Assembly: GCA_900473805.1 (NCBI GenBank)
Contig: UCMS01000006.1
Span: 481,736-545,735 of the forward strand
From: Hyphomicrobiales bacterium
GTDB taxonomy: Bacteria; Pseudomonadota; Alphaproteobacteria; Rhizobiales; Rhizobiaceae
Length of the DNA: 64,000 nucleotides
Direction of reading: 5' to 3'
The notes below the pieces were generated by a model. That model saw only the letters and a program-made list of their open reading frames with translations. It made no database searches and had not been told where the DNA came from. This document shows positions 1 to 64,000 of this stretch, piece by piece (the first letter of the stretch is position 1; every line of letters begins with the position of its first letter). Both the position numbers and the translations under genes were made by a program.

Positions 1-640
1 TGCCTTCGTCACGGATGCTCCTGAGCAGCGTGTTGAGCGCGAGCGATTCCTTCGGGTTGAGACCGGCGGCGGGCTCGTCGAGGCAAAGAAGCTCGGGTCC
101 CGTGCACATGGCGCGGCAGATTTCCAGACGACGCTGCGCGCCGTAAGGCAGGTCGCCGGCCGGGTCGTCGGCGCGATCGATGAGATCGGCCTTTTCCAGC
201 CAGTAGCGCGCCTTCTCGATCGCCTCGCCGGCCGCCTTTTTATAGGCCGGCATGCCGAGCAGACCGAGAACCGTATAGCCCGACGCCTTCATCAGCGCAT
301 TGTGCTGCGCCACCAGAAGGTTTTCCAGAACGGTGAGGCCCGAGAACAGGCGGATATTCTGGAAGGTACGGGCGACCTTCGCCTTCTTCGGGATTTCGAA
401 ATCCGGAAGGCGCTCCAGCAGGAACTCCTGGCCGGACCTCTGCCGCAGCGTGATCATGCCCATGGTCGGCCGGTAAAAGCCGGTGATGCAGTTGAAGACG
501 GTCGTCTTGCCGGCACCGTTGGGGCCAATCAGCGCGGTGATTTCGCCGCGCTTGGCTTCGAAGGAGAAGTCGTTGATGGCCATCAGACCACCAAAGCGCA
601 TCGACAGATGCTCGACTTTCAGGATGGTGTCATTGCTCAT
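1..640 (-). CDS. livG: LivG-like branched-chain amino-acid ABC transporter ATPase (3' end outside window)
   Basis: ATP-hydrolysing subunit of a LIV-type (HAAT) importer that powers uptake of branched-chain or related amino acids at the inner membrane. The visible 213 residues start MSNDTILKVEHLSMRFGG and contain Walker A (GPNGAGKTT, residue about 40), the Q-loop region ARTFQNIRLF, the signature-region DLPYGAQRRLEICRAM and Walker B LLCLDEPAAGLNP. Family length is about 250-290 residues, so the C-terminal end lies left of base 1. The start codon (638-640) lies 20 bp downstream of the livM stop, so this is the third gene of livH-livM-livG; livF probably follows outside the window. The transported amino acid cannot be told from the sequence. 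Confidence 0.92.
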   Translation of the reverse strand, partial: MSNDTILKVEHLSMRFGGLMAINDFSFEAKRGEITALIGPNGAGKTTVFNCITGFYRPTMGMITLRQRSGQEFLLERLPDFEIPKKAKVARTFQNIRLFSGLTVLENLLVAQHNALMKASGYTVLGLLGMPAYKKAAGEAIEKARYWLEKADLIDRADDPAGDLPYGAQRRLEICRAMCTGPELLCLDEPAAGLNPKESLALNTLLRSIRDEG

Positions 641-660
641 TGTCGTGTTCCCGGAGGTCA

Positions 661-2055
661 TCAGCCGTGACCCTCCTTGGTGAAGCTGCCCGAGACGGCC
701 TTGCGTTCCTTGAGGAAGGCCGTCGGCTCTCTGCTGCCGACGAAACCGCGCGGCTTGAACAGCATGACCACGACCATGGCCAGACCGAAGAGCAGCATGC
801 GGTAGAGCTCCGGCGTGAAGTCTTCGCCGAAGATGTGCTTCAGGAACTCCATTTCACGCAACGCTTCCGTGCCGCCGATCATGACGATGGCCGCAACCGC
901 GATACCCGTCAGCGAACCCATGCCGCCGAGAACGACGATGGCGAGGATAACGGCGGATTCGAGGAAGACGAAGCTTTCCGGGGAAACGAAGCCCTGGCGG
1001 GCGGCGAAGAAAGAGCCGGCGAAACCGCCGAACATCGCACCGATCGCAAACGCCGTCAGCTTGGTCGTCACCGTGTTGATGCCGAGCGAACGGCAGGCGA
1101 TCTCGTCCTCGCGCAGCGCTTCCCAGGCACGGCCGATCGGCATGCGACGCAGCTTGATCGTCACATAGGCGGTCAGGCAGCAGAGTGCCAGGATCACGTA
1201 GAAGAGGTAGATCTTGTAGTAGGCCGACGACATCGGCAGGCCGAAGGTCTTCGCGAAGCCATCGGCAGACGCGTTGAACTCGATACCGAAGAAGGTGGCC
1301 TTCGGAATGCTCGAGATCCCGAAGGTACCCTTGGTAACTTCCTGCCAGTTGATCAGCACCAGTCGGATGATTTCCCCGAAGGCGAGCGTCACGATGGCGA
1401 GATAGTCACCTTTGAGACGCAGGACCGGAAAGCCGAGAATGATGCCCCAGAAAGCGGCCAGGATGCCGGCGAGCGGCAGCAGGATCCAGAAGGACAGACC
1501 GAAATTCTGCGCGAGAAGCGCATAGGAATAGGCGCCGACCGCGTAGAAGGCGACATAACCGAGGTCCAACAGACCGGCGAGACCGACGACGATGTTGAGC
1601 CCCCAGGCCAGCATCACGTAGATCAGGATCTGGATACCGAAGTTGTCGATGAACTTCAGAGATCCCTGTACGCCACTCAGCGCGACGATGACAGGCGGAT
1701 AAAGGATCAGGGCGAGAAGAGCGATCTTCAGGAAATGCGTCTTGAAGAAGCTCGGCTTTGCATCGATGTCGTGAACCGGCATGGCTGCCGATTTCTTCTC
1801 CTTGCGCGCCGAAAGCCAGGGCGCGAAGAAAGCGACCATGGCGAAACGGCCCACGGCAGCAATGATCACGAAGATCGCCAGCATGCCCCAGCGCGTATAC
1901 CAGATCAGCTCGTTGCTGATGTTCTGGTCGGTCTTGATGCCGATATAGAGGCTGAACAAGCCGAGGGCCAGAAGGCCGGCGAACAGGCCTTCCTTGACGG
2001 CGCGCGCCATCGTGCCGGACGAAGCGGCAGCGTTTACGTTTACAGGAGTTGTCAT
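661..2055 (-). CDS. livM: LivM-like branched-chain amino-acid ABC transporter permease
   Basis: Membrane subunit that pairs with LivH to form the import channel of a LIV-type transporter. The 464-residue protein has an N-terminal extension of about 120 residues with two or three hydrophobic segments, then the typical BPD_transp_2 core with the conserved stretches GLAGLLDLGYVAFYAVGAY and GRAWEALREDEIACRSLGIN and a C-terminal GGMGSLTG loop. The long N-terminus is usual for rhizobial LivM. Its ATG is preceded by GAGAAGG at a good distance and lies 4 bp after the livH stop, so the two are translationally linked. Assignment to the family is firm; the substrate is inferred only from family. Confidence 0.93.
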   Translation of the reverse strand: MTTPVNVNAAASSGTMARAVKEGLFAGLLALGLFSLYIGIKTDQNISNELIWYTRWGMLAIFVIIAAVGRFAMVAFFAPWLSARKEKKSAAMPVHDIDAKPSFFKTHFLKIALLALILYPPVIVALSGVQGSLKFIDNFGIQILIYVMLAWGLNIVVGLAGLLDLGYVAFYAVGAYSYALLAQNFGLSFWILLPLAGILAAFWGIILGFPVLRLKGDYLAIVTLAFGEIIRLVLINWQEVTKGTFGISSIPKATFFGIEFNASADGFAKTFGLPMSSAYYKIYLFYVILALCCLTAYVTIKLRRMPIGRAWEALREDEIACRSLGINTVTTKLTAFAIGAMFGGFAGSFFAARQGFVSPESFVFLESAVILAIVVLGGMGSLTGIAVAAIVMIGGTEALREMEFLKHIFGEDFTPELYRMLLFGLAMVVVMLFKPRGFVGSREPTAFLKERKAVSGSFTKEGHG

Positions 2056-2059
2056 CGGA

Positions 2060-2962
2060 TCAAACCTTCTCGACTTCCGGTCGACCGAGAATGCCGGTCG
2101 GCTTGAAGATCAGCACGAATGCAAGGATAGCAAACGTAGCCACGTCCTTGTAGGCGATGCTGAAATAGGCAGACCACAGCGACTCGATCAGGCCGATCAG
2201 CAGCCCGCCCAGAACGGCGCCCGGCAGCGAGCCGATACCACCGAGAACAGCAGCCGTGAAAGCCTTGACGCCCGGGATGAACCCGTCGTTGAACGAGGCC
2301 ACGCCGTAATACATGAGGTACATGGTGCCCGCGACGGATGCGAGGGCAGCACCCATGACGAAGGTGATGGAGATCGTGCGGTCAACGTCGACGCCGAGCA
2401 GCGCCGCCATCTTGCGGTCCTGTTCGGTTGCACGCTGGGCGCGACCGAGCGGCGTCTTGTTGACGATGTACCAGAAGGCGGCAAGCAGCACTGCCGTCAC
2501 GATCACGATCACCACCTGCTTCAGCGCAATGGTGACGTTGCCGATGTGCAGGACGTCGTTGATCAGCGGCGGGATCGGCTTGTTGCGCGGGCCCTGCGAG
2601 ATCTGGATGAAGTTGGACAGAACGATCGACATGCCGATCGCGGTGATCAGCGGCGCCAGGCGGAACGAGCCGCGCAACGGCCGATAGGCCACCCGCTCGA
2701 TCGTCCAGTTCCACAACCCCGTCATCAGCATCGACACGATCAGCATGATCAGCAGCGCAAGCGCCACCGGAATGCCGGCGAAGAAGGATGTCAGGATGAG
2801 GAAGACGATGAGGGCGGCAAAGCCGCCAAGCATGAAGATGTCGCCATGGGCGAAGTTGATCATGCCAATGATGCCGTAAACCATCGTATAGCCGATAGCC
2901 ACGAGGCCATAGATGGATCCAAGAGTCAGCCCGTTGATGAGCTGCTGGATGAAGTACTCCAT
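2060..2962 (-). CDS. livH: LivH-like branched-chain amino-acid ABC transporter permease
   Basis: First membrane subunit of the LIV-type importer. The 300-residue protein opens with MEYFIQQLINGLTLGSIYGL, the classic LivH N-terminus, followed by GMINFAHGDIFMLGGFAA, RVAYRPLRG, the cytoplasmic loop GRAQRATEQDRKMAALLGVD that contacts the ATPase, and the C-terminal GGIGSLPGAVLGGLLIGLIE. About eight hydrophobic segments are visible. The start is preceded by GGGGGAT. It is the first gene of the livHMG run; no periplasmic binding protein gene is adjacent, so that component must lie elsewhere. Known LIV systems in rhizobia take a broad range of amino acids, but specificity here is open. Confidence 0.93.
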   Translation of the reverse strand: MEYFIQQLINGLTLGSIYGLVAIGYTMVYGIIGMINFAHGDIFMLGGFAALIVFLILTSFFAGIPVALALLIMLIVSMLMTGLWNWTIERVAYRPLRGSFRLAPLITAIGMSIVLSNFIQISQGPRNKPIPPLINDVLHIGNVTIALKQVVIVIVTAVLLAAFWYIVNKTPLGRAQRATEQDRKMAALLGVDVDRTISITFVMGAALASVAGTMYLMYYGVASFNDGFIPGVKAFTAAVLGGIGSLPGAVLGGLLIGLIESLWSAYFSIAYKDVATFAILAFVLIFKPTGILGRPEVEKV

Positions 2963-3237
2963 ATATTATCCCCCGGACGCGCCTGAGCGTTGCGTCTCAT
3001 TTTGTTGTCCCATGAAGCCATGGGTATGAGGGGGATTCCATATCGCTTTGGCGGAAAATGTGAAGCCAAAAAGGCAAAAGGTGGACAAAATGTTACTGTT
3101 AACCAACAGTTTGGCACCGTCAGGATCACTGCACACAAAAAAGCGGCAGAAAAAGTCTATGAAATCAGCAGGTCACCGGAAGCGACCTGCTGAACGTGAA
3201 CTCGCACTAATGCAAGCCCATTTTTGCCGAATTTGGT
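2963..3237 (-). promoter_or_regulatory. Leader and probable promoter region of the liv operon, with a 16-bp dyad
   Basis: This 275-bp gap separates the dehydrogenase gene stop from livH. It holds a perfect dyad at 3095-3110 (arms ACTGTT and AACAGT around AACC) and a longer hairpin at 3165-3193 listed separately as a terminator. The dyad is a plausible operator for the liv genes, but no confident -10/-35 pair was recognised. Confidence 0.35.
3165..3193 (-). terminator. Hairpin after the dimethylglycine dehydrogenase-like gene
   Basis: A perfect 10-bp stem (TCAGCAGGTC at 3165-3174 with GACCTGCTGA at 3184-3193) surrounds a 9-base loop. On the minus strand it is followed by a T-rich stretch (TTTCATAGACTTTTT). 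It lies 45 bp downstream of the stop of the gene at 3238-5664. Confidence 0.5.
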
Positions 3238-5664
3238 TCAGTTTCTCATTCGCGACCCATTTGCGTCAAAAAGCGGCTGCGGCTGGAGCCGTGCCGGAAG
3301 AATGTCCCCAAGAATTTCCACGCTCCAACCGTCGACCTCGTCTGCTATCTCCTTGGGAACATAACCCAGCGCAACGGAAACGCCGCTGGCATGGGCAAAT
3401 CCGCCGGAGGTGACCCAGCCGCAGACTTCGCCCTTGTGGAAGATGGGTTCGTCGCCGATGACGTCGGCGTCTTTCGCCTCGATGATGAAGGTTTTGAGCC
3501 TGAGCGTCCCGCCCGACAGCTTCTCTTCCATGGCCGCCTTCTTGCCGATGAAGTCCGCCGGCTTTTTCAGGGCAACGAAACGGCCGAGACCCGCTTCGTA
3601 GGGGCCATAGAGCGGCCGGTATTCGCGTGACCAGCTGCCGAAGGCCTTTTCCAGACGCAGCGCATTCAGCGCCCGAAGCCCGAACAGCGAAATGCCGAAC
3701 TCGGCACCGGCCTCCATCAGCGCCTCGAAGAGATAACGCTGATATTCCGGCCGCATCCAGATCTCGTAGCCGAGGTCACCCGTATAGCTGACGCGTCCGA
3801 CAATTGCCGGCGCCATGCCCAGATCCATCTCGCGGATGGCCATGAAGGGCATCGCCTCGTCGGAGACGTCGAGATGGGTGAGCTTGGCCAGCACATCGCG
3901 CGCCTTGGGCCCGGCGATCGACAGGCCCAACAGACCGAGATTGAGCGGCTCGACGTCGACGGAACCGTCGTCGGGCAGATGCTGCTCGAACCAGCGCATG
4001 TGATAGTCTTCGGCGATGCCGGAACCGATGACGAGGAAGTCCTCATCATCCATGTTGGCGACGGTGAAGTCGCCGATCAGCTTGCCGGCGTCGTTCAGCA
4101 TCGGCGCGAGCGCCATGCGGCCGACCTCCGGGATCTTCCCGGCCAGCATATGGTCGAGCCAGTCCTTCGCCCCCTCACCCGTCACCATGTATTTGGCAAA
4201 GCCCGAGGTTTCCATCAGGCCGACGCTGTCGCGCACGGCCTTGGCTTCGCGGCCGACAGCCTCGAAATCGGTCGAGCGGCGCCAGGAGAACTTGTCCTCG
4301 ACACCCTCAGGCGCAAACCAGAGCGGCGTCTCCAGACCATAGGAGGCCCCGAAAACGGCACCGGCACTCTTCAGCTTGTCATAGATGGGCGTGGTCAGCA
4401 GCGGACGCGCGCCCGGCAGCTCTTCGTTCGGATAGCGGATCGAGAAACGGCGGGAGTAGTTTTCCCGAACCTTGGCATTGGTATAGGCGAGCGTCGCATA
4501 ATCGCCGTAGCGGCAGACATCCATGGCGAAGACATCGAAGCCCGGATCGCCCTGGATGATCCAGTTGGCAAGCGCCAGCCCCACGCCACCGCCCTGGCTG
4601 AAGCCCGCCATGACCGCGCAGGCCGACCAGAAGTTCGTCATGCCGCGTACGGGACCGACGAGCGGGTTCCCATCCGGCGAGAAGGTGAAGGGGCCGTTGA
4701 TGATCTTCTTGATGCCGGCATTGTTGAAGGCCGGGAAATGCCGGAAGCCGACTTCCAGCTCGCCCGTAATGCGCTCCAGGTCTTCTGCCAGCAGCTCATG
4801 GCCGAAGGTCCAGGGCGTCTCGATGGGTGACCACGGACGGCAGTCCTTTTCATAGGTGCCCATCAGCATGCCATTGCGCTCCTGGCGGATATAGATCTCG
4901 CCGTCGAAGTCGACGCAGTGCATCAGCTCCTTGCCCGTCGTCTTGTTGAACTCGATGACCTCCGGCATGTCCTCGGTGATCAGATACATGTGCTCCATGG
5001 CGAGCACCGGCAGCTCCAGCCCGACCATGCGGCCGACTTCGCGCGCCCAGAGACCGGCGGCATTGACGACATGCTCGGCGCGGATTTCGCCCTTGTCGGT
5101 GATCACCCGCCAGGTGCCGTCTTCCAGCTGCACCAGATCCTCGACCTTGGTGTGCAGATAGATCTCCGCACCGTTCTTCTTCGCCGACTTTGCATAGGCG
5201 TGGGTGGTGCCGTAAGGGTCGAGGTGGCCTTCATGCGGATCGAAGACAGCGCCGACAAACTGCTTGGGATCAAGCAGCGGCATCATTTCATAAGCTTCCT
5301 GCGCCGAAATCAGCGTCGCTTCGCCGCCGGCATATTTGCCCTTGGCGAGTAGCGACTTCATCCAGTCGAAGCGCTCCTTCGTGGCCGCCAGCATCAGGCC
5401 GGAAGTCATATGCAGGCCGATGTCTTGACCGGAATATTCCTCGATCTCCTTGTAGAGCTCGACGGTGTATTTCTGCAGCTTGGCAACGTTCGGATCGCCA
5501 TTGATCGTATGCATGCCGCCAGCCGCGTGCCAGGTGGAGCCGGAGGTCAGCTCGGAGCGCTCGAGCAGCACGACATCGGTCCAGCCGAATTTGGTCAAAT
5601 GGTACAGGACCGAACACCCGACGACACCCCCGCCGATGACGACGACACGCGCATGGCTCTTCAT
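3238..5664 (-). CDS. Dimethylglycine/sarcosine dehydrogenase-like flavoprotein with GcvT domain
   Basis: Predicted cytoplasmic FAD enzyme that oxidatively removes an N-methyl group from dimethylglycine or sarcosine and passes it to tetrahydrofolate. The 808-residue protein has a Rossmann motif VVVIGGGVVGCSVLYHL at residues 6-22, a DAO domain to about 370, an FAO_M linker and a C-terminal aminomethyltransferase (GcvT) folate domain from about 430. The motif STWHAAG near residue 45 contains the His that carries covalent FAD in mammalian DMGDH. The chosen ATG (5662-5664) has AGGGGAG upstream; a longer open frame extends to 5811 but lacks family similarity. It lies on the same strand as soxBDAG about 3 kb away, consistent with stepwise glycine betaine demethylation. 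Substrate choice among methylated glycines is inferred. Confidence 0.85.
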   Translation of the reverse strand: MKSHARVVVIGGGVVGCSVLYHLTKFGWTDVVLLERSELTSGSTWHAAGGMHTINGDPNVAKLQKYTVELYKEIEEYSGQDIGLHMTSGLMLAATKERFDWMKSLLAKGKYAGGEATLISAQEAYEMMPLLDPKQFVGAVFDPHEGHLDPYGTTHAYAKSAKKNGAEIYLHTKVEDLVQLEDGTWRVITDKGEIRAEHVVNAAGLWAREVGRMVGLELPVLAMEHMYLITEDMPEVIEFNKTTGKELMHCVDFDGEIYIRQERNGMLMGTYEKDCRPWSPIETPWTFGHELLAEDLERITGELEVGFRHFPAFNNAGIKKIINGPFTFSPDGNPLVGPVRGMTNFWSACAVMAGFSQGGGVGLALANWIIQGDPGFDVFAMDVCRYGDYATLAYTNAKVRENYSRRFSIRYPNEELPGARPLLTTPIYDKLKSAGAVFGASYGLETPLWFAPEGVEDKFSWRRSTDFEAVGREAKAVRDSVGLMETSGFAKYMVTGEGAKDWLDHMLAGKIPEVGRMALAPMLNDAGKLIGDFTVANMDDEDFLVIGSGIAEDYHMRWFEQHLPDDGSVDVEPLNLGLLGLSIAGPKARDVLAKLTHLDVSDEAMPFMAIREMDLGMAPAIVGRVSYTGDLGYEIWMRPEYQRYLFEALMEAGAEFGISLFGLRALNALRLEKAFGSWSREYRPLYGPYEAGLGRFVALKKPADFIGKKAAMEEKLSGGTLRLKTFIIEAKDADVIGDEPIFHKGEVCGWVTSGGFAHASGVSVALGYVPKEIADEVDGWSVEILGDILPARLQPQPLFDANGSRMRN

Positions 5665-5739
5665 GGAAAACGCTCCCCTTGGCGGCAATGATTGATGCGA
5701 CAAAGCTAGATTGCCCGCATGAAAGCCAGAAGACCATGC

Positions 5740-5758
5740 TGCGACGAAACATGTCGCA
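5740..5758. promoter_or_regulatory. TGCGAC-N7-GTCGCA dyad upstream of the DMGDH-like gene
   Basis: A perfect 6-bp inverted repeat with a 7-base spacer sits about 76 bp upstream of the DMGDH-like start. A further TGCGAC half-site occurs at 5696-5701. This is the layout of a transcription-factor site. It lies between the divergent DMGDH-like and chemoreceptor genes and could affect either. Confidence 0.4.
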
Positions 5759-5913
5759 TGGATGACAGGCAATGTTCTCAGCGCGGCGGCCCTGTCAGGG
5801 CAATGTGTCAACCTAACACGACATTTCCACCTAATTTTAAGGGTTCAGTAAGTTAGCAGATATAATCATCAGCGGGCGGCAATGAACTCCTGGCCGCGTT
5901 TTAGAACCCAGAG

Positions 5914-7653
5914 ATGCGTATGTCCTTTTTCGCCTTTGGCAGCGATGCCCGGTCCATTCTCGACGCCCTCGAAAAATCCCAAGCCATCATCGAATTTGAC
6001 CTTGAGGGTCGTATTCTCCACGCCAACCAGAACTTTCTGAAGGCGCTCGGCTATCAGCTGAACGAGATCGTCGGCCAGCATCACCGCATGTTCGTCACCC
6101 CGACCGAAGCTGCCTCCGCCGACTACAAGCAGTTCTGGCGCAACCTCGCCGCCGGCAACTTCGGCCAGGGGCAATACAAGCGCGTGGCCAAAAGCGGTCG
6201 CGAAATCTGGATCGAGGCGACGTATAATCCGGTGCTGAAGGGTGGTCGCCCGCACAAGGTCGTCAAGTTCGCCACCGACATCACCGCCATGAAGCTGAAG
6301 TCGCTCGATGCCGAAGGCAAGCTGGCAGCGCTCGATCGCGCCCAGGCCATCATCGAGTTTACGCCATCAGGCGAAATCCTGCACGCCAACGGGAATTTCC
6401 TCGGCGCCATGGGCTACAGCCTGTCGGAGATCGTCGGGCGCCATCATTCCATTTTCTGCGACAAGGATTACGCGGCCTCGATCGAATATCGCGACTTCTG
6501 GAAGGGCCTTGGCGAAGGCCGGTTTGTGGCCGACCAGTTCACCCGCTTCGGCAAGGATGGCAAGCGGATCAACATCCAGGCTTCCTACAATCCGATCATG
6601 GACACCGACGGCAAGGTGCTGAAGGTCGTGAAGTTTGCGACCGACGTCACCGAGCGCATCCGGGTGATCGAGGAACTCGGCGCTGGCCTCGGCCGCCTTG
6701 CCGACAGTAACATCCGAATGACGCTCGACCAGCCGTTCAGTTCGGAATTCGAGCCGCTGCGCCGCGACTTCAACGCCTCGATCGGCGCCTTCCAGCAGAC
6801 GCTCTCGGGCGTACTCGACCAGACCTATGAACTCGCGCGAAATGGCAGCTCGATGAGACATTCGGCCGAGGAACTGTCCGGCCGCACCCATCAGCAGGTC
6901 GCAGCCCTCGAGCAGACGGCAGCGGCCCTCTCCGAGGCAACCAACAAACTCAGGACGGCAACCGAGCGCACCCGGGAAACCCGCAAGATCGCGATGGAAG
7001 CCCGCACGGCAGCCACTTCCTCTGTCGCCGTGGTCAAGGATACCGTCAGCGCAATGGAGCGCATAGAGGGTGCCTCCAACGAGATCGGCAAGATCATCGG
7101 CGTGATCGATGAGATCGCCTTCCAGACCAACCTGCTCGCACTCAATGCCGGGGTCGAAGCCGCCCGCGCGGGCGAAGCCGGCAAGGGCTTTGCCGTCGTC
7201 GCGCAGGAAGTGCGTGAACTCGCCCAGCGCTCCGCAAATGCAGCCAAGGAAATCAAGGCTCTGGTCAACACCTCTGCAACCGAGGTGCAGGAGGGTGTTC
7301 GCCTCGTCGGCGAGACGGGTCGCGTTCTCCAGGAGATCGAGAAGTTCGTGTCCGATATCGATCAGAATGTCGACCGCATCGCACGATCGGCAGCGGAAGA
7401 AACGGCCGCTCTCGAAGCCATCAATGGCGCTGTCAGCGAAGTCGACGGCATGACCAAGGCCAATGCGGCCATGGTGACGCAATCGACCGAGATCAGCCGA
7501 GCCGTATCGGACGGGGCAAGCGTACTCGCAGACCTCGTGAAGCGCTTCAAGCTGAACCGTCGCAGCGAGATCCGAGAAGGCGGCAAGGACGTCTGGACAC
7601 CGGCCGAGCGTGCAGCCCGTCTCGGACAGCCCGCCTACCGCGCCGCCTCCTGA
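5914..7653 (+). CDS. Cytoplasmic methyl-accepting chemotaxis protein with two PAS domains
   Basis: Chemoreceptor that would signal through CheW/CheA. The 579-residue protein has no membrane segment. It carries two tandem PAS domains (about residues 14-110 and 136-235; both with the pattern ALxxxQAIIEF...ILHANxNFLxAxGY), a HAMP-like linker, and an MCP signalling domain whose hairpin tip ([21 protein letters not shown]) lies near residues 398-420. PAS domains of this kind sense redox state or small ligands, so an energy-taxis (Aer-like) role is possible. No NWETF-type CheR docking pentapeptide is seen at the C-terminus (ends QPAYRAAS). A second in-frame ATG two codons later is an equally good start. 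It diverges from the DMGDH-like gene, a neighbourhood that hints at, but does not prove, a metabolic cue. Confidence 0.9.
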
Positions 7654-7668
7654 CCCGACTGACGTCAG

Positions 7669-7703
7669 AACCGGCCCGGCGAGAGACTGCCCGGCCGGTT
7701 TTA
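7669..7703. terminator. Hairpin between convergent chemoreceptor and phosphoesterase genes
   Basis: AACCGGCC (7669-7676) pairs with GGCCGGTT (7693-7700), with a second inner GGC/GCC pairing, followed by TTTTA on the plus strand. Its place between two convergent genes fits a terminator for the chemoreceptor gene and perhaps both. Confidence 0.55.
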
Positions 7704-7707
7704 GCTA

Positions 7708-8832
7708 TCAGATACGCGGCGCCGCCCGCAGCGTGAACTGCGTCAGCTCCGCCGGCACACCGATCCGGAGCGCAAAGCCCGGCCAAAGGCCTGTGCCATT
7801 GTTCACATAGAGCTGCATCTGACCAACCTGATAAAAGCCGGAAACGAAACCGTTATTGGCGCGGGCAACGATCTGGTCCAGGCCACGCACCATGCCGCCA
7901 TGGGTATGACCGGACAGCTGGAGGGCAACACCGTGGCTCGCGGCCCGCTCGGCCAGACGCGGCTGGTGATCGAGAAGGATAACGGGCGCATCGGCAGGGG
8001 CACCTGAAAGCGCCTTGCCGAGGTCAGGCTCGACCGCCCCGGTAAACCGCGCCGAAAGATCGGTCACGCCGGCGATGACGAGCCGGCCCTCCCCGCGCTC
8101 GATCACCGCATGCTCATTGGCGAGGATCCGCATGTTGAGCGACGGGAAATGGTCAAGCCAGCGATCCACCTCGAAGAAATATTCGTGATTGCCGGGAACG
8201 GTCAGCACCCCATCCCGCGCGCTCAGGCCCGCCAGCGGCGCGATATCCTCCCGCCGGATATCGAGACTGCCGTCGATCAGGTCTCCCGTGATAACGATGA
8301 GATCGGCATCGAGCGCGTTGGTCTTTTCAACGACAGCACTCGCCCATCGGCCGGTAAACAGCCGGCTGATATGCATGTCGGTCAACTGCACCATCCGGTA
8401 ACCGTCGAGATCGGGTGAGAGGCCGGGAATGCTGACCTCGATCCGCTTCACCGGCGGCACCCGGATCGCCTGGCTGATGCCGAAGCTCGCGAGCGCAAGC
8501 GCCGCGATCCCCATGCCATAGCGCACTTCCGGGGGCACGGCCGGGAAGGACCAGGTGACGGCGAAAATCAGAATGCCGACGATGTCGAGGACGACCTGCA
8601 TGGCCGCCAGCAGCACGATCGCCCCGAAGAACAGGTTGAAGGCGATCACCAGCGGCCGCGGAAATTCAGGCGCAAAGACCGATCCAGAAGTAAAGCGGCT
8701 AAACAGGTGATATTGCGAGGCAAACAGCAGGAAGACTGCCAGCAGAACCTTGACCCACCAAGGCCATGGCAAAGGGCCGATGAAGCGGGTGGCCACGATC
8801 AGCCAAGGCAGAGAAAACATCAGGTGAAACAT
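7708..8832 (-). CDS. Membrane-anchored metallophosphoesterase (YkuE/YaeI-like)
   Basis: Predicted two-metal phosphoesterase bound to the inner membrane. The first 125 residues hold about four hydrophobic segments. The catalytic domain follows with all calcineurin-like signatures: LTDMH (D152, H154), ITGDLIDG (D184), PGNHEYF (N215, H216) and SGHTHGG (about 309-315). The 374-residue length and N-terminal membrane domain match the YkuE/YaeI-type phosphodiesterase group, some of which act on UDP-diacylglucosamine or related lipids; that activity is not provable here. It sits 76 bp downstream of soxG on the same strand but has no clear functional link to it. Confidence 0.85.
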   Translation of the reverse strand: MFHLMFSLPWLIVATRFIGPLPWPWWVKVLLAVFLLFASQYHLFSRFTSGSVFAPEFPRPLVIAFNLFFGAIVLLAAMQVVLDIVGILIFAVTWSFPAVPPEVRYGMGIAALALASFGISQAIRVPPVKRIEVSIPGLSPDLDGYRMVQLTDMHISRLFTGRWASAVVEKTNALDADLIVITGDLIDGSLDIRREDIAPLAGLSARDGVLTVPGNHEYFFEVDRWLDHFPSLNMRILANEHAVIERGEGRLVIAGVTDLSARFTGAVEPDLGKALSGAPADAPVILLDHQPRLAERAASHGVALQLSGHTHGGMVRGLDQIVARANNGFVSGFYQVGQMQLYVNNGTGLWPGFALRIGVPAELTQFTLRAAPRI

Positions 8833-8908
8833 GCGGGACGGGTTCCTTTGCAGCGTAAACGCTGAAACTGCGTAGGCAGTTCACCCGAAGATAAGAACGC
8901 TCAGTCCC

Positions 8909-9460
8909 TCACACAAACCCCGCCGTCAGCGCGAACTCGCGGCCCATCTCACGAACCTCGTCGAACAGGAAGCCGGCGAAGCTGCGCATGACGATGATCT
9001 CGAAGCTATCCTGGCCTGTGCGGGCGAGGTTCGCAGCGACATGGCAGATCTGGCAATTGGTCGACTGGCCGATTTCGAAGAGATCGGCATGCAGGTCGAG
9101 CGCCGTGCATTTGGCAAGGATCGCCCGCACCTTCGGCCCCTGAATGCGCAAGACGACGCGCCCGTCGCTCTGGTCGACGAACGAGGCGCGGCTTGCCCCG
9201 AGATCTGCCAGCTGCCGCGCGATCGTGTCAGCGGCAACAGTCTCGCTGACGACAAGCCATTCGCCCGGTCCGCAGACGCGAACATGCACATCTTCGAGAT
9301 TGGTCAGCGCCTCGTCGATGTCGGCCTCATGCCCCGAATGGGCGAGCACCGAAAACACGGAGACGGCCCGCAGGATGGCGAGATGATGGGGGTTCGGCGT
9401 CGCTTCGAAACCGGAGATGTGGTCCTCGAGCACGTGACGGGCGGCATAGGTCACCGGCAT
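8909..9460 (-). CDS. soxG: Sarcosine oxidase gamma subunit
   Basis: Smallest folate-fold subunit of heterotetrameric sarcosine oxidase, which converts sarcosine, O2 and tetrahydrofolate to glycine, H2O2 and 5,10-methylene-tetrahydrofolate. The 183-residue protein is identified by size, position as last gene of soxBDAG, and typical sequence such as GPGEWLVVSE, DQSDGRVVLRIQGPKVRAILAKCTALDLH and a C-terminal MRSFAGFLFDEVREMGREFA. The ATG (9458-9460) has GAGGAT upstream and lies 10 bp after the soxA stop. The subunit is the least conserved of the four and packs against the alpha subunit. Confidence 0.92.
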   Translation of the reverse strand: MPVTYAARHVLEDHISGFEATPNPHHLAILRAVSVFSVLAHSGHEADIDEALTNLEDVHVRVCGPGEWLVVSETVAADTIARQLADLGASRASFVDQSDGRVVLRIQGPKVRAILAKCTALDLHADLFEIGQSTNCQICHVAANLARTGQDSFEIIVMRSFAGFLFDEVREMGREFALTAGFV

Positions 9461-9470
9461 GGCAGGATCC

Positions 9471-12428
9471 TCACAGGTTCAGTTTCTTGTTGTCGGGATC
9501 GTAGAAGACGGGGCTGACGACCTCGGCCAGCACTTCCGAACCGCGCAAGCCATCCCAGACGACGATCTTCTCGCCCAGCCGCTCGCGGCCGGATTTGAGG
9601 AAGGCGAGGCCGATCGTGTGGCCGAGCGTCGGCGAATGGCAGACGGAGGACACCCAGCCCTGATCGTTGAGCGTCGAAGGCTTGACGTTTTCCTTGAGGA
9701 GATGCGCGCCTGCCTTGAACTCCTTGTCGCGCTCGACGGGCTTCAGGCCGACGAGCTGCGGACGATCGGCAGCGGTCAGGCCGAAACGGCTCGACAGACG
9801 CTTGCCGATGAAGTCGGGCTTCTGTGTCGAGAACATCTTGCCAAGGCCCACATCGTCTGGCGTCGTACGCCCATCGATTTCGCTATGGGTGATGAAACCC
9901 TTTTCGATGCGCAGCACGTTGAGTGCCTCGACGCCGTAAGGGCAGATGCCGTGCGGCTTGCCGGCCGCCATGATCGCGTCCGCAACCGCCTCGCCGTAAT
10001 TGGCGGGGACGGCCACTTCGAAGGCGAGTTCGCCGGAGAAGGAAATGCGGAAGAGACGCGCCTTCAAGCCGCCCTTGAGCAGCACCTCGCGGGCCGAGAG
10101 GAAGGGGAAGGCCTCGTCGGAGATATCGTCCTCGATGATCTGTTCGAGGATGAGCCGCGCCTTGGGACCCGCAACCGACATCTGCGCCCACTGATCTGAG
10201 GAGGAGACGAAGCGGACATCGAGATCCGGCCAGAGAACCTGGGAGCAGAATTCCAGATGCGTCATCACCTCGCCGGCATAGGCCGTCGTCGTGGTCATGA
10301 AGAAATGCTCGTCCGAGAACCGGCTCGTCGTGCCGTCATCGTAGATCATCCCGTCTTCGCGCAGCATCAGGCCATAGCGCGCCTTGCCGACCGGGAGCTT
10401 CAGGAAGGCGTTGGAATAGACGCGGTTCAAGAATTCCGCGGCATCCTTGCCGAAGATCTCGATCTTGCCGAGCGTCGACACATCGCAGATGCCGGCATTG
10501 GCGCGGATGTTCAAGACTTCGCGGTCCACGGCCTCGCGCCAGGTCTTCTCGCCATCGCGCGGGAACCAGGAAGAGCGATACCAGAGGCCAGATTCGACGA
10601 AGACGGCGCCGTTTTTCTTCGCCCAGCCATGCAGCGGCGAGGTGCGCACGGGCCGCGAATGTTCAGCCCGCGAGGTGCCCGCCATCGCCCCGAAGGAAAC
10701 GGGCGTATAAAACGGCCGGAAGGTCGTGGTACCGATCTCGGCAGGCGAAACGCCGCGCATGCCGGCCATGATGCCGATCGTGGCGACATTGCCGAGCTTG
10801 CCCTGGTCTGTCGCCATGCCGCCGGTCGTGTAGCGCTTGGTGTGCTCGACATGCCCCATGGCCTCGCGCTGGGCAAGGCTCAGGTCCTTCACATGCACGT
10901 CGTTCTGGAAGTCGACGAAAGCCTTGGACTTGGCGCCCGGCACATACCAGAGCGGCGCAAAGCTCGCGTCGAATTCACCCTCGACTTCGGGCACGTCCAC
11001 ATTGCCGACGAGACGACCGAGATCGCCGATCGCCTCATGTGCCATGTCAGCACCATCGCGCAACACGGCGGCAAGCGAGGCATGACCGGCAGCGGAGCCT
11101 GCGATCCGCAGCCCCTGCCCCACATCGGGCGCCAGGAAGGCCTGGTGCTCGTCCGACCAGGTGGGCTTGGCGCCGCGCTGGCAGGCGAGATGCACGATCG
11201 GGCTATAGCCGCCGCTCATGGCGAGAGCATCGCAGGCGATCTCTTCCTGATGGCCCATGCGCTCGGCGATCAGTCCCTTGATCCGGTAATACCCCTTGGT
11301 GTCGATGACGGAGCCGCCTCGGATGACCCGCACGCCTGATGGACCAACATCGGACGAGTGTGTCCGCCCGTCGATGATGGCCGCAACGCCAACTCCGGCA
11401 GCGACCAGATCGGCCGCCGTGCGATAACCGGCACCGCCATTGGTGAAGATGGCGACGTTCTGGCCGGCACCCACGCCGTAGCGATTGAGATAGGTGCGGA
11501 CGGCACCCGAGGTCATGACGCCCGGCTTGTCGTTTCCGCCGAAGACCAGCGGCCGCTCTTCCGCGCCCGAAGCGAGGATCGCCCGCTTGGCGACGATGCG
11601 CCAGACCCGCTCGACCGGAAGCTCACCGGACGGCTGCGCGACATGCTTCTGCACCTTTTCGACGGCACCGAAGACATTGTCGTCATACCAGCCGAACACG
11701 GTTGTGCGCGGCATCAGCGTGACGTTGGAAAGGCCCTTCAACTCCTCGACGACGGAGGCTGCATACTCGGCAGCCGGCACGCCGCCGACGGTGACACGCT
11801 CGGACAGCAGCGAACCACCCAGCCGGAAACCTTCATCCGCCAGAATGACGCGCAGCCCCGCCCGCGCTGCAGCCCGCGCTGCCATCAGACCGGCCGGGCC
11901 GGCGCCGATCACCAGGAGGTCGCAATGCGCCCAGGCCTTTTCGTAGCGGTCGGGATCGGCGATGAACGGCGTCTTGCCGAGGCCGGCGGCTTTGCGGATG
12001 ATCGGCTCATAGAGCTTTTCCCAGAAGGCCTTCGGCCACATGAAGGTCTTGTAGTAGAAGCCGGCCGAGAGAAACGGCGACAACAGGCTGTTGACCGCGC
12101 CGATGTCGTATTTCAGCGACGGCCAGCGGTTCTGGCTATTGGCTTCGAGCCCCTGATAGAGCTCGGCGACGGTTGCGCGTGTATTCGGCTCGGTGCGCCC
12201 TTCAGCTCCGATCGTCACAAGCGCATTCGGCTCGGCAGAACCCGCCGTCACGATACCACGCGGACGGTGATACTTGAAGGAGCGGCCGACCAGCAGCTGG
12301 TCATTGGCGATCAGGGCCGAGGCCAGCGTATCGCCCTCATAACCCGTATAGGTCTGACCATCGAAGGTGAAGGAAATCGTGCGCGCGCGGTTGACGAGCC
12401 CGCCGGAGGACAGCCTGAAACCACTCAT
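9471..12428 (-). CDS. soxA: Sarcosine oxidase alpha subunit
   Basis: Largest subunit (985 residues) of heterotetrameric sarcosine oxidase. An N-terminal ferredoxin-like segment (residues about 10-100, DGQTYTGYEGDTLASALIAN) is followed by an NAD(P)-binding Rossmann motif DLLVIGAGPAGLMAARAAARAG near residue 170 and a C-terminal GcvT-like tetrahydrofolate domain from about residue 600 (VSTLGKIEIFGKDAAEFLNRVYSN). It takes the one-carbon unit released by the beta subunit. Its ATG overlaps the soxD stop by 4 bp (ATGA), implying translational coupling. Length and domain order match the family. Confidence 0.95.
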   Translation of the reverse strand: MSGFRLSSGGLVNRARTISFTFDGQTYTGYEGDTLASALIANDQLLVGRSFKYHRPRGIVTAGSAEPNALVTIGAEGRTEPNTRATVAELYQGLEANSQNRWPSLKYDIGAVNSLLSPFLSAGFYYKTFMWPKAFWEKLYEPIIRKAAGLGKTPFIADPDRYEKAWAHCDLLVIGAGPAGLMAARAAARAGLRVILADEGFRLGGSLLSERVTVGGVPAAEYAASVVEELKGLSNVTLMPRTTVFGWYDDNVFGAVEKVQKHVAQPSGELPVERVWRIVAKRAILASGAEERPLVFGGNDKPGVMTSGAVRTYLNRYGVGAGQNVAIFTNGGAGYRTAADLVAAGVGVAAIIDGRTHSSDVGPSGVRVIRGGSVIDTKGYYRIKGLIAERMGHQEEIACDALAMSGGYSPIVHLACQRGAKPTWSDEHQAFLAPDVGQGLRIAGSAAGHASLAAVLRDGADMAHEAIGDLGRLVGNVDVPEVEGEFDASFAPLWYVPGAKSKAFVDFQNDVHVKDLSLAQREAMGHVEHTKRYTTGGMATDQGKLGNVATIGIMAGMRGVSPAEIGTTTFRPFYTPVSFGAMAGTSRAEHSRPVRTSPLHGWAKKNGAVFVESGLWYRSSWFPRDGEKTWREAVDREVLNIRANAGICDVSTLGKIEIFGKDAAEFLNRVYSNAFLKLPVGKARYGLMLREDGMIYDDGTTSRFSDEHFFMTTTTAYAGEVMTHLEFCSQVLWPDLDVRFVSSSDQWAQMSVAGPKARLILEQIIEDDISDEAFPFLSAREVLLKGGLKARLFRISFSGELAFEVAVPANYGEAVADAIMAAGKPHGICPYGVEALNVLRIEKGFITHSEIDGRTTPDDVGLGKMFSTQKPDFIGKRLSSRFGLTAADRPQLVGLKPVERDKEFKAGAHLLKENVKPSTLNDQGWVSSVCHSPTLGHTIGLAFLKSGRERLGEKIVVWDGLRGSEVLAEVVSPVFYDPDNKKLNL

Positions 12429-12706
12429 CGTGCAGCCTCCTTTGCGTATTCGCTCGCATCGGTCACGCTATAGACCTCGTGACTCGCGGCATTGTCGCGC
12501 TCGACGACAAGCCAGCGCCGGCAACCAGCGGTGTGATGCCAGTGCTCGATGATCCGGCCCTTCGGATTGTCGCGGATGAAAACGTAAGCGTTCCAGGCGT
12601 CGTCGGACGCACCTGGCGCCGGGCGAACCGGGCTCGCGTCACCGCGAATGCTGAATTCTTCCTTGGGACGGACGCCGCAATGCGGACAGGTAATCAGGCT
12701 GGCCAT
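12425..12706 (-). CDS. soxD: Sarcosine oxidase delta subunit
   Basis: Zinc-binding small subunit of sarcosine oxidase, 93 residues. The known zinc ligands are visible: C7 and C10 in CPHCG, then H58 and C62 in WHHTAGCRRW. The N-terminus MASLITCPHCGVRPKEEF is diagnostic. It has no catalytic role but stabilises the assembled enzyme. It lies 9 bp after soxB and overlaps soxA by 4 bp. Confidence 0.95.
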   Translation of the reverse strand: MASLITCPHCGVRPKEEFSIRGDASPVRPAPGASDDAWNAYVFIRDNPKGRIIEHWHHTAGCRRWLVVERDNAASHEVYSVTDASEYAKEAAR

Positions 12707-12715
12707 GGCGATGTC

Positions 12716-13969
12716 TCAATGCAGGTTCGGTTGTGGACCCTTGCCGCCTTCGTCGACGGCAAAACCGCGCTCGAAGCGGTCGAGGCGCAGAAGACGGGCC
12801 ACGGGATGGGGTTCGTTCTTGGCGATCAGATGGGCAAAGCAGAAGCCGGACGCCGGCGTCGCCTTGAAGCCGCCATAGCACCAGCCGCAATTCAGGTAGA
12901 GATTGTCGATCGGCGTGCGGTCGATGATCGGCGAGCCGTCCATCGACATGTCCATGGCGCCACCCCAGGCGCGCAGCACGCGAACCCTGGACAGGCCGGG
13001 GATCAGCGACACGCCCTCCTCGATCGTATGCTCGACGGTCGCAAGATTGCCGCGCTGGGCGTAGGACGAATAGTAGTCGATATCGGCACCGAAGACCAAA
13101 CCGCCCTTGTCCGACTGCGAGATGTAGAAATGTCCCGCACCATAGGTGATGACGTTATCGATCACGGGCTTGATGCCTTCCGACACGAAGGCCTGCAGCA
13201 CATGCGTCTCGATCGGCAGGTCGAGCCCCGCCATCTTGCCGGTAACAGAGGTATGGCCGGCCGTCGCCAGCGCCAGCTTGTTGCAGCCGATGAAGCCCTT
13301 GGTCGTCTCGACGCCGGTCACCTGGCCGAGTTCGTCGCGGCGGATGCCGGTCACTTCGCAATGCTGGATGAGATCGACGCCGCGCTCGTCGGCACCGCGC
13401 CCGTAGCCCCAGGCGACCGCGTCATGACGGGCGGTGCCGCCGCGCCGCTGGAGGAGGCCACCCAAGATCGGGAAGCGCGCATGATCGAAATTGAGATAGG
13501 GCATCATCTCCTTGACCTGCTCGCGGTCGAGCAGTTCGGCCTTTACCCCATGCATCATCATCGCATTGCCGCGCCGCGCATAGGCATCGCGCTGGCCGTC
13601 GGAATGGAAAAGGTTCACGATGCCGCGCTGGGAAACCATGGCATTGTAGTTGAAGTCCTGCTCCAGGCCTTCCCACAGCTGCATCGACAGTTCGTAGAAA
13701 GGCTCGTTGCCCTCGAGCATGTAGTTCGAGCGAATGATCGTCGTGTTTCGCCCGACATTGCCGCCACCGAGATAGCCCTTCTCGATGACGGCGACATTGG
13801 TGATGCCGAATTCCTTGGCGAGATAATAGGCCGTCGAAAGGCCGTGCCCGCCACCGCCGACGATAACAACGTCGTAATGCGGCTTCGGCTGCGGCTCGCG
13901 CCACATCGGCGCCCAGTTCCGGTTGCCGGAAAGCGCCTGGCGGAAGATCGAAAGGGCGGAATAACGCAT
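12716..13969 (-). CDS. soxB: Sarcosine oxidase beta subunit
   Basis: Catalytic flavoprotein subunit (417 residues) that binds and oxidises sarcosine. An FAD-binding DAO domain starts with YDVVIVGGGGHGLSTAYYLAKEFG at residues 32-55. The motif GTARHDAVAWGY contains H182, at the place where this family carries covalent FMN. The sequence GGNVGRNTTIIRSNYM is also typical of SoxB. It is the first gene of soxB-D-A-G and begins 226 bp from the divergent cysQ-like gene. Together with the DMGDH-like enzyme it gives the last two demethylations of glycine betaine breakdown; glyA and formate-handling genes often found with sox loci are not in this window. Confidence 0.95.
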   Translation of the reverse strand: MRYSALSIFRQALSGNRNWAPMWREPQPKPHYDVVIVGGGGHGLSTAYYLAKEFGITNVAVIEKGYLGGGNVGRNTTIIRSNYMLEGNEPFYELSMQLWEGLEQDFNYNAMVSQRGIVNLFHSDGQRDAYARRGNAMMMHGVKAELLDREQVKEMMPYLNFDHARFPILGGLLQRRGGTARHDAVAWGYGRGADERGVDLIQHCEVTGIRRDELGQVTGVETTKGFIGCNKLALATAGHTSVTGKMAGLDLPIETHVLQAFVSEGIKPVIDNVITYGAGHFYISQSDKGGLVFGADIDYYSSYAQRGNLATVEHTIEEGVSLIPGLSRVRVLRAWGGAMDMSMDGSPIIDRTPIDNLYLNCGWCYGGFKATPASGFCFAHLIAKNEPHPVARLLRLDRFERGFAVDEGGKGPQPNLH

Positions 13970-13985
13970 CGAACAACCTCTGCAA

Positions 13986-14014
13986 ATGTCGCGTCACATT
14001 CGCATAGGCGTCAC
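13986..14014. promoter_or_regulatory. Repeated GTCGC/CGTCAC words upstream of soxB
   Basis: The leader of soxB holds TCGC at 13989-13992 and 14000-14003 (11 bp apart) and CGTCAC at 13992-13997 and 14009-14014 (17 bp apart). The word ACATTCGCAT here resembles ACATGTCGCAT in the dyad upstream of the DMGDH-like gene. A shared regulator is possible, but the match is short. Confidence 0.25.
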
Positions 14015-14195
14015 AAAGAGCAAGCGCGATCAGGACAAAAACTATGCTGTTTGAGACATGGAACACAGGTTTGATCGCAGTGCAGCACGAAAGCCGCAAC
14101 CCGCCTTATGCTGGTGGCAGAAGGCTTCACAAGTCTGGCGAGCCGCTCTAAATCGGTCGGGTGGACGAAGACAGAAACGTCCCGAGGAGATGCAC

Positions 14196-14999
14196 ATGCC
14201 GGCGATGACGGAAATCTTGAGGCTGTTTGAACAGGCAGCACTGTCCGTCGGGCCGGTCATTCTCGAGGTCTACCGGGCGGGTGCCGAGATCCGGCTCAAG
14301 GGCGACAGGACGCCGGTGACGGAAGCCGATGAAGCCGCCGAACGCATCATCCTGTCGGCGCTTTCCCGCCGCCTGCCGCATATTCCCGTGGTCGCCGAAG
14401 AAGAGGCGGCGGCCGGCCGTTTGCCCGACATCTCCGCCGGGCGCTTCATTCTGGTCGACCCCCTGGACGGCACGCGGGAGTTCATCGGCGGCCATGACGA
14501 CTTCACCGTCAACATCGCCCTGGTCGAAAACGGCGTTCCGGTCGCAGGCGTCGTGTATGCACCGGCCCTCGGTGTCGCCTATCTCGGAGCGGGTGGCGTT
14601 GCGGAGCGGCTGACCATCGGCGCCGATTTCCAGGTGACGGAACGTTGCCCGATCCGCACGCGGCAGCGCCCGCTTCGCGCTTGCGCCCTCATCAGCCGCT
14701 CGCACAACAGCGAGGCGACCATGGCCTTCATCGACGAGGCCGGCATAGAAGAGAAGCACACAGTCGGTTCATCGCTGAAATTCTGCCTGTTGGCGGAGGG
14801 CAAGGCCGACATCTACCCACGCTTCGGCCGCACGATGGAGTGGGACACCGCCGCAGGAGACGCCGTTCTGCGTGCCGCCGGCGGGCTGACCGCGACCACG
14901 AACGGCACGCCACTCGTCTATGGCAAGCATGTGCAGGACGACGCTCCCTTCGCCAACCCCAATTTCATCGCCTGGGCCGACCCGCGCCGGCGGGGATGA
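14196..14999 (+). CDS. cysQ: 3'(2'),5'-bisphosphate nucleotidase, CysQ-like
   Basis: Magnesium-dependent inositol-monophosphatase-superfamily enzyme that most likely removes the 3'-phosphate from PAP left by sulfate assimilation. The 267-residue protein has the metal/catalytic motifs VVAEEEAAA (E68-E70), VDPLDGTREFI (D88, D91) and WDTAAGDAVLRAAGG near residues 218-232. ATG at 14196 is chosen because GAGGAG lies 6 bp upstream; ATGs at 14190 (too close to that site) and 14205 are alternatives. Inositol-1-phosphatase activity cannot be excluded. It stands alone, divergent from soxB. Confidence 0.85.
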   Translation: MPAMTEILRLFEQAALSVGPVILEVYRAGAEIRLKGDRTPVTEADEAAERIILSALSRRLPHIPVVAEEEAAAGRLPDISAGRFILVDPLDGTREFIGGHDDFTVNIALVENGVPVAGVVYAPALGVAYLGAGGVAERLTIGADFQVTERCPIRTRQRPLRACALISRSHNSEATMAFIDEAGIEEKHTVGSSLKFCLLAEGKADIYPRFGRTMEWDTAAGDAVLRAAGGLTATTNGTPLVYGKHVQDDAPFANPNFIAWADPRRRG

Positions 15000-15127
15000 A
15001 TTTTCAAACTTATCCAACAAAATCAAAGATGGCGTGGCGATTTCATCCCCCGCTCCGGACACGACGTCATACTGCTCACTGCCGTCCGTTGCTGCATGTC
15101 GCAGCCGGAAACCGAGAGGAGATGCCG

Positions 15128-16150
15128 ATGTCCGAGACAACCACACGCCTCGATCTACCGTTCATAATGCCTGCTCAGGCGCAAAAACACGTCACCCACA
15201 ACGAAGCCCTGCAGAGGCTCGACGCTGTCGTCCAACTCGTCGTCGACAGCGAGGCCGGTGACCCGCCGGAAAGCCCGAGCGAGGGGCAAATCCTGTGGAT
15301 CACCGATGCCGCCGGCGGCGCCTTCGCCGGCCGCGCGCGGACGCTGGCCGTTCGCCAGGACGGCGCATGGACTTTCATCACGCCGAAAACAGGCTGGATA
15401 GCCGTTTTCCGGGATAGCGCCATGGTCAAGATCTTCGACGGCAGCGACTGGCAGAACCCTGCCTTGCCCGGTGCAGTCAGCCTCGACAGGCTTGGTATAT
15501 CCGGCACTCCCGATGGCTACAATCGCCTGCTGGTCCAGTCGCCCGGCAGCCTGTTCAACCATGGTGGCGACAGTCACCGCATGTCGATCAACAAGGCCTC
15601 AACCGGCGACACCGCAAGCCTGGTGTTTCAATCCAACTGGCAGGGTCGTACGGAAATGGGGCTCGCCGGCGAGGATCGCTTCTCGGTGAAGATGTATGGA
15701 GACATCACCGGCTGGCGCCAGGCGATCGGAATTTCGCCGGAAGGCTATGTGCGCCACGAACAGCGGCCGCTCGCACGCGCGGCCCTGGCGCCAGCCACCT
15801 TCACGCCCGCTTCCGGCAGCTTCACCGGCTTTGACACGCTGCATCTATCGGGCGGCGACATGGCTCTCGGCCCGGCTCTATCCTCGGGCCACGGTCGTTT
15901 TCTCGCCGTCTCCGCTTCGGGTTACTACCTGCTGGCGTTCACTGTAACGGCCGACGATGCGGCTCACGAGCTTCATGTCAGCCGCAACGGGTCGAGCGAT
16001 ATCGCAACCCACAGCGGCGGTGTCGGCACGTCGGGAACGTCGACGCTGGTCTGGCTGGATGCGGGCGACACACTGGCGCTCCGTCACGCCAATGCTGCCC
16101 AATATCAGTTCGGCTACGGGCGCACTGAACTGAGCCTGTTCCTGCTTTGA
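15128..16150 (+). CDS. DUF2793 domain protein (phage/GTA fibre-like)
   Basis: A 340-residue protein of unproven role. Residues about 8-90 match the DUF2793 pattern LPFIMPAQAQKHVTHNEAL...LDAVVQLVV, which I recall from fibre or spike proteins in alphaproteobacterial prophages and gene transfer agents. The middle reads like a sugar/peptidoglycan-appendage repeat region. The C-terminal third (HLSGGDMALG...HELHVSRNGSSD...) looks like a C1q/TNF-type beta-sandwich head. No signal peptide is seen. ATG at 15128 follows AGAGGAG at 6 bp. It sits alone, without tail, capsid or terminase genes nearby, so it is either an orphan of a dispersed GTA locus or a domesticated fibre. Confidence 0.65.
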   Translation: MSETTTRLDLPFIMPAQAQKHVTHNEALQRLDAVVQLVVDSEAGDPPESPSEGQILWITDAAGGAFAGRARTLAVRQDGAWTFITPKTGWIAVFRDSAMVKIFDGSDWQNPALPGAVSLDRLGISGTPDGYNRLLVQSPGSLFNHGGDSHRMSINKASTGDTASLVFQSNWQGRTEMGLAGEDRFSVKMYGDITGWRQAIGISPEGYVRHEQRPLARAALAPATFTPASGSFTGFDTLHLSGGDMALGPALSSGHGRFLAVSASGYYLLAFTVTADDAAHELHVSRNGSSDIATHSGGVGTSGTSTLVWLDAGDTLALRHANAAQYQFGYGRTELSLFLL

Positions 16151-16170
16151 CCCCAGTCCACGATCAACGA

Positions 16171-16193
16171 GGGCGCCGAACAAGGCGGCGCCC
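16171..16193. terminator. GC-rich hairpin between convergent genes
   Basis: Perfect 8-bp stem GGGCGCCG/CGGCGCCC with a 7-base loop, placed between the DUF2793 gene and the convergent LuxR-type gene. No T-run follows, so factor-independent termination is uncertain. Confidence 0.4.
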
Positions 16194-16222
16194 ATCCTGC
16201 GTTCTTGGCCGGAGCCCGCGTG

Positions 16223-16963
16223 TCAGAGCAGTCGAAACCGGCAAGCGCGCGCCACCGCCTGCATGCGGTTCACCGCCTCCAGCTTGCGCATGGCACTCTT
16301 CAGGTAGCTGACCACCGTATGGCTGGAGATGTCGAGGATAATGGCGATCTCGTCGCTGCTCTTGCCCGCAGCCGACCAGCGCAGACATTCGATTTCGCGG
16401 GCCGAGAGCTTCTCCTTCGGCCCTGGCCGCGGAACGAGGCTTTCGACGCCGCCGTCGATCAGTTCCATGGCCGACAACAGCATGATCGCGATCTCCTCGC
16501 GCGCAGGCTTGGTCGGACGGCCTGAAAAAACGAGAATATACTGTGTCTGATGCCGGTCGTGCAGAGTAAAGGCGAGATGGCCAGACGGCGCATGCTGATC
16601 GAACAGAAGCGATACAGGATTGCGCGCCTCGGATGCCGCATTGGCGAGAAACAGGTTCTCGACTGCATAAATCGGCAAAGCCGTCTGCTTAAGACGCTGC
16701 ACCAGCAGGCTGCCGGCAAAAATCTCCGCATGCTCGTAGGCGAGGCGCAATTCGTCAGCCCAGGTTGCAACAAGCAGGTTGGCGGCGAATTCCGGGCTGT
16801 CCGCTTTCGGAAACCGCGTCAGCAGACAGTGCTCGAACCCATTGCTTCGGCCAAGCGAGGCAAGGTCACGCGCAAAGGAACCGGACGATCCCGCGTCATT
16901 CGTCTGCAACTCGTCATGAGCACCCAGTTCGTGGCGTCGCGCCACATCAGTCGGCCTAAACAT
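16223..16963 (-). CDS. LuxR-family transcriptional regulator
   Basis: A 246-residue DNA-binding regulator. Residues about 180-240 form a GerE/LuxR helix-turn-helix (KLSAREIECLRWSAAGKSSDEIAIILDIS...VVSYLKSAMRKL). The N-terminal 170 residues resemble the autoinducer-binding fold of LuxR-type proteins in length and hydrophobic pattern, but I could not confirm the conserved Trp/Tyr/Asp ligand residues, so it may be a solo that does not bind acyl-homoserine lactone. No luxI-type gene is nearby. It could also be compared with the VisN/VisR motility regulators of rhizobia; its target is unknown. Confidence 0.8.
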   Translation of the reverse strand: MFRPTDVARRHELGAHDELQTNDAGSSGSFARDLASLGRSNGFEHCLLTRFPKADSPEFAANLLVATWADELRLAYEHAEIFAGSLLVQRLKQTALPIYAVENLFLANAASEARNPVSLLFDQHAPSGHLAFTLHDRHQTQYILVFSGRPTKPAREEIAIMLLSAMELIDGGVESLVPRPGPKEKLSAREIECLRWSAAGKSSDEIAIILDISSHTVVSYLKSAMRKLEAVNRMQAVARACRFRLL

Positions 16964-17364
16964 CGAACTCCTTTCGACCGGATGAATGTCCGGCCGGGAT
17001 TTGCATGTGCATGAACAAAGTATCGTTCCGATACGGAACAGCTATCAGTCGGGCCTGTCGCCGATCTTGCGGGGTAGATACCGTCAGCAAGGGGAGAAAA
17101 ATTACGCCGATCGTTCGAATGAACGTCGATCAAGGCATTCTGCGGCGCATGTCGCACGAAACGGGCGACACGACTAGCCGTGAGCCCTGCATAACTCCCA
17201 TGCATTTGCCGCAACTTTGCGCAGGGTAAGGTGCAAAACCGGCGAATCTCGCGCACCGGCGCAATGAGAAATTATTATCAAATGCTTACAACCTGCTTAG
17301 GCAAATTTTAAAGCATCGCTCCTAGTATGCGGATGTGTGGTCTTGAGTTTGTATAGAGAGTCCA
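16964..17364. other. 401-bp intergenic region between LuxR-type gene and sciP
   Basis: This stretch must hold the divergent promoters of the regulator and sciP. I see an AT-rich patch at 17265-17320 just upstream of sciP but no TTAA-N7-TTAA full CtrA box and no convincing RNA gene. A small RNA cannot be excluded by eye. Confidence 0.4.
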
Positions 17365-17640
17365 ATGACCGAAATGATCCGCCCACGAGTTAAATATGTC
17401 ATCGGCCCCGATGGCAGCCCCCTGACGATTGCCGATCTTCCGCCGGCCAACACACGCCGCTGGGTGATCCGCCGCAAGGCAGAGGTTGTCGCGGCTGTGC
17501 GTGGCGGTCTGCTGAGCCTGGAAGAAGCCTGTGACCGTTATACATTGACGGTTGAGGAGTTCCTGTCCTGGCAGTCCTCGATCAACGATCACGGTTTGCC
17601 GGGCCTGCGCACCACCCGTATCCAGCAGTATCGCCATTAA
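17365..17640 (+). CDS. sciP: SciP, small CtrA inhibitory protein (DUF1153)
   Basis: A 91-residue helix-turn-helix protein of the DUF1153 family. In Caulobacter SciP binds CtrA and blocks its recruitment of RNA polymerase, so CtrA target genes are held off in G1. The family signature is clear: RPRVKYVIGPDGSPLTIADLPP, TRRWVIRRKAEVVAAVRGGLLSLEEAC and YTLTVEEFLSWQ. It lies about 1.8 kb from ctrA, a linkage often kept in Rhizobiales. Its stop is followed by two hairpins. Confidence 0.92.
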   Translation: MTEMIRPRVKYVIGPDGSPLTIADLPPANTRRWVIRRKAEVVAAVRGGLLSLEEACDRYTLTVEEFLSWQSSINDHGLPGLRTTRIQQYRH

Positions 17641-17696
17641 TCGATTTTGTGCCGCCTCCGCGGCACGCCAGTCACTTTTCAGAAAAGACCCATCCC

Positions 17697-17726
17697 AAAA
17701 CCGGCAAGGCCCCGCCTGCCGGTTTT
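17697..17726. terminator. Bidirectional terminator between sciP and the PqiA-like gene
   Basis: AAAACCGGCA (17697-17706) pairs with TGCCGGTTTT (17717-17726), giving A/T tracts on both sides, so it can act on both converging transcripts. It overlaps the stop codon of the PqiA-like gene. A second perfect hairpin (GTGCCGC/GCGGCAC) lies upstream at 17649-17666. Confidence 0.7.
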
Positions 17727-18186
17727 ACTCATTGCGGGCCCCGCGCCGCACGCCGCCATGCAAAATGGCCACGATCACGCTCGAGCCCGCGTAGAACCAG
17801 AGACCTGGCTGGGTGAAAGCCTCCGCCAGCCCACTGGTCTTCGTGGCAAAAATGATGATTGCGACCAGAAAAACGTCCATCATCGACCAGCGTGAAAGAT
17901 GCGGCACCACCCGACCGATCCAGCCAAAATCCTCGTTGAGATGAGGAGAGAGGCTTTCCGCCGTCACCAGGATGAGTTTGGCAAGCGGAAAGACGATGGA
18001 AAAAAGAACGACGAGAACCGACAGGGCTGCGTCACCACCAGCCCAAAGTGCAACCACGATATCAACGAGCGAAGCGTCGGTCTTCAGCACATAGAAGCTT
18101 TCAAACCGCATGAGCGGCAGGGTCACTCCGAGAGCGAGCAAGGCCGGAGCCAGGACAAGCAGCGAGGCTTTCGACCAGATCGACAA
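17725..18186 (-). CDS. Single-domain PqiA-like membrane protein
   Basis: A 153-residue inner-membrane protein with four hydrophobic segments (about 6-27, 50-70, 100-118, 128-145). The pattern LPLMRFESFYVLKTDASLVD and the loop VFPLAKLI match paraquat-inducible protein A. Full PqiA/YebS proteins have two such domains plus zinc ribbons and work with MCE proteins in lipid transport; this one has a single domain, no ribbon, and no pqiB gene beside it. A role in envelope lipid handling is an inference from the family. Confidence 0.78.
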   Translation of the reverse strand: MSIWSKASLLVLAPALLALGVTLPLMRFESFYVLKTDASLVDIVVALWAGGDAALSVLVVLFSIVFPLAKLILVTAESLSPHLNEDFGWIGRVVPHLSRWSMMDVFLVAIIIFATKTSGLAEAFTQPGLWFYAGSSVIVAILHGGVRRGARNE

Positions 18187-18292
18187 ACAAGCCCCTCCCT
18201 GCTGAACGCTGTGTCACGCGCCGATCCGTTGCCGCATCCGCAGACCCGATGTTAAGCAGAGGACAGAGTGTACAGCAACAGGAGGAACGGAC

Positions 18293-18580
18293 ATGCAGAT
18301 CACCAGCGAGGACAAGGACTCGGGCGGCCGTTATCTCGGCCATATCGAGGGCGTCTCGGAAGCGGCGGAAATGACCTTTTCCCGTGCCTCCCCTACCCTG
18401 ATCATCATCGACCACACCCAGGTGCCCGATGCGATGCGCGGCAAGGGCGTCGGTCAGGCGCTGGCGGAACACGCGGTTGCTCAGGCCCGCGAGGGTGGAT
18501 GGAAAATCATCCCGCTCTGCCCTTTCATGAAGGCACAGATGGACCGTCACCCCGACTGGAATGACGTGCGCAAGTCCTGA
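18293..18580 (+). CDS. Small GNAT-family acetyltransferase (YjdJ type)
   Basis: A 95-residue protein of the short Gcn5-related group (PF14542-like). It retains the acetyl-CoA binding signature VPDAMRGKGVGQALAEHAV and the C-terminal CPFMKAQMDRHPDW that ends most members. The substrate is unknown. ATG follows AGGAGG-like sequence (ACAGGAGGAACGGAC) at good distance. It diverges from the PqiA-like gene and ends in a strong terminator. Confidence 0.88.
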   Translation: MQITSEDKDSGGRYLGHIEGVSEAAEMTFSRASPTLIIIDHTQVPDAMRGKGVGQALAEHAVAQAREGGWKIIPLCPFMKAQMDRHPDWNDVRKS

Positions 18581-18610
18581 GCCGATCGACCGACAGATCT
18601 TGAACCCACG

Positions 18611-18645
18611 AAGGCGGACGCAGACAAAGCTGCGACCGCCTTTTT
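18611..18645 (+). terminator. Terminator after the GNAT gene
   Basis: AAGGCGG-A-CGCAG pairs with CTGCG-A-CCGCCTT around a 6-base loop and runs into TTTTT. It lies 30 bp after the acetyltransferase stop and just before the convergent FliJ-like gene end. Confidence 0.75.
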
Positions 18646-18674
18646 CATAGTCTCAATGGGCTGGAACCGTCGGT

Positions 18675-19025
18675 TCAGGCCCGAACACGCATCTGGCCAT
18701 CACGCTCTTCAAGCGCTGAGGCCTTCTGGTATTCCGCTTCTGCCTCTTCCAACGCCAATTCTGCCGCTTCCTGCTGGACCTTCAGTTCCCGGATCGAGAC
18801 CTGGAGATTGTCCGCGCGCTGGCGAGCCGCCTTGGCGAAGGTGGGATAGGCGAAATGATTGGGATCCGTGATGCCGGATTTTTTCTCCTCGATGCCGATC
18901 TGAGCTTCGAGCTCTTTCGCCATCCGTTCGAACTCCGCCATCATCGACTGCAACTGCTGCAATTGCCGACGCTTTTCGGTGACCTGAAAACCTTTCAGGC
19001 GAACCAGGCTCTCACGCGACTTCAT
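18675..19025 (-). CDS. FliJ-like coiled-coil protein
   Basis: A 116-residue, highly charged helical protein (KSRESLVRLKGFQVTEKRRQL at the start, long heptad-like helices throughout). Proteins of this kind beside ctrA in Rhizobiales are usually annotated as flagellar export chaperone FliJ; length and coiled-coil shape fit, but there is no other flagellar gene here. ATG at 19023-19025 has GGGAG upstream; the open frame extends further to 19175 without similarity. It is divergent from ctrA, with which it shares a long regulatory region. Confidence 0.75.
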   Translation of the reverse strand: MKSRESLVRLKGFQVTEKRRQLQQLQSMMAEFERMAKELEAQIGIEEKKSGITDPNHFAYPTFAKAARQRADNLQVSIRELKVQQEAAELALEEAEAEYQKASALEERDGQMRVRA

Positions 19026-19457
19026 ACGCAATACTCCCGTGATGCGAGACCCCCCGCCACACTTGCTACTCAACACGCCGACCGCGAACCGTCCAAAAAA
19101 AGTCTGCGGCGTTAACAAAAAGCTACCCTTGGTAACCTTTCGTTTACGGGCATCGTTAATGATAAGGCGGATCACTTAAGGGTCAGTAAATGCCAGCGCC
19201 GGAAAACGGCACATGACAATGATGAGTCAAATGAATCGGTTACGGGTAAAACCTGAGGCGCAGATTCAAGTGTGGCGATGACCGAAACACATGCAAAATC
19301 ATGAGGCTGAAATCTTTGCTTAATAAATTCGATACACCTTGCCAGAGGGAATCAGAATTTGTTAACCATTTGGTGGCAGCCTGCAAATCAGGCAACGACT
19401 GGATCCGTATCGCGTAGGGGGCTTCTCGACCTTTCGGCGGCGGTAAAGGGGATAAAT
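19026..19457. promoter_or_regulatory. ctrA promoter region with CtrA half-site and four GANTC methylation sites
   Basis: This 432-bp gap separates the FliJ-like gene from ctrA. It contains TTAACCAT at 19362-19369, the CtrA half-site word, 88 bp before the ctrA start. It also holds four GANTC sites (19224-19228, 19233-19237, 19263-19267, 19349-19353), the target of the cell-cycle methyltransferase CcrM; about one would be expected by chance in a gap this size. In Caulobacter and Sinorhizobium ctrA promoters respond to CcrM methylation and CtrA itself. Exact -10/-35 elements were not assigned. Confidence 0.65.
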
Positions 19458-20159
19458 ATGCGGGTTCTACTCATTGAAGACGACAGCGCGACCGCTCAGA
19501 GCATCGAACTGATGCTCAAATCGGAAAGCTTCAACGTCTATACAACCGACCTCGGCGAAGAAGGTGTCGATCTCGGTAAGCTCTACGACTACGATATCAT
19601 TCTGCTCGACCTGAACCTGCCCGACATGTCCGGCTACGAGGTGCTTCGCACGCTCCGCCTGTCGAAGGTAAAGACGCCGATCCTCATTCTCTCCGGTATG
19701 GCCGGCATCGAGGACAAGGTTCGCGGCCTCGGTTTCGGCGCCGACGACTACATGACGAAGCCCTTCCACAAGGATGAGCTCGTTGCCCGCATCCATGCGA
19801 TTGTCCGTCGCTCCAAGGGTCACGCCCAGTCGATCATCATCACCGGCGAACTGATCGTCAACCTGGACGCCAAGACCGTAGAAGTCGGCGGTACACGCGT
19901 TCACCTGACGGGCAAGGAATACCAGATGCTGGAGCTCCTCTCGCTCCGTAAGGGCACGACGCTCACCAAGGAAATGTTCCTGAACCACCTCTATGGCGGC
20001 ATGGACGAACCGGAACTGAAGATCATCGACGTCTTCATCTGCAAGCTCCGCAAGAAGCTCGCCAACGCTGCCGGTGGCGCCAACTACATCGAAACCGTCT
20101 GGGGCCGTGGCTATGTGCTGCGTGAGCCGGATGGCGCGGAATACATGGAAACGGCCTGA
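19458..20159 (+). CDS. ctrA: CtrA, master cell-cycle response regulator
   Basis: OmpR-family response regulator (233 residues) that controls division, DNA methylation, motility and replication timing in Alphaproteobacteria. The receiver (1-117) has the acidic pair E8/D9, phospho-acceptor D51 in [13 protein letters not shown] and K in DYMTKPF. The C-terminal winged helix (about 130-226) contains [33 protein letters not shown], practically invariant in CtrA. It is phosphorylated through CckA-ChpT; chpT is 0.7 kb away. The C-terminus ends META; Caulobacter CtrA uses a terminal AA for ClpXP proteolysis. ATG at 19458 is the usual family start. Confidence 0.97.
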
Positions 20160-20183
20160 TCCGTTTCCCGCATATGTTGCCGC

Positions 20184-20214
20184 AAAAGGCCCGCATCCAG
20201 GATGCGGGCCTTTT
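20184..20214 (+). terminator. ctrA terminator
   Basis: Near-perfect hairpin: AAAAGGCCCGCATC (20184-20197) pairs with GATGCGGGCCTTTT (20201-20214) around a 3-base loop, ending in TTTT. It lies 24 bp after the ctrA stop and could also end the convergent receiver gene. Confidence 0.9.
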
Positions 20215-20338
20215 GCATTGCACGGCAGGTTCCGTCCGCACGATCAGGGCAACCCGCTCCCGGGGAACGGACAAGAAAAAGGCGGCTACCGAAACGGTGC
20301 CGCCTGTCACTTCATCTGGATCGTAGCGGTGACCGATG

Positions 20339-20701
20339 TCAGGCCGCCATGGCCTTGTCTCCGAACGTCGCCGTCAGAATCTGCCGGTCGAACGGCTTCA
20401 GCAGGAAGTCGTTTGCGCCGGCACGCTTGCCAGCCATCATCACCTTCAGCTCTGCCTCGATCACGCAGTAGTAGATCCGGACGTCCTTGCCGTTCGGAAG
20501 CGCGCGCACATTGGTGATGAGATCAAGGGCGTCGTCCATGGCCGCGTCGACGATCAGAAAGTCCGGCAGTTCGCGCTCGCAAAGCGCCAGAGCCTCACGG
20601 CCAGTCGCCGCGTCGGACAGCTTGAAGCCCAGTTCGGACAGGATCTTGCGACCCACCTTGCGAACCACGTCCGAGCCGTCTGCAATCATGAGGCGCTTCA
20701 T
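20339..20701 (-). CDS. Single-domain response regulator receiver, degenerate
   Basis: A 120-residue CheY-like protein with no output domain. The likely phospho-acceptor is D52 (FLIVDAAMDDALDLI) and the conserved Lys is in FLLKPFD near 102. It departs from the consensus: the acidic pair at the N-terminus is reduced (LMIADGSD), the usual DxxMPxMDG loop is DAAMDDALD, and the strand-4 Thr/Ser is replaced (IYYCVIE). ATG at 20701 follows GAGAGGA; a TTG two codons earlier is an alternative. It lies between ctrA and chpT, downstream of chpT on the same strand with a 115-bp gap, so it may exchange phosphate with ChpT or act as a non-phosphorylated partner. This is not CpdR or DivK by sequence. Confidence 0.8.
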   Translation of the reverse strand: MKRLMIADGSDVVRKVGRKILSELGFKLSDAATGREALALCERELPDFLIVDAAMDDALDLITNVRALPNGKDVRIYYCVIEAELKVMMAGKRAGANDFLLKPFDRQILTATFGDKAMAA

Positions 20702-20816
20702 GGCCAAATCCTCTCCTGCTTCCGGGCAAAAACAATGCTGCCCGCACCTTATGCCACAGCGCCTAAGGAACCGTTACCGCCTCGGGACGCAACCCGTCCC
20801 GAAACGGATCAACGGC

Positions 20817-21458
20817 TTAGATGACCTCGGCCGTAAAGGCGATCTCGCCTTCGCTGGGCAGGCATTTCAACTCCATGCCGGCCTCGTCAGCCAGAAGCAC
20901 CGTATAGTAAGGCTGGATGGTGTGCGCATCGATCGCCTCTTCCAGATGACCTGAGAGGATTTCCTGGTATTTCGGCGGCACGCGCAGCATGCGGCCCTTG
21001 GCGACGATCTTGAACTTCGCCTCGTTCTCCGGATCCTCGAGCGTGACGTCGAGCGAACCACCGCGCGGAATAGCACCGTAGGCGACGAGGAAGAGATTGA
21101 GCAGCAGCTTGACGCGGTTCTTGGCGATGATGGCGCGCGGACCGTTCCAGGTGACTTCCGTCTTCTTCTCGGCAGCTGCGAAGTCCCGGGCGGCCTTTTC
21201 AGCCTCGCCGGTATCGATTGACGCGCCGACCGAACCGGAGGCGCCAAACGCGAGCCGGGCGAACTTCAGCCGGACGGAGGCATTGAGAGCGCTGGTGCGG
21301 ATGAGATCCATCGCGTCGGCATCCGCACCGCCTTCGTCGAGCAACTCCAGCCCGTTGTTGATCGCACCGACCGGCGAGATCACGTCGTGGCAGACACGGC
21401 TGCACAAGAGGGCCGCGAGATCGGGACCCGCGAGCGTGAGATTGGGGTTTTTCGCCAT
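20817..21458 (-). CDS. chpT: ChpT histidine phosphotransferase
   Basis: Phosphotransferase (213 residues) that relays phosphate from the CckA kinase to CtrA and CpdR. The His-containing helix is clear: LAALLCSRVCHDVISPVGAINNGLELLDEG, with H24 as the phosphorylated residue. The C-terminal half has a degenerate HATPase-like fold (NRVKLLLNLFLVAYGAIPRGGSL) without ATP-binding motifs, as in known ChpT dimers. ATG at 21456-21458 has GGAGA upstream; a longer open frame to 21554 is unlikely. It is grouped with ctrA and sciP, so the substrate, its phosphodonor arm and its inhibitor are encoded within 4 kb. Confidence 0.93.
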   Translation of the reverse strand: MAKNPNLTLAGPDLAALLCSRVCHDVISPVGAINNGLELLDEGGADADAMDLIRTSALNASVRLKFARLAFGASGSVGASIDTGEAEKAARDFAAAEKKTEVTWNGPRAIIAKNRVKLLLNLFLVAYGAIPRGGSLDVTLEDPENEAKFKIVAKGRMLRVPPKYQEILSGHLEEAIDAHTIQPYYTVLLADEAGMELKCLPSEGEIAFTAEVI

Positions 21459-21647
21459 GGTCGTCTCCAGAGAAGTGTCGTGGGTCTCGCAGCGGTCGAA
21501 CATGAACACGGCCTGCGGCGTCACCGGATTCCTTGTCGGCCATAATGACACCATATTTGGTAAACCGATTATTAAGATGATGCTCGCTAGGTTTAATTAC
21601 CCCCATCGGAGAAGCCGAATCCGTCGACTTCACATCAAGGAGGCTCC

Positions 21648-22235
21648 ATGCGTCACCTGACAATCCGCTCTTTCCCGGCCATGCGCCTCTTCCTACTGGC
21701 CGTATTTGCGGTGTCTGGACTGGCAGCGGCTCCGAGACCGGTCCAGGCCGCCGGCGAATACACCATCCAGGAAGTGGTCGATGCCGGGCATGGTTTCTTC
21801 GGCGAGACCAGTGGTGCCTTGGCCAAGGTCATCGAGCAGGCCTTCGAGCAATACGGATTGCCGAACGGCTACATCTTGGGTCAGGAAGGATCCGGCGCCC
21901 TGATTGCCGGCCTCACCTACGGCGAAGGCACGCTTTACACCAAGAATGTCGGCCAGCATGACGTCTTCTGGCAGGGCCCGTCGCTCGGCATCGATTATGG
22001 CGGCAATGGCACCCGCGCCATGATGCTGGTCTACGATCTTCCCGATGTAGACACCCTTTATGCCCGTTACGGCGGCGTCAGCGGTTCCGCCTACATCGTG
22101 GCCGGCGTCGGCATGACCGTGCTGAAAAGCCGCGATGTGGTGCTGGTGCCGATCCGCACCGGCGTCGGTGCCCGCCTCGGCGTCAATGTCGGCTATCTCA
22201 AGCTGACCCGCACGCCCACATGGAATCCCTTCTGA
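21648..22235 (+). CDS. Exported DUF1134 protein
   Basis: A 195-residue protein with an N-terminal signal peptide (hydrophobic MRLFLLAVFAVSGLAAA, likely cleavage after VQA near residue 34). The mature part is the glycine-rich DUF1134 domain (GSGALIAGLTYGEG, GGNGTRAMMLVYDLPD, VGARLGVNVGYLKLTR), resembling YSC84/SYLF-type lipid-binding folds. Function is unknown. The start has a strong AAGGAGG site. It diverges from chpT, an arrangement seen in related rhizobia. Confidence 0.85.
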   Translation: MRHLTIRSFPAMRLFLLAVFAVSGLAAAPRPVQAAGEYTIQEVVDAGHGFFGETSGALAKVIEQAFEQYGLPNGYILGQEGSGALIAGLTYGEGTLYTKNVGQHDVFWQGPSLGIDYGGNGTRAMMLVYDLPDVDTLYARYGGVSGSAYIVAGVGMTVLKSRDVVLVPIRTGVGARLGVNVGYLKLTRTPTWNPF

Positions 22236-22395
22236 TCCGACCCGCCGGAGGAAGCTCAGGCTCACACAAGCTGGCTCTGCTCTGTCGTTAGGCATAGTTC
22301 GAGAATCCGGTGCAGCCCCGGCGGCAATCCTTGCCGTCACGGGGCCACCATGATTAAATATGCTTTAATGCTCACATGAACGCTGTGGCCCGACC

Positions 22396-23574
22396 GTGAT
22401 TGAATATGCGCTGATTTTCGCAATGGGATTTATGGCCGCAGCCCTTCTGGCAATGCTGCTGGCACCCGCAATCCACAGACGGGTGGTGCTCTACACCGAA
22501 AATCGCCTGAAGGCGACAATGCCGCTGAGCCCGCAGGAAATCCGTGCCCAGAAGGACATGGTGCGCGCGCTATACGCTGCTGAAAACGCCAAGACCCAGC
22601 ACGCCCTGCTCAGGGAGCGCGAAGCAGGGATTGCGCTCAAACTGCAGAACGAGACGCTGTCTGCGGAAGCAGGTCGCCTGGTTGCCGAGAACAAGGATTT
22701 AAAGACTCAGATCGACGAGATGAGCACGGAGGCGGCAGACATGCGCTCCGGCCTTCGCCGCGCCGATCTCGACATGGCCACGGTTCGCGAAACACTGAAG
22801 CGCGTCGAGATTGCGACGGCAGCCAAGGACGTCGAACTCGAGGACCGCGCCCACCGTATCGGCCGCCTCGTCAGCGACATCGATCACATGCGGATCGAAG
22901 CGATGAGCCGCGACACCGAGATCGACACGCTCAAAACCCGGATTCAGTTTATGCGGGACGAGCGCGAGGAGCTTCGCCGCGAAAACAAGCTTCTGGCCAA
23001 ACGCGCCAAGGATGCCGAGATCCGGCTGACCCAGGAAGAACACAAGGTGCTGAGGCTGGAGGACAGCCTCGCGCGGGATGCGGCAGAGCGCGCCGATGCG
23101 AGTTCGGCTCTGGAGCGCCGTCAGCGGGAGTTGGCCGACGTGAGAGCCAAGCTGAAAGCAGCCAATCTGCAGCTCAGGAATGCTCAGCGCGGCCTCAAGC
23201 AGGCGGGCCTGCCTTTGCCCGAGATCACGGATGACCCGACGATGCCCGAAGAGCAGAATTCTACCCCGCGCCTCAGCCCCGACCTTCTCGAAAACGATAT
23301 TCGCCATCGGCAGACGGCATTGACAGAACGCCTGTTGAAGGCCTCGTCATCGGCGGCAGACAACGAACTGCGTGAAGAGCTGGGGGATATTGCCGCCAAG
23401 ATGATCCTCCTGACTTCGATGCGCGAAAATGCAGGCGAGGGCACATCTCCCATCGGCGAATTCCTGGTGCCGACCGCCCGCGGTTCAAATGCACCGCTGA
23501 GCCTCGTTGATCGAGTCCTGGCACTCGACCCCTCGATCGGCAGACCGGCAAGCCAGCCGACACCCGCAGAATAA
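22396..23574 (+). CDS. Membrane-anchored long coiled-coil protein
   Basis: A 392-residue protein of unknown function. A single hydrophobic segment at residues 4-24 anchors it in the inner membrane. Residues about 45-275 are a nearly continuous charged coiled coil rich in E, R, K and A, and the C-terminal 110 residues are a mixed region. I suggest a structural or envelope-spanning role from this architecture only. The start is GTG at 22396 (an in-frame ATG at 22423 would cut the membrane segment). It lies 160 bp after the DUF1134 gene on the same strand. Confidence 0.75.
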   Translation: MIEYALIFAMGFMAAALLAMLLAPAIHRRVVLYTENRLKATMPLSPQEIRAQKDMVRALYAAENAKTQHALLREREAGIALKLQNETLSAEAGRLVAENKDLKTQIDEMSTEAADMRSGLRRADLDMATVRETLKRVEIATAAKDVELEDRAHRIGRLVSDIDHMRIEAMSRDTEIDTLKTRIQFMRDEREELRRENKLLAKRAKDAEIRLTQEEHKVLRLEDSLARDAAERADASSALERRQRELADVRAKLKAANLQLRNAQRGLKQAGLPLPEITDDPTMPEEQNSTPRLSPDLLENDIRHRQTALTERLLKASSSAADNELREELGDIAAKMILLTSMRENAGEGTSPIGEFLVPTARGSNAPLSLVDRVLALDPSIGRPASQPTPAE

Positions 23575-23580
23575 TCGGGT

Positions 23581-24414
23581 TCAGCCCAACCGGCCCATCG
23601 CACGCGCGATGGCGTAGAGCGCGATTCCACTCGCCGTGCCAACATTGAGACTGTCGAGCCCCGGCGCCTGAGCGATGCGCGCCGACTGGAATCGCCTGAG
23701 GATCGCCTCCGGCAGTCCCTCGCCTTCCGTTCCCATCACAAGGGCCACGCGCCGACCCGGTGTTACCGCCCCGATCTCGACCGTTCCCGCCGGCGACAGC
23801 GCCCAGATCTCGAACCCTGAAGACGCCAGAGCGCCGAGCAGATCTTCGGCCGATCCCTGGCGGCTGTAACGCATCGTCAAAACGGAGCCGACCGAGACCC
23901 GCAACGCCTTGCGATAGAGCGGATCGCAGCAGGTTTCGTCGAGCAGGACCGCGTCGGCGGTAAACCCGCTCGCATTGCGAAAGAGCGACCCGATATTGTC
24001 ATGATTGGATATCCCGCAGCCAACCAGCACCAAAGCATCCTCGGGCAGCGCCGCAATCCGGTCGGTGAGCGCCGGCGCAGGAAGCCGACGTCCGAGCGCG
24101 AGCACGCCCCGATGCAGGTGAAAACCGGCGATTGCGTCGAGCACTGGCGCTTCGGCCACATAAACTGGGACATCGCTTGGAAACCGCACTAGAAGATCGG
24201 AGAGACCGGCGAGCCGGTTCTTGAGGATCAGCAGCTTCTCCGCGACCACATCCCCGCCGGCAGCATGCGCCTTGGCGAGCATCGAGAGCACCACCGTGCC
24301 CTCGGCGATGAACTGTCCGTGGCGGCCCGTCAGGTCGCGTTCGCGGATGGCAGTGAATTCGGTTATCCGCGGATCGGCGGGATCAGTGATCTCGATCGTG
24401 CTCCCGCCGGCCAT
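23581..24414 (-). CDS. SpoU/TrmH-family RNA 2'-O-methyltransferase
   Basis: SAM-dependent methyltransferase of the SPOUT class acting on rRNA or tRNA ribose. The three knot motifs are present: NHDNIGSLFRNASGF (about residues 137-151), VALVMGTEGEGLPE (about 224-237) and SLNVGTASGIALYAIARAMG near the C-terminus. The N-terminal 90 residues form a typical substrate-binding domain. The 277-residue length fits the family; the target nucleotide cannot be told. It follows the next gene by 5 bp and ends 6 bp from the convergent coiled-coil gene. Confidence 0.9.
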   Translation of the reverse strand: MAGGSTIEITDPADPRITEFTAIRERDLTGRHGQFIAEGTVVLSMLAKAHAAGGDVVAEKLLILKNRLAGLSDLLVRFPSDVPVYVAEAPVLDAIAGFHLHRGVLALGRRLPAPALTDRIAALPEDALVLVGCGISNHDNIGSLFRNASGFTADAVLLDETCCDPLYRKALRVSVGSVLTMRYSRQGSAEDLLGALASSGFEIWALSPAGTVEIGAVTPGRRVALVMGTEGEGLPEAILRRFQSARIAQAPGLDSLNVGTASGIALYAIARAMGRLG

Positions 24415-24419
24415 CAGGC

Positions 24420-24806
24420 TTACTTTTCCGACAGCGTTACATCGGCGATGATGCGGCCGAGTGAAAGATCGAAGATAAACGTCTTCTTGACGCCAGCGGT
24501 CTCGCCGAGGATCAGCATCTGACTTCCCGAAAGCGAGGTGGAGAGAACCCGGAACCCGGCTGGCAGATCGGCCGTCAGCGACAGTGGCTGGCCCGACGGC
24601 ACGGCAAAGGGCTGTCCGACCGTCGCAGCAGGCGCCGTACGTCCGTCATCGCGCGTCAGCTTGTAGCCGATCGCAACCAGCACTGCGAGGAACATCACGG
24701 CCATAATGCCGCCGGAGACCATCTGCAACTTGATCATCTTGCGGCGGACGCTTTCCATCGCCGGATCCAGCGGCTTTTCGTCTTCTTCGTCGTCGAGATG
24801 GGTCAT
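24420..24806 (-). CDS. Small bitopic membrane protein (DUF6476-like)
   Basis: A 128-residue protein of unknown function. An acidic cytoplasmic N-terminus (THLDDEEDEKPLDPAMESVRRKMIKLQ) is followed by one membrane segment (about 29-48) and a periplasmic domain of about 75 residues ending FIFDLSLGRIIADVTLSEK. Similar proteins are conserved beside RNA methyltransferase or rluD genes in Rhizobiales. It is co-transcribed with the downstream methyltransferase and diverges from rluD. Confidence 0.75.
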   Translation of the reverse strand: MTHLDDEEDEKPLDPAMESVRRKMIKLQMVSGGIMAVMFLAVLVAIGYKLTRDDGRTAPAATVGQPFAVPSGQPLSLTADLPAGFRVLSTSLSGSQMLILGETAGVKKTFIFDLSLGRIIADVTLSEK

Positions 24807-24968
24807 GGTTGCGGTTCTGTCCTAAGCTTCATGGTCGTGGACCCGGCGTCCCTCACAGGGGCAACGGGAGCGAAATCATCCGGCAATCGATTGTCGAAAG
24901 CGCCGGTCTGTGCCACATGGCAGGAAAACCGGGCCGCACCGTCGGTCGAGGAAAGACGGAATGACACG

Positions 24969-25997
24969 ATGAGCGCCCCCTTTACCGAAAGCACTGCCGC
25001 AAGAAAAGAGCTGATTGCCGATGCGGACGCCGCAGGCCGCATTGACGCCTGGCTGACGGCAGCGCTGGGGGCAGAATTTTCCCGCAACCGGGTGAAGGCA
25101 CTGATCGAACAGGGCGCCGTGCAGATCAATGGCGCTTTGCTGGATTCCCCCAACCGCAAGATCAAGACCGGCGACACCGTCGTCATCGACCTGCCGGCGC
25201 CCGAGGACCCGCAGCCGAAGGGCGAGAACATCCCGCTCGACGTGCTCTATGAGGACAAGGACCTGATTGTCATCGCCAAGCCGCCCGGCCTCGTCGTCCA
25301 TCCGGGCGCGGGCAACTGGCATGGCACGCTGGTCAATGCGCTGATATATCACTGCGGCGACAGCCTGTCCGGCATCGGCGGCGTCAAGCGCCCCGGCATC
25401 GTCCACCGCCTCGACAAGGACACCTCCGGCGTCATGGTCGTTGCCAAGAACGACATCGCCCACCGTCACCTCGCCGACCAGTTCGCCGACCATGGCCGCA
25501 CCGGCCCGCTGGAGCGCGCCTACCGCGCCGTCGTCTGGGGCCGCCCGCGCACGCTCGCTGGCACGATCGACGCAGCCCTTGGCCGCTCTGGCGCCGACCG
25601 CACCAAGCGCACAGTGAAACGCGAGGACACCGACGACGCCCGCGAGGCGATCACTCATTACACCGTGCTGGAACGCTACGGCGAAAAGCCTGATGCCAGT
25701 TGCCTCGCCTCGCTGGTCGAATGCCGCCTGGAAACCGGCCGCACTCACCAGATCCGCGTCCACATGGCCCATATCGGCAATCCCCTGGTCGGCGACCAGG
25801 AATATGGAGCGGCGTTCAAGACCAAGGCCAATCTCTTGCCGGAAGACGCCAAGCGCGCAGTCAACAAGTTTCACCGCCAGGCACTGCACGCCTATCTGCT
25901 CGCCTTCGAGCATCCGACCACCGGCAAGACCATGCGCTTCGAAGCGCCGATCCCTGCCGATTTGCAGAAGGTTATCGACGCACTGAAGGCAATGTAA
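24969..25997 (+). CDS. rluD: 23S rRNA pseudouridine synthase, RluD-type
   Basis: Isomerises uridine to pseudouridine, probably at helix 69 of 23S rRNA. The 342-residue protein has an S4 RNA-binding domain (about 20-80: RIDAWLTAALGAEFSRNRVKALIEQGAVQING) and the RsuA/RluD catalytic core with GIVHRLDKDTSGVMVV, D149 being the catalytic Asp, plus CRLETGRTHQIRVHMAHIGNPLVGD. The ATG at 24969 begins close to the S4 domain; the open frame continues upstream without similarity. RluC-type specificity is the main alternative. Confidence 0.88.
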   Translation: MSAPFTESTAARKELIADADAAGRIDAWLTAALGAEFSRNRVKALIEQGAVQINGALLDSPNRKIKTGDTVVIDLPAPEDPQPKGENIPLDVLYEDKDLIVIAKPPGLVVHPGAGNWHGTLVNALIYHCGDSLSGIGGVKRPGIVHRLDKDTSGVMVVAKNDIAHRHLADQFADHGRTGPLERAYRAVVWGRPRTLAGTIDAALGRSGADRTKRTVKREDTDDAREAITHYTVLERYGEKPDASCLASLVECRLETGRTHQIRVHMAHIGNPLVGDQEYGAAFKTKANLLPEDAKRAVNKFHRQALHAYLLAFEHPTTGKTMRFEAPIPADLQKVIDALKAM

Positions 25998-26094
25998 GGT
26001 CATCTTCGAGCGTGCTGAGCCTTGTCAGGTTTACGCCGCTGCTGATGAGTGGCATCAAAGCGAAGAATGAAAGAGTCCAAGGGGATAGTCATCG

Positions 26095-27135
26095 ATGAAC
26101 TGGCGTATGCCATCTGAAACCGCCCGTCATGATCGCACCTGGATGGCCTTCCCCCGGGAAGGCACGACACTCGGAAGTGGCGAAGCCTGGAAGCAAACCG
26201 GCTACGAAGCATGGACGGCGGTTGCTCACAGTGTGGCCGAATTCGAGCCCGTCACCATGGTCGTCGACCCCTCCGAAAAGGAACGGGCACGCCGGATGCT
26301 CGGTAGCCATATCGAACAGGTCGAAATGCCACTCGACGAGTTCTGGATGCGTGACTTCGGCCCGACCTTCGTCCTCGATGACGCGCGTCCGACGGTGCTG
26401 GGTGCCGTCGATTGGGTGTTCAACGGCTGGGGCGCCCACGACTGGGCTGAGTGGAAGCAGTCGGCAGAAATCGCGCGAATGATTGCCGCCCATTGTGGAG
26501 CGGAGCTCGTCTCGAGTTTGCTGGTCAACGAGGGCGGCGGCCTTCACGTCGATGGCGAGGGCACGGTACTGGTCACTGAGACGGTCCAGCTTGATCCCCG
26601 TCGCAACCCCTTTGCCGACAAGGCCCGCGTCGAGGCCGAACTCGCCCGCACGATCGGCGCATCCAAGGCAATCTGGCTGCCGCGGGGCCTAACCCGTGAC
26701 TATGACCCCTTCGGCACATCGGGCCATGTGGACATCGTCGCCACCATTGCCGCGCCGGGCATTCTGCTCGTGCATCGACAGCTCAATCCGGAACATCCCG
26801 ATCATGCGGTCATGAAAGAGTTGCGCGCCTATCTGGCCGAGACCAGCGATGCCAAGGGCCGCCCCTGGACAATTCTGGACCTCGATGCTCCGGCAGAGAT
26901 CCGGGATGAGGACGGGTTCGTCGATTACAGCTACGTCAACCATCTCGTGGTCAATGACGGCGTGGTTGCCTGCGGCTTCGGTGACGACAAGGCCGATGCG
27001 GCCGCACGCGCTGTGCTGGAAGAGGCCTATCCCGGTCGCCGCGTGGTGACCGTCGATTCTCGCGCAATCTTCGCACGCGGCGGCGGCATTCACTGCATCA
27101 CCCAACAGCAGCCTTCTCTGATGCCCCCGGCGTAA
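26095..27135 (+). CDS. aguA: Agmatine deiminase
   Basis: Guanidino-group hydrolase converting agmatine to N-carbamoylputrescine and ammonia, a step from arginine to putrescine. The 346-residue protein contains the whole catalytic signature set: WMRDFGP, NEGGGLHVDGEGT, GTSGHVDIVA and ARGGGIHCITQQQP, where C334 is the nucleophile. The usual partner gene for N-carbamoylputrescine amidase (aguB) is not adjacent. Peptidyl-arginine deiminase-like homologues share the fold, but the motif set favours agmatine. Confidence 0.9.
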   Translation: MNWRMPSETARHDRTWMAFPREGTTLGSGEAWKQTGYEAWTAVAHSVAEFEPVTMVVDPSEKERARRMLGSHIEQVEMPLDEFWMRDFGPTFVLDDARPTVLGAVDWVFNGWGAHDWAEWKQSAEIARMIAAHCGAELVSSLLVNEGGGLHVDGEGTVLVTETVQLDPRRNPFADKARVEAELARTIGASKAIWLPRGLTRDYDPFGTSGHVDIVATIAAPGILLVHRQLNPEHPDHAVMKELRAYLAETSDAKGRPWTILDLDAPAEIRDEDGFVDYSYVNHLVVNDGVVACGFGDDKADAAARAVLEEAYPGRRVVTVDSRAIFARGGGIHCITQQQPSLMPPA

Positions 27136-27194
27136 GAACATCGTTGCTGCCGAATTTCGCCATCCTCTTCCAACGTTGCGCCTGCATTGACACA

Positions 27195-27214
27195 CCGTCA
27201 CGCTCTCGTGACGG
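27195..27214. terminator. Perfect hairpin between aguA and rpoH
   Basis: CCGTCACG (27195-27202) pairs with CGTGACGG (27207-27214) around CTCT. There is no following T-run, so it may end aguA only weakly, or be a protein-binding dyad ahead of rpoH. Confidence 0.4.
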
Positions 27215-27223
27215 AACGCAAAT

Positions 27224-27252
27224 CTTGTATCGCCGTTTTGCCATACTTATCT
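27224..27252 (+). promoter_or_regulatory. Candidate heat-shock-type promoter of rpoH
   Basis: CTTG at 27224-27227 and CTTATCT at 27246-27252 are 18 bases apart and about 88 bp before the rpoH start. This resembles the CTTG...CYTATNT pattern of alphaproteobacterial sigma-32 promoters, which would make rpoH self-activating. The -35 lacks the AA after CTTG. Confidence 0.4.
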
Positions 27253-27339
27253 GTCATACGGATTTCTGTGGGATAGAGAGATCCACGGAGATGGGACTCG
27301 CCGGGTTTCAGGGAGTCCACGAAGAAAGAGGGGTGCTAT

Positions 27340-28242
27340 ATGGCCCGCAACAGTCTGCCTTCCATCACTGCCGGTGAAGCCGGCCTCAATCGCTACCTGG
27401 ACGAGATCCGCAAGTTCCCCATGCTGGAACCCCAGGAAGAATACATGCTTGCCAAGCGTTATGCCGAACACGGCGACCGCGACGCTGCCCATCGCATGGT
27501 GACCAGCCATCTGCGTCTCGTGGCGAAGATCGCCATGGGTTATCGCGGCTACGGCCTGCCGATCGGCGAAGTCGTCTCGGAAGGCAATGTCGGCCTCATG
27601 CAGGCCGTCAAGAAATTCGACCCCGAACGCGGCTTCCGCCTAGCGACCTATGCCATGTGGTGGATCAAGGCCTCGATCCAGGAATACATCCTGCGCTCTT
27701 GGTCGCTGGTGAAGATGGGCACGACCGCCAACCAGAAACGCCTGTTCTTCAACCTGCGTCGCCTCAAGGGCAAGATCCAGGCGATCGAGGAAGGCGACCT
27801 GAAGCCTGATCAGGTGGCCGAGATCGCGACCAAGCTGAACGTGTCCGAGGATGAAGTCATCTCGATGAACCGCCGCCTGTCCGGCGACGCCTCGCTGAAC
27901 GCGCCCCTGCGCGCTTCGGAAGGCGAAAGCGGTCAGTGGCAGGACTGGCTGGTCGACGACCATGACAGCCAGGAAGAGGTGCTGATCGAGCAGGACGAAC
28001 TGGAAACCCGCCGCCGCATGCTGCAGCGGGCCATGAGCGTGCTGAACGAACGCGAGCGCCGGATCTTCGAGGCGCGTCGACTGGCGGAAGATCCGGTGAC
28101 ACTGGAAGAACTGTCGGCCGAATTCGACATCAGCCGCGAACGCGTGCGCCAGATCGAGGTTCGCGCCTTCGAAAAGGTCCAAGAAGCCGTCCAGAAGGAC
28201 GCGCTGGAACGGGCCAAGGCACTGAGGGTCGTTGAAGCCTGA
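27340..28242 (+). CDS. rpoH: RNA polymerase heat-shock sigma factor (sigma-32)
   Basis: Sigma-70-family factor that directs transcription of heat-shock genes. The 300-residue protein has region 2 (HLRLVAKIAMGYRGYGLPIGEVVSEGN...FRLATYAMWWIKASIQEYILRSWSLVK), the RpoH box NQKRLFFNLRRLKG at residues 131-144, which separates RpoH from other sigma factors, and region 4 (LSAEFDISRERVRQIEVRAFEKVQ). Rhizobia often have two copies; this resembles rpoH1 but the distinction needs alignment. A strong terminator follows. Confidence 0.95.
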   Translation: MARNSLPSITAGEAGLNRYLDEIRKFPMLEPQEEYMLAKRYAEHGDRDAAHRMVTSHLRLVAKIAMGYRGYGLPIGEVVSEGNVGLMQAVKKFDPERGFRLATYAMWWIKASIQEYILRSWSLVKMGTTANQKRLFFNLRRLKGKIQAIEEGDLKPDQVAEIATKLNVSEDEVISMNRRLSGDASLNAPLRASEGESGQWQDWLVDDHDSQEEVLIEQDELETRRRMLQRAMSVLNERERRIFEARRLAEDPVTLEELSAEFDISRERVRQIEVRAFEKVQEAVQKDALERAKALRVVEA

Positions 28243-28269
28243 TCGACCGATCACCGTTAAAGCATCCGA

Positions 28270-28297
28270 GCCGTCCGGGACACCGGGCGGCTTTTTT
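28270..28297 (+). terminator. rpoH terminator
   Basis: GCCGTCCGG (28270-28278) pairs with CCGGGCGGC (28283-28291, one G-U) around GACA, followed by six T. It starts 27 bp after the rpoH stop. Confidence 0.85.
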
Positions 28298-28321
28298 CGT
28301 TGCGCGGCACTAACCGGCCCC

Positions 28322-29116
28322 CTACTCCGCGGCGAGCTGCTGCCGTGAGAAGAGCAGAAGGCCACCGGCAAAGAGGATGACGGCCCATCCGGCCAGCACG
28401 GCACCACCGGTCAGGCCCGCGACCGGAGATCCACCGGCCAGGATCCAGTCGCGAAGCCACTGCGCCGCATAGCTCGGCAATGGCAACCGGTCTGCGTCCG
28501 CCCCCAGATAGAGCTGCAGGACCGTGGACCCGATGGCGAGCAGAAAAGCCGGGATGACACCGGCGATCATCGAGCGGAAGACGACGACCAGCACGGCGAC
28601 GAGGGCCGTGAGCACAGCGAGTTCCAGAAGCGCACCGGCGAATGCGGCAACCAGCGTGACGAACGACCCCACCCGGATCACGACCCCGCCGAGCCCCTGT
28701 CCCTTGAGCACGGAAAAGAGGACGTTGAGCGCCATATCCCCCAGCACAGCCAGCAGCAGCCCGAGAGCGAGCCAGATGAGGCAGATCGCACACTTGGCGA
28801 CAAAGAGCGGTATGCGGCCCTGTCGCGGCACCAAAAGCCGCCAGGTGGCGTAGCGGTATTCGAGAAAGAACACCGAGGCGATGCCGAGCGCATAGAGCAA
28901 TTGCCCGAGCGAATTGCCGGAAATGCTGAGGCTCTTGGCCGCCGAGAGGAAGATATCGACCTCCCCGCCACCCTGACGTCCCATGCGAACGAAGAGCAGC
29001 CCCTCGAGGATCACCTTGAACAGCAAGGAAAGAAGCGGCACCGCCAGGAAGCCCCAGAACAGGATGGCCCGCTGCCGACCGAGCTTGAGCATTTCCGATG
29101 ACAAAAGCGATCTCAT
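28322..29116 (-). CDS. ABC-2 type transporter permease
   Basis: A 264-residue integral membrane protein with six hydrophobic segments, the usual size for the permease of lantibiotic-immunity/bacitracin-type exporters (ABC-2 family). Its N-terminus MRSLLSSEMLKLGRQRAILFWG, with a charged amphipathic stretch before the first membrane helix, fits that group. ATG at 29114-29116 overlaps the stop of the ATPase gene by 4 bp, so the two form one transporter. The cargo is unknown; no peptide or biosynthetic gene lies nearby. Confidence 0.8.
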   Translation of the reverse strand: MRSLLSSEMLKLGRQRAILFWGFLAVPLLSLLFKVILEGLLFVRMGRQGGGEVDIFLSAAKSLSISGNSLGQLLYALGIASVFFLEYRYATWRLLVPRQGRIPLFVAKCAICLIWLALGLLLAVLGDMALNVLFSVLKGQGLGGVVIRVGSFVTLVAAFAGALLELAVLTALVAVLVVVFRSMIAGVIPAFLLAIGSTVLQLYLGADADRLPLPSYAAQWLRDWILAGGSPVAGLTGGAVLAGWAVILFAGGLLLFSRQQLAAE

Positions 29117-30057
29117 CGGCCGCCCTCCCGCGTCTGCGACAGAAAGACGGTCTCGAGATCCGGCTTGACCCATTTCGCCTCATGGATGCGCACGCCGGAA
29201 CCGACCAACGAGGCGATCAGATCCGGAACCTGCTCCCTCTCTATCCGCAGGTACACGCCGCCATCGCCGGCCACCGCCCGCTCTCCGAGCTGTTTAAGCA
29301 GCAGCTCGGGCGTCTCGACCGACATCCAGAAACGCCCCTCCCGCTCGAGAAGAGCGGCAACGCCCCCCTCTGCGACGAGACGACCGTGCTGCAGGATCGC
29401 CACCCGATCGCAGACCCGTTGCACTTCGTCGAGGAGATGGCTGGACAGAAGCACCGTTAGACCGTCTCGATGGGCGAGTTCATCAATCAGCGCCCGCATT
29501 TCGAGAATACCATCCGGATCGAGCCCGTTGGTCGGCTCGTCGAGAATGATGGCTTCCGGTTGGCCGATCAGGGCGCAGCCGATCCCGAGCCGCTGCTTCA
29601 TACCCAGTGAAAAACCGGAGACCGGTTTGTCCGCCGCCTTTTCCAGACCGATGCGCCGCAAAATGGGGTCGATCAGAGACGCCGTATCCGTGAAGCGCGA
29701 CAGCATCTGCATATGGTCGCGAGCGCTGAGGAAGGGATAGAAGCTGGGCGCTTCGATCAGCATGCCGAGACGTCGGCGATTGGAGGGGGCGGCCGCCTCT
29801 CCGAAGATCATGACATCGCCACCATCGGCCGTCAGCAGCCCCGCCAGTATGCGCAGCAGCGTACTTTTGCCGGCACCGTTCGGGCCGAGCAGTCCATAGA
29901 CGGCCCCTCTCGGGACGGAAAGGCTGAGACCGTCCAGCGCCTGAACGGATGCCCCGCCCCGTCCGAACCTCTTGTCGACAGAGAGGAAGGCGATCGCGGG
30001 CTCTCCGGCCGAAGGGACGGCGGATCGTGCAGGCACGTTGTCGGCAATGGCTGTCAT
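29113..30057 (-). CDS. ABC exporter ATPase (DrrA/CcmA type)
   Basis: Nucleotide-binding subunit (314 residues) of the two-gene exporter. Walker A GPNGAGKST (about residue 61), signature GFSLGMKQRLGIG, Walker B AIILDEPTNGLDPDG and the switch His in LLSSHLLDEV are all present. The signature is SLGMK rather than LSGGQ, common in the multidrug/antibiotic export subfamily. The C-terminal 90 residues form an accessory domain. ATG at 30055-30057 has GGAAAG upstream. Neighbours give no clue to substrate. Confidence 0.88.
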   Translation of the reverse strand: MTAIADNVPARSAVPSAGEPAIAFLSVDKRFGRGGASVQALDGLSLSVPRGAVYGLLGPNGAGKSTLLRILAGLLTADGGDVMIFGEAAAPSNRRRLGMLIEAPSFYPFLSARDHMQMLSRFTDTASLIDPILRRIGLEKAADKPVSGFSLGMKQRLGIGCALIGQPEAIILDEPTNGLDPDGILEMRALIDELAHRDGLTVLLSSHLLDEVQRVCDRVAILQHGRLVAEGGVAALLEREGRFWMSVETPELLLKQLGERAVAGDGGVYLRIEREQVPDLIASLVGSGVRIHEAKWVKPDLETVFLSQTREGGR

Positions 30058-30153
30058 CGTTCTTTCCTGCCGCTCATGGGCTGCCAATGATCGCGAGCGG
30101 ACACGTCATTTCTATGAAGCCCATCGTGGATACCTTCGGATCCGGCCGCAAAC

Positions 30154-30186
30154 AAAAAATCCGCCGAAATGTCTCTCGGCGGATTT
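30154..30186 (-). terminator. Terminator after the 840-residue membrane protein gene
   Basis: AAATCCGCCGA (30157-30167) pairs with TCGGCGGATTT (30176-30186). On the minus strand the stem runs into TTTTTT, so it stops transcription from the gene at 30208-32730 before the ABC exporter genes. Confidence 0.8.
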
Positions 30187-30207
30187 CTCTAGATGAAACG
30201 CTATCGC

Positions 30208-32730
30208 TCAGTTGGCCGGCGCAGCGGGCGCAAGCGCCGCCCATTCGCGCATCACCTGCTGGAAGACATTGGCGCCCTGGGTGCCCTTGTCGAAGGTGAG
30301 CAGCGCCCGGCGGCCGTTGCGATAGGTGACGGGGATGTCGATCCAGCCACGCGTCGAGAGCAACTCCATGTTGCGCTTGACTACATCTGCAAAATCGTTG
30401 AGCGCCACCAGATAGGTGTCATCGGTCACCTTGGCAGTGACGGCGACGAGCGGATCACCGCGATCCTGTTCGGTGCGCTTCATGGCGATGCGCTGCAGGT
30501 TGTCGATCGCACCGCCTTCAAAATCGGCGGGAACCGAGAAAACCACTTCGATGATGTGGCTCGCCGGCAGCGAATTGTCGGTATTGCGCTTGATGGTGAC
30601 GAGCGCCGAGATACCGCGTTCGGGCACGTTGATCTTGCCCTGGATCTGCGGATCGGGCTTGCCGTCGGCACCAGTCTCGCGCACCGCTGACCAGGCGATC
30701 GAGCCCGGGACGGCAACAGGGGTCGCCTGTCCGATGCGCTCCTCATAGAGGAAGAGTTTTTCGCCACCGGCAACCGGAGCCGCGGTGGAAGCACCGTTGG
30801 TCGGTGCCGGCCCGGCGGTCGGCGTATTCGTTGCTGCCGGCACATCCGTCGGCTCGATGGTCGAGGCAACGGTCTGGGCCGAGACGGAGCGTCCCTCTTC
30901 GGCCGTTCCGGCAGACGCAGCCCCCGCCCCTTCGTCAATCTCCGTCCCGTCGGCCTTGAGCCGCTGGGTGAACTTCTGCCCCTTCGCGGAACCGTCCTCT
31001 GCGGGCGCCGCCGCAGGCGACGACGTGGAAGCCGCAGGTGCGGTTGTCGCGGCCGGCGCGGGGTCGGCCGGCGGGGTCGCCGTCGTAGTCGGGGTCGTTG
31101 CCGCACCCTCGGTCGCCGTCTCCGGCTCTCCGGTCAGGCTCGCCACCATGCCGCCGATATCGTCCCGCCAGGTCCACCCGGCATAACCGACGCCGGCAAT
31201 GACCAGCAGCCCGACAACCCCGAGAATAATCGGCGCAAGATTGCGGCGCTTCTTCGGCTCCAGGCGATAGGCCGGCTGGTCATAGCCCCCCATCATCCGA
31301 CCGACATCATTGTCTTGATCGATACCCGCTCCCTTCGGATCGGGCGAGAAGGTCGACAGATGCGTGTCCCAGTCCTGGGTGACGGGCAGTTCTGTCGTTG
31401 CGGCTGTTCCGGCTGCCCCTGCGGGCTGCGCATCGACATTGTCGCGGAACCACTGGCTGAAATCATCGGGTTCGACCGTTGCAGCCACATCAGGGCCAGA
31501 GGCCACGGAGCCGAAGGTTTCGGGCTGGCTTTCCTCGAGACGCAGACCGGCGGGCACGGGGAAGTCCTGATCGACCTCGACGCGCGCAGGCTCCTCGTAA
31601 GCCGGAAACTCGTCGGTCGGCGTATAGGACACCGCAACGGGTGCGGGGTCGATCTCGGGAAGTTCGGGAACGCGATTGGCAGCAGTTTCGACCGCAGGCG
31701 GAATGTCCCAGCTCGCAGCCGGAATGGTAGGAGCCGGATCGGCAGCACGGCTCTGCAGCCAGTCATCGACCGCGTCGAGGATCGCAGGCCTTGCCTCGAC
31801 GACCGGCGGCGCATGGTCGATGGCTTCAGCCGGTGCTTCGGTCGTCTCCGCAGGCCGCTCTCCGGCAAACTCGCCCCAGGCCGGCTCAGCCTTGGGGGCG
31901 GCGCCAAACTCCGGCTCGGACGCCGCAGTCCATCCGGTAAAGACCGGTTCTGCCGGCTGTGCCGGTGCAGTGTCACGGTCCGTCTCAGGCGCGGCGGCAA
32001 AAGCAGGCTCGGCACGCTCTTCGGTTTGGGCCTCGGCTTCGCGTGACGGCGTCTCGCCAAACACCTTGGCATCATACATGCCGGCATAATCGGTTTCGTC
32101 GCCGGTGATTCCGTAATCGGCATCAGACCAAACGGCCGGCGCCGGCTCGGCCGCGGGCTCGGCGCGCACGGGCGCCTCCTCGACCACATCCTCGACCACA
32201 GCCGCCTCGTGCACAGGCGCTTCCGGTTCGGGCGCGTGCTCACGCATATAGGCATCGGCCCAGTCGTCACCCGTCACACTGGGCGCCTCGGGCTGAACCG
32301 GCTCCGGCTCGCGATGAGCGGTGTCGCTCTCATCGACCACGGCATGGGCAGGCTGAGGTTCGGCCGGCTGCTCGTGTGTCGGATAGACGGGTTCGACCGC
32401 CGCCTCTGGCGGCGTTTCATTCCATGCGGGCTGCGGTTCCGGCTCAGTCTGAGGGGCCGGTTGCTCCGCGACGTCGGCAACGAAGGTGGGTTCCTGGACG
32501 TCGTCGATGGCCGGCAGGGCCTCCGCGTGTTCGGCCTCCACCTCCCGGATCGCGGCATCGAGCTTTTCCAGCTGGCGCTGCAGCATGTGCTCGGGCGGGC
32601 GCGGTGACATGTTCTCGAGCTGCCGAACGACGGCAGAACGGGCCTTTTCATAGACCCGCGCACGCATCTCCGGAGTATTGTTCGACAGGCCGTCCACGGC
32701 CCGTCGAATCACTGCGATAAAGTCAGCCAT
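30208..32730 (-). CDS. Large bitopic protein with Pro/Ala/Glu-rich cytoplasmic region, purA-linked
   Basis: An 840-residue protein that I do not recognise. Residues 1-60 form a helical domain (MADFIAVIRRAVDGLSNNTPEMRARVYEKARSAV is its start). Residues about 70-480 are a low-complexity acidic region rich in P, A, E and V. A basic KKRRN precedes one membrane segment near residues 485-507. The outer part has a second A/T/P-rich linker (about 530-690) and a compact domain of about 150 residues at the C-terminus (YEERIGQATPVAVPGSIAW...). The architecture resembles envelope proteins that link cytoplasmic partners to the cell wall. It lies 57 bp after purA and probably shares its transcript. Confidence 0.7.
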   Translation of the reverse strand: MADFIAVIRRAVDGLSNNTPEMRARVYEKARSAVVRQLENMSPRPPEHMLQRQLEKLDAAIREVEAEHAEALPAIDDVQEPTFVADVAEQPAPQTEPEPQPAWNETPPEAAVEPVYPTHEQPAEPQPAHAVVDESDTAHREPEPVQPEAPSVTGDDWADAYMREHAPEPEAPVHEAAVVEDVVEEAPVRAEPAAEPAPAVWSDADYGITGDETDYAGMYDAKVFGETPSREAEAQTEERAEPAFAAAPETDRDTAPAQPAEPVFTGWTAASEPEFGAAPKAEPAWGEFAGERPAETTEAPAEAIDHAPPVVEARPAILDAVDDWLQSRAADPAPTIPAASWDIPPAVETAANRVPELPEIDPAPVAVSYTPTDEFPAYEEPARVEVDQDFPVPAGLRLEESQPETFGSVASGPDVAATVEPDDFSQWFRDNVDAQPAGAAGTAATTELPVTQDWDTHLSTFSPDPKGAGIDQDNDVGRMMGGYDQPAYRLEPKKRRNLAPIILGVVGLLVIAGVGYAGWTWRDDIGGMVASLTGEPETATEGAATTPTTTATPPADPAPAATTAPAASTSSPAAAPAEDGSAKGQKFTQRLKADGTEIDEGAGAASAGTAEEGRSVSAQTVASTIEPTDVPAATNTPTAGPAPTNGASTAAPVAGGEKLFLYEERIGQATPVAVPGSIAWSAVRETGADGKPDPQIQGKINVPERGISALVTIKRNTDNSLPASHIIEVVFSVPADFEGGAIDNLQRIAMKRTEQDRGDPLVAVTAKVTDDTYLVALNDFADVVKRNMELLSTRGWIDIPVTYRNGRRALLTFDKGTQGANVFQQVMREWAALAPAAPAN

Positions 32731-32787
32731 CAGCACTTTCTCTTGAAAGCCGGCCCGCCGCGCCGGCAAAAATCGTTAACCTTCAGA

Positions 32788-34086
32788 TTAGTCTTCGAAG
32801 GGGTCCGTCACAAGTATGGTGTCGTCGCGTTCCGGACTTGTCGACAGAAGCGCGACCGGAGCACCGATCAGTTCTTCCACCTGACGGACATATTTGATCG
32901 CCTGCGCCGGCAGATCGGCCCATTTGCGGGCGCCGACGGTGGATTCCTTCCAGCCTTCGAGCGTGATGTAGATCGGCTCAACCCGAGCCTGAGCGGCCTG
33001 GGCAGCCGGCAGATAATCGATTTCCTGGCCGTCGAGCTTGTAACCGACGCAGATCTTCAGCTCATCGAGACCATCGAGAACGTCGAGTTTCGTCAGCGCG
33101 ATGCCGGTGATTCCATTGGTGGCGACCGACTGGCGCACCAGCGCCGCATCGAACCAGCCGCAACGGCGCTTGCGACCCGTCACTGTACCGAACTCGTGAC
33201 CCTTTTCGCCCAGGAACTGACCGATCTCGTCATGCAGTTCCGTCGGGAAAGGACCTTCGCCGACGCGCGTGGTGTAGGCCTTCGTGATGCCGAGGATGTA
33301 GCCCAGCGAACCCGGTCCCATGCCCGAACCGGCAGCGGCCTGGCCGGCAACCGTGTTCGAAGACGTGACGAAGGGATAGGTGCCATGATCGATGTCGAGC
33401 AGCGAACCCTGCGCGCCTTCGAACAGGATGCGCGAGCCCTTGCGGCGCTCCTTGTCCAAGAGCACCCAGACCGAATCCATGAAAGGCAGCACACGATCGG
33501 CGATCGAGGTGAGCTCATCCATGATAGTCTTGTGTTCGATTTCGGCCACGCCAAAGCCGCGACGCAGCGCGTTGTGATGGGTAAGGATCCGCTCGACCTT
33601 GCCTTCCAGCGCATCGAGATCGGCGAGGTCCATGACACGGATCGCGCGACGGCCGACCTTGTCTTCATAAGCCGGGCCGATGCCACGGCGGGTGGTGCCG
33701 ATCTTCGTGCCGCTGTTGGAAGCTGCATCTTCGCGCATGCCATCGAGTTCACGGTGCAGGGAGAGGATGAGCGTGGCGTTCTCGGCAATGCGCAGATTGT
33801 CAGGCGTCACTTCGACGCCCTGGTCCTTCAACCGGCCGATTTCGGCGATCAGCGCATGCGGATCAACGACGACGCCATTGCCGATGACGGCCTTCTTGCC
33901 AGGACGCACGACGCCCGATGGCAGCAGCGACAGTTTGTAGGACACGCCATCGATGACGAGCGTATGCCCGGCATTGTGTCCACCCTGGAAGCGGACCACG
34001 ATGTCCGCACGTTCGGAGAGCCAGTCGACAATCTTGCCCTTGCCCTCGTCACCCCATTGCGAACCAATCACCACGACATTCGTCAT
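32788..34086 (-). CDS. purA: Adenylosuccinate synthetase
   Basis: GTP-dependent ligase joining IMP and aspartate, the first committed step to AMP. The 432-residue protein starts [21 protein letters not shown] with the P-loop/catalytic D13, followed by [12 protein letters not shown], the IMP-binding [14 protein letters not shown] and C-terminal [19 protein letters not shown]. Length and motifs are complete. ATG at 34084-34086 has AGGATTATGAG upstream. Confidence 0.97.
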
Positions 34087-34270
34087 CTCATAATCCTGTA
34101 TATCGCGCAGCGTCTGCGCCCTACCCAAACCCGCGCATCTATACTGTGTTGTTTTTATGGAATCGACCCCTCATGACGGGCGATTTGGCTTTTTACGTGA
34201 CAAAGCGTCACCCCTCGCCTATTTCCGAGGCAATTCGCGCCGCAAGGGATACGCCCCGACGTCTCCCGGA

Positions 34271-35203
34271 ATGAGCGCAGACATGCAGGGAAGAAACGCT
34301 TTGCCGATCCGCGCCTATATCTATCTCGTCATCACAACACTGCTCTGGGGCGGCAACACCATTGCCGGCAAGCTAGCGCTCGGCCATGTCAGCCCGATGG
34401 CCCTGAGCTTCGGTCGCTGGGCGGTCGCGACGCTCGTCATTGCCTCGATTTCGGTCCCTCAGATCCGCAAGGACTGGGATCTCCTGAAAGCAAACTGGAA
34501 GCTTCTGATCTTCTACGGCGCCGTCGGCTATGCCGCATTCAACGGCTTCCTTTACACGGCGCTCAAGTATACGAGCGCCGTCAACGGCGCGATCGAACAG
34601 GGCGCCATACCCGTCCTGATCTTCGTCATCAACTTCCTGCTGTTCCGCATCCCGGTCTCCGCAATCCAGATCCTGGGCTTCGTCATCAGCTTTGCCGGTG
34701 CAGCCGTGACTGCATCGCACGGCAATCTGCAGACGCTTCTCACCCTCACGCTGAATTATGGCGACCTGCTGATGCTCTGCGCCGGCATCGCCTATGCGAT
34801 CTACACGATTTCGCTGCGCTGGAAGCCGCCGGTGCACTGGAAGAGCCTGATGGCCGTGCCAGCGCTCGCCGCAGCCCTCACCAGCCTGCCGCTTCTCTGG
34901 TGGGAAGCCAGCGAAGGCCAGATGATTCTGCCCGACGCACGCGGCTGGCTCATCATTCTCTATTGCGGCTTCTTCCCCTCGCTGATCTCGCAGATCCTTT
35001 ACATCAAGGGTGTCGAGGGAATCGGAGCCAACCGCGCCGGCCTTTTCATCAACCTTGTGCCCGTCTTCGGCACGCTGCTGTCGATCACCCTTCTCGGAGA
35101 GACCCTCGAATATTTCCACATCCTGGCGCTCGCCCTCGTCCTCGGCGGCATCGCGATTGCCGAATGGGGCAAGCCGCGCGATCCGCTGAAAGCCTCAGCC
35201 TAG
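34271..35203 (+). CDS. EamA/DMT-family membrane transporter
   Basis: A 310-residue inner-membrane protein with ten predicted helices in two EamA repeats (first AYIYLVITTLLWGGNTIAGKLALGHVSP; second starting near ALTSLPLLWWE). Such proteins export amino acids, purines or other metabolites; the substrate is unknown. ATG at 34271 is used; 34283 is an alternative, and the frame is open up to 34157. It is divergent from purA. Its stop codon shares two bases with that of the convergent phosphatase gene. Confidence 0.83.
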   Translation: MSADMQGRNALPIRAYIYLVITTLLWGGNTIAGKLALGHVSPMALSFGRWAVATLVIASISVPQIRKDWDLLKANWKLLIFYGAVGYAAFNGFLYTALKYTSAVNGAIEQGAIPVLIFVINFLLFRIPVSAIQILGFVISFAGAAVTASHGNLQTLLTLTLNYGDLLMLCAGIAYAIYTISLRWKPPVHWKSLMAVPALAAALTSLPLLWWEASEGQMILPDARGWLIILYCGFFPSLISQILYIKGVEGIGANRAGLFINLVPVFGTLLSITLLGETLEYFHILALALVLGGIAIAEWGKPRDPLKASA

Positions 35204-35961
35204 CCGACGGACAGGATCTGCACCTCGCCGTCTGCGAGCCGCGCGGCAGTCAACCGCCCCGTCTTGTAGCAATGGGTATCGAGGCTGACGCGGTTCGCTC
35301 CGACAAAGGCCTCGCGCATCGGCGTATGGCCATGGAAGACGCGCACGGGCAAGCCCGGTCCGAGATCGATGAAGGACCGCCGGATCCACAACAGGTCCTC
35401 GTCCTCCTGCTCGGCAAGCGGTCGTCCCGGCCGGATGCCGGCATGGACGAAGACGTCGTCGCCGATGGTCAGCAGCACCGGCAGGGCCTGAAGGAAGTCG
35501 ACATGGCTTGCCGGGATCGCCGCGCGCGCCGCCTGCCGTAGCGCAAAATTTGAACCTATAAATGGCCCATGGGCCTCGATATCCATGCCGTATGACTGCA
35601 GCGTGGCATCCGCCCCGTGCTCCAGATACCAGTCTCCGGCCGGATCGCCCTTGAGATAATCGAGAAAGGCATCGTCGTGATTGCCACGCAGGCAGATCCG
35701 GTCGAAACCGACCGGCGGCGCGGCGTTGAGGTGGTAAAGGACGGTCGCAGACTGCGGGCCACGATCCACATAATCCCCCAACATCACGATCAGCTTGCGC
35801 CCTTCGCGCAGGCTTGCATCCTCGCGGATCTTGTCTTCCAGCGCCAGCAGAGGGTCGAGGCAGCCATGCACGTCGCCGATCGCATAGATCGCGGAGTAGG
35901 TCCCAGGCTCGATCTCCATCCTCGGCTTTAAGCCATCCCCGCCCAGATCGTGTTTATCCAT
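35200..35961 (-). CDS. PPP-family serine/threonine or diadenosine-tetraphosphate phosphatase
   Basis: A 253-residue metallophosphatase with the PPP signatures AIGDVHGCLDPL (about residues 29-40), MLGDYVDRGPQS and LRGNHDDAFL, plus a later VFHGHTPM. These match bacterial serine/threonine protein phosphatases (PrpA/PrpE-like) and symmetrical ApaH; motif spacing favours the former. ATG at 35959-35961 is chosen; MEIEPGTYSAIYA a few codons later is an alternative start. It is convergent with the DMT gene and divergent from the creatininase-like gene. Confidence 0.83.
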   Translation of the reverse strand: MDKHDLGGDGLKPRMEIEPGTYSAIYAIGDVHGCLDPLLALEDKIREDASLREGRKLIVMLGDYVDRGPQSATVLYHLNAAPPVGFDRICLRGNHDDAFLDYLKGDPAGDWYLEHGADATLQSYGMDIEAHGPFIGSNFALRQAARAAIPASHVDFLQALPVLLTIGDDVFVHAGIRPGRPLAEQEDEDLLWIRRSFIDLGPGLPVRVFHGHTPMREAFVGANRVSLDTHCYKTGRLTAARLADGEVQILSVG

Positions 35962-36089
35962 TCCGCCGTTCCCTGGAGCCCATATGTGATGTGCAGCCAT
36001 CATGCGCCGGCGCCGGTCTCCGCCGCAATCTCTTGCCACGATCTCGTGAGTGGAAAGCGCACCCAAAAAGGCAGCGGCCTGCACTGATT

Positions 36090-36101
36090 ATGATGCTTTT
36101 C
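36090..36101 (+). promoter_or_regulatory. TGATGCTTTTC word upstream of the creatininase-like gene
   Basis: The 11-base word TGATGCTTTTC (36091-36101) lies about 55 bp before the creatininase-like start. The same word occurs at 38014-38024 in the divergent promoter region of the LysR gene and the transporter operon. This suggests a common operator. Confidence 0.5.
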
Positions 36102-36155
36102 GAAGCCTGCCGTTTTGCCCTATCGGTCGATGAAACGAGACAAAGAGGCACGGCA

Positions 36156-36956
36156 ATGGCGAAACCCTTCTTCTGGAACGAACTGGTGACGACGGACTTC
36201 GCCGCCCTTTCCGCCGACACCACGATCGCCATCCTGCCCATCGCCTCGACCGAGCAGCACGGTCCTCATCTGCCCATCGCAACCGATGTGGCCATTGCCA
36301 ATGGCATGCTGGCGGAACTGAAGGTGCAGCGGCCCGACGACCTGGACTTTCTCGTCCTGCCGACCCAGGAAATCGGCAAGGCCAATGAACACGTCTACGG
36401 CCCCGGCAGCCTGTCCTTCGGCCCGGAAATCCTGATCCCGGCCTGGACGGCGATCGGCAGCAAGGTTGCCGAGGCCGGCATTCGCAAGCTGGTCATCGTC
36501 AATTCCCATGGCGGCAATGTCGATGTCATGAGCATCGTCGCCCGCGAACTGCGCGTTCGCCACCAGATGGTGGTTGTCTCCACCCAATGGGGCCGCTTCG
36601 GAAATCCGGACGGCATGATCTCCGAGCATGAAAGCCGCTACGGCATCCATGGCGGCGAGGTCGAGACCTCCCTGATGCTGCATTTCCGCCCCGAATTGGT
36701 GCGCATGGACAAGGCGCAGAACTTTATCTCGAAAGCGGAGGACATCCGCGCCAACTCGAAATTCCTGACGCCCTTACCGCCTCATTCGCTCGCCTGGATC
36801 GCCCACGACCTCAACCCCCATGGCGTGGTTGGTGATGCCTCCAAGGGCACGGCGGAAAAGGGCGAGGCCATCTGCAAACATCAGGTGGCAGGCTTCATCG
36901 AACTCCTGCGCGACGTCGCAGCCTATCCCCTGTCAAACCTCTACACACCCGGTTGA
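36156..36956 (+). CDS. Creatininase-family amidohydrolase
   Basis: A 266-residue metal-dependent hydrolase. Metal-binding residues of the family are visible in STEQHGPHLPIATD (E33, H35, D44), NSHGGN (about residue 119) and GIHGGEVETSLML. Family members open cyclic amides or amidines (creatinine, N-formyl intermediates of riboflavin/F420 synthesis, 3-dehydro-inosose lactones). ATG at 36156 has AGAGG upstream; the frame is open far upstream without similarity. It ends 12 bp from the convergent LysR gene and shares a promoter word with the transporter operon, so it probably acts on the imported compound or an intermediate of it. Confidence 0.85.
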   Translation: MAKPFFWNELVTTDFAALSADTTIAILPIASTEQHGPHLPIATDVAIANGMLAELKVQRPDDLDFLVLPTQEIGKANEHVYGPGSLSFGPEILIPAWTAIGSKVAEAGIRKLVIVNSHGGNVDVMSIVARELRVRHQMVVVSTQWGRFGNPDGMISEHESRYGIHGGEVETSLMLHFRPELVRMDKAQNFISKAEDIRANSKFLTPLPPHSLAWIAHDLNPHGVVGDASKGTAEKGEAICKHQVAGFIELLRDVAAYPLSNLYTPG

Positions 36957-36968
36957 GAAACGATCACC

Positions 36969-37922
36969 TCACGCGCCGCCGCGAATGCTTTCGGGAATAT
37001 GGCCCCTGTCCTTGAGATCCTGAACCAGAACGATCAGTTCCTGCAGCAGGTATTCGATGAACAGGCTGGTGGCGGAATCGAGCGTCGCCCGCGCCCGGGC
37101 GAAGAGCTTCATCGGCTGATGCCGGACATGCGCTTCGGTGAGCGGCCGAAAGACGAGCTCACCGCGTCGGCATTCTGCCAAAGCATCGAGCGGGTTGAGC
37201 AGCGTCAGCCCCGTCCCGGACTTGACCAGTTGCTTCATCAGTTCGGATGAGTTCGTCTCGACGACGGGTTCGACCGGCAGCGGCAGTGGTGCGAGCGCCA
37301 AGTCGATAATGTTGCGCAGGCTGGTCCCCGATTGCGCCAGGATGAGCGGCTCCTGCACCACCTCGACGAGATCGATTGGCCCCTCCTCCAGCGCCAGCCG
37401 ATGTCCCGGCGGCAGCACGACACCGACGGGTACGTCGAAATTGGCAAGTGTGCGGATGCCGGGCGTCGCGGGAATATTGAAGCCAAGCCCGACATCCACT
37501 TCGCCCGTCAGCACGGGATTGATCGTCGTCACCCCGCCATCGCTGCGCAGCTTGATCTGCACCCGTGAATGCTTGGCGATGAAACCCGAAAGGATCGCGG
37601 GTAACGGACCGGAAGCGAGACCGACGGTCGTCACCAGCGACACCTTGCCGATCTGCGGCGTCTTGAGCCCCCGGAGGCGCCCCTCGAGCCGCTCGTAGTT
37701 CTTCAGAACCTCGCGGATATGCTCGACGCAAAGCTCGCCCGCAGCCGTCAGGCGCAGCCCCTTGGGGAGCCGCTCGAAAATCGGCGCACCCAGCTCTTCT
37801 TCCAGTGCTAAGATCTGCCGATTGACGGCGGACGAGGCCACGTTGAGCCGCGCCGCCGCCTTGCGGATCGAGCCGCATCGAACGATTTCGTTGATATAGA
37901 CGAGCTTTCTGGAGTGCAGCAC
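36969..37922 (-). CDS. LysR-type transcriptional regulator
   Basis: A 317-residue regulator. Residues about 3-62 form the LysR helix-turn-helix (RKLVYINEIVRCGSIRKAAARLNVASSAVNRQILALEEELG) and the rest is the periplasmic-binding-like effector domain. The start is taken as GTG at 37922, because GGAGG lies at suitable distance; a TTG six codons upstream is possible. It is divergent from the binding-protein gene of an ABC transporter and convergent with a creatininase-like gene. The shared GCATC/GATGC words in the intergenic region make it the likely regulator of both. Confidence 0.88.
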   Translation of the reverse strand: MLHSRKLVYINEIVRCGSIRKAAARLNVASSAVNRQILALEEELGAPIFERLPKGLRLTAAGELCVEHIREVLKNYERLEGRLRGLKTPQIGKVSLVTTVGLASGPLPAILSGFIAKHSRVQIKLRSDGGVTTINPVLTGEVDVGLGFNIPATPGIRTLANFDVPVGVVLPPGHRLALEEGPIDLVEVVQEPLILAQSGTSLRNIIDLALAPLPLPVEPVVETNSSELMKQLVKSGTGLTLLNPLDALAECRRGELVFRPLTEAHVRHQPMKLFARARATLDSATSLFIEYLLQELIVLVQDLKDRGHIPESIRGGA

Positions 37923-37954
37923 GGGACCTCCGTTGCGCAAAAATTAGTCATGCC

Positions 37955-38024
37955 GCATCACTATGCATCAAACTTTGGAGCAGTGCAAAAAAAGCATCGA
38001 TGCGGACGAATTTTGATGCTTTTC
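37955..38024. promoter_or_regulatory. Cluster of GCATCA/TGATGC words: likely LysR operator
   Basis: The divergent region between the LysR gene and the transporter operon holds GCATCA at 37955-37960 and 37965-37970 (10 bp apart, one helical turn), the palindrome GCATCGATGC at 37994-38003, and TGATGC at 38014-38019, extended to TGATGCTTTTC. The inverted and phased layout fits LysR-family recognition and activation sites. Confidence 0.5.
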
Positions 38025-38100
38025 AAGACGCAATCGGACCGATCAAATGACCAAAAAGGGAGCCCGAAAACGGGTCCTGCAACGAACAGGGGAACGATCA

Positions 38101-39117
38101 ATGCGCGACATGCTCACCAAGACCAGCCTCTTTGCCCTGATGGGCCTTGCAGCATCGCTGGCCTCCACGTCCTCGGCTCTGGCCCTTGACGAAGTCACCT
38201 ATGGCACCAACTGGCTGGCCCAGGCCGAACATGGCGGTTTCTACCAGGCGGTGGCCGATGGAACCTATGAGAAATACGGCCTCAAGGTCACCGTGGTCCA
38301 GGGCGGCCCGCAGGCCGCCAACCGCTCGCTCTTGATCGCCGGCAAGGTCGATTTCTACATGGGCAGCCCGCTCGGCGAAATGGACGCCGTCAAGGAAGGC
38401 ATCCCGCTGGTCGATGTCGCGGCGATCTTCCAGAAGGATCCGCAGGTTTTGCTCGCCCATCCCGACCAGGGCATCGAGAAATTTGCCGACCTCGCCAAAC
38501 TCGACACCATCTTCATGGGCAAGGACGGCTACGTCACCTATTACGAGTGGATGAAGAAGAACTTCGAGGGTTTCACCGACGAGAAGTACAAGCCCTACAC
38601 CTTCAATCCGGCCCCCTTCATTGCCGATCCGAAGTCCGCGCAGCAGGGTTACCTCACCTCGGAACCCTATGAGATCGAGAAGCAGGCCGGCTGGGCGCCA
38701 AAAGTCTTCCTGCTCGCCGACAACGGCTACAATCCCTACTCGACGATGATCACGACCACGACGAGCATGATCGAGAGCAAGCCGGATGTCGTCCAGCGCT
38801 TCGTCGATGCCTCGATTGAAGGTTGGTACAACTATCTCTACGGCGACAACAAGGCCGCCAACGACCTCATCAAGAAGGACAATCCGGAAATGACGGATGG
38901 TCAGATCGAGTATTCGATCAAGAAGATGAAGGAATATGGCATTGTCGAATCCGCAGAAGCGCTCGACAAGGGCATCGGCTGCATGACCGACGACAAATAC
39001 AAGGCCTTCTTCGACGCCATGGTCCAGATCGGCGTCCAGCCGGCCGACCTTGACTTCAAGAAGGCCTACACCACCCAATTCGTCTGCAAGGGCGTGGGTC
39101 TGGCCCTGAAAAAGTAG
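38101..39117 (+). CDS. NMT1/THI5-like ABC transporter substrate-binding protein
   Basis: Exported binding protein (338 residues) of the NMT1/THI5/SsuA-like class, which bind pyrimidines, sulfonates or similar small molecules. A signal peptide is visible (basic start, hydrophobic LFALMGLAASLAS, cleavage after ALA before LDEVTYGTNW). Conserved stretches are WLAQAEHGGFYQAVADGTYEKYGLKVTVVQGG and LIAGKVDFYMGSPLG. ATG at 38101 follows GGGGAACG. It is the first gene of a run with ATPase, permease, amidohydrolase and FAD oxidase. No TPP riboswitch precedes it, so import of a thiamine precursor is not supported. Confidence 0.88.
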   Translation: MRDMLTKTSLFALMGLAASLASTSSALALDEVTYGTNWLAQAEHGGFYQAVADGTYEKYGLKVTVVQGGPQAANRSLLIAGKVDFYMGSPLGEMDAVKEGIPLVDVAAIFQKDPQVLLAHPDQGIEKFADLAKLDTIFMGKDGYVTYYEWMKKNFEGFTDEKYKPYTFNPAPFIADPKSAQQGYLTSEPYEIEKQAGWAPKVFLLADNGYNPYSTMITTTTSMIESKPDVVQRFVDASIEGWYNYLYGDNKAANDLIKKDNPEMTDGQIEYSIKKMKEYGIVESAEALDKGIGCMTDDKYKAFFDAMVQIGVQPADLDFKKAYTTQFVCKGVGLALKK

Positions 39118-39120
39118 TCG

Positions 39121-39301
39121 CCACCTCCCCCTTGAGGGGGGAGGTCGCAGCGAAGCTGCGGGTGGGAGTGATCACCGTCAACTGACAGTAAAACCCCTCC
39201 CAAACCCTCCCAACAAGGGGGAGGGTTTAACCCAGCCGCACCGCCTTCGCTTCAAGGGAAGCGAGCGGTTACCACGGATCCGCTCCCCCCTTGTGGGGGA
39301 G
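39121..39301. repeat. Mosaic of GC-rich intergenic palindromes (RIME-like)
   Basis: Three palindromes stand in a row between the binding-protein and ATPase genes: ACCTCCCCC-TTGA-GGGGGGAGGT (39123-39145), AAACCCTCCC...GGGAGGGTTT (39202-39228) and CTCCCCCC-TTGT-GGGGGAG (39283-39301). The same core recurs at 58571-58591 and 58831-58854. This is the look of a rhizobial intergenic mosaic element. It could weaken read-through or stabilise the upstream mRNA, giving more binding protein than ATPase. Confidence 0.75.
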
Positions 39302-39375
39302 ATGGCCGGCAGACCAGAGGGGGACTTTTTACCCGCTGACATTGCCGAGTAGCATTCCTTCAAACCGAGTATCGC

Positions 39376-40194
39376 ATGGCTGAGATCGATCCCATCACCG
39401 CCCCTCCCCCAGAACAGCGCCGGGCGCTGGTGGTGATGAAGGACGTGTCCAAGGTCTTTTCCAGCGGCACCGTGGCGCTCACCGGCATGTCACTGACGGT
39501 CAATGGCGGTGAATTCGTCTCGCTGCTCGGCCCCTCCGGCTGCGGCAAGTCGACGGCGCTGCGCATCATCGCCGGTCTCGGCGACACCACATCCGGCACG
39601 ATCGACTGGCCAAGCTCGCGCATCAATGCCAAGGGCCTGCCCGACGGCGACATTTCCTTCGTCTTCCAGGAGCCGACGCTGATGCCCTGGGCAACTGTCT
39701 TCGGCAATGTCTATCTGCCCTTGAAGCTGCGCGGTGTCTCGAAACACGCAGCCTTTGACGACATCATGGCCGCCCTGGAACGCGTCGGCCTGAAGGATTT
39801 CGTGAACGCCTATCCCCGCGAACTCTCCGGCGGCATGAAGATGCGCGTCTCGATTGCCCGCGCTCTCGTCACCAAGCCGAAACTGCTCTTGATGGACGAA
39901 CCCTTTGCGGCCCTTGATGAGATCACCCGCCAGAAGCTGAACGACGACGTGCTGAAACTCTGGAAGGACACCGGCATTACCGTCATCTTCGTGACCCATT
40001 CGGTGTACGAAAGCGCCTATCTCTCGAGCCGCATCGTCGTCATGAAGGCGCGTCCGGGCCGGGTGCATGCGGATTTCCCGCTGCAGACCAGCCTTGACCG
40101 CGACGCTTTCTATCGGACCTCGGAAGACTATCGCCAGGCCTGTGAAACCGTCTCCAGAACACTGCTCGAAGCGATCGGCGGGGAGGAACACTGA
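39376..40194 (+). CDS. ABC transporter ATPase (nitrate/sulfonate/taurine type)
   Basis: ATPase subunit (272 residues) of the importer. It has Walker A GPSGCGKST (about residue 53), Q-loop FVFQEPTLMPWATV, signature ELSGGMKMRVSIARAL, Walker B LLLMDEPFAALDE and switch VTHSVYESAYLSSRI, the typical SsuB/TauB/ThiZ set. Its TGA overlaps the permease ATG (TGATG), giving tight coupling. It lies 258 bp after the binding protein gene, the gap being filled by repeats. Confidence 0.9.
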   Translation: MAEIDPITAPPPEQRRALVVMKDVSKVFSSGTVALTGMSLTVNGGEFVSLLGPSGCGKSTALRIIAGLGDTTSGTIDWPSSRINAKGLPDGDISFVFQEPTLMPWATVFGNVYLPLKLRGVSKHAAFDDIMAALERVGLKDFVNAYPRELSGGMKMRVSIARALVTKPKLLLMDEPFAALDEITRQKLNDDVLKLWKDTGITVIFVTHSVYESAYLSSRIVVMKARPGRVHADFPLQTSLDRDAFYRTSEDYRQACETVSRTLLEAIGGEEH

Positions 40195-40988
40195 TGACCG
40201 GACCGGCCGAAACCCTCCTGAAAATCCTCGTGCCGATCCTCGTTGTCTGCGTCCTGCTGGTGATCTGGCAGGTCGGCGTCTGGGTCTCCGGCGTGCCGCA
40301 ATACATCCTGCCAGGCCCGATCGCCATCGCCGGCGCCCTGATCAAGGACTGGGGCACGCTCTCGCCGGCGCTCTGGGTCACCACCCAGATCACTCTGATT
40401 TCTCTCGCGCTGGCACTGATCGGCGGCGTTGGTATCGCAGTCTTCCTCGTCCAGTCGAAATGGATCGAGGTCGCCTTCTACCCGATCACCGTCATCCTGC
40501 AGGTGACGCCGATCGTGGCAATCGCCCCGCTGATCCTGATCTACGCGCCCTCGACGCAGGTTGCGCTGCTGATCTGCGCCTTCCTCGTCGCCTTCTTTCC
40601 GATCCTCTCAAACATGGTGCAGGGCCTGAAGAGCGTCGACCACAACCTGCTCAACCTCTTCGACCTCTACGGCGCCTCACGCTGGCAGACGCTGCTTTAC
40701 CTGAAGCTCCCAGCCTCCCTCCCCTATTTCATGACGGGCTTGCGCATTGGTGGCGGCCTCGCGCTGATCGCCGCCGTCGTCGCCGAATTTGCCGCAGGGT
40801 CCGCAGGCGCGGGATCAGGCCTTGCCTTCCGCCTGCTAGAGGCCCAGTTCCGTCTGAACATTCCCCGTCTCTTCGCCGCCCTCTTCCTGCTCTCCTGCCT
40901 GGGCGTCGTGATCTTCGCCATCACCTCCTTCATCTCCTGGCTGGCGCTCCACCGCTGGCATGAGAGCAGCCTGAAACGAGAAAACTGA
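40194..40988 (+). CDS. ABC transporter permease (SsuC/ThiX type)
   Basis: Inner-membrane subunit (264 residues) with six predicted helices. The EAA loop that contacts the ATPase is visible as LFDLYGASRWQTLLYLKLPASLPYFMTGLRIGGGLALIAAVVAEF in the family position. It is coupled by TGATG overlaps at both ends, to the ATPase gene before and to the amidohydrolase gene after, which ties the enzyme to the transporter. Confidence 0.9.
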   Translation: MTGPAETLLKILVPILVVCVLLVIWQVGVWVSGVPQYILPGPIAIAGALIKDWGTLSPALWVTTQITLISLALALIGGVGIAVFLVQSKWIEVAFYPITVILQVTPIVAIAPLILIYAPSTQVALLICAFLVAFFPILSNMVQGLKSVDHNLLNLFDLYGASRWQTLLYLKLPASLPYFMTGLRIGGGLALIAAVVAEFAAGSAGAGSGLAFRLLEAQFRLNIPRLFAALFLLSCLGVVIFAITSFISWLALHRWHESSLKREN

Positions 40989-42301
40989 TGTCGACTGCCG
41001 TTGCCACCCTGCCCGCCGCCAAGCGCTTCGTCCTTGCCAACGCGACGCTACCGGAAATCTGCGTTGATGGCGTCGAGGCGCCCGCCTGCGAGGGCCTGAT
41101 CAGCGCCGACATCGTCGTCGCCGACGGCAAGGTCGAGGCGATCCTGAAGCGGGGAGAGGCGCCGGCAGGCTTACCCTCGACGGATCTCCGCAACGGCATG
41201 GTCTGGCCGACCTTCGTCGACATGCACACCCATCTTGACAAGGGCCATATCTGGGACCGCAGGCCGAACCCCTCGGGCGATTTCGTAGGTGCGCTCGAAG
41301 CCGTGAAAACCGACCGCGAGGCCCGCTGGACGGCGGAAGACGTGAAGGCCCGGATGGAATTCTCGCTGCGCACGGCCTATGCCCACGGCACCAGCTTGAT
41401 CCGCACCCATCTCGACAGCCTGGCGCCCCAGCACCGCATCTCTTTTGAGGTCTTCGCCGAAGTCCGCGATGCCTGGGCCGGCAAGGTCGACCTGCAGGCC
41501 GCCGCCCTCTTCCCCTTCGACCAGATCACTGACGAGACCTTTTTCAAGGATCTGGTCGAGGTCATCGTCGCCCACAAGGGCCTGCTCGGTGGCGTCACCT
41601 ACCTGATGCCAGGGCTAGACGAAAAGCTCGATATCCTATTCCGCACGGCAAGCGAGAAGGGCCTCGACATCGACCTGCATGTCGACGAAACGCAGGACAA
41701 GGAAACCCTGACGCTGAAGACCATCGCGGAAGCAAAAATCCGCAATGGCTTCGAGGGCGCAGTCACCGTCGGCCATTGCTGCTCGCTTGCCCGCCAGGAT
41801 GATGATCACGCAAAACGTACCATCGATCTGGTGGCCGAGGCCGGTCTTTCGGTCGTGTCGCTACCCATGTGCAACATGTATCTGCAGGATCGTCATGCCG
41901 GTCGCACGCCCCGCCAGCGCGGCGTCACCCTCTTCCACGAACTGTCAGCCGCCGGTGTCGCCACTGCCGTCTCCTCCGACAACACCCGCGACCCCTTCTA
42001 TGCCTATGGCGACCTCGACCCCGTCGAGGTCTTCCGCGAGGCGGTGCGCATCATCCATCTCGACCACCCGCTCGACACCGCCGCAAGGGTCGTCACCCGC
42101 ACCCCGGCCGATATCCTGAGACGCCCCGATCATGGCCGCATCGCCGTCGGCGGTCGCGCCGATCTCATCCTCTTCAGCGCCCGCCGCTGGAGCGAATTTC
42201 TGTCCCGTCCGCAGGCCGACCGCATCGTGATGCGGAATGGCATGGGCATCGACCGCAGCCTGCCGGATTACCGCGACCTTGACCCACTTCTTGGAGTTTA
42301 G
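40988..42301 (+). CDS. CodA-like amidohydrolase / deaminase
   Basis: A 437-residue metal-dependent enzyme of the cytosine deaminase branch of the amidohydrolase superfamily. The ligand motifs are in order: DMHTHLDKGHIW, LHVDETQDKET, VTVGHCCSLA and SSDNTRDPFYAYG (the catalytic Asp). It follows CodA in layout but differs around the substrate pocket, so the substrate may be cytosine, isocytosine, creatinine, a triazine-like ring or another heterocycle. Start overlaps the permease stop; the FAD oxidase gene begins 2 bp after its stop. Fusion-like coupling with the transporter suggests that it handles the imported compound. Confidence 0.83.
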   Translation: MSTAVATLPAAKRFVLANATLPEICVDGVEAPACEGLISADIVVADGKVEAILKRGEAPAGLPSTDLRNGMVWPTFVDMHTHLDKGHIWDRRPNPSGDFVGALEAVKTDREARWTAEDVKARMEFSLRTAYAHGTSLIRTHLDSLAPQHRISFEVFAEVRDAWAGKVDLQAAALFPFDQITDETFFKDLVEVIVAHKGLLGGVTYLMPGLDEKLDILFRTASEKGLDIDLHVDETQDKETLTLKTIAEAKIRNGFEGAVTVGHCCSLARQDDDHAKRTIDLVAEAGLSVVSLPMCNMYLQDRHAGRTPRQRGVTLFHELSAAGVATAVSSDNTRDPFYAYGDLDPVEVFREAVRIIHLDHPLDTAARVVTRTPADILRRPDHGRIAVGGRADLILFSARRWSEFLSRPQADRIVMRNGMGIDRSLPDYRDLDPLLGV

Positions 42302-42303
42302 CC

Positions 42304-43713
42304 ATGGCCGACTACGCCAAAATCAAGGAAGAACTGGCGGGCATCGCCGTCGAGGACAATCCGGCGCTCGTCAAGCAGAAGAGCCGCGATTTCTACTGGT
42401 ACTCACCGATCCTGAAGGCCGAACTGGACAATGTCGTCGGTGACCTCGTCGTCTCCCCGACCACGGAAGACGAGGTCATCCGGGTTCTGAAGGTGGCCTA
42501 TGCCCATGGCGTGCCGGTCACCCCGCGCGGCGGCGGCACCGGCAATTACGGCCAGGCCATGCCACTGTCCGGCGGCATCGTCTTGAACCTCATCAACATG
42601 AACAAGGTGAAGGAGATCCTGCCCGGCAGGGTCATCTGCGAACCCGGCATCATCATCTCCGAGCTCGACAAGCAGACCAAGGCCCATTCCGGCCAGGAAC
42701 TGCGCTTCCACCCCTCGACCGCCCAGACAGCCTCGATCGCCGGTTTCATCGCCGGCGGCTCCGGCGGCGTCGGCTCGATCACCTGGGGCGGCCTGCGCGA
42801 CCTCGGCAACATCCTGCGCCTGCGCGTCGTCACCATGGAAGCCGAACCGCGCGTGCTCGAACTCTCCGCCTGGGACCTGCAGAAGGTTTCGCACGCCTAT
42901 GGCACTAATGGCATCATCACCGAAGTCGAAATGCCGCTCGCCCCCGCTTACGACTGGGTCGACGTTATCGTCGGTTATGATGACTTCATGGATGCGGTGA
43001 AATTCGCCGATGCCCTCGCCCACAAGAACGGCATCCTCTTGAAGGAAGTCGCGCCGATCGCAGCGCCCATCCCCTATGATTACTTCACACGCCACAAGCC
43101 CTGGCTGAAGGACGGCCAGTCGGTGGTGGTCCTGATGGTCGCCCCCCATTCGATCGAACCCTTCCTCGCCTTCGCCGAGAAGATGAAGGGGGACGTGCGT
43201 TTCCGCTCCGACACGGTCGAGAGCATGAAGGGCATCCCGCATGCCTATGAACTGGCCTGGAACCACACGACGCTGAGAGCGCTGAAGCTCGACAGCAACA
43301 TCACCTATCTCCAGGTCCAGTATCCCGGTCCCGATCACGTCGAGAAGGTCAAGATCATGACCGAGCTCTTCCCCGACGAGGTCATCGGCCATCTCGAATT
43401 CATCAAGTTCGACGGCCAGATCCAGTGCGCCGGCCTGCCGCTGGTGCGCTACACCACCAAGGAACGGCTGGAAGAGATCATCCGCATCCACGAAGAAAAC
43501 GGCTGCCCGATCTTCAATCCGCACCGCTATACGCTCGAAGAAGGCGGCATGAAGCAGACCGACCAGGTTCAGCTTGCGTTCAAGAAGGAGACGGATCCGA
43601 AAGGACTATTGAACCCCGGCAAAATGATCGCCTGGGAGAACCCGGACTTCGATTTCTCCGCCGGCAAGAACTACCTGTTCCCGGGCCTGGAGGTGTTTTC
43701 CGAAGCCTCATAA
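42304..43713 (+). CDS. FAD-linked oxidase (PCMH/GlcD type)
   Basis: A 469-residue flavoprotein. The PCMH-type FAD domain covers about residues 40-215, with VTPRGGGTGNYGQAMPLSGG and IAGFIAGGSGGVGSITWGGL as the FAD-binding loops; the C-terminal cap ends with DPKGLLNPGKMI. Relatives oxidise 2-hydroxy acids, alditols or lactones, passing electrons to oxygen, cytochrome or ETF. It is the last gene of the transporter operon. Which compound it oxidises cannot be told; no covalent-FAD His is evident in the N-terminal loop. Confidence 0.85.
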   Translation: MADYAKIKEELAGIAVEDNPALVKQKSRDFYWYSPILKAELDNVVGDLVVSPTTEDEVIRVLKVAYAHGVPVTPRGGGTGNYGQAMPLSGGIVLNLINMNKVKEILPGRVICEPGIIISELDKQTKAHSGQELRFHPSTAQTASIAGFIAGGSGGVGSITWGGLRDLGNILRLRVVTMEAEPRVLELSAWDLQKVSHAYGTNGIITEVEMPLAPAYDWVDVIVGYDDFMDAVKFADALAHKNGILLKEVAPIAAPIPYDYFTRHKPWLKDGQSVVVLMVAPHSIEPFLAFAEKMKGDVRFRSDTVESMKGIPHAYELAWNHTTLRALKLDSNITYLQVQYPGPDHVEKVKIMTELFPDEVIGHLEFIKFDGQIQCAGLPLVRYTTKERLEEIIRIHEENGCPIFNPHRYTLEEGGMKQTDQVQLAFKKETDPKGLLNPGKMIAWENPDFDFSAGKNYLFPGLEVFSEAS

Positions 43714-43831
43714 AGCCCATCAGATGCGTTGCGACTCCCCGTTCCGGAGCCGCGACGAAGAGCCGCCGGAACGAACTCATTCCGAAGGTACTCCCGGCCG
43801 GTCCCCTCCGGCTCATGCTCTCCACGACATG

Positions 43832-43875
43832 GCATCCCCCATCCCTCGACATCAGGCGGCGAAGGATAGGGATGC
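43832..43875. repeat. Inverted repeat in intergenic gap
   Basis: In the 237-bp gap between the FAD oxidase and the quinone reductase-like gene, GCATCCC...ATCC (43832-43844) faces GGAT...GGGATGC (43864-43875). It may be a terminator for the catabolic operon or a fragment of a dispersed intergenic repeat; there is no T-run. Confidence 0.35.
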
Positions 43876-43950
43876 TGGGACAAACGGCGCGGAAGTTTTG
43901 AATTGAACCCCGACTGCAAAAGCGGCGGGCAACGACTTGGAGCTTTTGAA

Positions 43951-44532
43951 ATGCGCGTACTCGTCCTCCACTCCCATCCCCTCGAAGAAAGTTTTGGCCG
44001 TGCACTTTACAAGCTCACCTGCGAAAGCCTGGAAAAGGCCGGCCACGAGGTCGATGGCTGCAATCTTTACGAGGAGGGTTTTGATCCGGTGCTGTCGGCC
44101 CATGACCGGCGCGTCTATCACGACATCCCGGACAATCTGACGCTGGTGAAACCCTATGTCGATCGCCTGTTGAAGGCTGAAGCGCTGGTCATCGTCACGC
44201 CCGTGTGGAACTTCGGTTTCCCGGCCATGCTGAAGGGCTATTTCGACCGCGTCTGGCTGCCTGGTGTGTCCTTTGATCTGGTGGACGGAAAACTGACCCC
44301 GACACTGCGCCACATCAGGAAGCTCGCCGCCGTCATGACCTATGGCGCCACACCGATGCGCGCCTTCCTCGCCGGCAATCCGCCGAAGAAGATCGTCAAG
44401 CGGGTCATCCGCGCGCAGATCAAGATCGGCGCACCGGTGAAGTATCTGGCCCATTACGACATGAACAATTGCACGGAAGAAACCCGCGCACGCTTCATGG
44501 ACAAGGTCCGCCGCGAGATGGAAAACTTTTGA
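43951..44532 (+). CDS. NAD(P)H dehydrogenase (quinone)-like flavodoxin-fold protein
   Basis: A 193-residue flavodoxin-fold protein of the DT-diaphorase/MdaB group. The FMN loop region starts RVLVLHSHPLEESFGRAL and the family motif TPVWNFGFPAMLKGYFDRVWLPG is strong. These enzymes reduce quinones by two electrons or act as potassium-efflux ancillary proteins. ATG at 43951 has GGAG upstream. It stands alone between the catabolic operon and a terminator; relation to either side is unproven. Confidence 0.85.
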   Translation: MRVLVLHSHPLEESFGRALYKLTCESLEKAGHEVDGCNLYEEGFDPVLSAHDRRVYHDIPDNLTLVKPYVDRLLKAEALVIVTPVWNFGFPAMLKGYFDRVWLPGVSFDLVDGKLTPTLRHIRKLAAVMTYGATPMRAFLAGNPPKKIVKRVIRAQIKIGAPVKYLAHYDMNNCTEETRARFMDKVRREMENF

Positions 44533-44566
44533 ATCCCTGCATGTGAATGCGATGGGTCCAACGTGG

Positions 44567-44597
44567 AAAAGGCCAGTCCCGTGACGGACTGGCCTTT
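44567..44597. terminator. Terminator after the quinone reductase-like gene
   Basis: AAAGGCCAGTCC pairs with GGACTGGCCTTT around a 6-base loop. Flanking A and T tracts let it work in both directions, between the convergent genes at 43951-44532 and 44621-44962. Confidence 0.75.
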
Positions 44598-44620
44598 CCT
44601 TAATCATGACGCTTCCCGCG

Positions 44621-44962
44621 TTACGGCGTGGTTGCCGGCGGGGTCGCCGGGGCAGCCGGAGCCGGAGCGGCAGGCTCAGCAGACGGAGGTGCCGCCGGTT
44701 CTGCCGGAGCGGTGGCGGCCGGCGGGGTAGCCGGAGCCGGATCGGCGGGTGCTGCAGCAGGCGGCGTGGCCGGCTCGCTCGTCGAAGTCGCAGGGGCAGT
44801 CGTGGTATCGGCCGGGTTACGGTCACCGAAGACGAAGAAGGCTGCCGCTGCGATCACGACGATCAGCAGGATAGCGATACCCCAGCTGGCGCCGCTCATA
44901 CCGGCATTCTGCTGTGTCACGTGCGGACGTGTATCGAGGCGAGGATCAGGACGTTGGTCCAT
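44621..44962 (-). CDS. Small membrane protein with Ala/Pro-rich tail
   Basis: A 113-residue protein with a polar N-terminus, one membrane segment (SWGIAILLIVVIAAAAFFVF, about 26-45) and a tail of some 65 residues made nearly only of A, P, T and E. The tail would sit in the periplasm, like wall-spanning linkers. Function is unknown. ATG at 44960-44962 has AAGGAG upstream. It lies downstream of a DUF1236 gene on the same strand (84 bp). Confidence 0.7.
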   Translation of the reverse strand: MDQRPDPRLDTRPHVTQQNAGMSGASWGIAILLIVVIAAAAFFVFGDRNPADTTTAPATSTSEPATPPAAAPADPAPATPPAATAPAEPAAPPSAEPAAPAPAAPATPPATTP

Positions 44963-45045
44963 GGTATAACTCCTTGGGTGGTCGGCGGTGCGCATGTTGA
45001 TCACGCGTCACCCGCCGATGTGATGGATCGATCGAAAGAGGTGGC

Positions 45046-45444
45046 TTACTGCACCACGCCGACGACCACATAGGTCTGCGGGTCGACGATCACGCGCTGG
45101 TTGTTGACCACGGCGTAAGCATATTTCGGCTGCTCCGGGATCGGGGTCAGGACGACCTGCTGCGGCAGAGGCTCACCAACGGCGACCTGCTGTTCGATCA
45201 CGATCGGCTGGGCCGGAATCGGCTGCTGCTGGACGTAGGTGACGACCGGCGGCGGCGGCGGGGCGACAGCCGTGCCGGCGATTGCGCCGACCACACCACC
45301 TACGGCGGCACCAACCGGACCACCGACAATCGCACCGGTGACAGCACCACCGGCAGCACCGGTAACAGTCCCTTCCTGGGCCAGGACGGGCGACGCGATC
45401 GAACCAACTACGATAGCTCCAAGAGCGATAATCTTCGTCTTCAT
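45046..45444 (-). CDS. Exported DUF1236 protein with glycine-zipper segment
   Basis: A 132-residue protein with a signal peptide (cleavage after VLA-Q near residue 23). Residues about 28-62 are a glycine-zipper region (repeated GGAVTGAIVGGPVGAAVGG pattern) that can insert in or lie on the outer membrane. A proline/glutamine-rich linker leads to the C-terminal DUF1236 domain (YAYAVVNNQRVIVDPQTYVVVGVVQ). Function is unknown; the family is common in rhizobia, often in several copies. Confidence 0.82.
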   Translation of the reverse strand: MKTKIIALGAIVVGSIASPVLAQEGTVTGAAGGAVTGAIVGGPVGAAVGGVVGAIAGTAVAPPPPPVVTYVQQQPIPAQPIVIEQQVAVGEPLPQQVVLTPIPEQPKYAYAVVNNQRVIVDPQTYVVVGVVQ

Positions 45445-45602
45445 GGCTTCATCCTTTCCGTTTGACTGCCATCGACGACAAGAACACCCGGAGCAATAAA
45501 TTGTTCCCCCGCACCGACGGGACCTCTGTTGCTGAAGCCGCGAAGAAAAAGAGCGCTTTCTGCACTATACAATGGAACAATATCGAAAACGACCGCAGGT
45601 TG

Positions 45603-45992
45603 TCACATGACTTTGGCAGCCGTTACTTCCACTTCCACAAGGAACTCTGGGCGCGTGAACCCGCCGACCACGATCAGCGTGGAAACAGGCTTGGGTTCCA
45701 GCGTGTAGCGATCTCTGACCGCCATATAGGCCGGAAAATCCTCCCGTCTGGTCACGAAGCCCGAGATCCGGATGACATCGGCGAAGGTCATGCCCGCTTC
45801 TTCCAATATGGCCCGGATCGCCTCGAAGCAGAGTTCGGCCTGACCTGTCACATCAGGCGGGATGCTGTCATCGGGCCGGATGCCGAGTTGCCCGGAGGTC
45901 ACCAGCAGGCTCGCTCCCGGCGGCACCAGCAGACCGTGATTATACTGGCCGAACGGTTTGCGCACCGAAGTCGGGTTGAAGCTGCGTTTCAT
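45603..45992 (-). CDS. RidA-family enamine/imine deaminase
   Basis: A 129-residue member of the RidA/YjgF family, which hydrolyses reactive 2-aminoacrylate-type enamines and imines. The substrate-binding Arg lies in the ADVIRISGFVTRREDFPAYMAVRDRY segment, and the C-terminal part EFLVEVEVTAAKVM carries the conserved Glu. It is the last gene of the operon FAD oxidase - aldehyde dehydrogenase - DMT transporter - RidA, where it could clear the imine formed by the oxidase. ATG at 45990-45992 is chosen over longer starts. Confidence 0.85.
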   Translation of the reverse strand: MKRSFNPTSVRKPFGQYNHGLLVPPGASLLVTSGQLGIRPDDSIPPDVTGQAELCFEAIRAILEEAGMTFADVIRISGFVTRREDFPAYMAVRDRYTLEPKPVSTLIVVGGFTRPEFLVEVEVTAAKVM

Positions 45993-46006
45993 CGGTTTGA
46001 CCTCTC

Positions 46007-46903
46007 TTACGGGAGCGGCGCCACAGGCGCCGTGCGGTTGCGTTGCACTTCGTAGAGGATGTGGCCGAACAGGGCGGCGAGCACGATCGGTCCGCCGACA
46101 AGCGTCCCCTGAGAAGGGACTTCGCTGAGGACCAGCCACACCCAGAGGGGCGTCAGTGGCACTTCGAGCGCCGTCAGCAGGCTGGCATCCGCAGCCGGCA
46201 ACCGCCGGGTTGAAGCGGTGTAGAAGATCAAACCCATGGCATTTTGCACGATGGCAAAGAGGATGATCATCCTGAGATCGACCATGGTGACGGTCAGCGG
46301 GGCCGCAAACCAGAAGGTGACGAACGAACAGAGCCAGGCGGAGCCAGCCATTGCCGGCAGCATCGGGACGTCACGGTGCTTGCGCATGAGGGTGGCCATG
46401 GCCGCGACGCAAAGCGTCATCACCGCCGCGAGAAACTTGCCGAACAGCCCGCCGCTTTGCCCATGCGCATCCGTCAGCATGACCAGAACGCCGATCAGCG
46501 CCACACCGCTTGCAATCAGCGTCGAGCGGCTCGGGCGTTCGCCAATGAAGACGAAGGCGACAGCTGCCGTGACGAACGGCACGGTGGCGTAGATGACCAT
46601 CGCATCGGCAATCGCCGTGTAATACATCGAGCCGATGCCGGTAACCATGCTGGCGGCGGAGAAGATCATCGTCCAGACGCTCGGCCAGCCCATGCGCCTG
46701 AGGATGCCGGGCACACGGCTGCGCTCCAGATAGACGAAGAACAGGAAGACGCAAGTGCCGGAAAACAGACCCCGCCAGAACAGCATGGTCATGAGATCGG
46801 TGCCGATATGGCGGATGAACAGACCCGAAGACGACCAGGCCAGCGCCGAGATGGCGCCGTAGACGAGGCCGAGGCGGTATTGGCGGGGATCGTCGAGGCT
46901 CAT
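46007..46903 (-). CDS. EamA/DMT-family transporter
   Basis: A 298-residue membrane protein with ten predicted helices in two EamA repeats (YGAISALAWSSSGLFIRHIGTD in the first). It probably moves an amine, amino acid or the product of the neighbouring enzymes. It lies 30 bp after the aldehyde dehydrogenase gene and 14 bp before the ridA-like gene, so all three share a transcript. Confidence 0.85.
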   Translation of the reverse strand: MSLDDPRQYRLGLVYGAISALAWSSSGLFIRHIGTDLMTMLFWRGLFSGTCVFLFFVYLERSRVPGILRRMGWPSVWTMIFSAASMVTGIGSMYYTAIADAMVIYATVPFVTAAVAFVFIGERPSRSTLIASGVALIGVLVMLTDAHGQSGGLFGKFLAAVMTLCVAAMATLMRKHRDVPMLPAMAGSAWLCSFVTFWFAAPLTVTMVDLRMIILFAIVQNAMGLIFYTASTRRLPAADASLLTALEVPLTPLWVWLVLSEVPSQGTLVGGPIVLAALFGHILYEVQRNRTAPVAPLP

Positions 46904-46933
46904 GACGCGCGGGTGGTTATGACGACGTGATCG

Positions 46934-48361
46934 TCAGCTGCCGTAGCCGACGATGCCCTTGATCTCGAGAAAGTCGTGAATGCCCCAGTCCGCATATTCG
47001 CGCCCGTTGCCCGACTGCTTGTAGCCACCGAACGGTGCCATCGTGTCCCAGTCCGGATAGTTCAGATAGACCGAACCTGCCCGCATGCGGGATGCGACCC
47101 GCCGGGCATGGGCAAGATCGCCCGACTGGACATAGGCCGCCAGACCATAAACCGTGTCATTGGCGATCTCGATCGCCTGCTCCTCCGTCTCATAAGGCAG
47201 GATCGACAGTACAGGGCCAAAAATCTCTTCGCGCGCGATCGTCATGTCCGGGGTGACGTGGCCGAAGATCGTGGGACGGACGTAATAACCACGATTGAGA
47301 TGTTCCGGCCGCCCCGGACCGCCGGTCACGAGCAACGCGCCCTCCTCGATGCCGGTTTCGATGAGCCGCTGGATCTTGTTGAACTGAACATCGCTGACAA
47401 CGGGACCGAGAACCGTTCCTTCCGCCTGCGGATCGCCGACGGTATGGGCTTCTGCAGCCTCGCGCGCGATCAGCAGCGCCTCGTCGTGCCACTCCGCCGG
47501 CACCAACATGCGGGTGGGCGCATCGCAGGACTGGCCCGAATTGCCGAAGCAGCCTTCCACCCCCTTGCGCACGGCGATCTCCAGATCGGCATCCGGCAGG
47601 ATGATGTTGGCCGACTTGCCGCCCAGTTCCTGCGCCACGCGCTTGACGGTATCGGCCGCCGTCTTGGCGACGATGATACCGGCGCGGGTCGAACCGGTGA
47701 ACGAGACCATGTCGACATCCGGATGCCCGGCCATGACCTGGCCGACATCGGGACCCCGTCCCTGCACCAGATTGAACACACCCTTCGGTGTCCCCGCAGC
47801 TTCCATCACCTCGGCGAAGATGACGCCGGAGATCGGGGCGATTTCGGAGGGCTTCAGCACCACCGTGCAGCCCGCCGCAATCGCAGGCGCCACCTTGCAG
47901 ACAATCTGATTGAGCGGCCAGTTCCACGGCGTGATAAGCGCGCAGACGCCGATCGGCTCGCGCACAATCATCGTCGAGCCGCGCAATTCGGAAAACGCGA
48001 ACTCTTCGAAAGCAGCAATGGTCGATTCCAGGTGCGCGCGTCCCGCCCAGGCCTGGGCCTCGCGGGCAAAGGAGATCGGCGCACCCATCTCCCGGCTGAC
48101 CGCCTGGGCAATGTCCTCATAGCGCTCGTTGTAGACCTCGAGGATACGCTTGAGAAGCGCCAGCCGTTCCGCAGGTTCGGTCACCGAAAAACTGACGAAC
48201 GCCGCCTTGGCCGCAGCGACAGCCCGATCCACGTCGCCCTTGCTGCCGACGGAAATCTGGGTGAACGCCTCCTCGGTGGAGGGATCGATGACGTCCAGCA
48301 AAGACGGCACCATTGGATCGACCCATGCGCCGTCGATAAAGAACTTCAGGGAGTTGGACAT
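46934..48361 (-). CDS. NAD(P)-dependent aldehyde dehydrogenase
   Basis: A 475-residue enzyme oxidising an aldehyde to its acid. Family motifs are present: ITPWNWPLNQIVCKVAPA, FTGSTRAG, the general-base Glu in QELGGKSANIILPDADLE, the catalytic Cys in GNSGQSCDAPTRML, and EIFGPVLSI. Of two adjacent ATG codons the second (48361) has better spacing to GGAGG. It lies 108 bp after the FAD oxidoreductase gene, a pairing like puuB-puuC in putrescine breakdown, so the substrate is probably the aldehyde left after amine oxidation. Confidence 0.9.
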   Translation of the reverse strand: MSNSLKFFIDGAWVDPMVPSLLDVIDPSTEEAFTQISVGSKGDVDRAVAAAKAAFVSFSVTEPAERLALLKRILEVYNERYEDIAQAVSREMGAPISFAREAQAWAGRAHLESTIAAFEEFAFSELRGSTMIVREPIGVCALITPWNWPLNQIVCKVAPAIAAGCTVVLKPSEIAPISGVIFAEVMEAAGTPKGVFNLVQGRGPDVGQVMAGHPDVDMVSFTGSTRAGIIVAKTAADTVKRVAQELGGKSANIILPDADLEIAVRKGVEGCFGNSGQSCDAPTRMLVPAEWHDEALLIAREAAEAHTVGDPQAEGTVLGPVVSDVQFNKIQRLIETGIEEGALLVTGGPGRPEHLNRGYYVRPTIFGHVTPDMTIAREEIFGPVLSILPYETEEQAIEIANDTVYGLAAYVQSGDLAHARRVASRMRAGSVYLNYPDWDTMAPFGGYKQSGNGREYADWGIHDFLEIKGIVGYGS

Positions 48362-48469
48362 CATGCCTCCGAGGCCTGCGAGAATTGATGGGATACTATT
48401 GGCTACGCCGAGTACGACTTCAAGCGAGAGAGATCAGGAACACCGGCAATCCCCAACCACGGCACAGGA

Positions 48470-49747
48470 TTACCGTTCCAGACGGTCGAGCATGCGATAC
48501 CACGCGACGTGTGCAGCCACACCGAGCCGTCTGAAACGATGAAACGGAATGGGCGCGATCGGTGAGATCGGAAATGGCAGAGCATCGGCATTGCCTGTCG
48601 CCGCATATTCGGCAAGCCGCGGCCCCAGGGCCGTCATAAGGCCGATCCCCCGCCCCTGACACCCGGCGACAGCCATAAGGCCAGGCGCCGGCTCGTGCAG
48701 ATGCGGCAGATAGTCCGGCGTCATGGCAACCCGGCCGAACCAGCGATGCGTGATCGAGATCCCCGCAAGCATGGGAAAAAGCCGCAGCATGGCGCGTTCG
48801 AGATGCGCCCAATCCTCCGCCGAGCGTGGCTCGCGCATGGGGCCACGTCCGCCCATCACCAGCCGTCCGTCCGGGCTGCGGCGATAATAGACCAGGATGC
48901 GCCGGCTGTCCGAGACCGGCTGCCCGCCCGGGAGGATCTGGTCCAGAATGTCGCTCGGCAAAGGCGCCGTGGCGATCTGGAAGGAATGCAGCCAGACCAG
49001 GCTTTCTGCCAGTCCGGGAACGAGCGCATCCGAATAGGCATTGGTCGCCACCAGCACCTTCCTGGCAAGCAGCGTCCGGCCGCGATCGGTGGAGGCGACC
49101 CAATGGTCATCCCTCTGCTGCAGCCGGATCACCCGTTCGTTGAGCAGAAGTCCGGCACCGGCCCGGGTTGCCAGTCGCGCCAGTTCGAACACCAGAGCCA
49201 AGGGATTGACCGCACCCGCCCGGCGATCGAGCCAGCCACCGCAATAGCCGCGCGCACCGGACAGCAGTGCGATTTCTGCATCGTTGAGCAGCATCACGTC
49301 CGCCCCGCGCTGACGCCATTGGCGGTTCCGCTGTATGGCGGCCTGCATGGCCGTGCGTGTATGGGCCGCCTGGATCCAGCCGTCGCGTTGGTGTTCGACA
49401 GCAAGCTCCTCGGAGCGGATCAGGTCGAAGACGGCATCGGCCGTGCCGGCGGCAAAGTCTGCAAGTCTCTCCCCGGCTTCGTCACCGAGCATGCGCCGCA
49501 GGATTTCAGGATCGTGCTTCAGCCCGGGAATGACCTGCCCACCGTTGAGCCCCGACGCGCCTGCGCCAAGCGCACCCATCTCGATCACCTGAACCCGCAG
49601 CCCGCGGCGCGCTGCGTGCAGAGCCGTGGACAACCCCTGATAGCCCGCACCGATGACGAGCAGGTCAATCGGCCCTTCGATCAAGCCGCACATGGGAACG
49701 CCGACTGGGCGGCGCCATACGGGCAGGCCCGACAAAGAGGAGGTCAT
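48470..49747 (-). CDS. FAD-dependent amine/amino-acid oxidoreductase (PuuB/DadA-like)
   Basis: A 425-residue DAO-family flavoprotein. The Rossmann motif IDLLVIGAGYQGLSTALHAARRG starts at residue 27, followed by ALGAGASGLNGGQVIPGLKHDPE, a pattern typical of gamma-glutamylputrescine oxidase-type enzymes. It would oxidise a primary or secondary amine to an imine, releasing an aldehyde or keto acid. It is the first gene of an operon with aldehyde dehydrogenase, a DMT transporter and RidA. No regulator is adjacent. D-amino-acid dehydrogenase is an alternative. Confidence 0.83.
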   Translation of the reverse strand: MTSSLSGLPVWRRPVGVPMCGLIEGPIDLLVIGAGYQGLSTALHAARRGLRVQVIEMGALGAGASGLNGGQVIPGLKHDPEILRRMLGDEAGERLADFAAGTADAVFDLIRSEELAVEHQRDGWIQAAHTRTAMQAAIQRNRQWRQRGADVMLLNDAEIALLSGARGYCGGWLDRRAGAVNPLALVFELARLATRAGAGLLLNERVIRLQQRDDHWVASTDRGRTLLARKVLVATNAYSDALVPGLAESLVWLHSFQIATAPLPSDILDQILPGGQPVSDSRRILVYYRRSPDGRLVMGGRGPMREPRSAEDWAHLERAMLRLFPMLAGISITHRWFGRVAMTPDYLPHLHEPAPGLMAVAGCQGRGIGLMTALGPRLAEYAATGNADALPFPISPIAPIPFHRFRRLGVAAHVAWYRMLDRLER

Positions 49748-49885
49748 GTAGAAATACCTGAAATGATATCAAACCAACGACATGATCTTGACGATTGCCA
49801 TTTGGAAATCCACCAACGTCAGGCTGTAAAGATATTAGGGAGTAAAATTGGTATCTTTTGCAATCATTTGTTTCAGGAATACTAA

Positions 49886-50593
49886 TTAAGATCTGCCAGA
49901 TATCGGATCGTGTGGCAATTGCCACTCGATGGTACTTTTGCCCTGCGACGCCAGATAAGCATTCGCCTGTGAAAAATGGCGGCAGCCAAAGAAACCGTTA
50001 TGCGCCGAAAGCGGTGAGGGATGCGGGGCCTTCAGCACGAGATGGCGCGACCGGTCCACGAAACCCGCCTTCTTCTGCGCGTAGGAGCCCCACAGCATGA
50101 ACACGACGTGCTCGCAATCCTCATTCACCGCACGGATCACCTGATCGGTAAACCGCTCCCAGCCATGCCCTTGATGGGAGGCCGCCCGCGCCTCCTCCAC
50201 GGTGAGCACGCTGTTGAGCAACAGGACGCCCTGACGGGCCCAGTGTTCCAGAAAACCGTGCCGCGCCGGCGGGATGCCCAGATCGCTCTGCAGTTCCTTG
50301 TAGATGTTGACCAGTGAAGGCGGAATACGCACGCCCGGTCGGACGCTGAAGCACAGCCCGTGTGCCTGGCCCGCACCGTGATAGGGATCCTGCCCCAGGA
50401 TCACCACGCGCACCTGGTCGATCGGTGTCAGATCGAGTGCGCGGAAATACTCCCGGCCTTTCGGGAAGATGTGTTTCCCGGCGGCAATCTCGCTGCGGAG
50501 AAAGGCTTTGAGATCCTGCATATAGGGCAACGAGAACTCGTCTCCGAGCACGGCCTTCCAACTGTCATCGAGCCTGACCTCTGCTTCCGCCAT
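49886..50593 (-). CDS. ung: Uracil-DNA glycosylase, family 1
   Basis: Removes uracil from DNA in base-excision repair. The 235-residue protein has the water-activating motif [22 protein letters not shown], the [10 protein letters not shown] strand and the minor-groove loop [16 protein letters not shown]. All catalytic residues are present and the length is standard. ATG at 50593 has GAGGAG 8 bp upstream; the GTG one codon earlier is less likely. Confidence 0.96.
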
Positions 50594-50741
50594 CACCGCC
50601 GCTCCTCGTTCGTTTCAATACGAGGTGACGATAGAGGGCGGCAGGCCTCCCGTGTCAACCGCCCGGATCCTGTGGACCTTCGGGCTTCGCCGAACTGTCA
50701 CACAGCGGTGTTATCCGGGAAGGAATTTTCGGAGACTCGCC

Positions 50742-51932
50742 ATGACACTTCTGATCGGGTTCGCTGCAATCGCGCTTTTGGTGCAGCTTGCAAGCATTGC
50801 CTTCGTCATCGTATCCAGGCTTCGTCACCGCAATCAAGACAGGCCAAGGGCATCCCGTCCGCCGGTTTCTTTGATCCGCCCGATCTGCGGGCTGGAAAAC
50901 AATCTGGAACGCTGCCTGGCCTCCTCCTTCCAACTGGATTGGCCGGCCTACGAACTGATCTTCTGCGTGGCGCGGCCAGACGACCCGGCAGCCACGATCG
51001 CGGAACGTTTGATGGCGGAGCACCCGCACATATCCGCGCGTCTGCTGGTCGGCGAGGATCCGTTCAGCGTCAATCCGAAGATGAACAACGTGGTGAAAGG
51101 CTGGCGATCCGCCCGTCACGACTGGATCGTGATGACCGACAGCAACGTCCTGATGCCGCCGGACACAATCGCCCGCATGATGGCACGCTGGGACGACAAA
51201 ACCGGCCTCGTCTGCTCGCCGCCGGCCGGAACCGAACCGGCGAACTTCGGAGCGATGCTGGAAAGTGCCTGGCTCGACAGTTTCCAGGCCCGCTGGCAGC
51301 TCTTTGCCGATGCGGCCGGCTTCGGCTTCGCCCAGGGCAAGTCCATGCTGTTCAATCGTCACCTGATCACAAGGCTCGGCGGTTTCGAGCGCCTGGGCGA
51401 AGAGGTGGCGGAGGATGCGGCAGCCACCATTCTGATCCGGGGAGCCGGCCTCCATGTCCGGCTCGTACAAGAGCCCTTCCCGCAGCCGCTCGGGCGCCGC
51501 GACATCACCGCCGTCTGGAAACGCCAGCTGCGCTGGGCCCGCCTGCGTCGCGCCTCCTTCCCGTTCTACTTCCTGCCCGAGCTTTTCACCGGCGCCGCCC
51601 TGCCTGTGGCGGCCATGTTGGCGCTTGCAATCGATGGCGGCCTGCCGACAGTGGCACTTCCGATCTATCTCATCGCCTGGTACGGCCCCGAAGTGCTGCT
51701 TGCACGCGCCTATGGCTGGCCCAGCGGCTGGCGTATGCTGCCGGCCATGGCCGCCCGCGATCTGCTTCTTCCTGCCCTCTTCGTTTCGGCATGGTTCGGC
51801 AGCGGATTTGAATGGAGGGGCAATGCCATGACAGTCGCCGACAATGACAATGGCCGCACCACCCGCATCCGCCAGGTCGTCGCCCGCACCCGTGAAAAGG
51901 CCCGCGCCCTCGTCGCCGCCCGAAGCCACTAA
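50742..51932 (+). CDS. Ceramide glucosyltransferase-like glycosyltransferase (GT21)
   Basis: A 396-residue membrane-bound glycosyltransferase. One N-terminal helix (3-25) is followed by a GT-A domain with CVARPDDPA, VMTDSNVLMPPD, the acceptor-site Asp in EEVAEDAAATILI, and KRQLRWARLRR (the Q-x-x-R-W element). Two or three C-terminal helices follow. This D-D-D-RQxRW set marks GT21, which in Agrobacterium and Mesorhizobium includes enzymes glycosylating ceramide or diacylglycerol. ATG at 50742 has GGAG upstream. The lipid acceptor and sugar are not provable here. Confidence 0.83.
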   Translation: MTLLIGFAAIALLVQLASIAFVIVSRLRHRNQDRPRASRPPVSLIRPICGLENNLERCLASSFQLDWPAYELIFCVARPDDPAATIAERLMAEHPHISARLLVGEDPFSVNPKMNNVVKGWRSARHDWIVMTDSNVLMPPDTIARMMARWDDKTGLVCSPPAGTEPANFGAMLESAWLDSFQARWQLFADAAGFGFAQGKSMLFNRHLITRLGGFERLGEEVAEDAAATILIRGAGLHVRLVQEPFPQPLGRRDITAVWKRQLRWARLRRASFPFYFLPELFTGAALPVAAMLALAIDGGLPTVALPIYLIAWYGPEVLLARAYGWPSGWRMLPAMAARDLLLPALFVSAWFGSGFEWRGNAMTVADNDNGRTTRIRQVVARTREKARALVAARSH

Positions 51933-52012
51933 GGCACCATCGTTTCGTCGGCAGGTTTCCCCGACCAGCCCGGCAGATTTCGCATCACTGTCGTCGCGTG
52001 AATGCAAACAAA

Positions 52013-52044
52013 AAGCGCGGCCCGACAAATGCCGGGCCGCGCTT
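52013..52044. terminator. Terminator between glycosyltransferase and dctA genes
   Basis: AAGCGCGGCCCG (52013-52024) pairs with CGGGCCGCGCTT (52033-52044) around an 8-base loop. Flanking A/T bases on both sides let it act on both convergent transcripts. Confidence 0.75.
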
Positions 52045-52079
52045 CTGTTCCACCGCCGTCTTGGGTCGGCGAGGACGTG

Positions 52080-53417
52080 TTATTCCGCCGCCTGCAGCAC
52101 CGGCTGCGGCAGTTCGGCCTCTTCCAGCACCTTGCCGCCGAGCGCTGCGTGGAACAGCGTCTCGTCAAGTTCGCCTTCCCAGCGGGCAACGACAACGGTT
52201 GCAACCGCATTGCCGATGAAGTTGGTGATCGCGCGGCATTCCGACATGAAGCGGTCGATGCCGAGGATCAGTGCCATGCCGGCGACCGGTACGGACGGTA
52301 CGACCGAGAGTGTGGCGGCAAGCGTGATGAAGCCGGCGCCGGTGATGCCGGCGGCACCCTTGGAACTCAGCATGGCGACCGCCAGCAGCAGAATCTGCTC
52401 GCCGAGCGACAGGTGAATACCGGTGGCCTGGGCGATGAACAGCGCCGCCAGCGTCATGTAGATATTGGTGCCATCGAGATTAAAGGAATAGCCGGTCGGA
52501 ATGACGAGGCCGACGACGGACCGCTTGCAGCCCGCCTTTTCCATCTTGTTCATCAGGCCAGGAAGGGCTGCTTCCGAAGACGACGTGCCGAGGACGAGCA
52601 GCAACTCTTCCTTGATGTAACGGATGAGCGACAGGATGGAGAAGCCGTTGTAACGGGCGACGGCACCGAGGATCACGGCAATGAACAGGAAGGACGTCAG
52701 ATAGAAGGTCCCGATCAGCATTGCGAGGCTGGTCACCGATCCAATGCCATACTTGCCGATGGTAAACGCCATGGCGCCGAAGGCACCGATCGGAGCAGCC
52801 TTCATCAGGATGGCGACCAGCTTGAAGACCGGTGCAATGACCGCCTGCAGGAAGTCGGTGACCGGCTTGCCGCGCTCGCCGACCAGCGCCAGCGAAATGC
52901 CGAACAGCACCGAGAAAAACAGCACCTGCAGGATATCGCCATCGGCAAAGGCACCGACGATGGTCGTCGGGATGATGTTCATCAGGAAGCCGACGATGGT
53001 GGAGTCATGCGCCTTTTCGGTGTAGGTCGCGACCGCCTTGGCGTCGAGAGTCGCAGGGTCGATATGCATGCCGGCACCCGGCTGCACGACGTTGGCGACA
53101 ACAAGCCCGACAACGAGGGCAAGCGTCGAAAAGGTCAGGAAGTAGAGCATCGCCTTGCCTGCAACGCGGCCGACCTTCTTCATGTCGCTCATGCCGGCAA
53201 TGCCGGTGGCGACGGTGAGGAAGATGACGGGCGCGATGATCATCTTGACGAGCTTGATGAAGGCATCGCCCAGAGGCTTCAGCTGCGCGCCGATCTCCGG
53301 GTAGAAATGGCCGAGCAGGATGCCGGCGGCAATCGCCGCGAGAACCTGAACATAGAGATGCTTGTAGAGGGGTTGCCGCGCGCCGCCAGGGGCGCTTGCT
53401 GTTGTATCGATATGCAT
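52080..53417 (-). CDS. dctA: C4-dicarboxylate transporter DctA
   Basis: Sodium/proton-coupled symporter (445 residues, DAACS family) for succinate, fumarate and malate at the inner membrane; in rhizobia it feeds bacteroids. Signatures include [21 protein letters not shown], the serine-rich re-entrant loop [19 protein letters not shown] and [26 protein letters not shown]. About eight helices are present. ATG at 53415-53417 has GGAGGAAAG upstream. It is divergent from dctBD, and its promoter region holds a perfect sigma-54 site and two DctD-like dyads. Confidence 0.96.
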
Positions 53418-53511
53418 ACTTTCCTCCGTGGTGCCCCGACGGAACGAATTCCGGCCTCCCGGGCGGTTGCTGAACTGGATTCGCAGAGACGAGCTGCTTG
53501 CAATTTGGTTC

Positions 53512-53527
53512 AGCAAAGTGCGTGCCA
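53512..53527 (-). promoter_or_regulatory. Sigma-54 promoter of dctA
   Basis: On the minus strand TGGCACGCACTTTGCT matches the -24/-12 consensus TGGCAC-N5-TTGCW without a mismatch. It lies about 95 bp before the dctA start, giving a leader of about 85 bases. Activation would be by DctD. Confidence 0.92.
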
Positions 53528-53603
53528 AACGCAAAACACCGGAGTAAATCATTGATTCAAATGGATTTACCCGTGCCGTAAGGAGTTGATTGAGGTCCAC
53601 GAA

Positions 53604-53619
53604 GTGCGGTTTTCCACAC
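53604..53619. promoter_or_regulatory. Upstream DctD-binding site, promoter-proximal dyad
   Basis: GTGCGG-TTTT-CCACAC is an imperfect dyad (one mismatch) that resembles the tandem DctD sites described upstream of dctA in rhizobia. It lies about 80 bp upstream of the sigma-54 element and its centre is 33 bp, three helical turns, from the next dyad. Confidence 0.65.
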
Positions 53620-53634
53620 ACGATTCCTGTGTTA

Positions 53635-53654
53635 GTGTGCGAATGAACGCACAC
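53635..53654. promoter_or_regulatory. Upstream DctD-binding site, distal perfect dyad
   Basis: GTGTGCG (53635-53641) and CGCACAC (53648-53654) form a perfect 7-bp inverted repeat around AATGAA. With the proximal dyad it makes the tandem enhancer pattern for DctD. It ends only 21 bp before the dctB start, so DctD binding could also repress or tune dctBD. Confidence 0.7.
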
Positions 53655-53675
53655 CTCTCGTGAGAGCCCCGTCTG

Positions 53676-55508
53676 ATGCGCACCCTTCGCCGAACCGGTC
53701 GAACCTTGTGGCTGAGCTATGCGACCTTTGCGGCGCTGACGCTCTTGATCGGGCTGCTCTACGCCGGACAGCGGGCGCGGGAGGCGGCGATTGGCGCGCT
53801 AGCGGAGGAAGCGATGTCCGGCGCGGAGCTCAAGCGCGCGCTCCTGCTGGCTGTTCTCGACCGCTCGCGCACCCTGCCTCTGGTTCTGGCCGAAGATGCC
53901 GACCTGGCTGCGGCCCTCACCACGTCATCAACGGCTGGTCTGGCGGCCTTGAACCAGAAGCTGGAAGCCCTGATCCCGGGCACCGGCGCCTCCGTCATCT
54001 ATGTGGTCCGAACCGACGGCACGGCCATCGCCGCCAGCAATTTCCGCCAACCCGACAGCTTCGTTGGAAGCAACTACGCCTTCCGTCGGTATTTCGCCGA
54101 CGCCATGACGAACGGAGCTGCGGAGCAATATGCTCTGGGCAGCGTCAGCCGCAGACCCGGCCTTTACCTGTCGCAACGCGTGGAGGACGGTGCGGGGCGT
54201 GCGCTGGGCGTCGTCGTGGTCAAGGTCGAATTCGGGGATCTGGAAAAGAACTGGCAGCGCTCGGGCAACACCACCTATGTGACGGACACGCGTGGTATCG
54301 TGCTCATTACCAGCCGGCCCGACTGGCGCTTCTACACCATGGCAGACATTCCCCAGGCGGAGAGGCTGGCGATCCGCGAGAGCCTGCAGTTCGGCGAAGC
54401 CCCCCTCGTCACCCTACCCGTCTGGTCGCTGGAGACGGAAGGCGGCCAAACATTTGTCGCCGTGGACGAGGCGAAAGACAAGCCGCACCAGACCAATCTC
54501 GCGATATCGCTCGACGTACCCGGCAATGGCTGGCTGATCCATGTGCTCACACCGACTTCGCAGATCGAGCAAGCGGCCCTCTGGCAGGGACGCCTCTCTG
54601 CCCTGGCGATCCTCGTGCCGCTCCTCGCATCAGGAGCCTGGCTGATCGACCGCACCGGCCGAGCCGCCCGCCGCACAGCAGAAGCAGAAGCCGCCCAGGC
54701 GGAACTCGAGCGCCAGGTGACGCTGCGCACCGCAGAGCTTACCGAGGCCCGCGATCGGCTTCAGGCCGAGATCGCCGAGCACCGCGCCACCGACATCCGC
54801 CTGCAGGGCGTGCAGCAGGACCTCGTTCAGGCGAACCGTCTGGCGATCCTAGGCCAGGTCGCGGCCGGCGTCGCCCACGAGATCAACCAGCCGGTCGCGA
54901 CCATCCGCGCCTATGCCGACAATGCCAAAGCCTTCCTCGATCGCGGCAACGGCGAAACGGCGAAGGAAAACCTCGGCCTCATCGCGGAATTGACCGAGCG
55001 CATCGGTGCGATCACCGGCGAGTTGAAAGGTCTCGCCCGCAAGGGTCGTCAGGCGGCCGAGCCGGTCGAGCTGAAGGCCGCAATCCACGGTGCGCTCTTC
55101 CTATTGAAGAGCCGCTTCGCCGGCAGCTTCGACCGCCTTGCAATCGGCGACATCCCCGCCGATCTTAAGGTGCTTGGCCAGCGTATCCGCCTCGAACAGG
55201 TGCTGATCAACCTCCTGCAGAACGCCCTCGAAGCCATTGAAGGCAAAGCAGGGGCGGCCATCACCCTCGAACTGTCCCGCCTCACCGACGACGAAATCGA
55301 TCTCGCCGTGAGCGACACCGGCCCCGGTCTCCCGGACCATGTCAGGGACAACCTCTTCATCCCCTTCACCACCTCCAAGGAGGGCGGACTCGGCCTCGGC
55401 CTGGTCATCGCCCGCGACATCGTCACCGAATATGGAGGACGGCTTTCGGTCCAAACCGGCACAGCAGGCACCACCTTCACCATCACCCTGAAGAGGGCAA
55501 CCATATGA
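53676..55508 (+). CDS. dctB: DctB C4-dicarboxylate sensor kinase
   Basis: Membrane sensor histidine kinase (610 residues) for dicarboxylates. Helices at about 11-30 and 306-325 enclose a periplasmic double-Cache domain ([33 protein letters not shown] region). A coiled linker (about 335-385) leads to the H-box [23 protein letters not shown] with H401, N-box [16 protein letters not shown] and G-boxes [10 protein letters not shown] and [14 protein letters not shown]. It overlaps dctD by 4 bp (ATGA). It diverges from dctA. Confidence 0.95.
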
Positions 55509-56842
55509 GCAGCGGGATCGAAATCATCCTTGTCGACGACGACCAGGCTTTGCGCCGCGCAACCCGCCAGACGCTGGAACTGGCCGACTATCCGGTCCGC
55601 GATTTTGGCGCGGCACCCCAGGCGCTGGCCCAGCTGTCCCGGGACAGCGAGGCGGTCATCATCACCGATATCCGCATGGCCGGCATGGGCGGGCTGGAAC
55701 TCTTCGCCCATATCCGTGCCCTCGACCCGGATCTGCCTGTCCTGCTGATTACCGGCCACGGCGATGTCGATATGGCCGTGCGCGCCCTCCACGACGGCGC
55801 CTATGACTTCATCGCCAAGCCCTTCCCCGCCGACCGCCTCGTCCAGAGCGTCGCCCGTGCTGCCGAGAAGCGCCGGCTGGTGTTGGAAAACCGCCGTCTG
55901 CGCGAGGCGGCGACAGCGACGCCCGACGACCTGCCACTGATCGGCCAGACACCGGCCATGGAGCATCTGCGCCAGACGCTGCGCCAGATCGCCGACACCG
56001 ATGTCGATGTGCTGATCGCCGGCGAAACCGGCAGCGGCAAGGAAGTGGTGGCAACCCTCCTGCATCGCTGGAGCCGTCGCAGCAAAGGCAACTTCGTCGC
56101 CCTCAACTGCGGCGCTTTGCCGGAAACCGTTATCGAGAGCGAACTCTTCGGCCACGAAGCCGGCGCCTTCACCGGCGCCCAGAAGAAGCGTGTCGGGCGC
56201 ATCGAACATGCAAGCGGCGGCACGCTGTTCCTCGACGAGATCGAGAGCATGCCGCTCTCCACCCAGGTGAAGATGCTGCGGGTTCTGGAGATGCGCGAGG
56301 TGAGCCCGCTTGGCACCAATGAGGTGAGGCCCGTCGACCTGCGTGTCGTCGCCGCCGCCAAGCTCGATCTGGGCAATCCAGCCGAACGCGGCGAATTTCG
56401 TGAGGATCTCTATTATCGCCTGAACGTCGTGACGATCTCGATCCCGCCGCTCAGGGAACGCCGCGCCGACATCCCGCTGCTTTTCGGCCATTTTATCGCC
56501 CGCGCCGCCGAGCGCTTCCGCCGCGAAATCCCCGGCATGACGGCGGACGTGCGCCGGCATCTGGAAAGCCACGACTGGCCAGGCAATGTACGTGAGCTCT
56601 CGCATTTTGCCGAACGCGTCGTGCTCGGCATCACCCCACCGCCGAAACAGGCCTCACTGGCAACCGCGCCGGGTCTCAGCCTGCCGGAGCAGATGGAGCA
56701 ACATGAAGCGACACTGATCCGCGAAGCATTGCAGGCGAACAAGGGTGACGTGCGCTCGACGATCGAGACGCTCGGCATTCCGCGCAAGACCTTCTACGAC
56801 AAGCTCCAGCGCCACGGCATCAACCGCGCCGACTATCAGTAA
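55505..56842 (+). CDS. dctD: DctD, sigma-54-dependent response regulator
   Basis: NtrC-type activator (445 residues) that drives dctA transcription with sigma-54. The receiver has DDD at 11-13 and phospho-acceptor D55 ([13 protein letters not shown]). The AAA+ domain has Walker [10 protein letters not shown], the sigma-54 loop [10 protein letters not shown] and Walker [12 protein letters not shown] Fis-type helix-turn-helix ([26 protein letters not shown]) ends the protein. All parts needed for function are intact. Its 3' end overlaps the convergent aldolase gene by 7 bp. Confidence 0.96.
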
Positions 56843-57648
56843 CCGGTAGAACCTGAGGATGTGCGGCCTTCGCCATCCGGATTACGCATCTGCGCCGCCA
56901 TGGCCGCAGCCGCATTGGCCAGAAGCCAGGTATCCGTACCATTCGCCATGAAACGCACGCCGGCGTGTCGCGCGAGCGCGATCATCTCCGGGTCACCGGT
57001 CATGATGCCCGCCGGCTTGCCGGCAGCCTTGATCTTCCCGATCAACATCTCGACCGTTTCCATGACCTCCGGCACGGTCGCCTTGCCGCCATAACCCATG
57101 TCGGCCGAAAGATCGGCAGGGCCGATCAGGATTGCATCGACACCATCAGTGGCGACGATGGCATCGACATTCTCGACACCCAACCGGCTTTCGATCTGGG
57201 CAATCAGGCAGACTTGCGCATTGGCCGTCTCGGCATAGTCGGCGATCCGGCCGAAATTCGAGGCGCGTCCGAGGCTCGCCCCCATGCCTCTGATACCGTC
57301 GGGCGGATAACGCAGCGCCTTGGCCAGAAGCTCCGCTTGTTCGCCTGTCTCGACCATCGGGACCATCAGCGTCTGCGCGCCGATATCGAGCGCCTGCTTG
57401 ATCAGCCACGGTTCGCCCATCGGCAGCCGCACGACCGGATGGGTGGGATGGCGGGTGACGGCCGCAAGCTGGGCGGCGATCAGCGGAATGTCGTTCGGCC
57501 CATGTTCGGCATCGATCAGGATCCAGTCGAAGCCGGCTCCGGCGCAGATTTCCGCCGAATGCGGATTGGCAAGCGCCACCCAGAGGCCGGTGAGCAGGTC
57601 GCCTTCGGTCTGGAGGGCAGCCTTGAACGGATTGACGGGCGCGGGCAT
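56836..57648 (-). CDS. HpcH/HpaI-family aldolase
   Basis: A 270-residue class II aldolase of the HpaI/GarL type, which cleaves 4-hydroxy-2-oxo acids to pyruvate and an aldehyde. The conserved His lies in [11 protein letters not shown] (about residue 49), the phosphate/pyruvate Arg in HPVVRLP, and the metal ligands in [18 protein letters not shown] (Glu) and [12 protein letters not shown] (Asp). Substrate could be 4-hydroxy-2-oxoheptanedioate, 2-keto-3-deoxyglucarate or a similar acid. AGGAGA precedes the ATG. It is convergent with dctD; the product pyruvate is a dicarboxylate-related metabolite but no regulatory link is seen. Confidence 0.87.
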
Positions 57649-57863
57649 GGGCGGTCTCCTGGAGTTCTGATCCGAGCAAGAGAACTGCAGCGTCGGCGGA
57701 TGGTCTCGCCCGGCGGCGCAGGCTCGGCGTCGTGGGAAGAGCTAGCCCCGGATGCGCCAACGCCGCAAGCCTCAATTCATCCCCGTCGGTACGGCCGCAA
57801 CGTTGAACCCGACGCATCGTCCGTGATACGGGGACGCCAGATTGCACAAGAGGACGTTTTGCC

Positions 57864-58532
57864 ATGCTCCCCTGGATCCAGCTCGACACGGCCAAGATAC
57901 CCGGCGGCGGCGAATTGCGCCTGAAACAACGCGGCACCGAATTCTCGATCATGCTCGGCAGCAACGAGCTGATGAACAGCCGTCTCAGCGGATCCGAGGA
58001 AGCGCTCGCCACTTTGGCCTACGACCGGATCGCTCATCACAAGCGCCCGCACATCCTGATCGGCGGCCTCGGCATGGGCTTTACGCTCCGCGCCGCGCTT
58101 GCCGTGCTGCCTCAGGATGCCAAGGTCACCGTCGCCGAACTCGTGCCCGCCGTCGTCGACTGGGCGCGCGGACCGATGGCCGAGATCTATGCCGGCAGCC
58201 TCGACGACCCGCGCGTGACGGTTCATGTAGGCGATGTCGGTGCCTTGATCGCCAAGTCGAAGGGTCAGTTCGACGCCATCCTGCTCGATGTCGACAATGG
58301 CCCCGATGGCCTGACGCGCGAAGAGAACGACAGCCTCTATGCCTATGACGGGATTCGCAAATCGAAGAGCGCTCTCACCCGCGGCGGCGTGCTCGGCGTC
58401 TGGTCGCAGGGGCCGGATCCGAAGTTCACACGCCGCTTGAAGGACTGCGGCTATGGGGTGGAAGAGATTCCGGTGCGAGCTGGCCGAACCGGGCGCGGCA
58501 AGAAGCACATGATCTGGATGGCGAAGGCCTGA
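57864..58532 (+). CDS. Spermidine synthase-like Rossmann protein
   Basis: A 222-residue protein with a SAM/dcSAM-binding Rossmann fold. ILIGGLGMGFTLRAALAVLP is the binding loop, VTVAELVPAVVDWARGPM the acidic second strand, and DAILLDVDNGPDGLTREENDSLY replaces the catalytic segment of spermidine synthase. It lacks the N-terminal beta-domain typical of full SpeE (about 280 residues), so an aminopropyltransferase activity is doubtful; a methyltransferase-like role is an alternative. It stands alone between two intergenic gaps. Confidence 0.8.
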   Translation: MLPWIQLDTAKIPGGGELRLKQRGTEFSIMLGSNELMNSRLSGSEEALATLAYDRIAHHKRPHILIGGLGMGFTLRAALAVLPQDAKVTVAELVPAVVDWARGPMAEIYAGSLDDPRVTVHVGDVGALIAKSKGQFDAILLDVDNGPDGLTREENDSLYAYDGIRKSKSALTRGGVLGVWSQGPDPKFTRRLKDCGYGVEEIPVRAGRTGRGKKHMIWMAKA

Positions 58533-58870
58533 GGTTACGAATCTCCTAGACAAGAAGTCCCCTCCCCGCCCTCTCCCCACAAGGGGGAGGGGCTTTTGCG
58601 CCGCATCCCGCCTTGAGGTTGAGCAAGAAAGATCACTGGATACTCCGCCCATTCGCTGACGGGCGATTTGCCATGGGCGTTGAAGCTTAACTGGCAGTCT
58701 CCGGCCGACCGGCTATCTCCGCGACACGAACGGAGAATTCTTGCAGATGCTATCCGCCAGTTCTAACGACAAGAACCGCCAATGACTGGCAAAGAGGTGA
58801 ATTGCAGGCGCAGACGGCAGGGCCGGGTTAAGCCCTCCCCCTTGTGGGGAGGGTTTGGGAGGGGACTTTC
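58533..58870. repeat. Intergenic region carrying two RIME-like palindromes
   Basis: This 338-bp gap holds two copies of the GC-rich palindrome family also seen at 39121-39301: CTCTCCCC-ACAA-GGGGGAG at 58571-58588, and AGCCCTCCCCC-TTGT-GGGGAGGGTTT at 58831-58856. The phrase GGGAGGGG-ACTTTC that follows the second copy resembles the AGGGGGACTTTT end of the first locus. Between the copies I see no gene. Confidence 0.7.
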
Positions 58871-59854
58871 TTAGCCCCACAACCCACGCGGCGGCACGCC
58901 CATGACCGCACCGTCATAGACAGTCCCCGGCTCCCTATCCCGCGCCAAGAGCAGCGGCCCGTCGAGATCGACAAACGCCGCCCCCTGCCCGACCAGAAAC
59001 GCCGGGGCCATGGCGAGCGATGTGCCGACCATGCAGCCGATCATGATCTGAAAACCGGCTTCCACAGCCGCAACCCGCATGGCCAGCGCCTCGGTCAGAC
59101 CACCCGTCTTGTCGAGCTTGATGTTGACTGCATCATACTTGCCCTTCAGGCTGGCAAGCGAGGCCGTGTCATGGCAGCTCTCGTCGGCACAGACCGGCAG
59201 GACACGATCAAGACCCAGAAGCGCATCGTCCTCCCCTGCCGGAAACGGCTGTTCGACGAGCTTCACCCCGAGATCGAGAAAGACCGGCGCCAGAGCTTTG
59301 TATTGATCCAGTCTCCAGCCCTCATTGGCATCGACGATAACAGCGGAATTCGGTGCGCCTGCCCTGACGGCTCGGATGCGCTCCACGTCGCCCTCGCCCC
59401 CGAGCTTGACTTTCAACAGCGGCCGTTGCGCCTCCTTCTCCGCCGCAGCCCGCATGCTCGCGGGCGTGCCGAGCGACAGCGTATAGGTGACCGATAGCGG
59501 CTTCGGCTCTTGTAACTTCGCAAGTTGCCAGACCGGAAGACCTGCCCGCTTGGCTTCGAGATCCCAGAAGGCGCAGTCCAGCGCATTGCGCGCGGCACCC
59601 GGCTTCAGCCGCTTTTGCAAGCCCGCCCGATCAAGCCCGACAGCCACCTCCGGCACCAGCGCCGAAAGCACCTCCACGACACTCTCCACCGTCTCGCCAT
59701 AGCGCGCATAGGGCACGCATTCGCCCTGGCCGACAAACGCGCCATCCGTCAGCCGCACCGTCACGACCTTCGCCTCGGTTTTCGAGCCGCGCGAAATGGT
59801 AAAAGTCCCCGCGATCGGAAAGCTCTCGGGCGTGACGGTCATCTGGACGGGCAT
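58871..59854 (-). CDS. Dipeptide (L-Ala-D/L-Glu) epimerase
   Basis: A 327-residue enolase-superfamily enzyme. The acid/base lysines are in RPLLKVKLGGEGD (KxK) and NIKLDKTGGLTEAL; the metal ligands are in VIVDANEGW, KLVEQPFP and VCADESCHD. This set marks the muconate-lactonising subgroup that includes L-Ala-D/L-Glu epimerase, used in recycling murein peptides. Neighbouring murein-recycling genes are absent, so other dipeptides are possible. ATG at 59852-59854 has AGGAAGG upstream; MTVTPESF four codons later is an alternative. Confidence 0.85.
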   Translation of the reverse strand: MPVQMTVTPESFPIAGTFTISRGSKTEAKVVTVRLTDGAFVGQGECVPYARYGETVESVVEVLSALVPEVAVGLDRAGLQKRLKPGAARNALDCAFWDLEAKRAGLPVWQLAKLQEPKPLSVTYTLSLGTPASMRAAAEKEAQRPLLKVKLGGEGDVERIRAVRAGAPNSAVIVDANEGWRLDQYKALAPVFLDLGVKLVEQPFPAGEDDALLGLDRVLPVCADESCHDTASLASLKGKYDAVNIKLDKTGGLTEALAMRVAAVEAGFQIMIGCMVGTSLAMAPAFLVGQGAAFVDLDGPLLLARDREPGTVYDGAVMGVPPRGLWG

Positions 59855-60035
59855 GGGTTCGAACCTTCCTGCGAGAAAACCCCGCGAATCGCTGCTCTTG
59901 CATGAACAAGCAATCCTTTCTATATCCGTCAACAATCAGACCGGCAGCGGCAGCGGGCGAAAAAGCCCGGCAAGCTCGGCTCAAATCCCGCAAGCGGGAT
60001 CATCAACGGTCGCATGAAGCACAGAGACGAAGCCC

Positions 60036-61232
60036 GTGAACACGCTGGATTTTGACAAGAGACCGGAAGATACGCGCGTTGTCGTCGCCATGTCGGGCGG
60101 CGTGGATTCCTCCGTCGTCGCCGGCATCCTGAAGCGCGAGGGCTATGACGTCCTCGGCATCACGCTGCAGCTCTACGATCATGGCGCCGCCGTCCACCGC
60201 GCCGGTTCCTGCTGCGCCGGCCAGGACATCGACGATGCCCGCCGCGTCTGCGAAACGCTCGGCATTCCCCATTACGTGCTCGACTACGAACAGCGTTTTC
60301 GCGACACCGTGATCAACCCGTTCATGGAAAGTTACGTCGCCGGCGAAACGCCGATCCCTTGCGTCGCCTGCAACCAGACGGTCAAGTTCGCCGATCTGCT
60401 TGCGACCGCCAAGGAGCTCGGCGCCGATGCGCTGGCGACCGGCCATTACATCCGCTCGAAGTCGGTGCCGCTGCCCAACGATCCCGGCCACCGCGCCCTC
60501 TTCCGCCCGATCGATTCGGAGCGGGACCAGAGCTACTTCCTCTTTGCCACCACGCAGGAGCAGATCGACTATCTGCGCTTCCCGCTCGGCGCCATGTCGA
60601 AGGCGGAAGTCCGCGTGCTCGCCGAAGAGATGGGCCTCGTCGTCGCGCAGAAGGCCGACAGCCAGGACATCTGTTTCGTGCCCCAGGGCAAATATGCCGA
60701 TGTCATCAACAAGCTGAAGCCGAATGCGGCTCTGGCCGGCGAGATCGTCCATCTCGATGGCCGGGTGCTGGGCAATCACGAAGGCATCCTGCATTACACC
60801 ATCGGCCAGCGGAAGGGCTTGGGCGTCGCCACCGGCGAACCGCTCTATGTGATCTATCTCGACGCCCGCTCGCGCCGCGTCATCGTCGGCCCGAAGGAAG
60901 CGCTGGAAACGCACCGCGTCTATCTGCGCGACATCAACTGGCTGGGTGACCGGACACTGGCGGAAGATGCGGCCGACGGCATGCCCTGCTTCGCCAAGGT
61001 GCGCTCCACCCGCCCGCCGACACCGGCGGTCCTGCATGCCGACGAAAAGGGCGTCTATGTCGATCTCGAAATCGGCGAAGCCGGCGTCGCCCCCGGCCAG
61101 GCCTGCGTGCTCTATTCGGCAACCGGCGCCGACGCCCGCGTCTATGGCGGCGGCTTCATCGAACGGTCTGAACGTTCGGGCACGGCGGAAGCCTCGCTGA
61201 AGGCGCTTCTGGCAAGCCCGGTGGCGGCCTGA
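60036..61232 (+). CDS. mnmA: tRNA-specific 2-thiouridylase MnmA
   Basis: Installs the 2-thio group on wobble U34 of tRNA Lys, Glu and Gln. The 398-residue protein has the PP-loop [15 protein letters not shown] (about 18-32), the catalytic Cys C109 in [32 protein letters not shown] and the second Cys in [13 protein letters not shown]. The start is GTG at 60036; the ATG at 60014 is out of frame. A short hairpin (ATCCCGC/GCGGGAT, 59985-60000) lies in its leader. Confidence 0.95.
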
Positions 61233-61286
61233 GCAGAGGGATTTAAGCGACGGTGGAAAGCGCAATCCTTTTTGCTTTCAACGCGC

Positions 61287-61316
61287 TTGACTTTGATCGG
61301 ACCCTCGCCTTATAAG
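61287..61316 (+). promoter_or_regulatory. Sigma-70-type promoter of tRNA-Met
   Basis: TTGACT (61287-61292) and TATAAG (61311-61316) are 18 bp apart and 53 bp before the tRNA. They match the -35/-10 consensus well and are placed as expected for a stable RNA gene. Confidence 0.75.
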
Positions 61317-61368
61317 CCGCCCATCGCTTCGGACGGCGACGGCCTTTAGGCCCGAATGTTCGATGTGT

Positions 61369-61445
61369 GGCGGGGTAGCTCAGGTGGTTAGAGCGTGGGA
61401 TTCATAACCCCAAGGTCGGCGGTTCAAGTCCGCCCCCCGCTACCA
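61369..61445 (+). tRNA. tRNA-Met (CAT), elongator
   Basis: A 77-base tRNA with encoded CCA. Acceptor GGCGGGG pairs with CCCCGCT (one G-U at the end), the D-arm contains AGCTCAGGTGGTTAGAGC, the anticodon loop reads TTCATAA with CAT, and the T-arm contains GGTTCAAGTCC. The GTAGCTCAG start excludes the initiator tRNA. A lysidine-modified tRNA-Ile(CAT) is an alternative, but the body fits elongator Met. Confidence 0.95.
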
Positions 61446-61593
61446 AAACTCTCCTATTTTTCAAAATGTTGAGACGCCGACTTGAATCCGGGCAGCATCA
61501 CAGCGCCGCTCATCACATGCGATTCTTGACGCGCAACCGGATTCCCGCAAAGATTGCACACATCACCATGGTTGCGCGATTGGATGGGATGAG

Positions 61594-61908
61594 ATGGTCA
61601 CCAACACGCCGAAGCGCCGCCTCGCGGCAGCATCCGCCTTGAAAGACAGCGACGGCGGTGGCACATTTGATGCCATGGAACAGCGCGTCAAAGCCCTTGA
61701 AGATGATATGAAGCGGGTCCTGCAGGACACCGCCGAGATCAAGGGCATGCTGCGCGCAGCCCCCTCCGCAATCGAGTTCGGCGAACTGAAGGGCCGCGTC
61801 AACAGCCTGCCGACCATGGGCAAGGCAGCCGCAATGCTGTCGATCGCAACTGCCGTAATTGTCATTCTCAACAACTGGACCGCAGTACGCTCCTGGCTCG
61901 TCGGCTAG
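61594..61908 (+). CDS. Small XhlA-like membrane protein
   Basis: A 104-residue protein: polar N-terminus, a coiled-coil (about residues 27-52, AMEQRVKALEDDMKRVLQDTAEIK), then one C-terminal membrane segment (about 78-95) and a Trp-containing end. This resembles phage XhlA-type haemolysin/holin accessory proteins in layout, though similarity is only structural. ATG at 61594 has no strong Shine-Dalgarno (GATGAG). It lies 148 bp after a tRNA gene, a common phage integration target, but no integrase or att repeat is seen. Confidence 0.6.
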   Translation: MVTNTPKRRLAAASALKDSDGGGTFDAMEQRVKALEDDMKRVLQDTAEIKGMLRAAPSAIEFGELKGRVNSLPTMGKAAAMLSIATAVIVILNNWTAVRSWLVG

Positions 61909-61915
61909 TCCGCCC

Positions 61916-62557
61916 TTACCGCGCCGCCCAAACCAACCCCCGCCTTACAATCTCCCGCATCTGCGGCACCTCGAACTCCGCTGCCTGATGGCCGAGGGAG
62001 GAGTAGAACACCCTGCCCTGCCCGTGCCGGCGCTTCCAGACGACCGGGATCACATGCCCGTCGATCCAGGCATCGTGCTCGCCGGTGAAGGTCGTCGTCG
62101 CCAGCACCTCGTTGTTGGGGTCGACATGCATGTAATACTGCTCGGAGCGATAGGGAAAATCGCCTATGCCTGTTACGAGCGGGTCCTCGGGCTTCACGAT
62201 ATTGACCGTGTAATCATAGATATTGCCGGGATGGGCGACCCATTGGCCGCCGATCATGTATTGATACTGCACGCAGTCGCGAAAACTGTCGCCCGCCTGG
62301 CCGTGGAAGCCGCCGAGGCCGACGCCGCCGCGGATGGCGAATTCCAGGTTCTCGATCTCGGGTTTTTCGATCTTGGTCATCGTCAGCATCGGCACGATGA
62401 GGCTGTAATCGCGGATCGCGGGATCGGCAAAGGCCTCCGTACCCGGCTCGACGCGGACGGAAAAGCCCTCCGCCTGCAGCATGTCGGAGATGAGGGCGGC
62501 GCATTGTTCGGGCTGGTGCCCGTCCCAGCCACCCCAGCAGATCAGAGCCTGACGCAT
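61916..62557 (-). CDS. ThuA-like domain protein
   Basis: A 213-residue protein with the ThuA (trehalose-utilisation) glutamine amidotransferase-like fold: QALICWGGWDGHQPEQCAALI at the start, GGVGLGGFHGQAGDSF, YMIGGQWVAHPGN and EHDAWIDGHVIPVVWKRRHGQGRVFYSSLGH. In Rhizobium ThuA and ThuB act on 3-keto derivatives of trehalose-type disaccharides. Here it is 29 bp after a Gfo/Idh/MocA gene, the same two-gene logic, but no sugar ABC transporter is present in the window. Confidence 0.85.
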   Translation of the reverse strand: MRQALICWGGWDGHQPEQCAALISDMLQAEGFSVRVEPGTEAFADPAIRDYSLIVPMLTMTKIEKPEIENLEFAIRGGVGLGGFHGQAGDSFRDCVQYQYMIGGQWVAHPGNIYDYTVNIVKPEDPLVTGIGDFPYRSEQYYMHVDPNNEVLATTTFTGEHDAWIDGHVIPVVWKRRHGQGRVFYSSLGHQAAEFEVPQMREIVRRGLVWAAR

Positions 62558-62586
62558 GATGAAATCCTTCTTGAAGTAACGAGAGG

Positions 62587-63687
62587 TCAGCGGCCGAGAA
62601 GGCCATCGACGAGGGAATCGGAGAGCGGCGCCGGCCGCTCGATGCGGGTGGTGATCGCGACGGTTTCGCCCCGGTCGGAGGCCGTCTGGAAGGCCTCCAT
62701 GACTTCGAGCACATGCAGCGCCAGATCCCCATTCGCCCGGTGCGGACGATCCTCGATGATCGCATGCGCCATGTCGGCCAAGCCCAGCGAGCGCCAGTTG
62801 CCTTCGGCATAAGGCAGGCTAACGGACTTGCCCTGGGCTTCACCGACGAGCGGCAGAAGGAAGAGGTCGCCGCCGAAATGATTGGGATCGGGCACGATCA
62901 GGCTCGCCTCCGTGCCGTAGATTTCAAGCGGCGTATGGCGATGGCCGGCAACGTCGAAACTCATGGAGATCTGCACCACGGCGCCATTGACGAAGGACAT
63001 CAGCCCCATGACATGGGTCGGCACATGCACCGAGATCACCTCGCCCCGGCGCGGCTCGCTGCCGATCTTTCTCGTATCGCGGACCTTGGTGGCAAATCCC
63101 GCCACCTTCTCGACCGGGCCGAGCAGGTTGACGAGATCGGTGATGTAATACGGCCCCATGTCGAGCATCGGCCCGCCGCCCGCCTCATAATAGAAGTCAG
63201 GATTGGGATGCCATCGCTCGTGGCCGGGGCACATGAAGTAGGCCGTGCCGCCGATCGGCTGACCGATCGCACCACCATCGACCAGCGCCCGCGCCGTCTG
63301 ATGCGCGCCGCCGAGAAAGGTGTCCGGTGCCGAGCCGATGCGAAGGCCTTTCGCCCGCGCCGTCTCAGACAGCTGTTTTCCCTCTGCAAAGGTCACGCCG
63401 AGCGGCTTTTCCGAATAGACGTGTTTGCCGGCCTCGAGCGCCTTCAACCCGACCGCCACATGTGCCTTCGGCACCGTCAGGTTCAGGATGATGCTGATTT
63501 CCGGGTCGGCATAAAGCTCGTCGATCGAGCGGGCCGGAACGTTGAACTCGGCCGCCCGTGCTGCTGCCAGATCCGCATTGAGGTCTGCCACGCCGCAGAC
63601 CTTGAGGATCGGGAAGTTTGGCAAAGTCTTGAGATAAGCGCTTGAAATATTGCCGCATCCGATGATGCCGATGCCGACGTGCTGCAT
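62587..63687 (-). CDS. Gfo/Idh/MocA-family oxidoreductase
   Basis: A 366-residue NAD(P)-dependent sugar or inositol dehydrogenase. The Rossmann start is VGIGIIGCGNISSAYLKTLPNF; the catalytic EKP motif is YSEKPLGVTF (Lys about residue 94); the C-terminal domain holds GGGPMLDMGPYYITDLVNLLGP with the active-site Asp and Tyr/His region. ATG at 63685-63687 is used. It precedes a ThuA-like gene in the same operon, suggesting oxidation of a sugar to a 3-keto form that ThuA-like proteins then process. Confidence 0.85.
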   Translation of the reverse strand: MQHVGIGIIGCGNISSAYLKTLPNFPILKVCGVADLNADLAAARAAEFNVPARSIDELYADPEISIILNLTVPKAHVAVGLKALEAGKHVYSEKPLGVTFAEGKQLSETARAKGLRIGSAPDTFLGGAHQTARALVDGGAIGQPIGGTAYFMCPGHERWHPNPDFYYEAGGGPMLDMGPYYITDLVNLLGPVEKVAGFATKVRDTRKIGSEPRRGEVISVHVPTHVMGLMSFVNGAVVQISMSFDVAGHRHTPLEIYGTEASLIVPDPNHFGGDLFLLPLVGEAQGKSVSLPYAEGNWRSLGLADMAHAIIEDRPHRANGDLALHVLEVMEAFQTASDRGETVAITTRIERPAPLSDSLVDGLLGR

Positions 63688-63812
63688 GCCTGAAAATCCT
63701 CGCTCCCGGACAAATGTCCATCTGTGACCGACAGGGCAAAGACTGTGACGCCTCTCCTCGCTGCCCGCGATCGCCCGGCAGACTGGTGGCAAATCGAACC
63801 GTCGTCAACGTA

Positions 63813-64000
63813 TCATTGTATCTGGGTCAAAGCTTGTCGACAGGCATCTTCACAGGTCCGGCACACCAGCGTGCAGATACGGCAATAGCCGTGCTTTTCG
63901 CCATGACGGCCACCTTCCTCGCCGCAGAGCACAAAGGCCCCGACGGGCTTCCGCAAGACCTCGGCAACCACCTGCAGCGAAGGCTTTGCCACCCCGGATC
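63813..64000 (-). CDS. Cys-rich protein, C-terminal part only
   Basis: The last 62 codons of a minus-strand gene whose start lies right of the window. The end of the protein reads HGYCRICTLVCRTCEDACRQ, with seven Cys in all and several His, a pattern like four-helix copper-storage (Csp/DUF326-like) or other metal-binding proteins. The readable frame runs without stop to base 64000. I cannot assign a function from this fragment. Confidence 0.55.
   Translation of the reverse strand, partial: SGVAKPSLQVVAEVLRKPVGAFVLCGEEGGRHGEKHGYCRICTLVCRTCEDACRQALTQIQ

Follow-up and report, generated by a model that had tools for sequence, protein, structure and literature searches.

An orphan CheY-like receiver between ctrA and chpT in Rhizobiaceae: descent from a chemotaxis operon and a possible link to flagellar motility

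We have analyzed a stretch of 64,000 nucleotides of DNA from a member of the Rhizobiaceae (contig UCMS01000006.1, positions 481,736 to 545,735), termed here the window, in which a small receiver gene lies between ctrA and chpT. The gene is located on the reverse strand at 20339..20701, with its ATG at 20701 and its stop at 20339, and encodes an orphan CheY or pseudo-receiver of 120 amino acids. It is preceded on that strand, at a distance of 115 bp, by the histidine phosphotransferase gene chpT (20817..21458; NF046018, 297.6 bits; PF10090). From the other side, ctrA (19458..20159, forward strand; NF045991, 423.5 bits) is convergent with the receiver gene. Divergent from chpT is eipA, encoding envelope integrity protein A (21648..22235, forward strand; PF06577, 241.2 bits); many relatives likewise have eipA next to chpT, whether or not che genes are present. 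Between chpT and eipA there is a CtrA-like site of the form TAAA-N7-TTAA (21561..21575, forward strand) that matches seven of the eight half-site bases. A fliJ-like ORF is positioned 5′ of ctrA (18675..19175, reverse strand, start codon uncertain); the corresponding neighbor in S. meliloti is labelled FliJ, and the part scanned (18675-19022) gave no Pfam match. A sciP-like DUF1153 gene lies at 17365..17640 on the forward strand. Its S. meliloti homolog at the same place is labelled DUF1153, and the gene was matched in part of the chpT loci compared.

There is no cheA between chpT and ctrA in the window; two CheA-type domains are encoded elsewhere in the genome, on contigs C58 and C44. The preliminary description placed the receiver inside the CckA-ChpT-CtrA neighborhood. 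This is loose wording, although the gene does sit between ctrA and chpT. A consensus scan for promoters and terminators found none of the latter and a single weak promoter-like site, and it did not report a long G+C-rich inverted repeat that can be seen by eye at 20170-20320, between the convergent ctrA and orphan cheY genes. Genes resembling ctrA, 73-85% identical in DNA to the ctrA of the window, are also present on Methylobacterium, Methylorubrum, Sphingobium and other plasmids.

The product of the orphan cheY is a single receiver domain (PF00072, 54.3 bits against a cut-off of 30.2). It falls below every cut-off among the best 25 of 64 NCBIfam models, the top score being 42.9 bits against 330. 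CpdR, likewise a single receiver and phosphorylated by ChpT in Caulobacter, was rejected as an identity, with 25.6 bits against a cut-off of 180 for the CpdR model (NF046022).

The phospho-switch of a receiver comprises the Mg2+-binding acids, a Thr switch and a Lys. In the window protein this set is incomplete: D8, D52 and K102 are present, with Gly at position 9 and Val at position 80, and the segment from D52 to I62 contains 11 residues instead of 13. The protein also carries a basic triad, K92, R93 and R106. A retained candidate phospho-acceptor and Lys, a reduced acidic pair, an altered loop after the acceptor (two residues short) and a missing strand-4 Thr/Ser had all been remarked on at the outset, and each is borne out; position 80 is Thr or Ser in all 116 cheA-linked homologs. 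The earlier suggestion of a pseudo-receiver is likewise supported. The short loop occurs in 41 of 86 Rhizobiaceae sequences and in none of the 143 others compared.

Is the gene conserved at this position? In a set of 81 Rhizobiaceae genomes, one per genus, the orphan cheY was matched at E ≤ 1e-12 in 62, and three more were gained by reading beside chpT, giving 65 with the gene. The copy lies 3′ of chpT, on the same strand and no more than 1.6 kb away, in 60 of these, so that a conserved linkage to chpT, on which the preliminary description had staked its proposal, and to ctrA is supported. Of the other five genomes, four (G001, G004, G034 and G065) have chpT on one contig and the orphan cheY, still adjoining ctrA, on another, and one (G053) has the two genes some 4.8 kb apart. 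Genome G037 (C2, C14) has chpT and the orphan cheY each twice, with identical scores. Close relatives with a name belong to Rhizobium, Agrobacterium, Allorhizobium, Gellertiella and Peteryoungia.

The S. meliloti copy is located between ctrA and chpT and corresponds to SMc00653, which is described as the convergent neighbor of ctrA (PMC2780559) and named a receiver domain protein (PMC12542648); these and the other papers cited are quoted from the excerpts available. We found no function for SMc00653 in the open-access literature, and the available excerpts of PMC7200025, PMC8116508, PMC2877005, PMC4433202 and PMC3577659 make no mention of the orphan cheY. Both ctrA and chpT are present on CP090106.1 (locus L061), an S. 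meliloti record of 3.7 Mb that bears the title plasmid pSymB and may therefore be a mislabelled chromosome.

The orphan cheY is under purifying selection, with dN/dS of about 0.11. The median pairwise value is 0.106 (22 sequences, 206 pairs, median dS = 0.88), compared with 0.037 for chpT, 0.012 for ctrA and 0.125 for eipA, after 25 saturated receiver pairs and 16 saturated chpT pairs had been dropped. In a larger set of 277 genomes the gene was found in 226 and not found in 51, with no internal stop among the matches listed. A functionless, decaying remnant kept by chance after the loss of an operon might be expected to be missing from some genomes and to have relaxed switch residues, as is seen here. 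However, the dN/dS at this divergence, the breadth of occurrence, the intact reading frames among those matches and the appearance of newly near-invariant residues (below) make such a remnant extremely unlikely.

The relatives of the gene outside the family suggest where it came from. In 190 genomes of the class (80 of them without a chpT match), many matches of the family profile lie 3 to 4 kb 3′ of chpT on the same strand. At one locus (L179:1721-9137) the order by Pfam is HPTransfase, CheA, CheW, receiver, CheB and CheR, followed by ctrA in convergent orientation, the CheA having Hpt, H-kinase_dim, HATPase, CheW and C-terminal receiver domains. This order recurs in class and order loci, many among L180-L345. 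A total of 345 loci provided 233 distinct receivers; receivers are counted as distinct sequences, so that the 81 chpT-linked Rhizobiaceae receivers discussed below are not the set of 81 genomes. From outside the Rhizobiaceae there are 147 receivers, 116 of them beside cheA (or cheW), 17 in a chpT-cheY and 10 in a chpT-cheY-cheR arrangement, three with neither chpT nor cheA near and one at a contig end. Eighty-two cheA-bearing loci were read over 11 kb or more; chpT, cheA, cheW, cheB and cheR are all present in 57 of them, and 41 of these 57 also have the convergent ctrA. The loci were picked by similarity to the family profile, and receivers beside cheA that are too divergent would escape these counts. 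The chpT-cheY-cheR intermediates are L193-L196, L198, L203, L234, L253, L255 and L256, where cheA and cheW were not called beside cheY. One of them, L198, also has cheB.

The shared gene order indicates that the window gene is a cheY that has lost its partners. It occupies the same slot, 3′ of chpT and facing ctrA, and belongs to the same receiver family as the CheY of the chpT-linked cheAWYBR operon, with helix 1 and the KPF motif kept. It differs in that cheA, cheW, cheB and cheR are missing from the window locus and switch residues have been lost, and in that the subclade of the window has the two-residue loop deletion and the new K/R92, R93 and R106. From the comparison of gene order and sequence, we regard descent from a chpT-che operon, together with loss of the phospho-switch, as highly probable. 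We found no description of a chpT-cheAWYBR-ctrA arrangement in the open-access literature. Chemotaxis and CtrA-relay genes adjoin across much of the Alphaproteobacteria, so that a chemosensory operon is tied to the locus of the CtrA relay.

How far has the switch decayed, and where? The five switch residues (D8, D9, D52, Thr/Ser80 and K102) are intact in all 116 receivers beside cheA (or cheW), which also keep the loop Pro and Gly without exception. They are intact in seven of the 10 chpT-cheY-cheR receivers and in 11 of the 98 in a chpT-cheY arrangement; 81 of these 98 come from a single family, the Rhizobiaceae, where only three are intact, against eight of the other 17. The remaining nine receivers keep the five residues at contig ends (4/5), with neither chpT nor cheA near (3/3) and with chpT farther away (1/1). 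Since so many orphans outside the Rhizobiaceae (8/17 and 7/10) are intact, loss of cheA alone does not break the switch. Rather, it appears to permit decay without forcing it at once.

When mapped on a tree of 179 ChpT sequences, the degenerate-orphan label requires 10 changes, at least five of them forced by well-supported branches, and the presence of cheA requires 13, at least three of them forced. When cheA was compared with the intact switch over independent pairs, there were only three pairs on supported branches, of which a mean of 0.4 agree and none oppose; the test is underpowered and the result is not significant.

Among the 81 Rhizobiaceae receivers, positions 9, 54, 56, 58, 80, 81 and 112 vary, and these are fixed or nearly so in the cheA-linked proteins. 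The acceptor D52 is kept in 72 and the acceptor Asp is missing in nine, and D8, D9, D52 and K102 are jointly present in 31, so some members may be phosphorylated. In one Rhizobiaceae subclade (L078, L079, L080, L081, L083, L085 and L090) the acceptor Asp is replaced by Ala or Ser and the basic triad is kept. The arrangements can be placed in a series, from the full che operon through chpT-cheY-cheR and chpT-cheY to chpT alone, in which the receiver outlives its kinase.

While the switch has been relaxed, other positions have become fixed. The combination of K/R92, R93 and R106 is present in 80 of the 81 Rhizobiaceae receivers (the single exception being L020), in none of the 116 cheA-linked proteins and in one of the 17 other orphans. 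By our rule R3, V28, M89, R93 and R106 are classed as gained in the Rhizobiaceae, and K92 and L109 turn near-invariant.

The structure was modeled as a plain receiver with the (βα)5 fold of CheY, with mean pLDDT = 83.4 and pTM = 0.78; it is the only one above 80 of five models (pLDDT 83, 70, 67, 60 and 56) built on 22 similar sequences. The top structural match is H. pylori CheY D53A (Z = 11.8, 118 residues aligned, rmsd 3.0), with which a designed protein ties. The matches also include the CtrA receiver from 4qpj, its complex with ChpT (Z = 10.8); differences in Z of this size are too small to separate families. In the model, residues 92-93 end α4 and residue 106 starts α5. The α4-β5-α5 face is the surface by which CheY contacts FliM (PMC5677366). 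The decay of a switch beside a newly fixed surface means that a receiver role without phosphate could be tested through three named residues.

This location also raises the question of whether the basic patch binds a cyclic dinucleotide, the bound form acting on the motor or the relay. ShkA REC1 is a pseudo-receiver that has lost phosphotransfer and binds c-di-GMP on its β5-α5 surface (PMC7010744), although it is a domain inside a hybrid kinase and the window protein is free. The Cle proteins of Caulobacter (CleA-E) are CheY-like and thought to have lost the CheA link; they do not need the phospho-switch, and an Arg in α4 is required (PMC5677366). The new Lys/Arg set of the orphan CheY falls on the same type of face. 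However, c-di-GMP is bound by a C-terminal Arg-rich extension in the Cle proteins, a tail that the window family lacks, and the Cle ARR motif [YF]xGP[DE][RK]R is present in none of the 233 family proteins, that of the window included. Moreover, basic residues would suit many partners. Docking of a second messenger is thus quite improbable.

We therefore looked at the company that the gene keeps across genomes. In 26 of the 65 gene-bearing Rhizobiaceae genomes there is no match to CheA (PF02895) at 1e-6, so CheA cannot be the general partner. FliM (PF02154) was tried as a marker of the flagellum and rejected. It matched 11 of the 81 genomes, and the 70 without a match at 1e-6 include that of the window and flagellin-bearing ones. 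Since the FliM model is too weak in the Rhizobiaceae, flagellin was used; the genome of the window has eight flagellin matches.

The orphan cheY and flagellin tend to occur together. In the 81 genomes, flagellin is present in 62 and absent in three of those with the gene, and present in five and absent in 11 of those without (p = 1.1e-7), counting as gene-negative G020, in the genome of which there is a match at 3.5e-36. The corresponding numbers are 212, 14, 19 and 32 for the 277 genomes, which represent 109 genera, and 201, 11, 15 and 26 for the 253 that are at least 90% complete and have chpT, 24 genomes falling outside this filter. By genus majority over 105 genera they are 83, 4, 6 and 12 (odds ratio 41.5, p = 1.3e-8). 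Six genomes with a best match weaker than 1e-25 were scored as lacking the gene, their matches being likely CheY paralogs; a second CheY in the genome of the window scored 1.4e-18 with the family profile (A1). Within the 81 genomes the gene is also associated with CheA (p = 0.0007), as is flagellin (p = 1.3e-5).

By contrast chpT was found in 269 of the 277 genomes, so the orphan cheY does not simply follow the relay, and it is absent from 26 of the 37 flagellin-less genomes that have chpT. Among the 253 genomes, the gene occurs without flagellin in 11 (seven genera), some of them fragmented drafts, and flagellin without the gene in 15. The gene is kept in flagellin-less members of g11, g35, g37, g40 and g346 and in single genomes of g78 and g335; flagellated members without it belong to g7, g17, g18, g19, g34, g64, g73, g330, g339 and g341. 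Nine genera are mixed for flagellin, and the gene changes along with it only in g66 and g80. A test on the tree gave five independent supported pairs, of which a mean of 3.3 agree and none oppose (p = 0.25, underpowered). Genome reduction could drive the loss of both. We read the co-occurrence as suggestive of a motility gene that is lost late, which is not proof.

The preliminary description had offered a phosphate sink or a dedicated ChpT ligand, phosphate passing from ChpT~P to D52, or the protein occupying ChpT. The frequent linkage to chpT and the retention of D52 and K102 in most members would be in keeping with this, as would the fact that ChpT has CtrA and CpdR as acceptors already (PMC9981736). 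CtrA contacts ChpT through D9, A11, S15, L18 and M19, of which A11, replaced by Ser in one partner, is required for the helices to pack (PMC9981736). MAFFT aligns CtrA to the window receiver with a gap inside helix 1. We prefer the ungapped register, since it runs uninterrupted from helix 1 to the acceptor (D51 in CtrA, D52 in the window protein), and in this register the five residues correspond to S10, V12, V16, K19 and I20. The counterpart of A11 is then V12, at which none of the 81 Rhizobiaceae receivers has Ala or Ser; in the gapped register it is D11, where 29 of the 81 do. Neither register gives the window protein the small residue. Furthermore, the commonest residues at the five ungapped positions (Ser, Val, Val, Arg and Ile) are the same in the cheA-linked CheYs, so helix 1 looks inherited rather than adapted to ChpT. 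V16, K19 and I20 do resemble V585, R588 and L589, contacts of the CckA receiver quoted in the same source, and DHp-type partners are therefore possible.

Neither the sink nor the ligand fares well on the remaining evidence. Descent from the che operon accounts for the link to chpT, and in the four genomes with the two genes on different contigs the receiver stays beside ctrA. Position 9 and Thr80 are relaxed, nine of the 81 receivers have no acceptor Asp, and the gene is missing from most flagellin-less genomes that keep chpT. We consider both to be very unlikely.

A different possibility is that the protein resembles Osp of Rhodobacter (Cereibacter) sphaeroides, binding the CckA transmitter unphosphorylated and lowering CtrA phosphorylation, with flagellar genes as the visible output. 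Osp consists of a single receiver of 120 residues in which the acidic pair is missing; it is a direct inhibitor of CckA, remains functional as D51N and is activated by CtrA (PMC9430884). FixT, cited in the same paper, is also a single receiver that inhibits a kinase unphosphorylated, its partner being FixL; both are compared here by description. Since Osp is a damaged receiver that inhibits CckA, the tuning of CtrA activity proposed in the preliminary description has a precedent, and such a role can be envisaged for the window protein, which has the same length, a damaged acidic pair and CtrA-linked biology: its gene adjoins ctrA and chpT, with the CtrA-like site upstream of chpT. Helix 1 is conserved without CheA, and its resemblance to the CckA receiver has been noted above. 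However, Osp has lost both acids, the first included, and the β5 Lys, whereas the window protein keeps D8 and K102. The osp gene, which has a TetR gene and not chpT as its neighbor, is presumably transcribed on its own, and in the excerpts available its authors report it in some Rhodobacterales and find it in no alphaproteobacterial genus outside that order. In addition, flagellin-less genomes keep chpT while the orphan cheY tends to go, and the newly near-invariant residues are mostly on α4 and α5, not helix 1. Overall, we think an Osp-like inhibitor rather unlikely.

On balance we favor an orphan CheY that works independently of phosphorylation and most likely serves flagellar motility. By the comparison above, it derives from the CheY encoded in an ancient alphaproteobacterial operon, chpT-cheA-cheW-cheY-cheB-cheR, facing ctrA. 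The Rhizobiaceae locus lost cheA, cheW, cheB and cheR, leaving cheY alone between chpT and ctrA. Without an adjacent CheA the switch decayed at the second acid, the loop proline and glycine and Thr80, and the subclade of the window lost two loop residues. The fold, helix 1, D8 and K102 were retained, and K/R92 and R93 at the end of α4 and R106 at the start of α5 became near-invariant. The result may be a constitutive CheY-like adaptor for which phosphorylation is not needed, the α4-β5-α5 face binding its partner through the new basic patch. Both the Cle proteins (PMC5677366) and Osp (PMC9430884) are precedents for phosphorylation-independent action. As the occurrence of the gene follows that of flagellin, and many genomes retain it with no CheA match, the partner would most likely be in flagellar motility, either in the motor itself or among the flagellar functions under CtrA. 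More tentatively, we suggest that a CheY stranded from its kinase was rebuilt in the Rhizobiaceae, its switch dismantled and a basic α4/α5 patch fixed, such that it connects the cell-cycle locus (and in Sinorhizobium also cAMP/cGMP) to the flagellum. This would account for a gene that is conserved next to ctrA, yet uncharacterized, in Rhizobium, Sinorhizobium, Agrobacterium and their relatives.

The activity of such an adaptor would be set by protein level rather than by phosphorylation, given that the gene follows chpT, upstream of which there is a CtrA-like site, and that the S. meliloti copy is served by a separate Clr-cAMP/cGMP promoter. A near-identical CtrA-like site is found upstream of S. 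meliloti chpT, where a CtrA motif has been reported (PMC3616915). A Clr site has been characterized in the SMc00653 promoter, and Clr together with cyclic nucleotide activates this promoter in an E. coli test (PMC10127613). We find the S. meliloti Clr core at L061:5577-5590, one of four matches in 10.4 kb where 1.9 are expected. The strict core occurs in six of 88 chpT-gene gaps (some genomes being counted twice), S. meliloti included, and there is none in the gap upstream of the window copy. Clr lowers swimming of S. meliloti (PMC5498481, where the excerpts available do not name SMc00653); this fits a role for SMc00653 without showing it to be the cause. Lastly, SMc00653 stands at -2.57 log2 in a phaR comparison in TY medium (PMC12542648).
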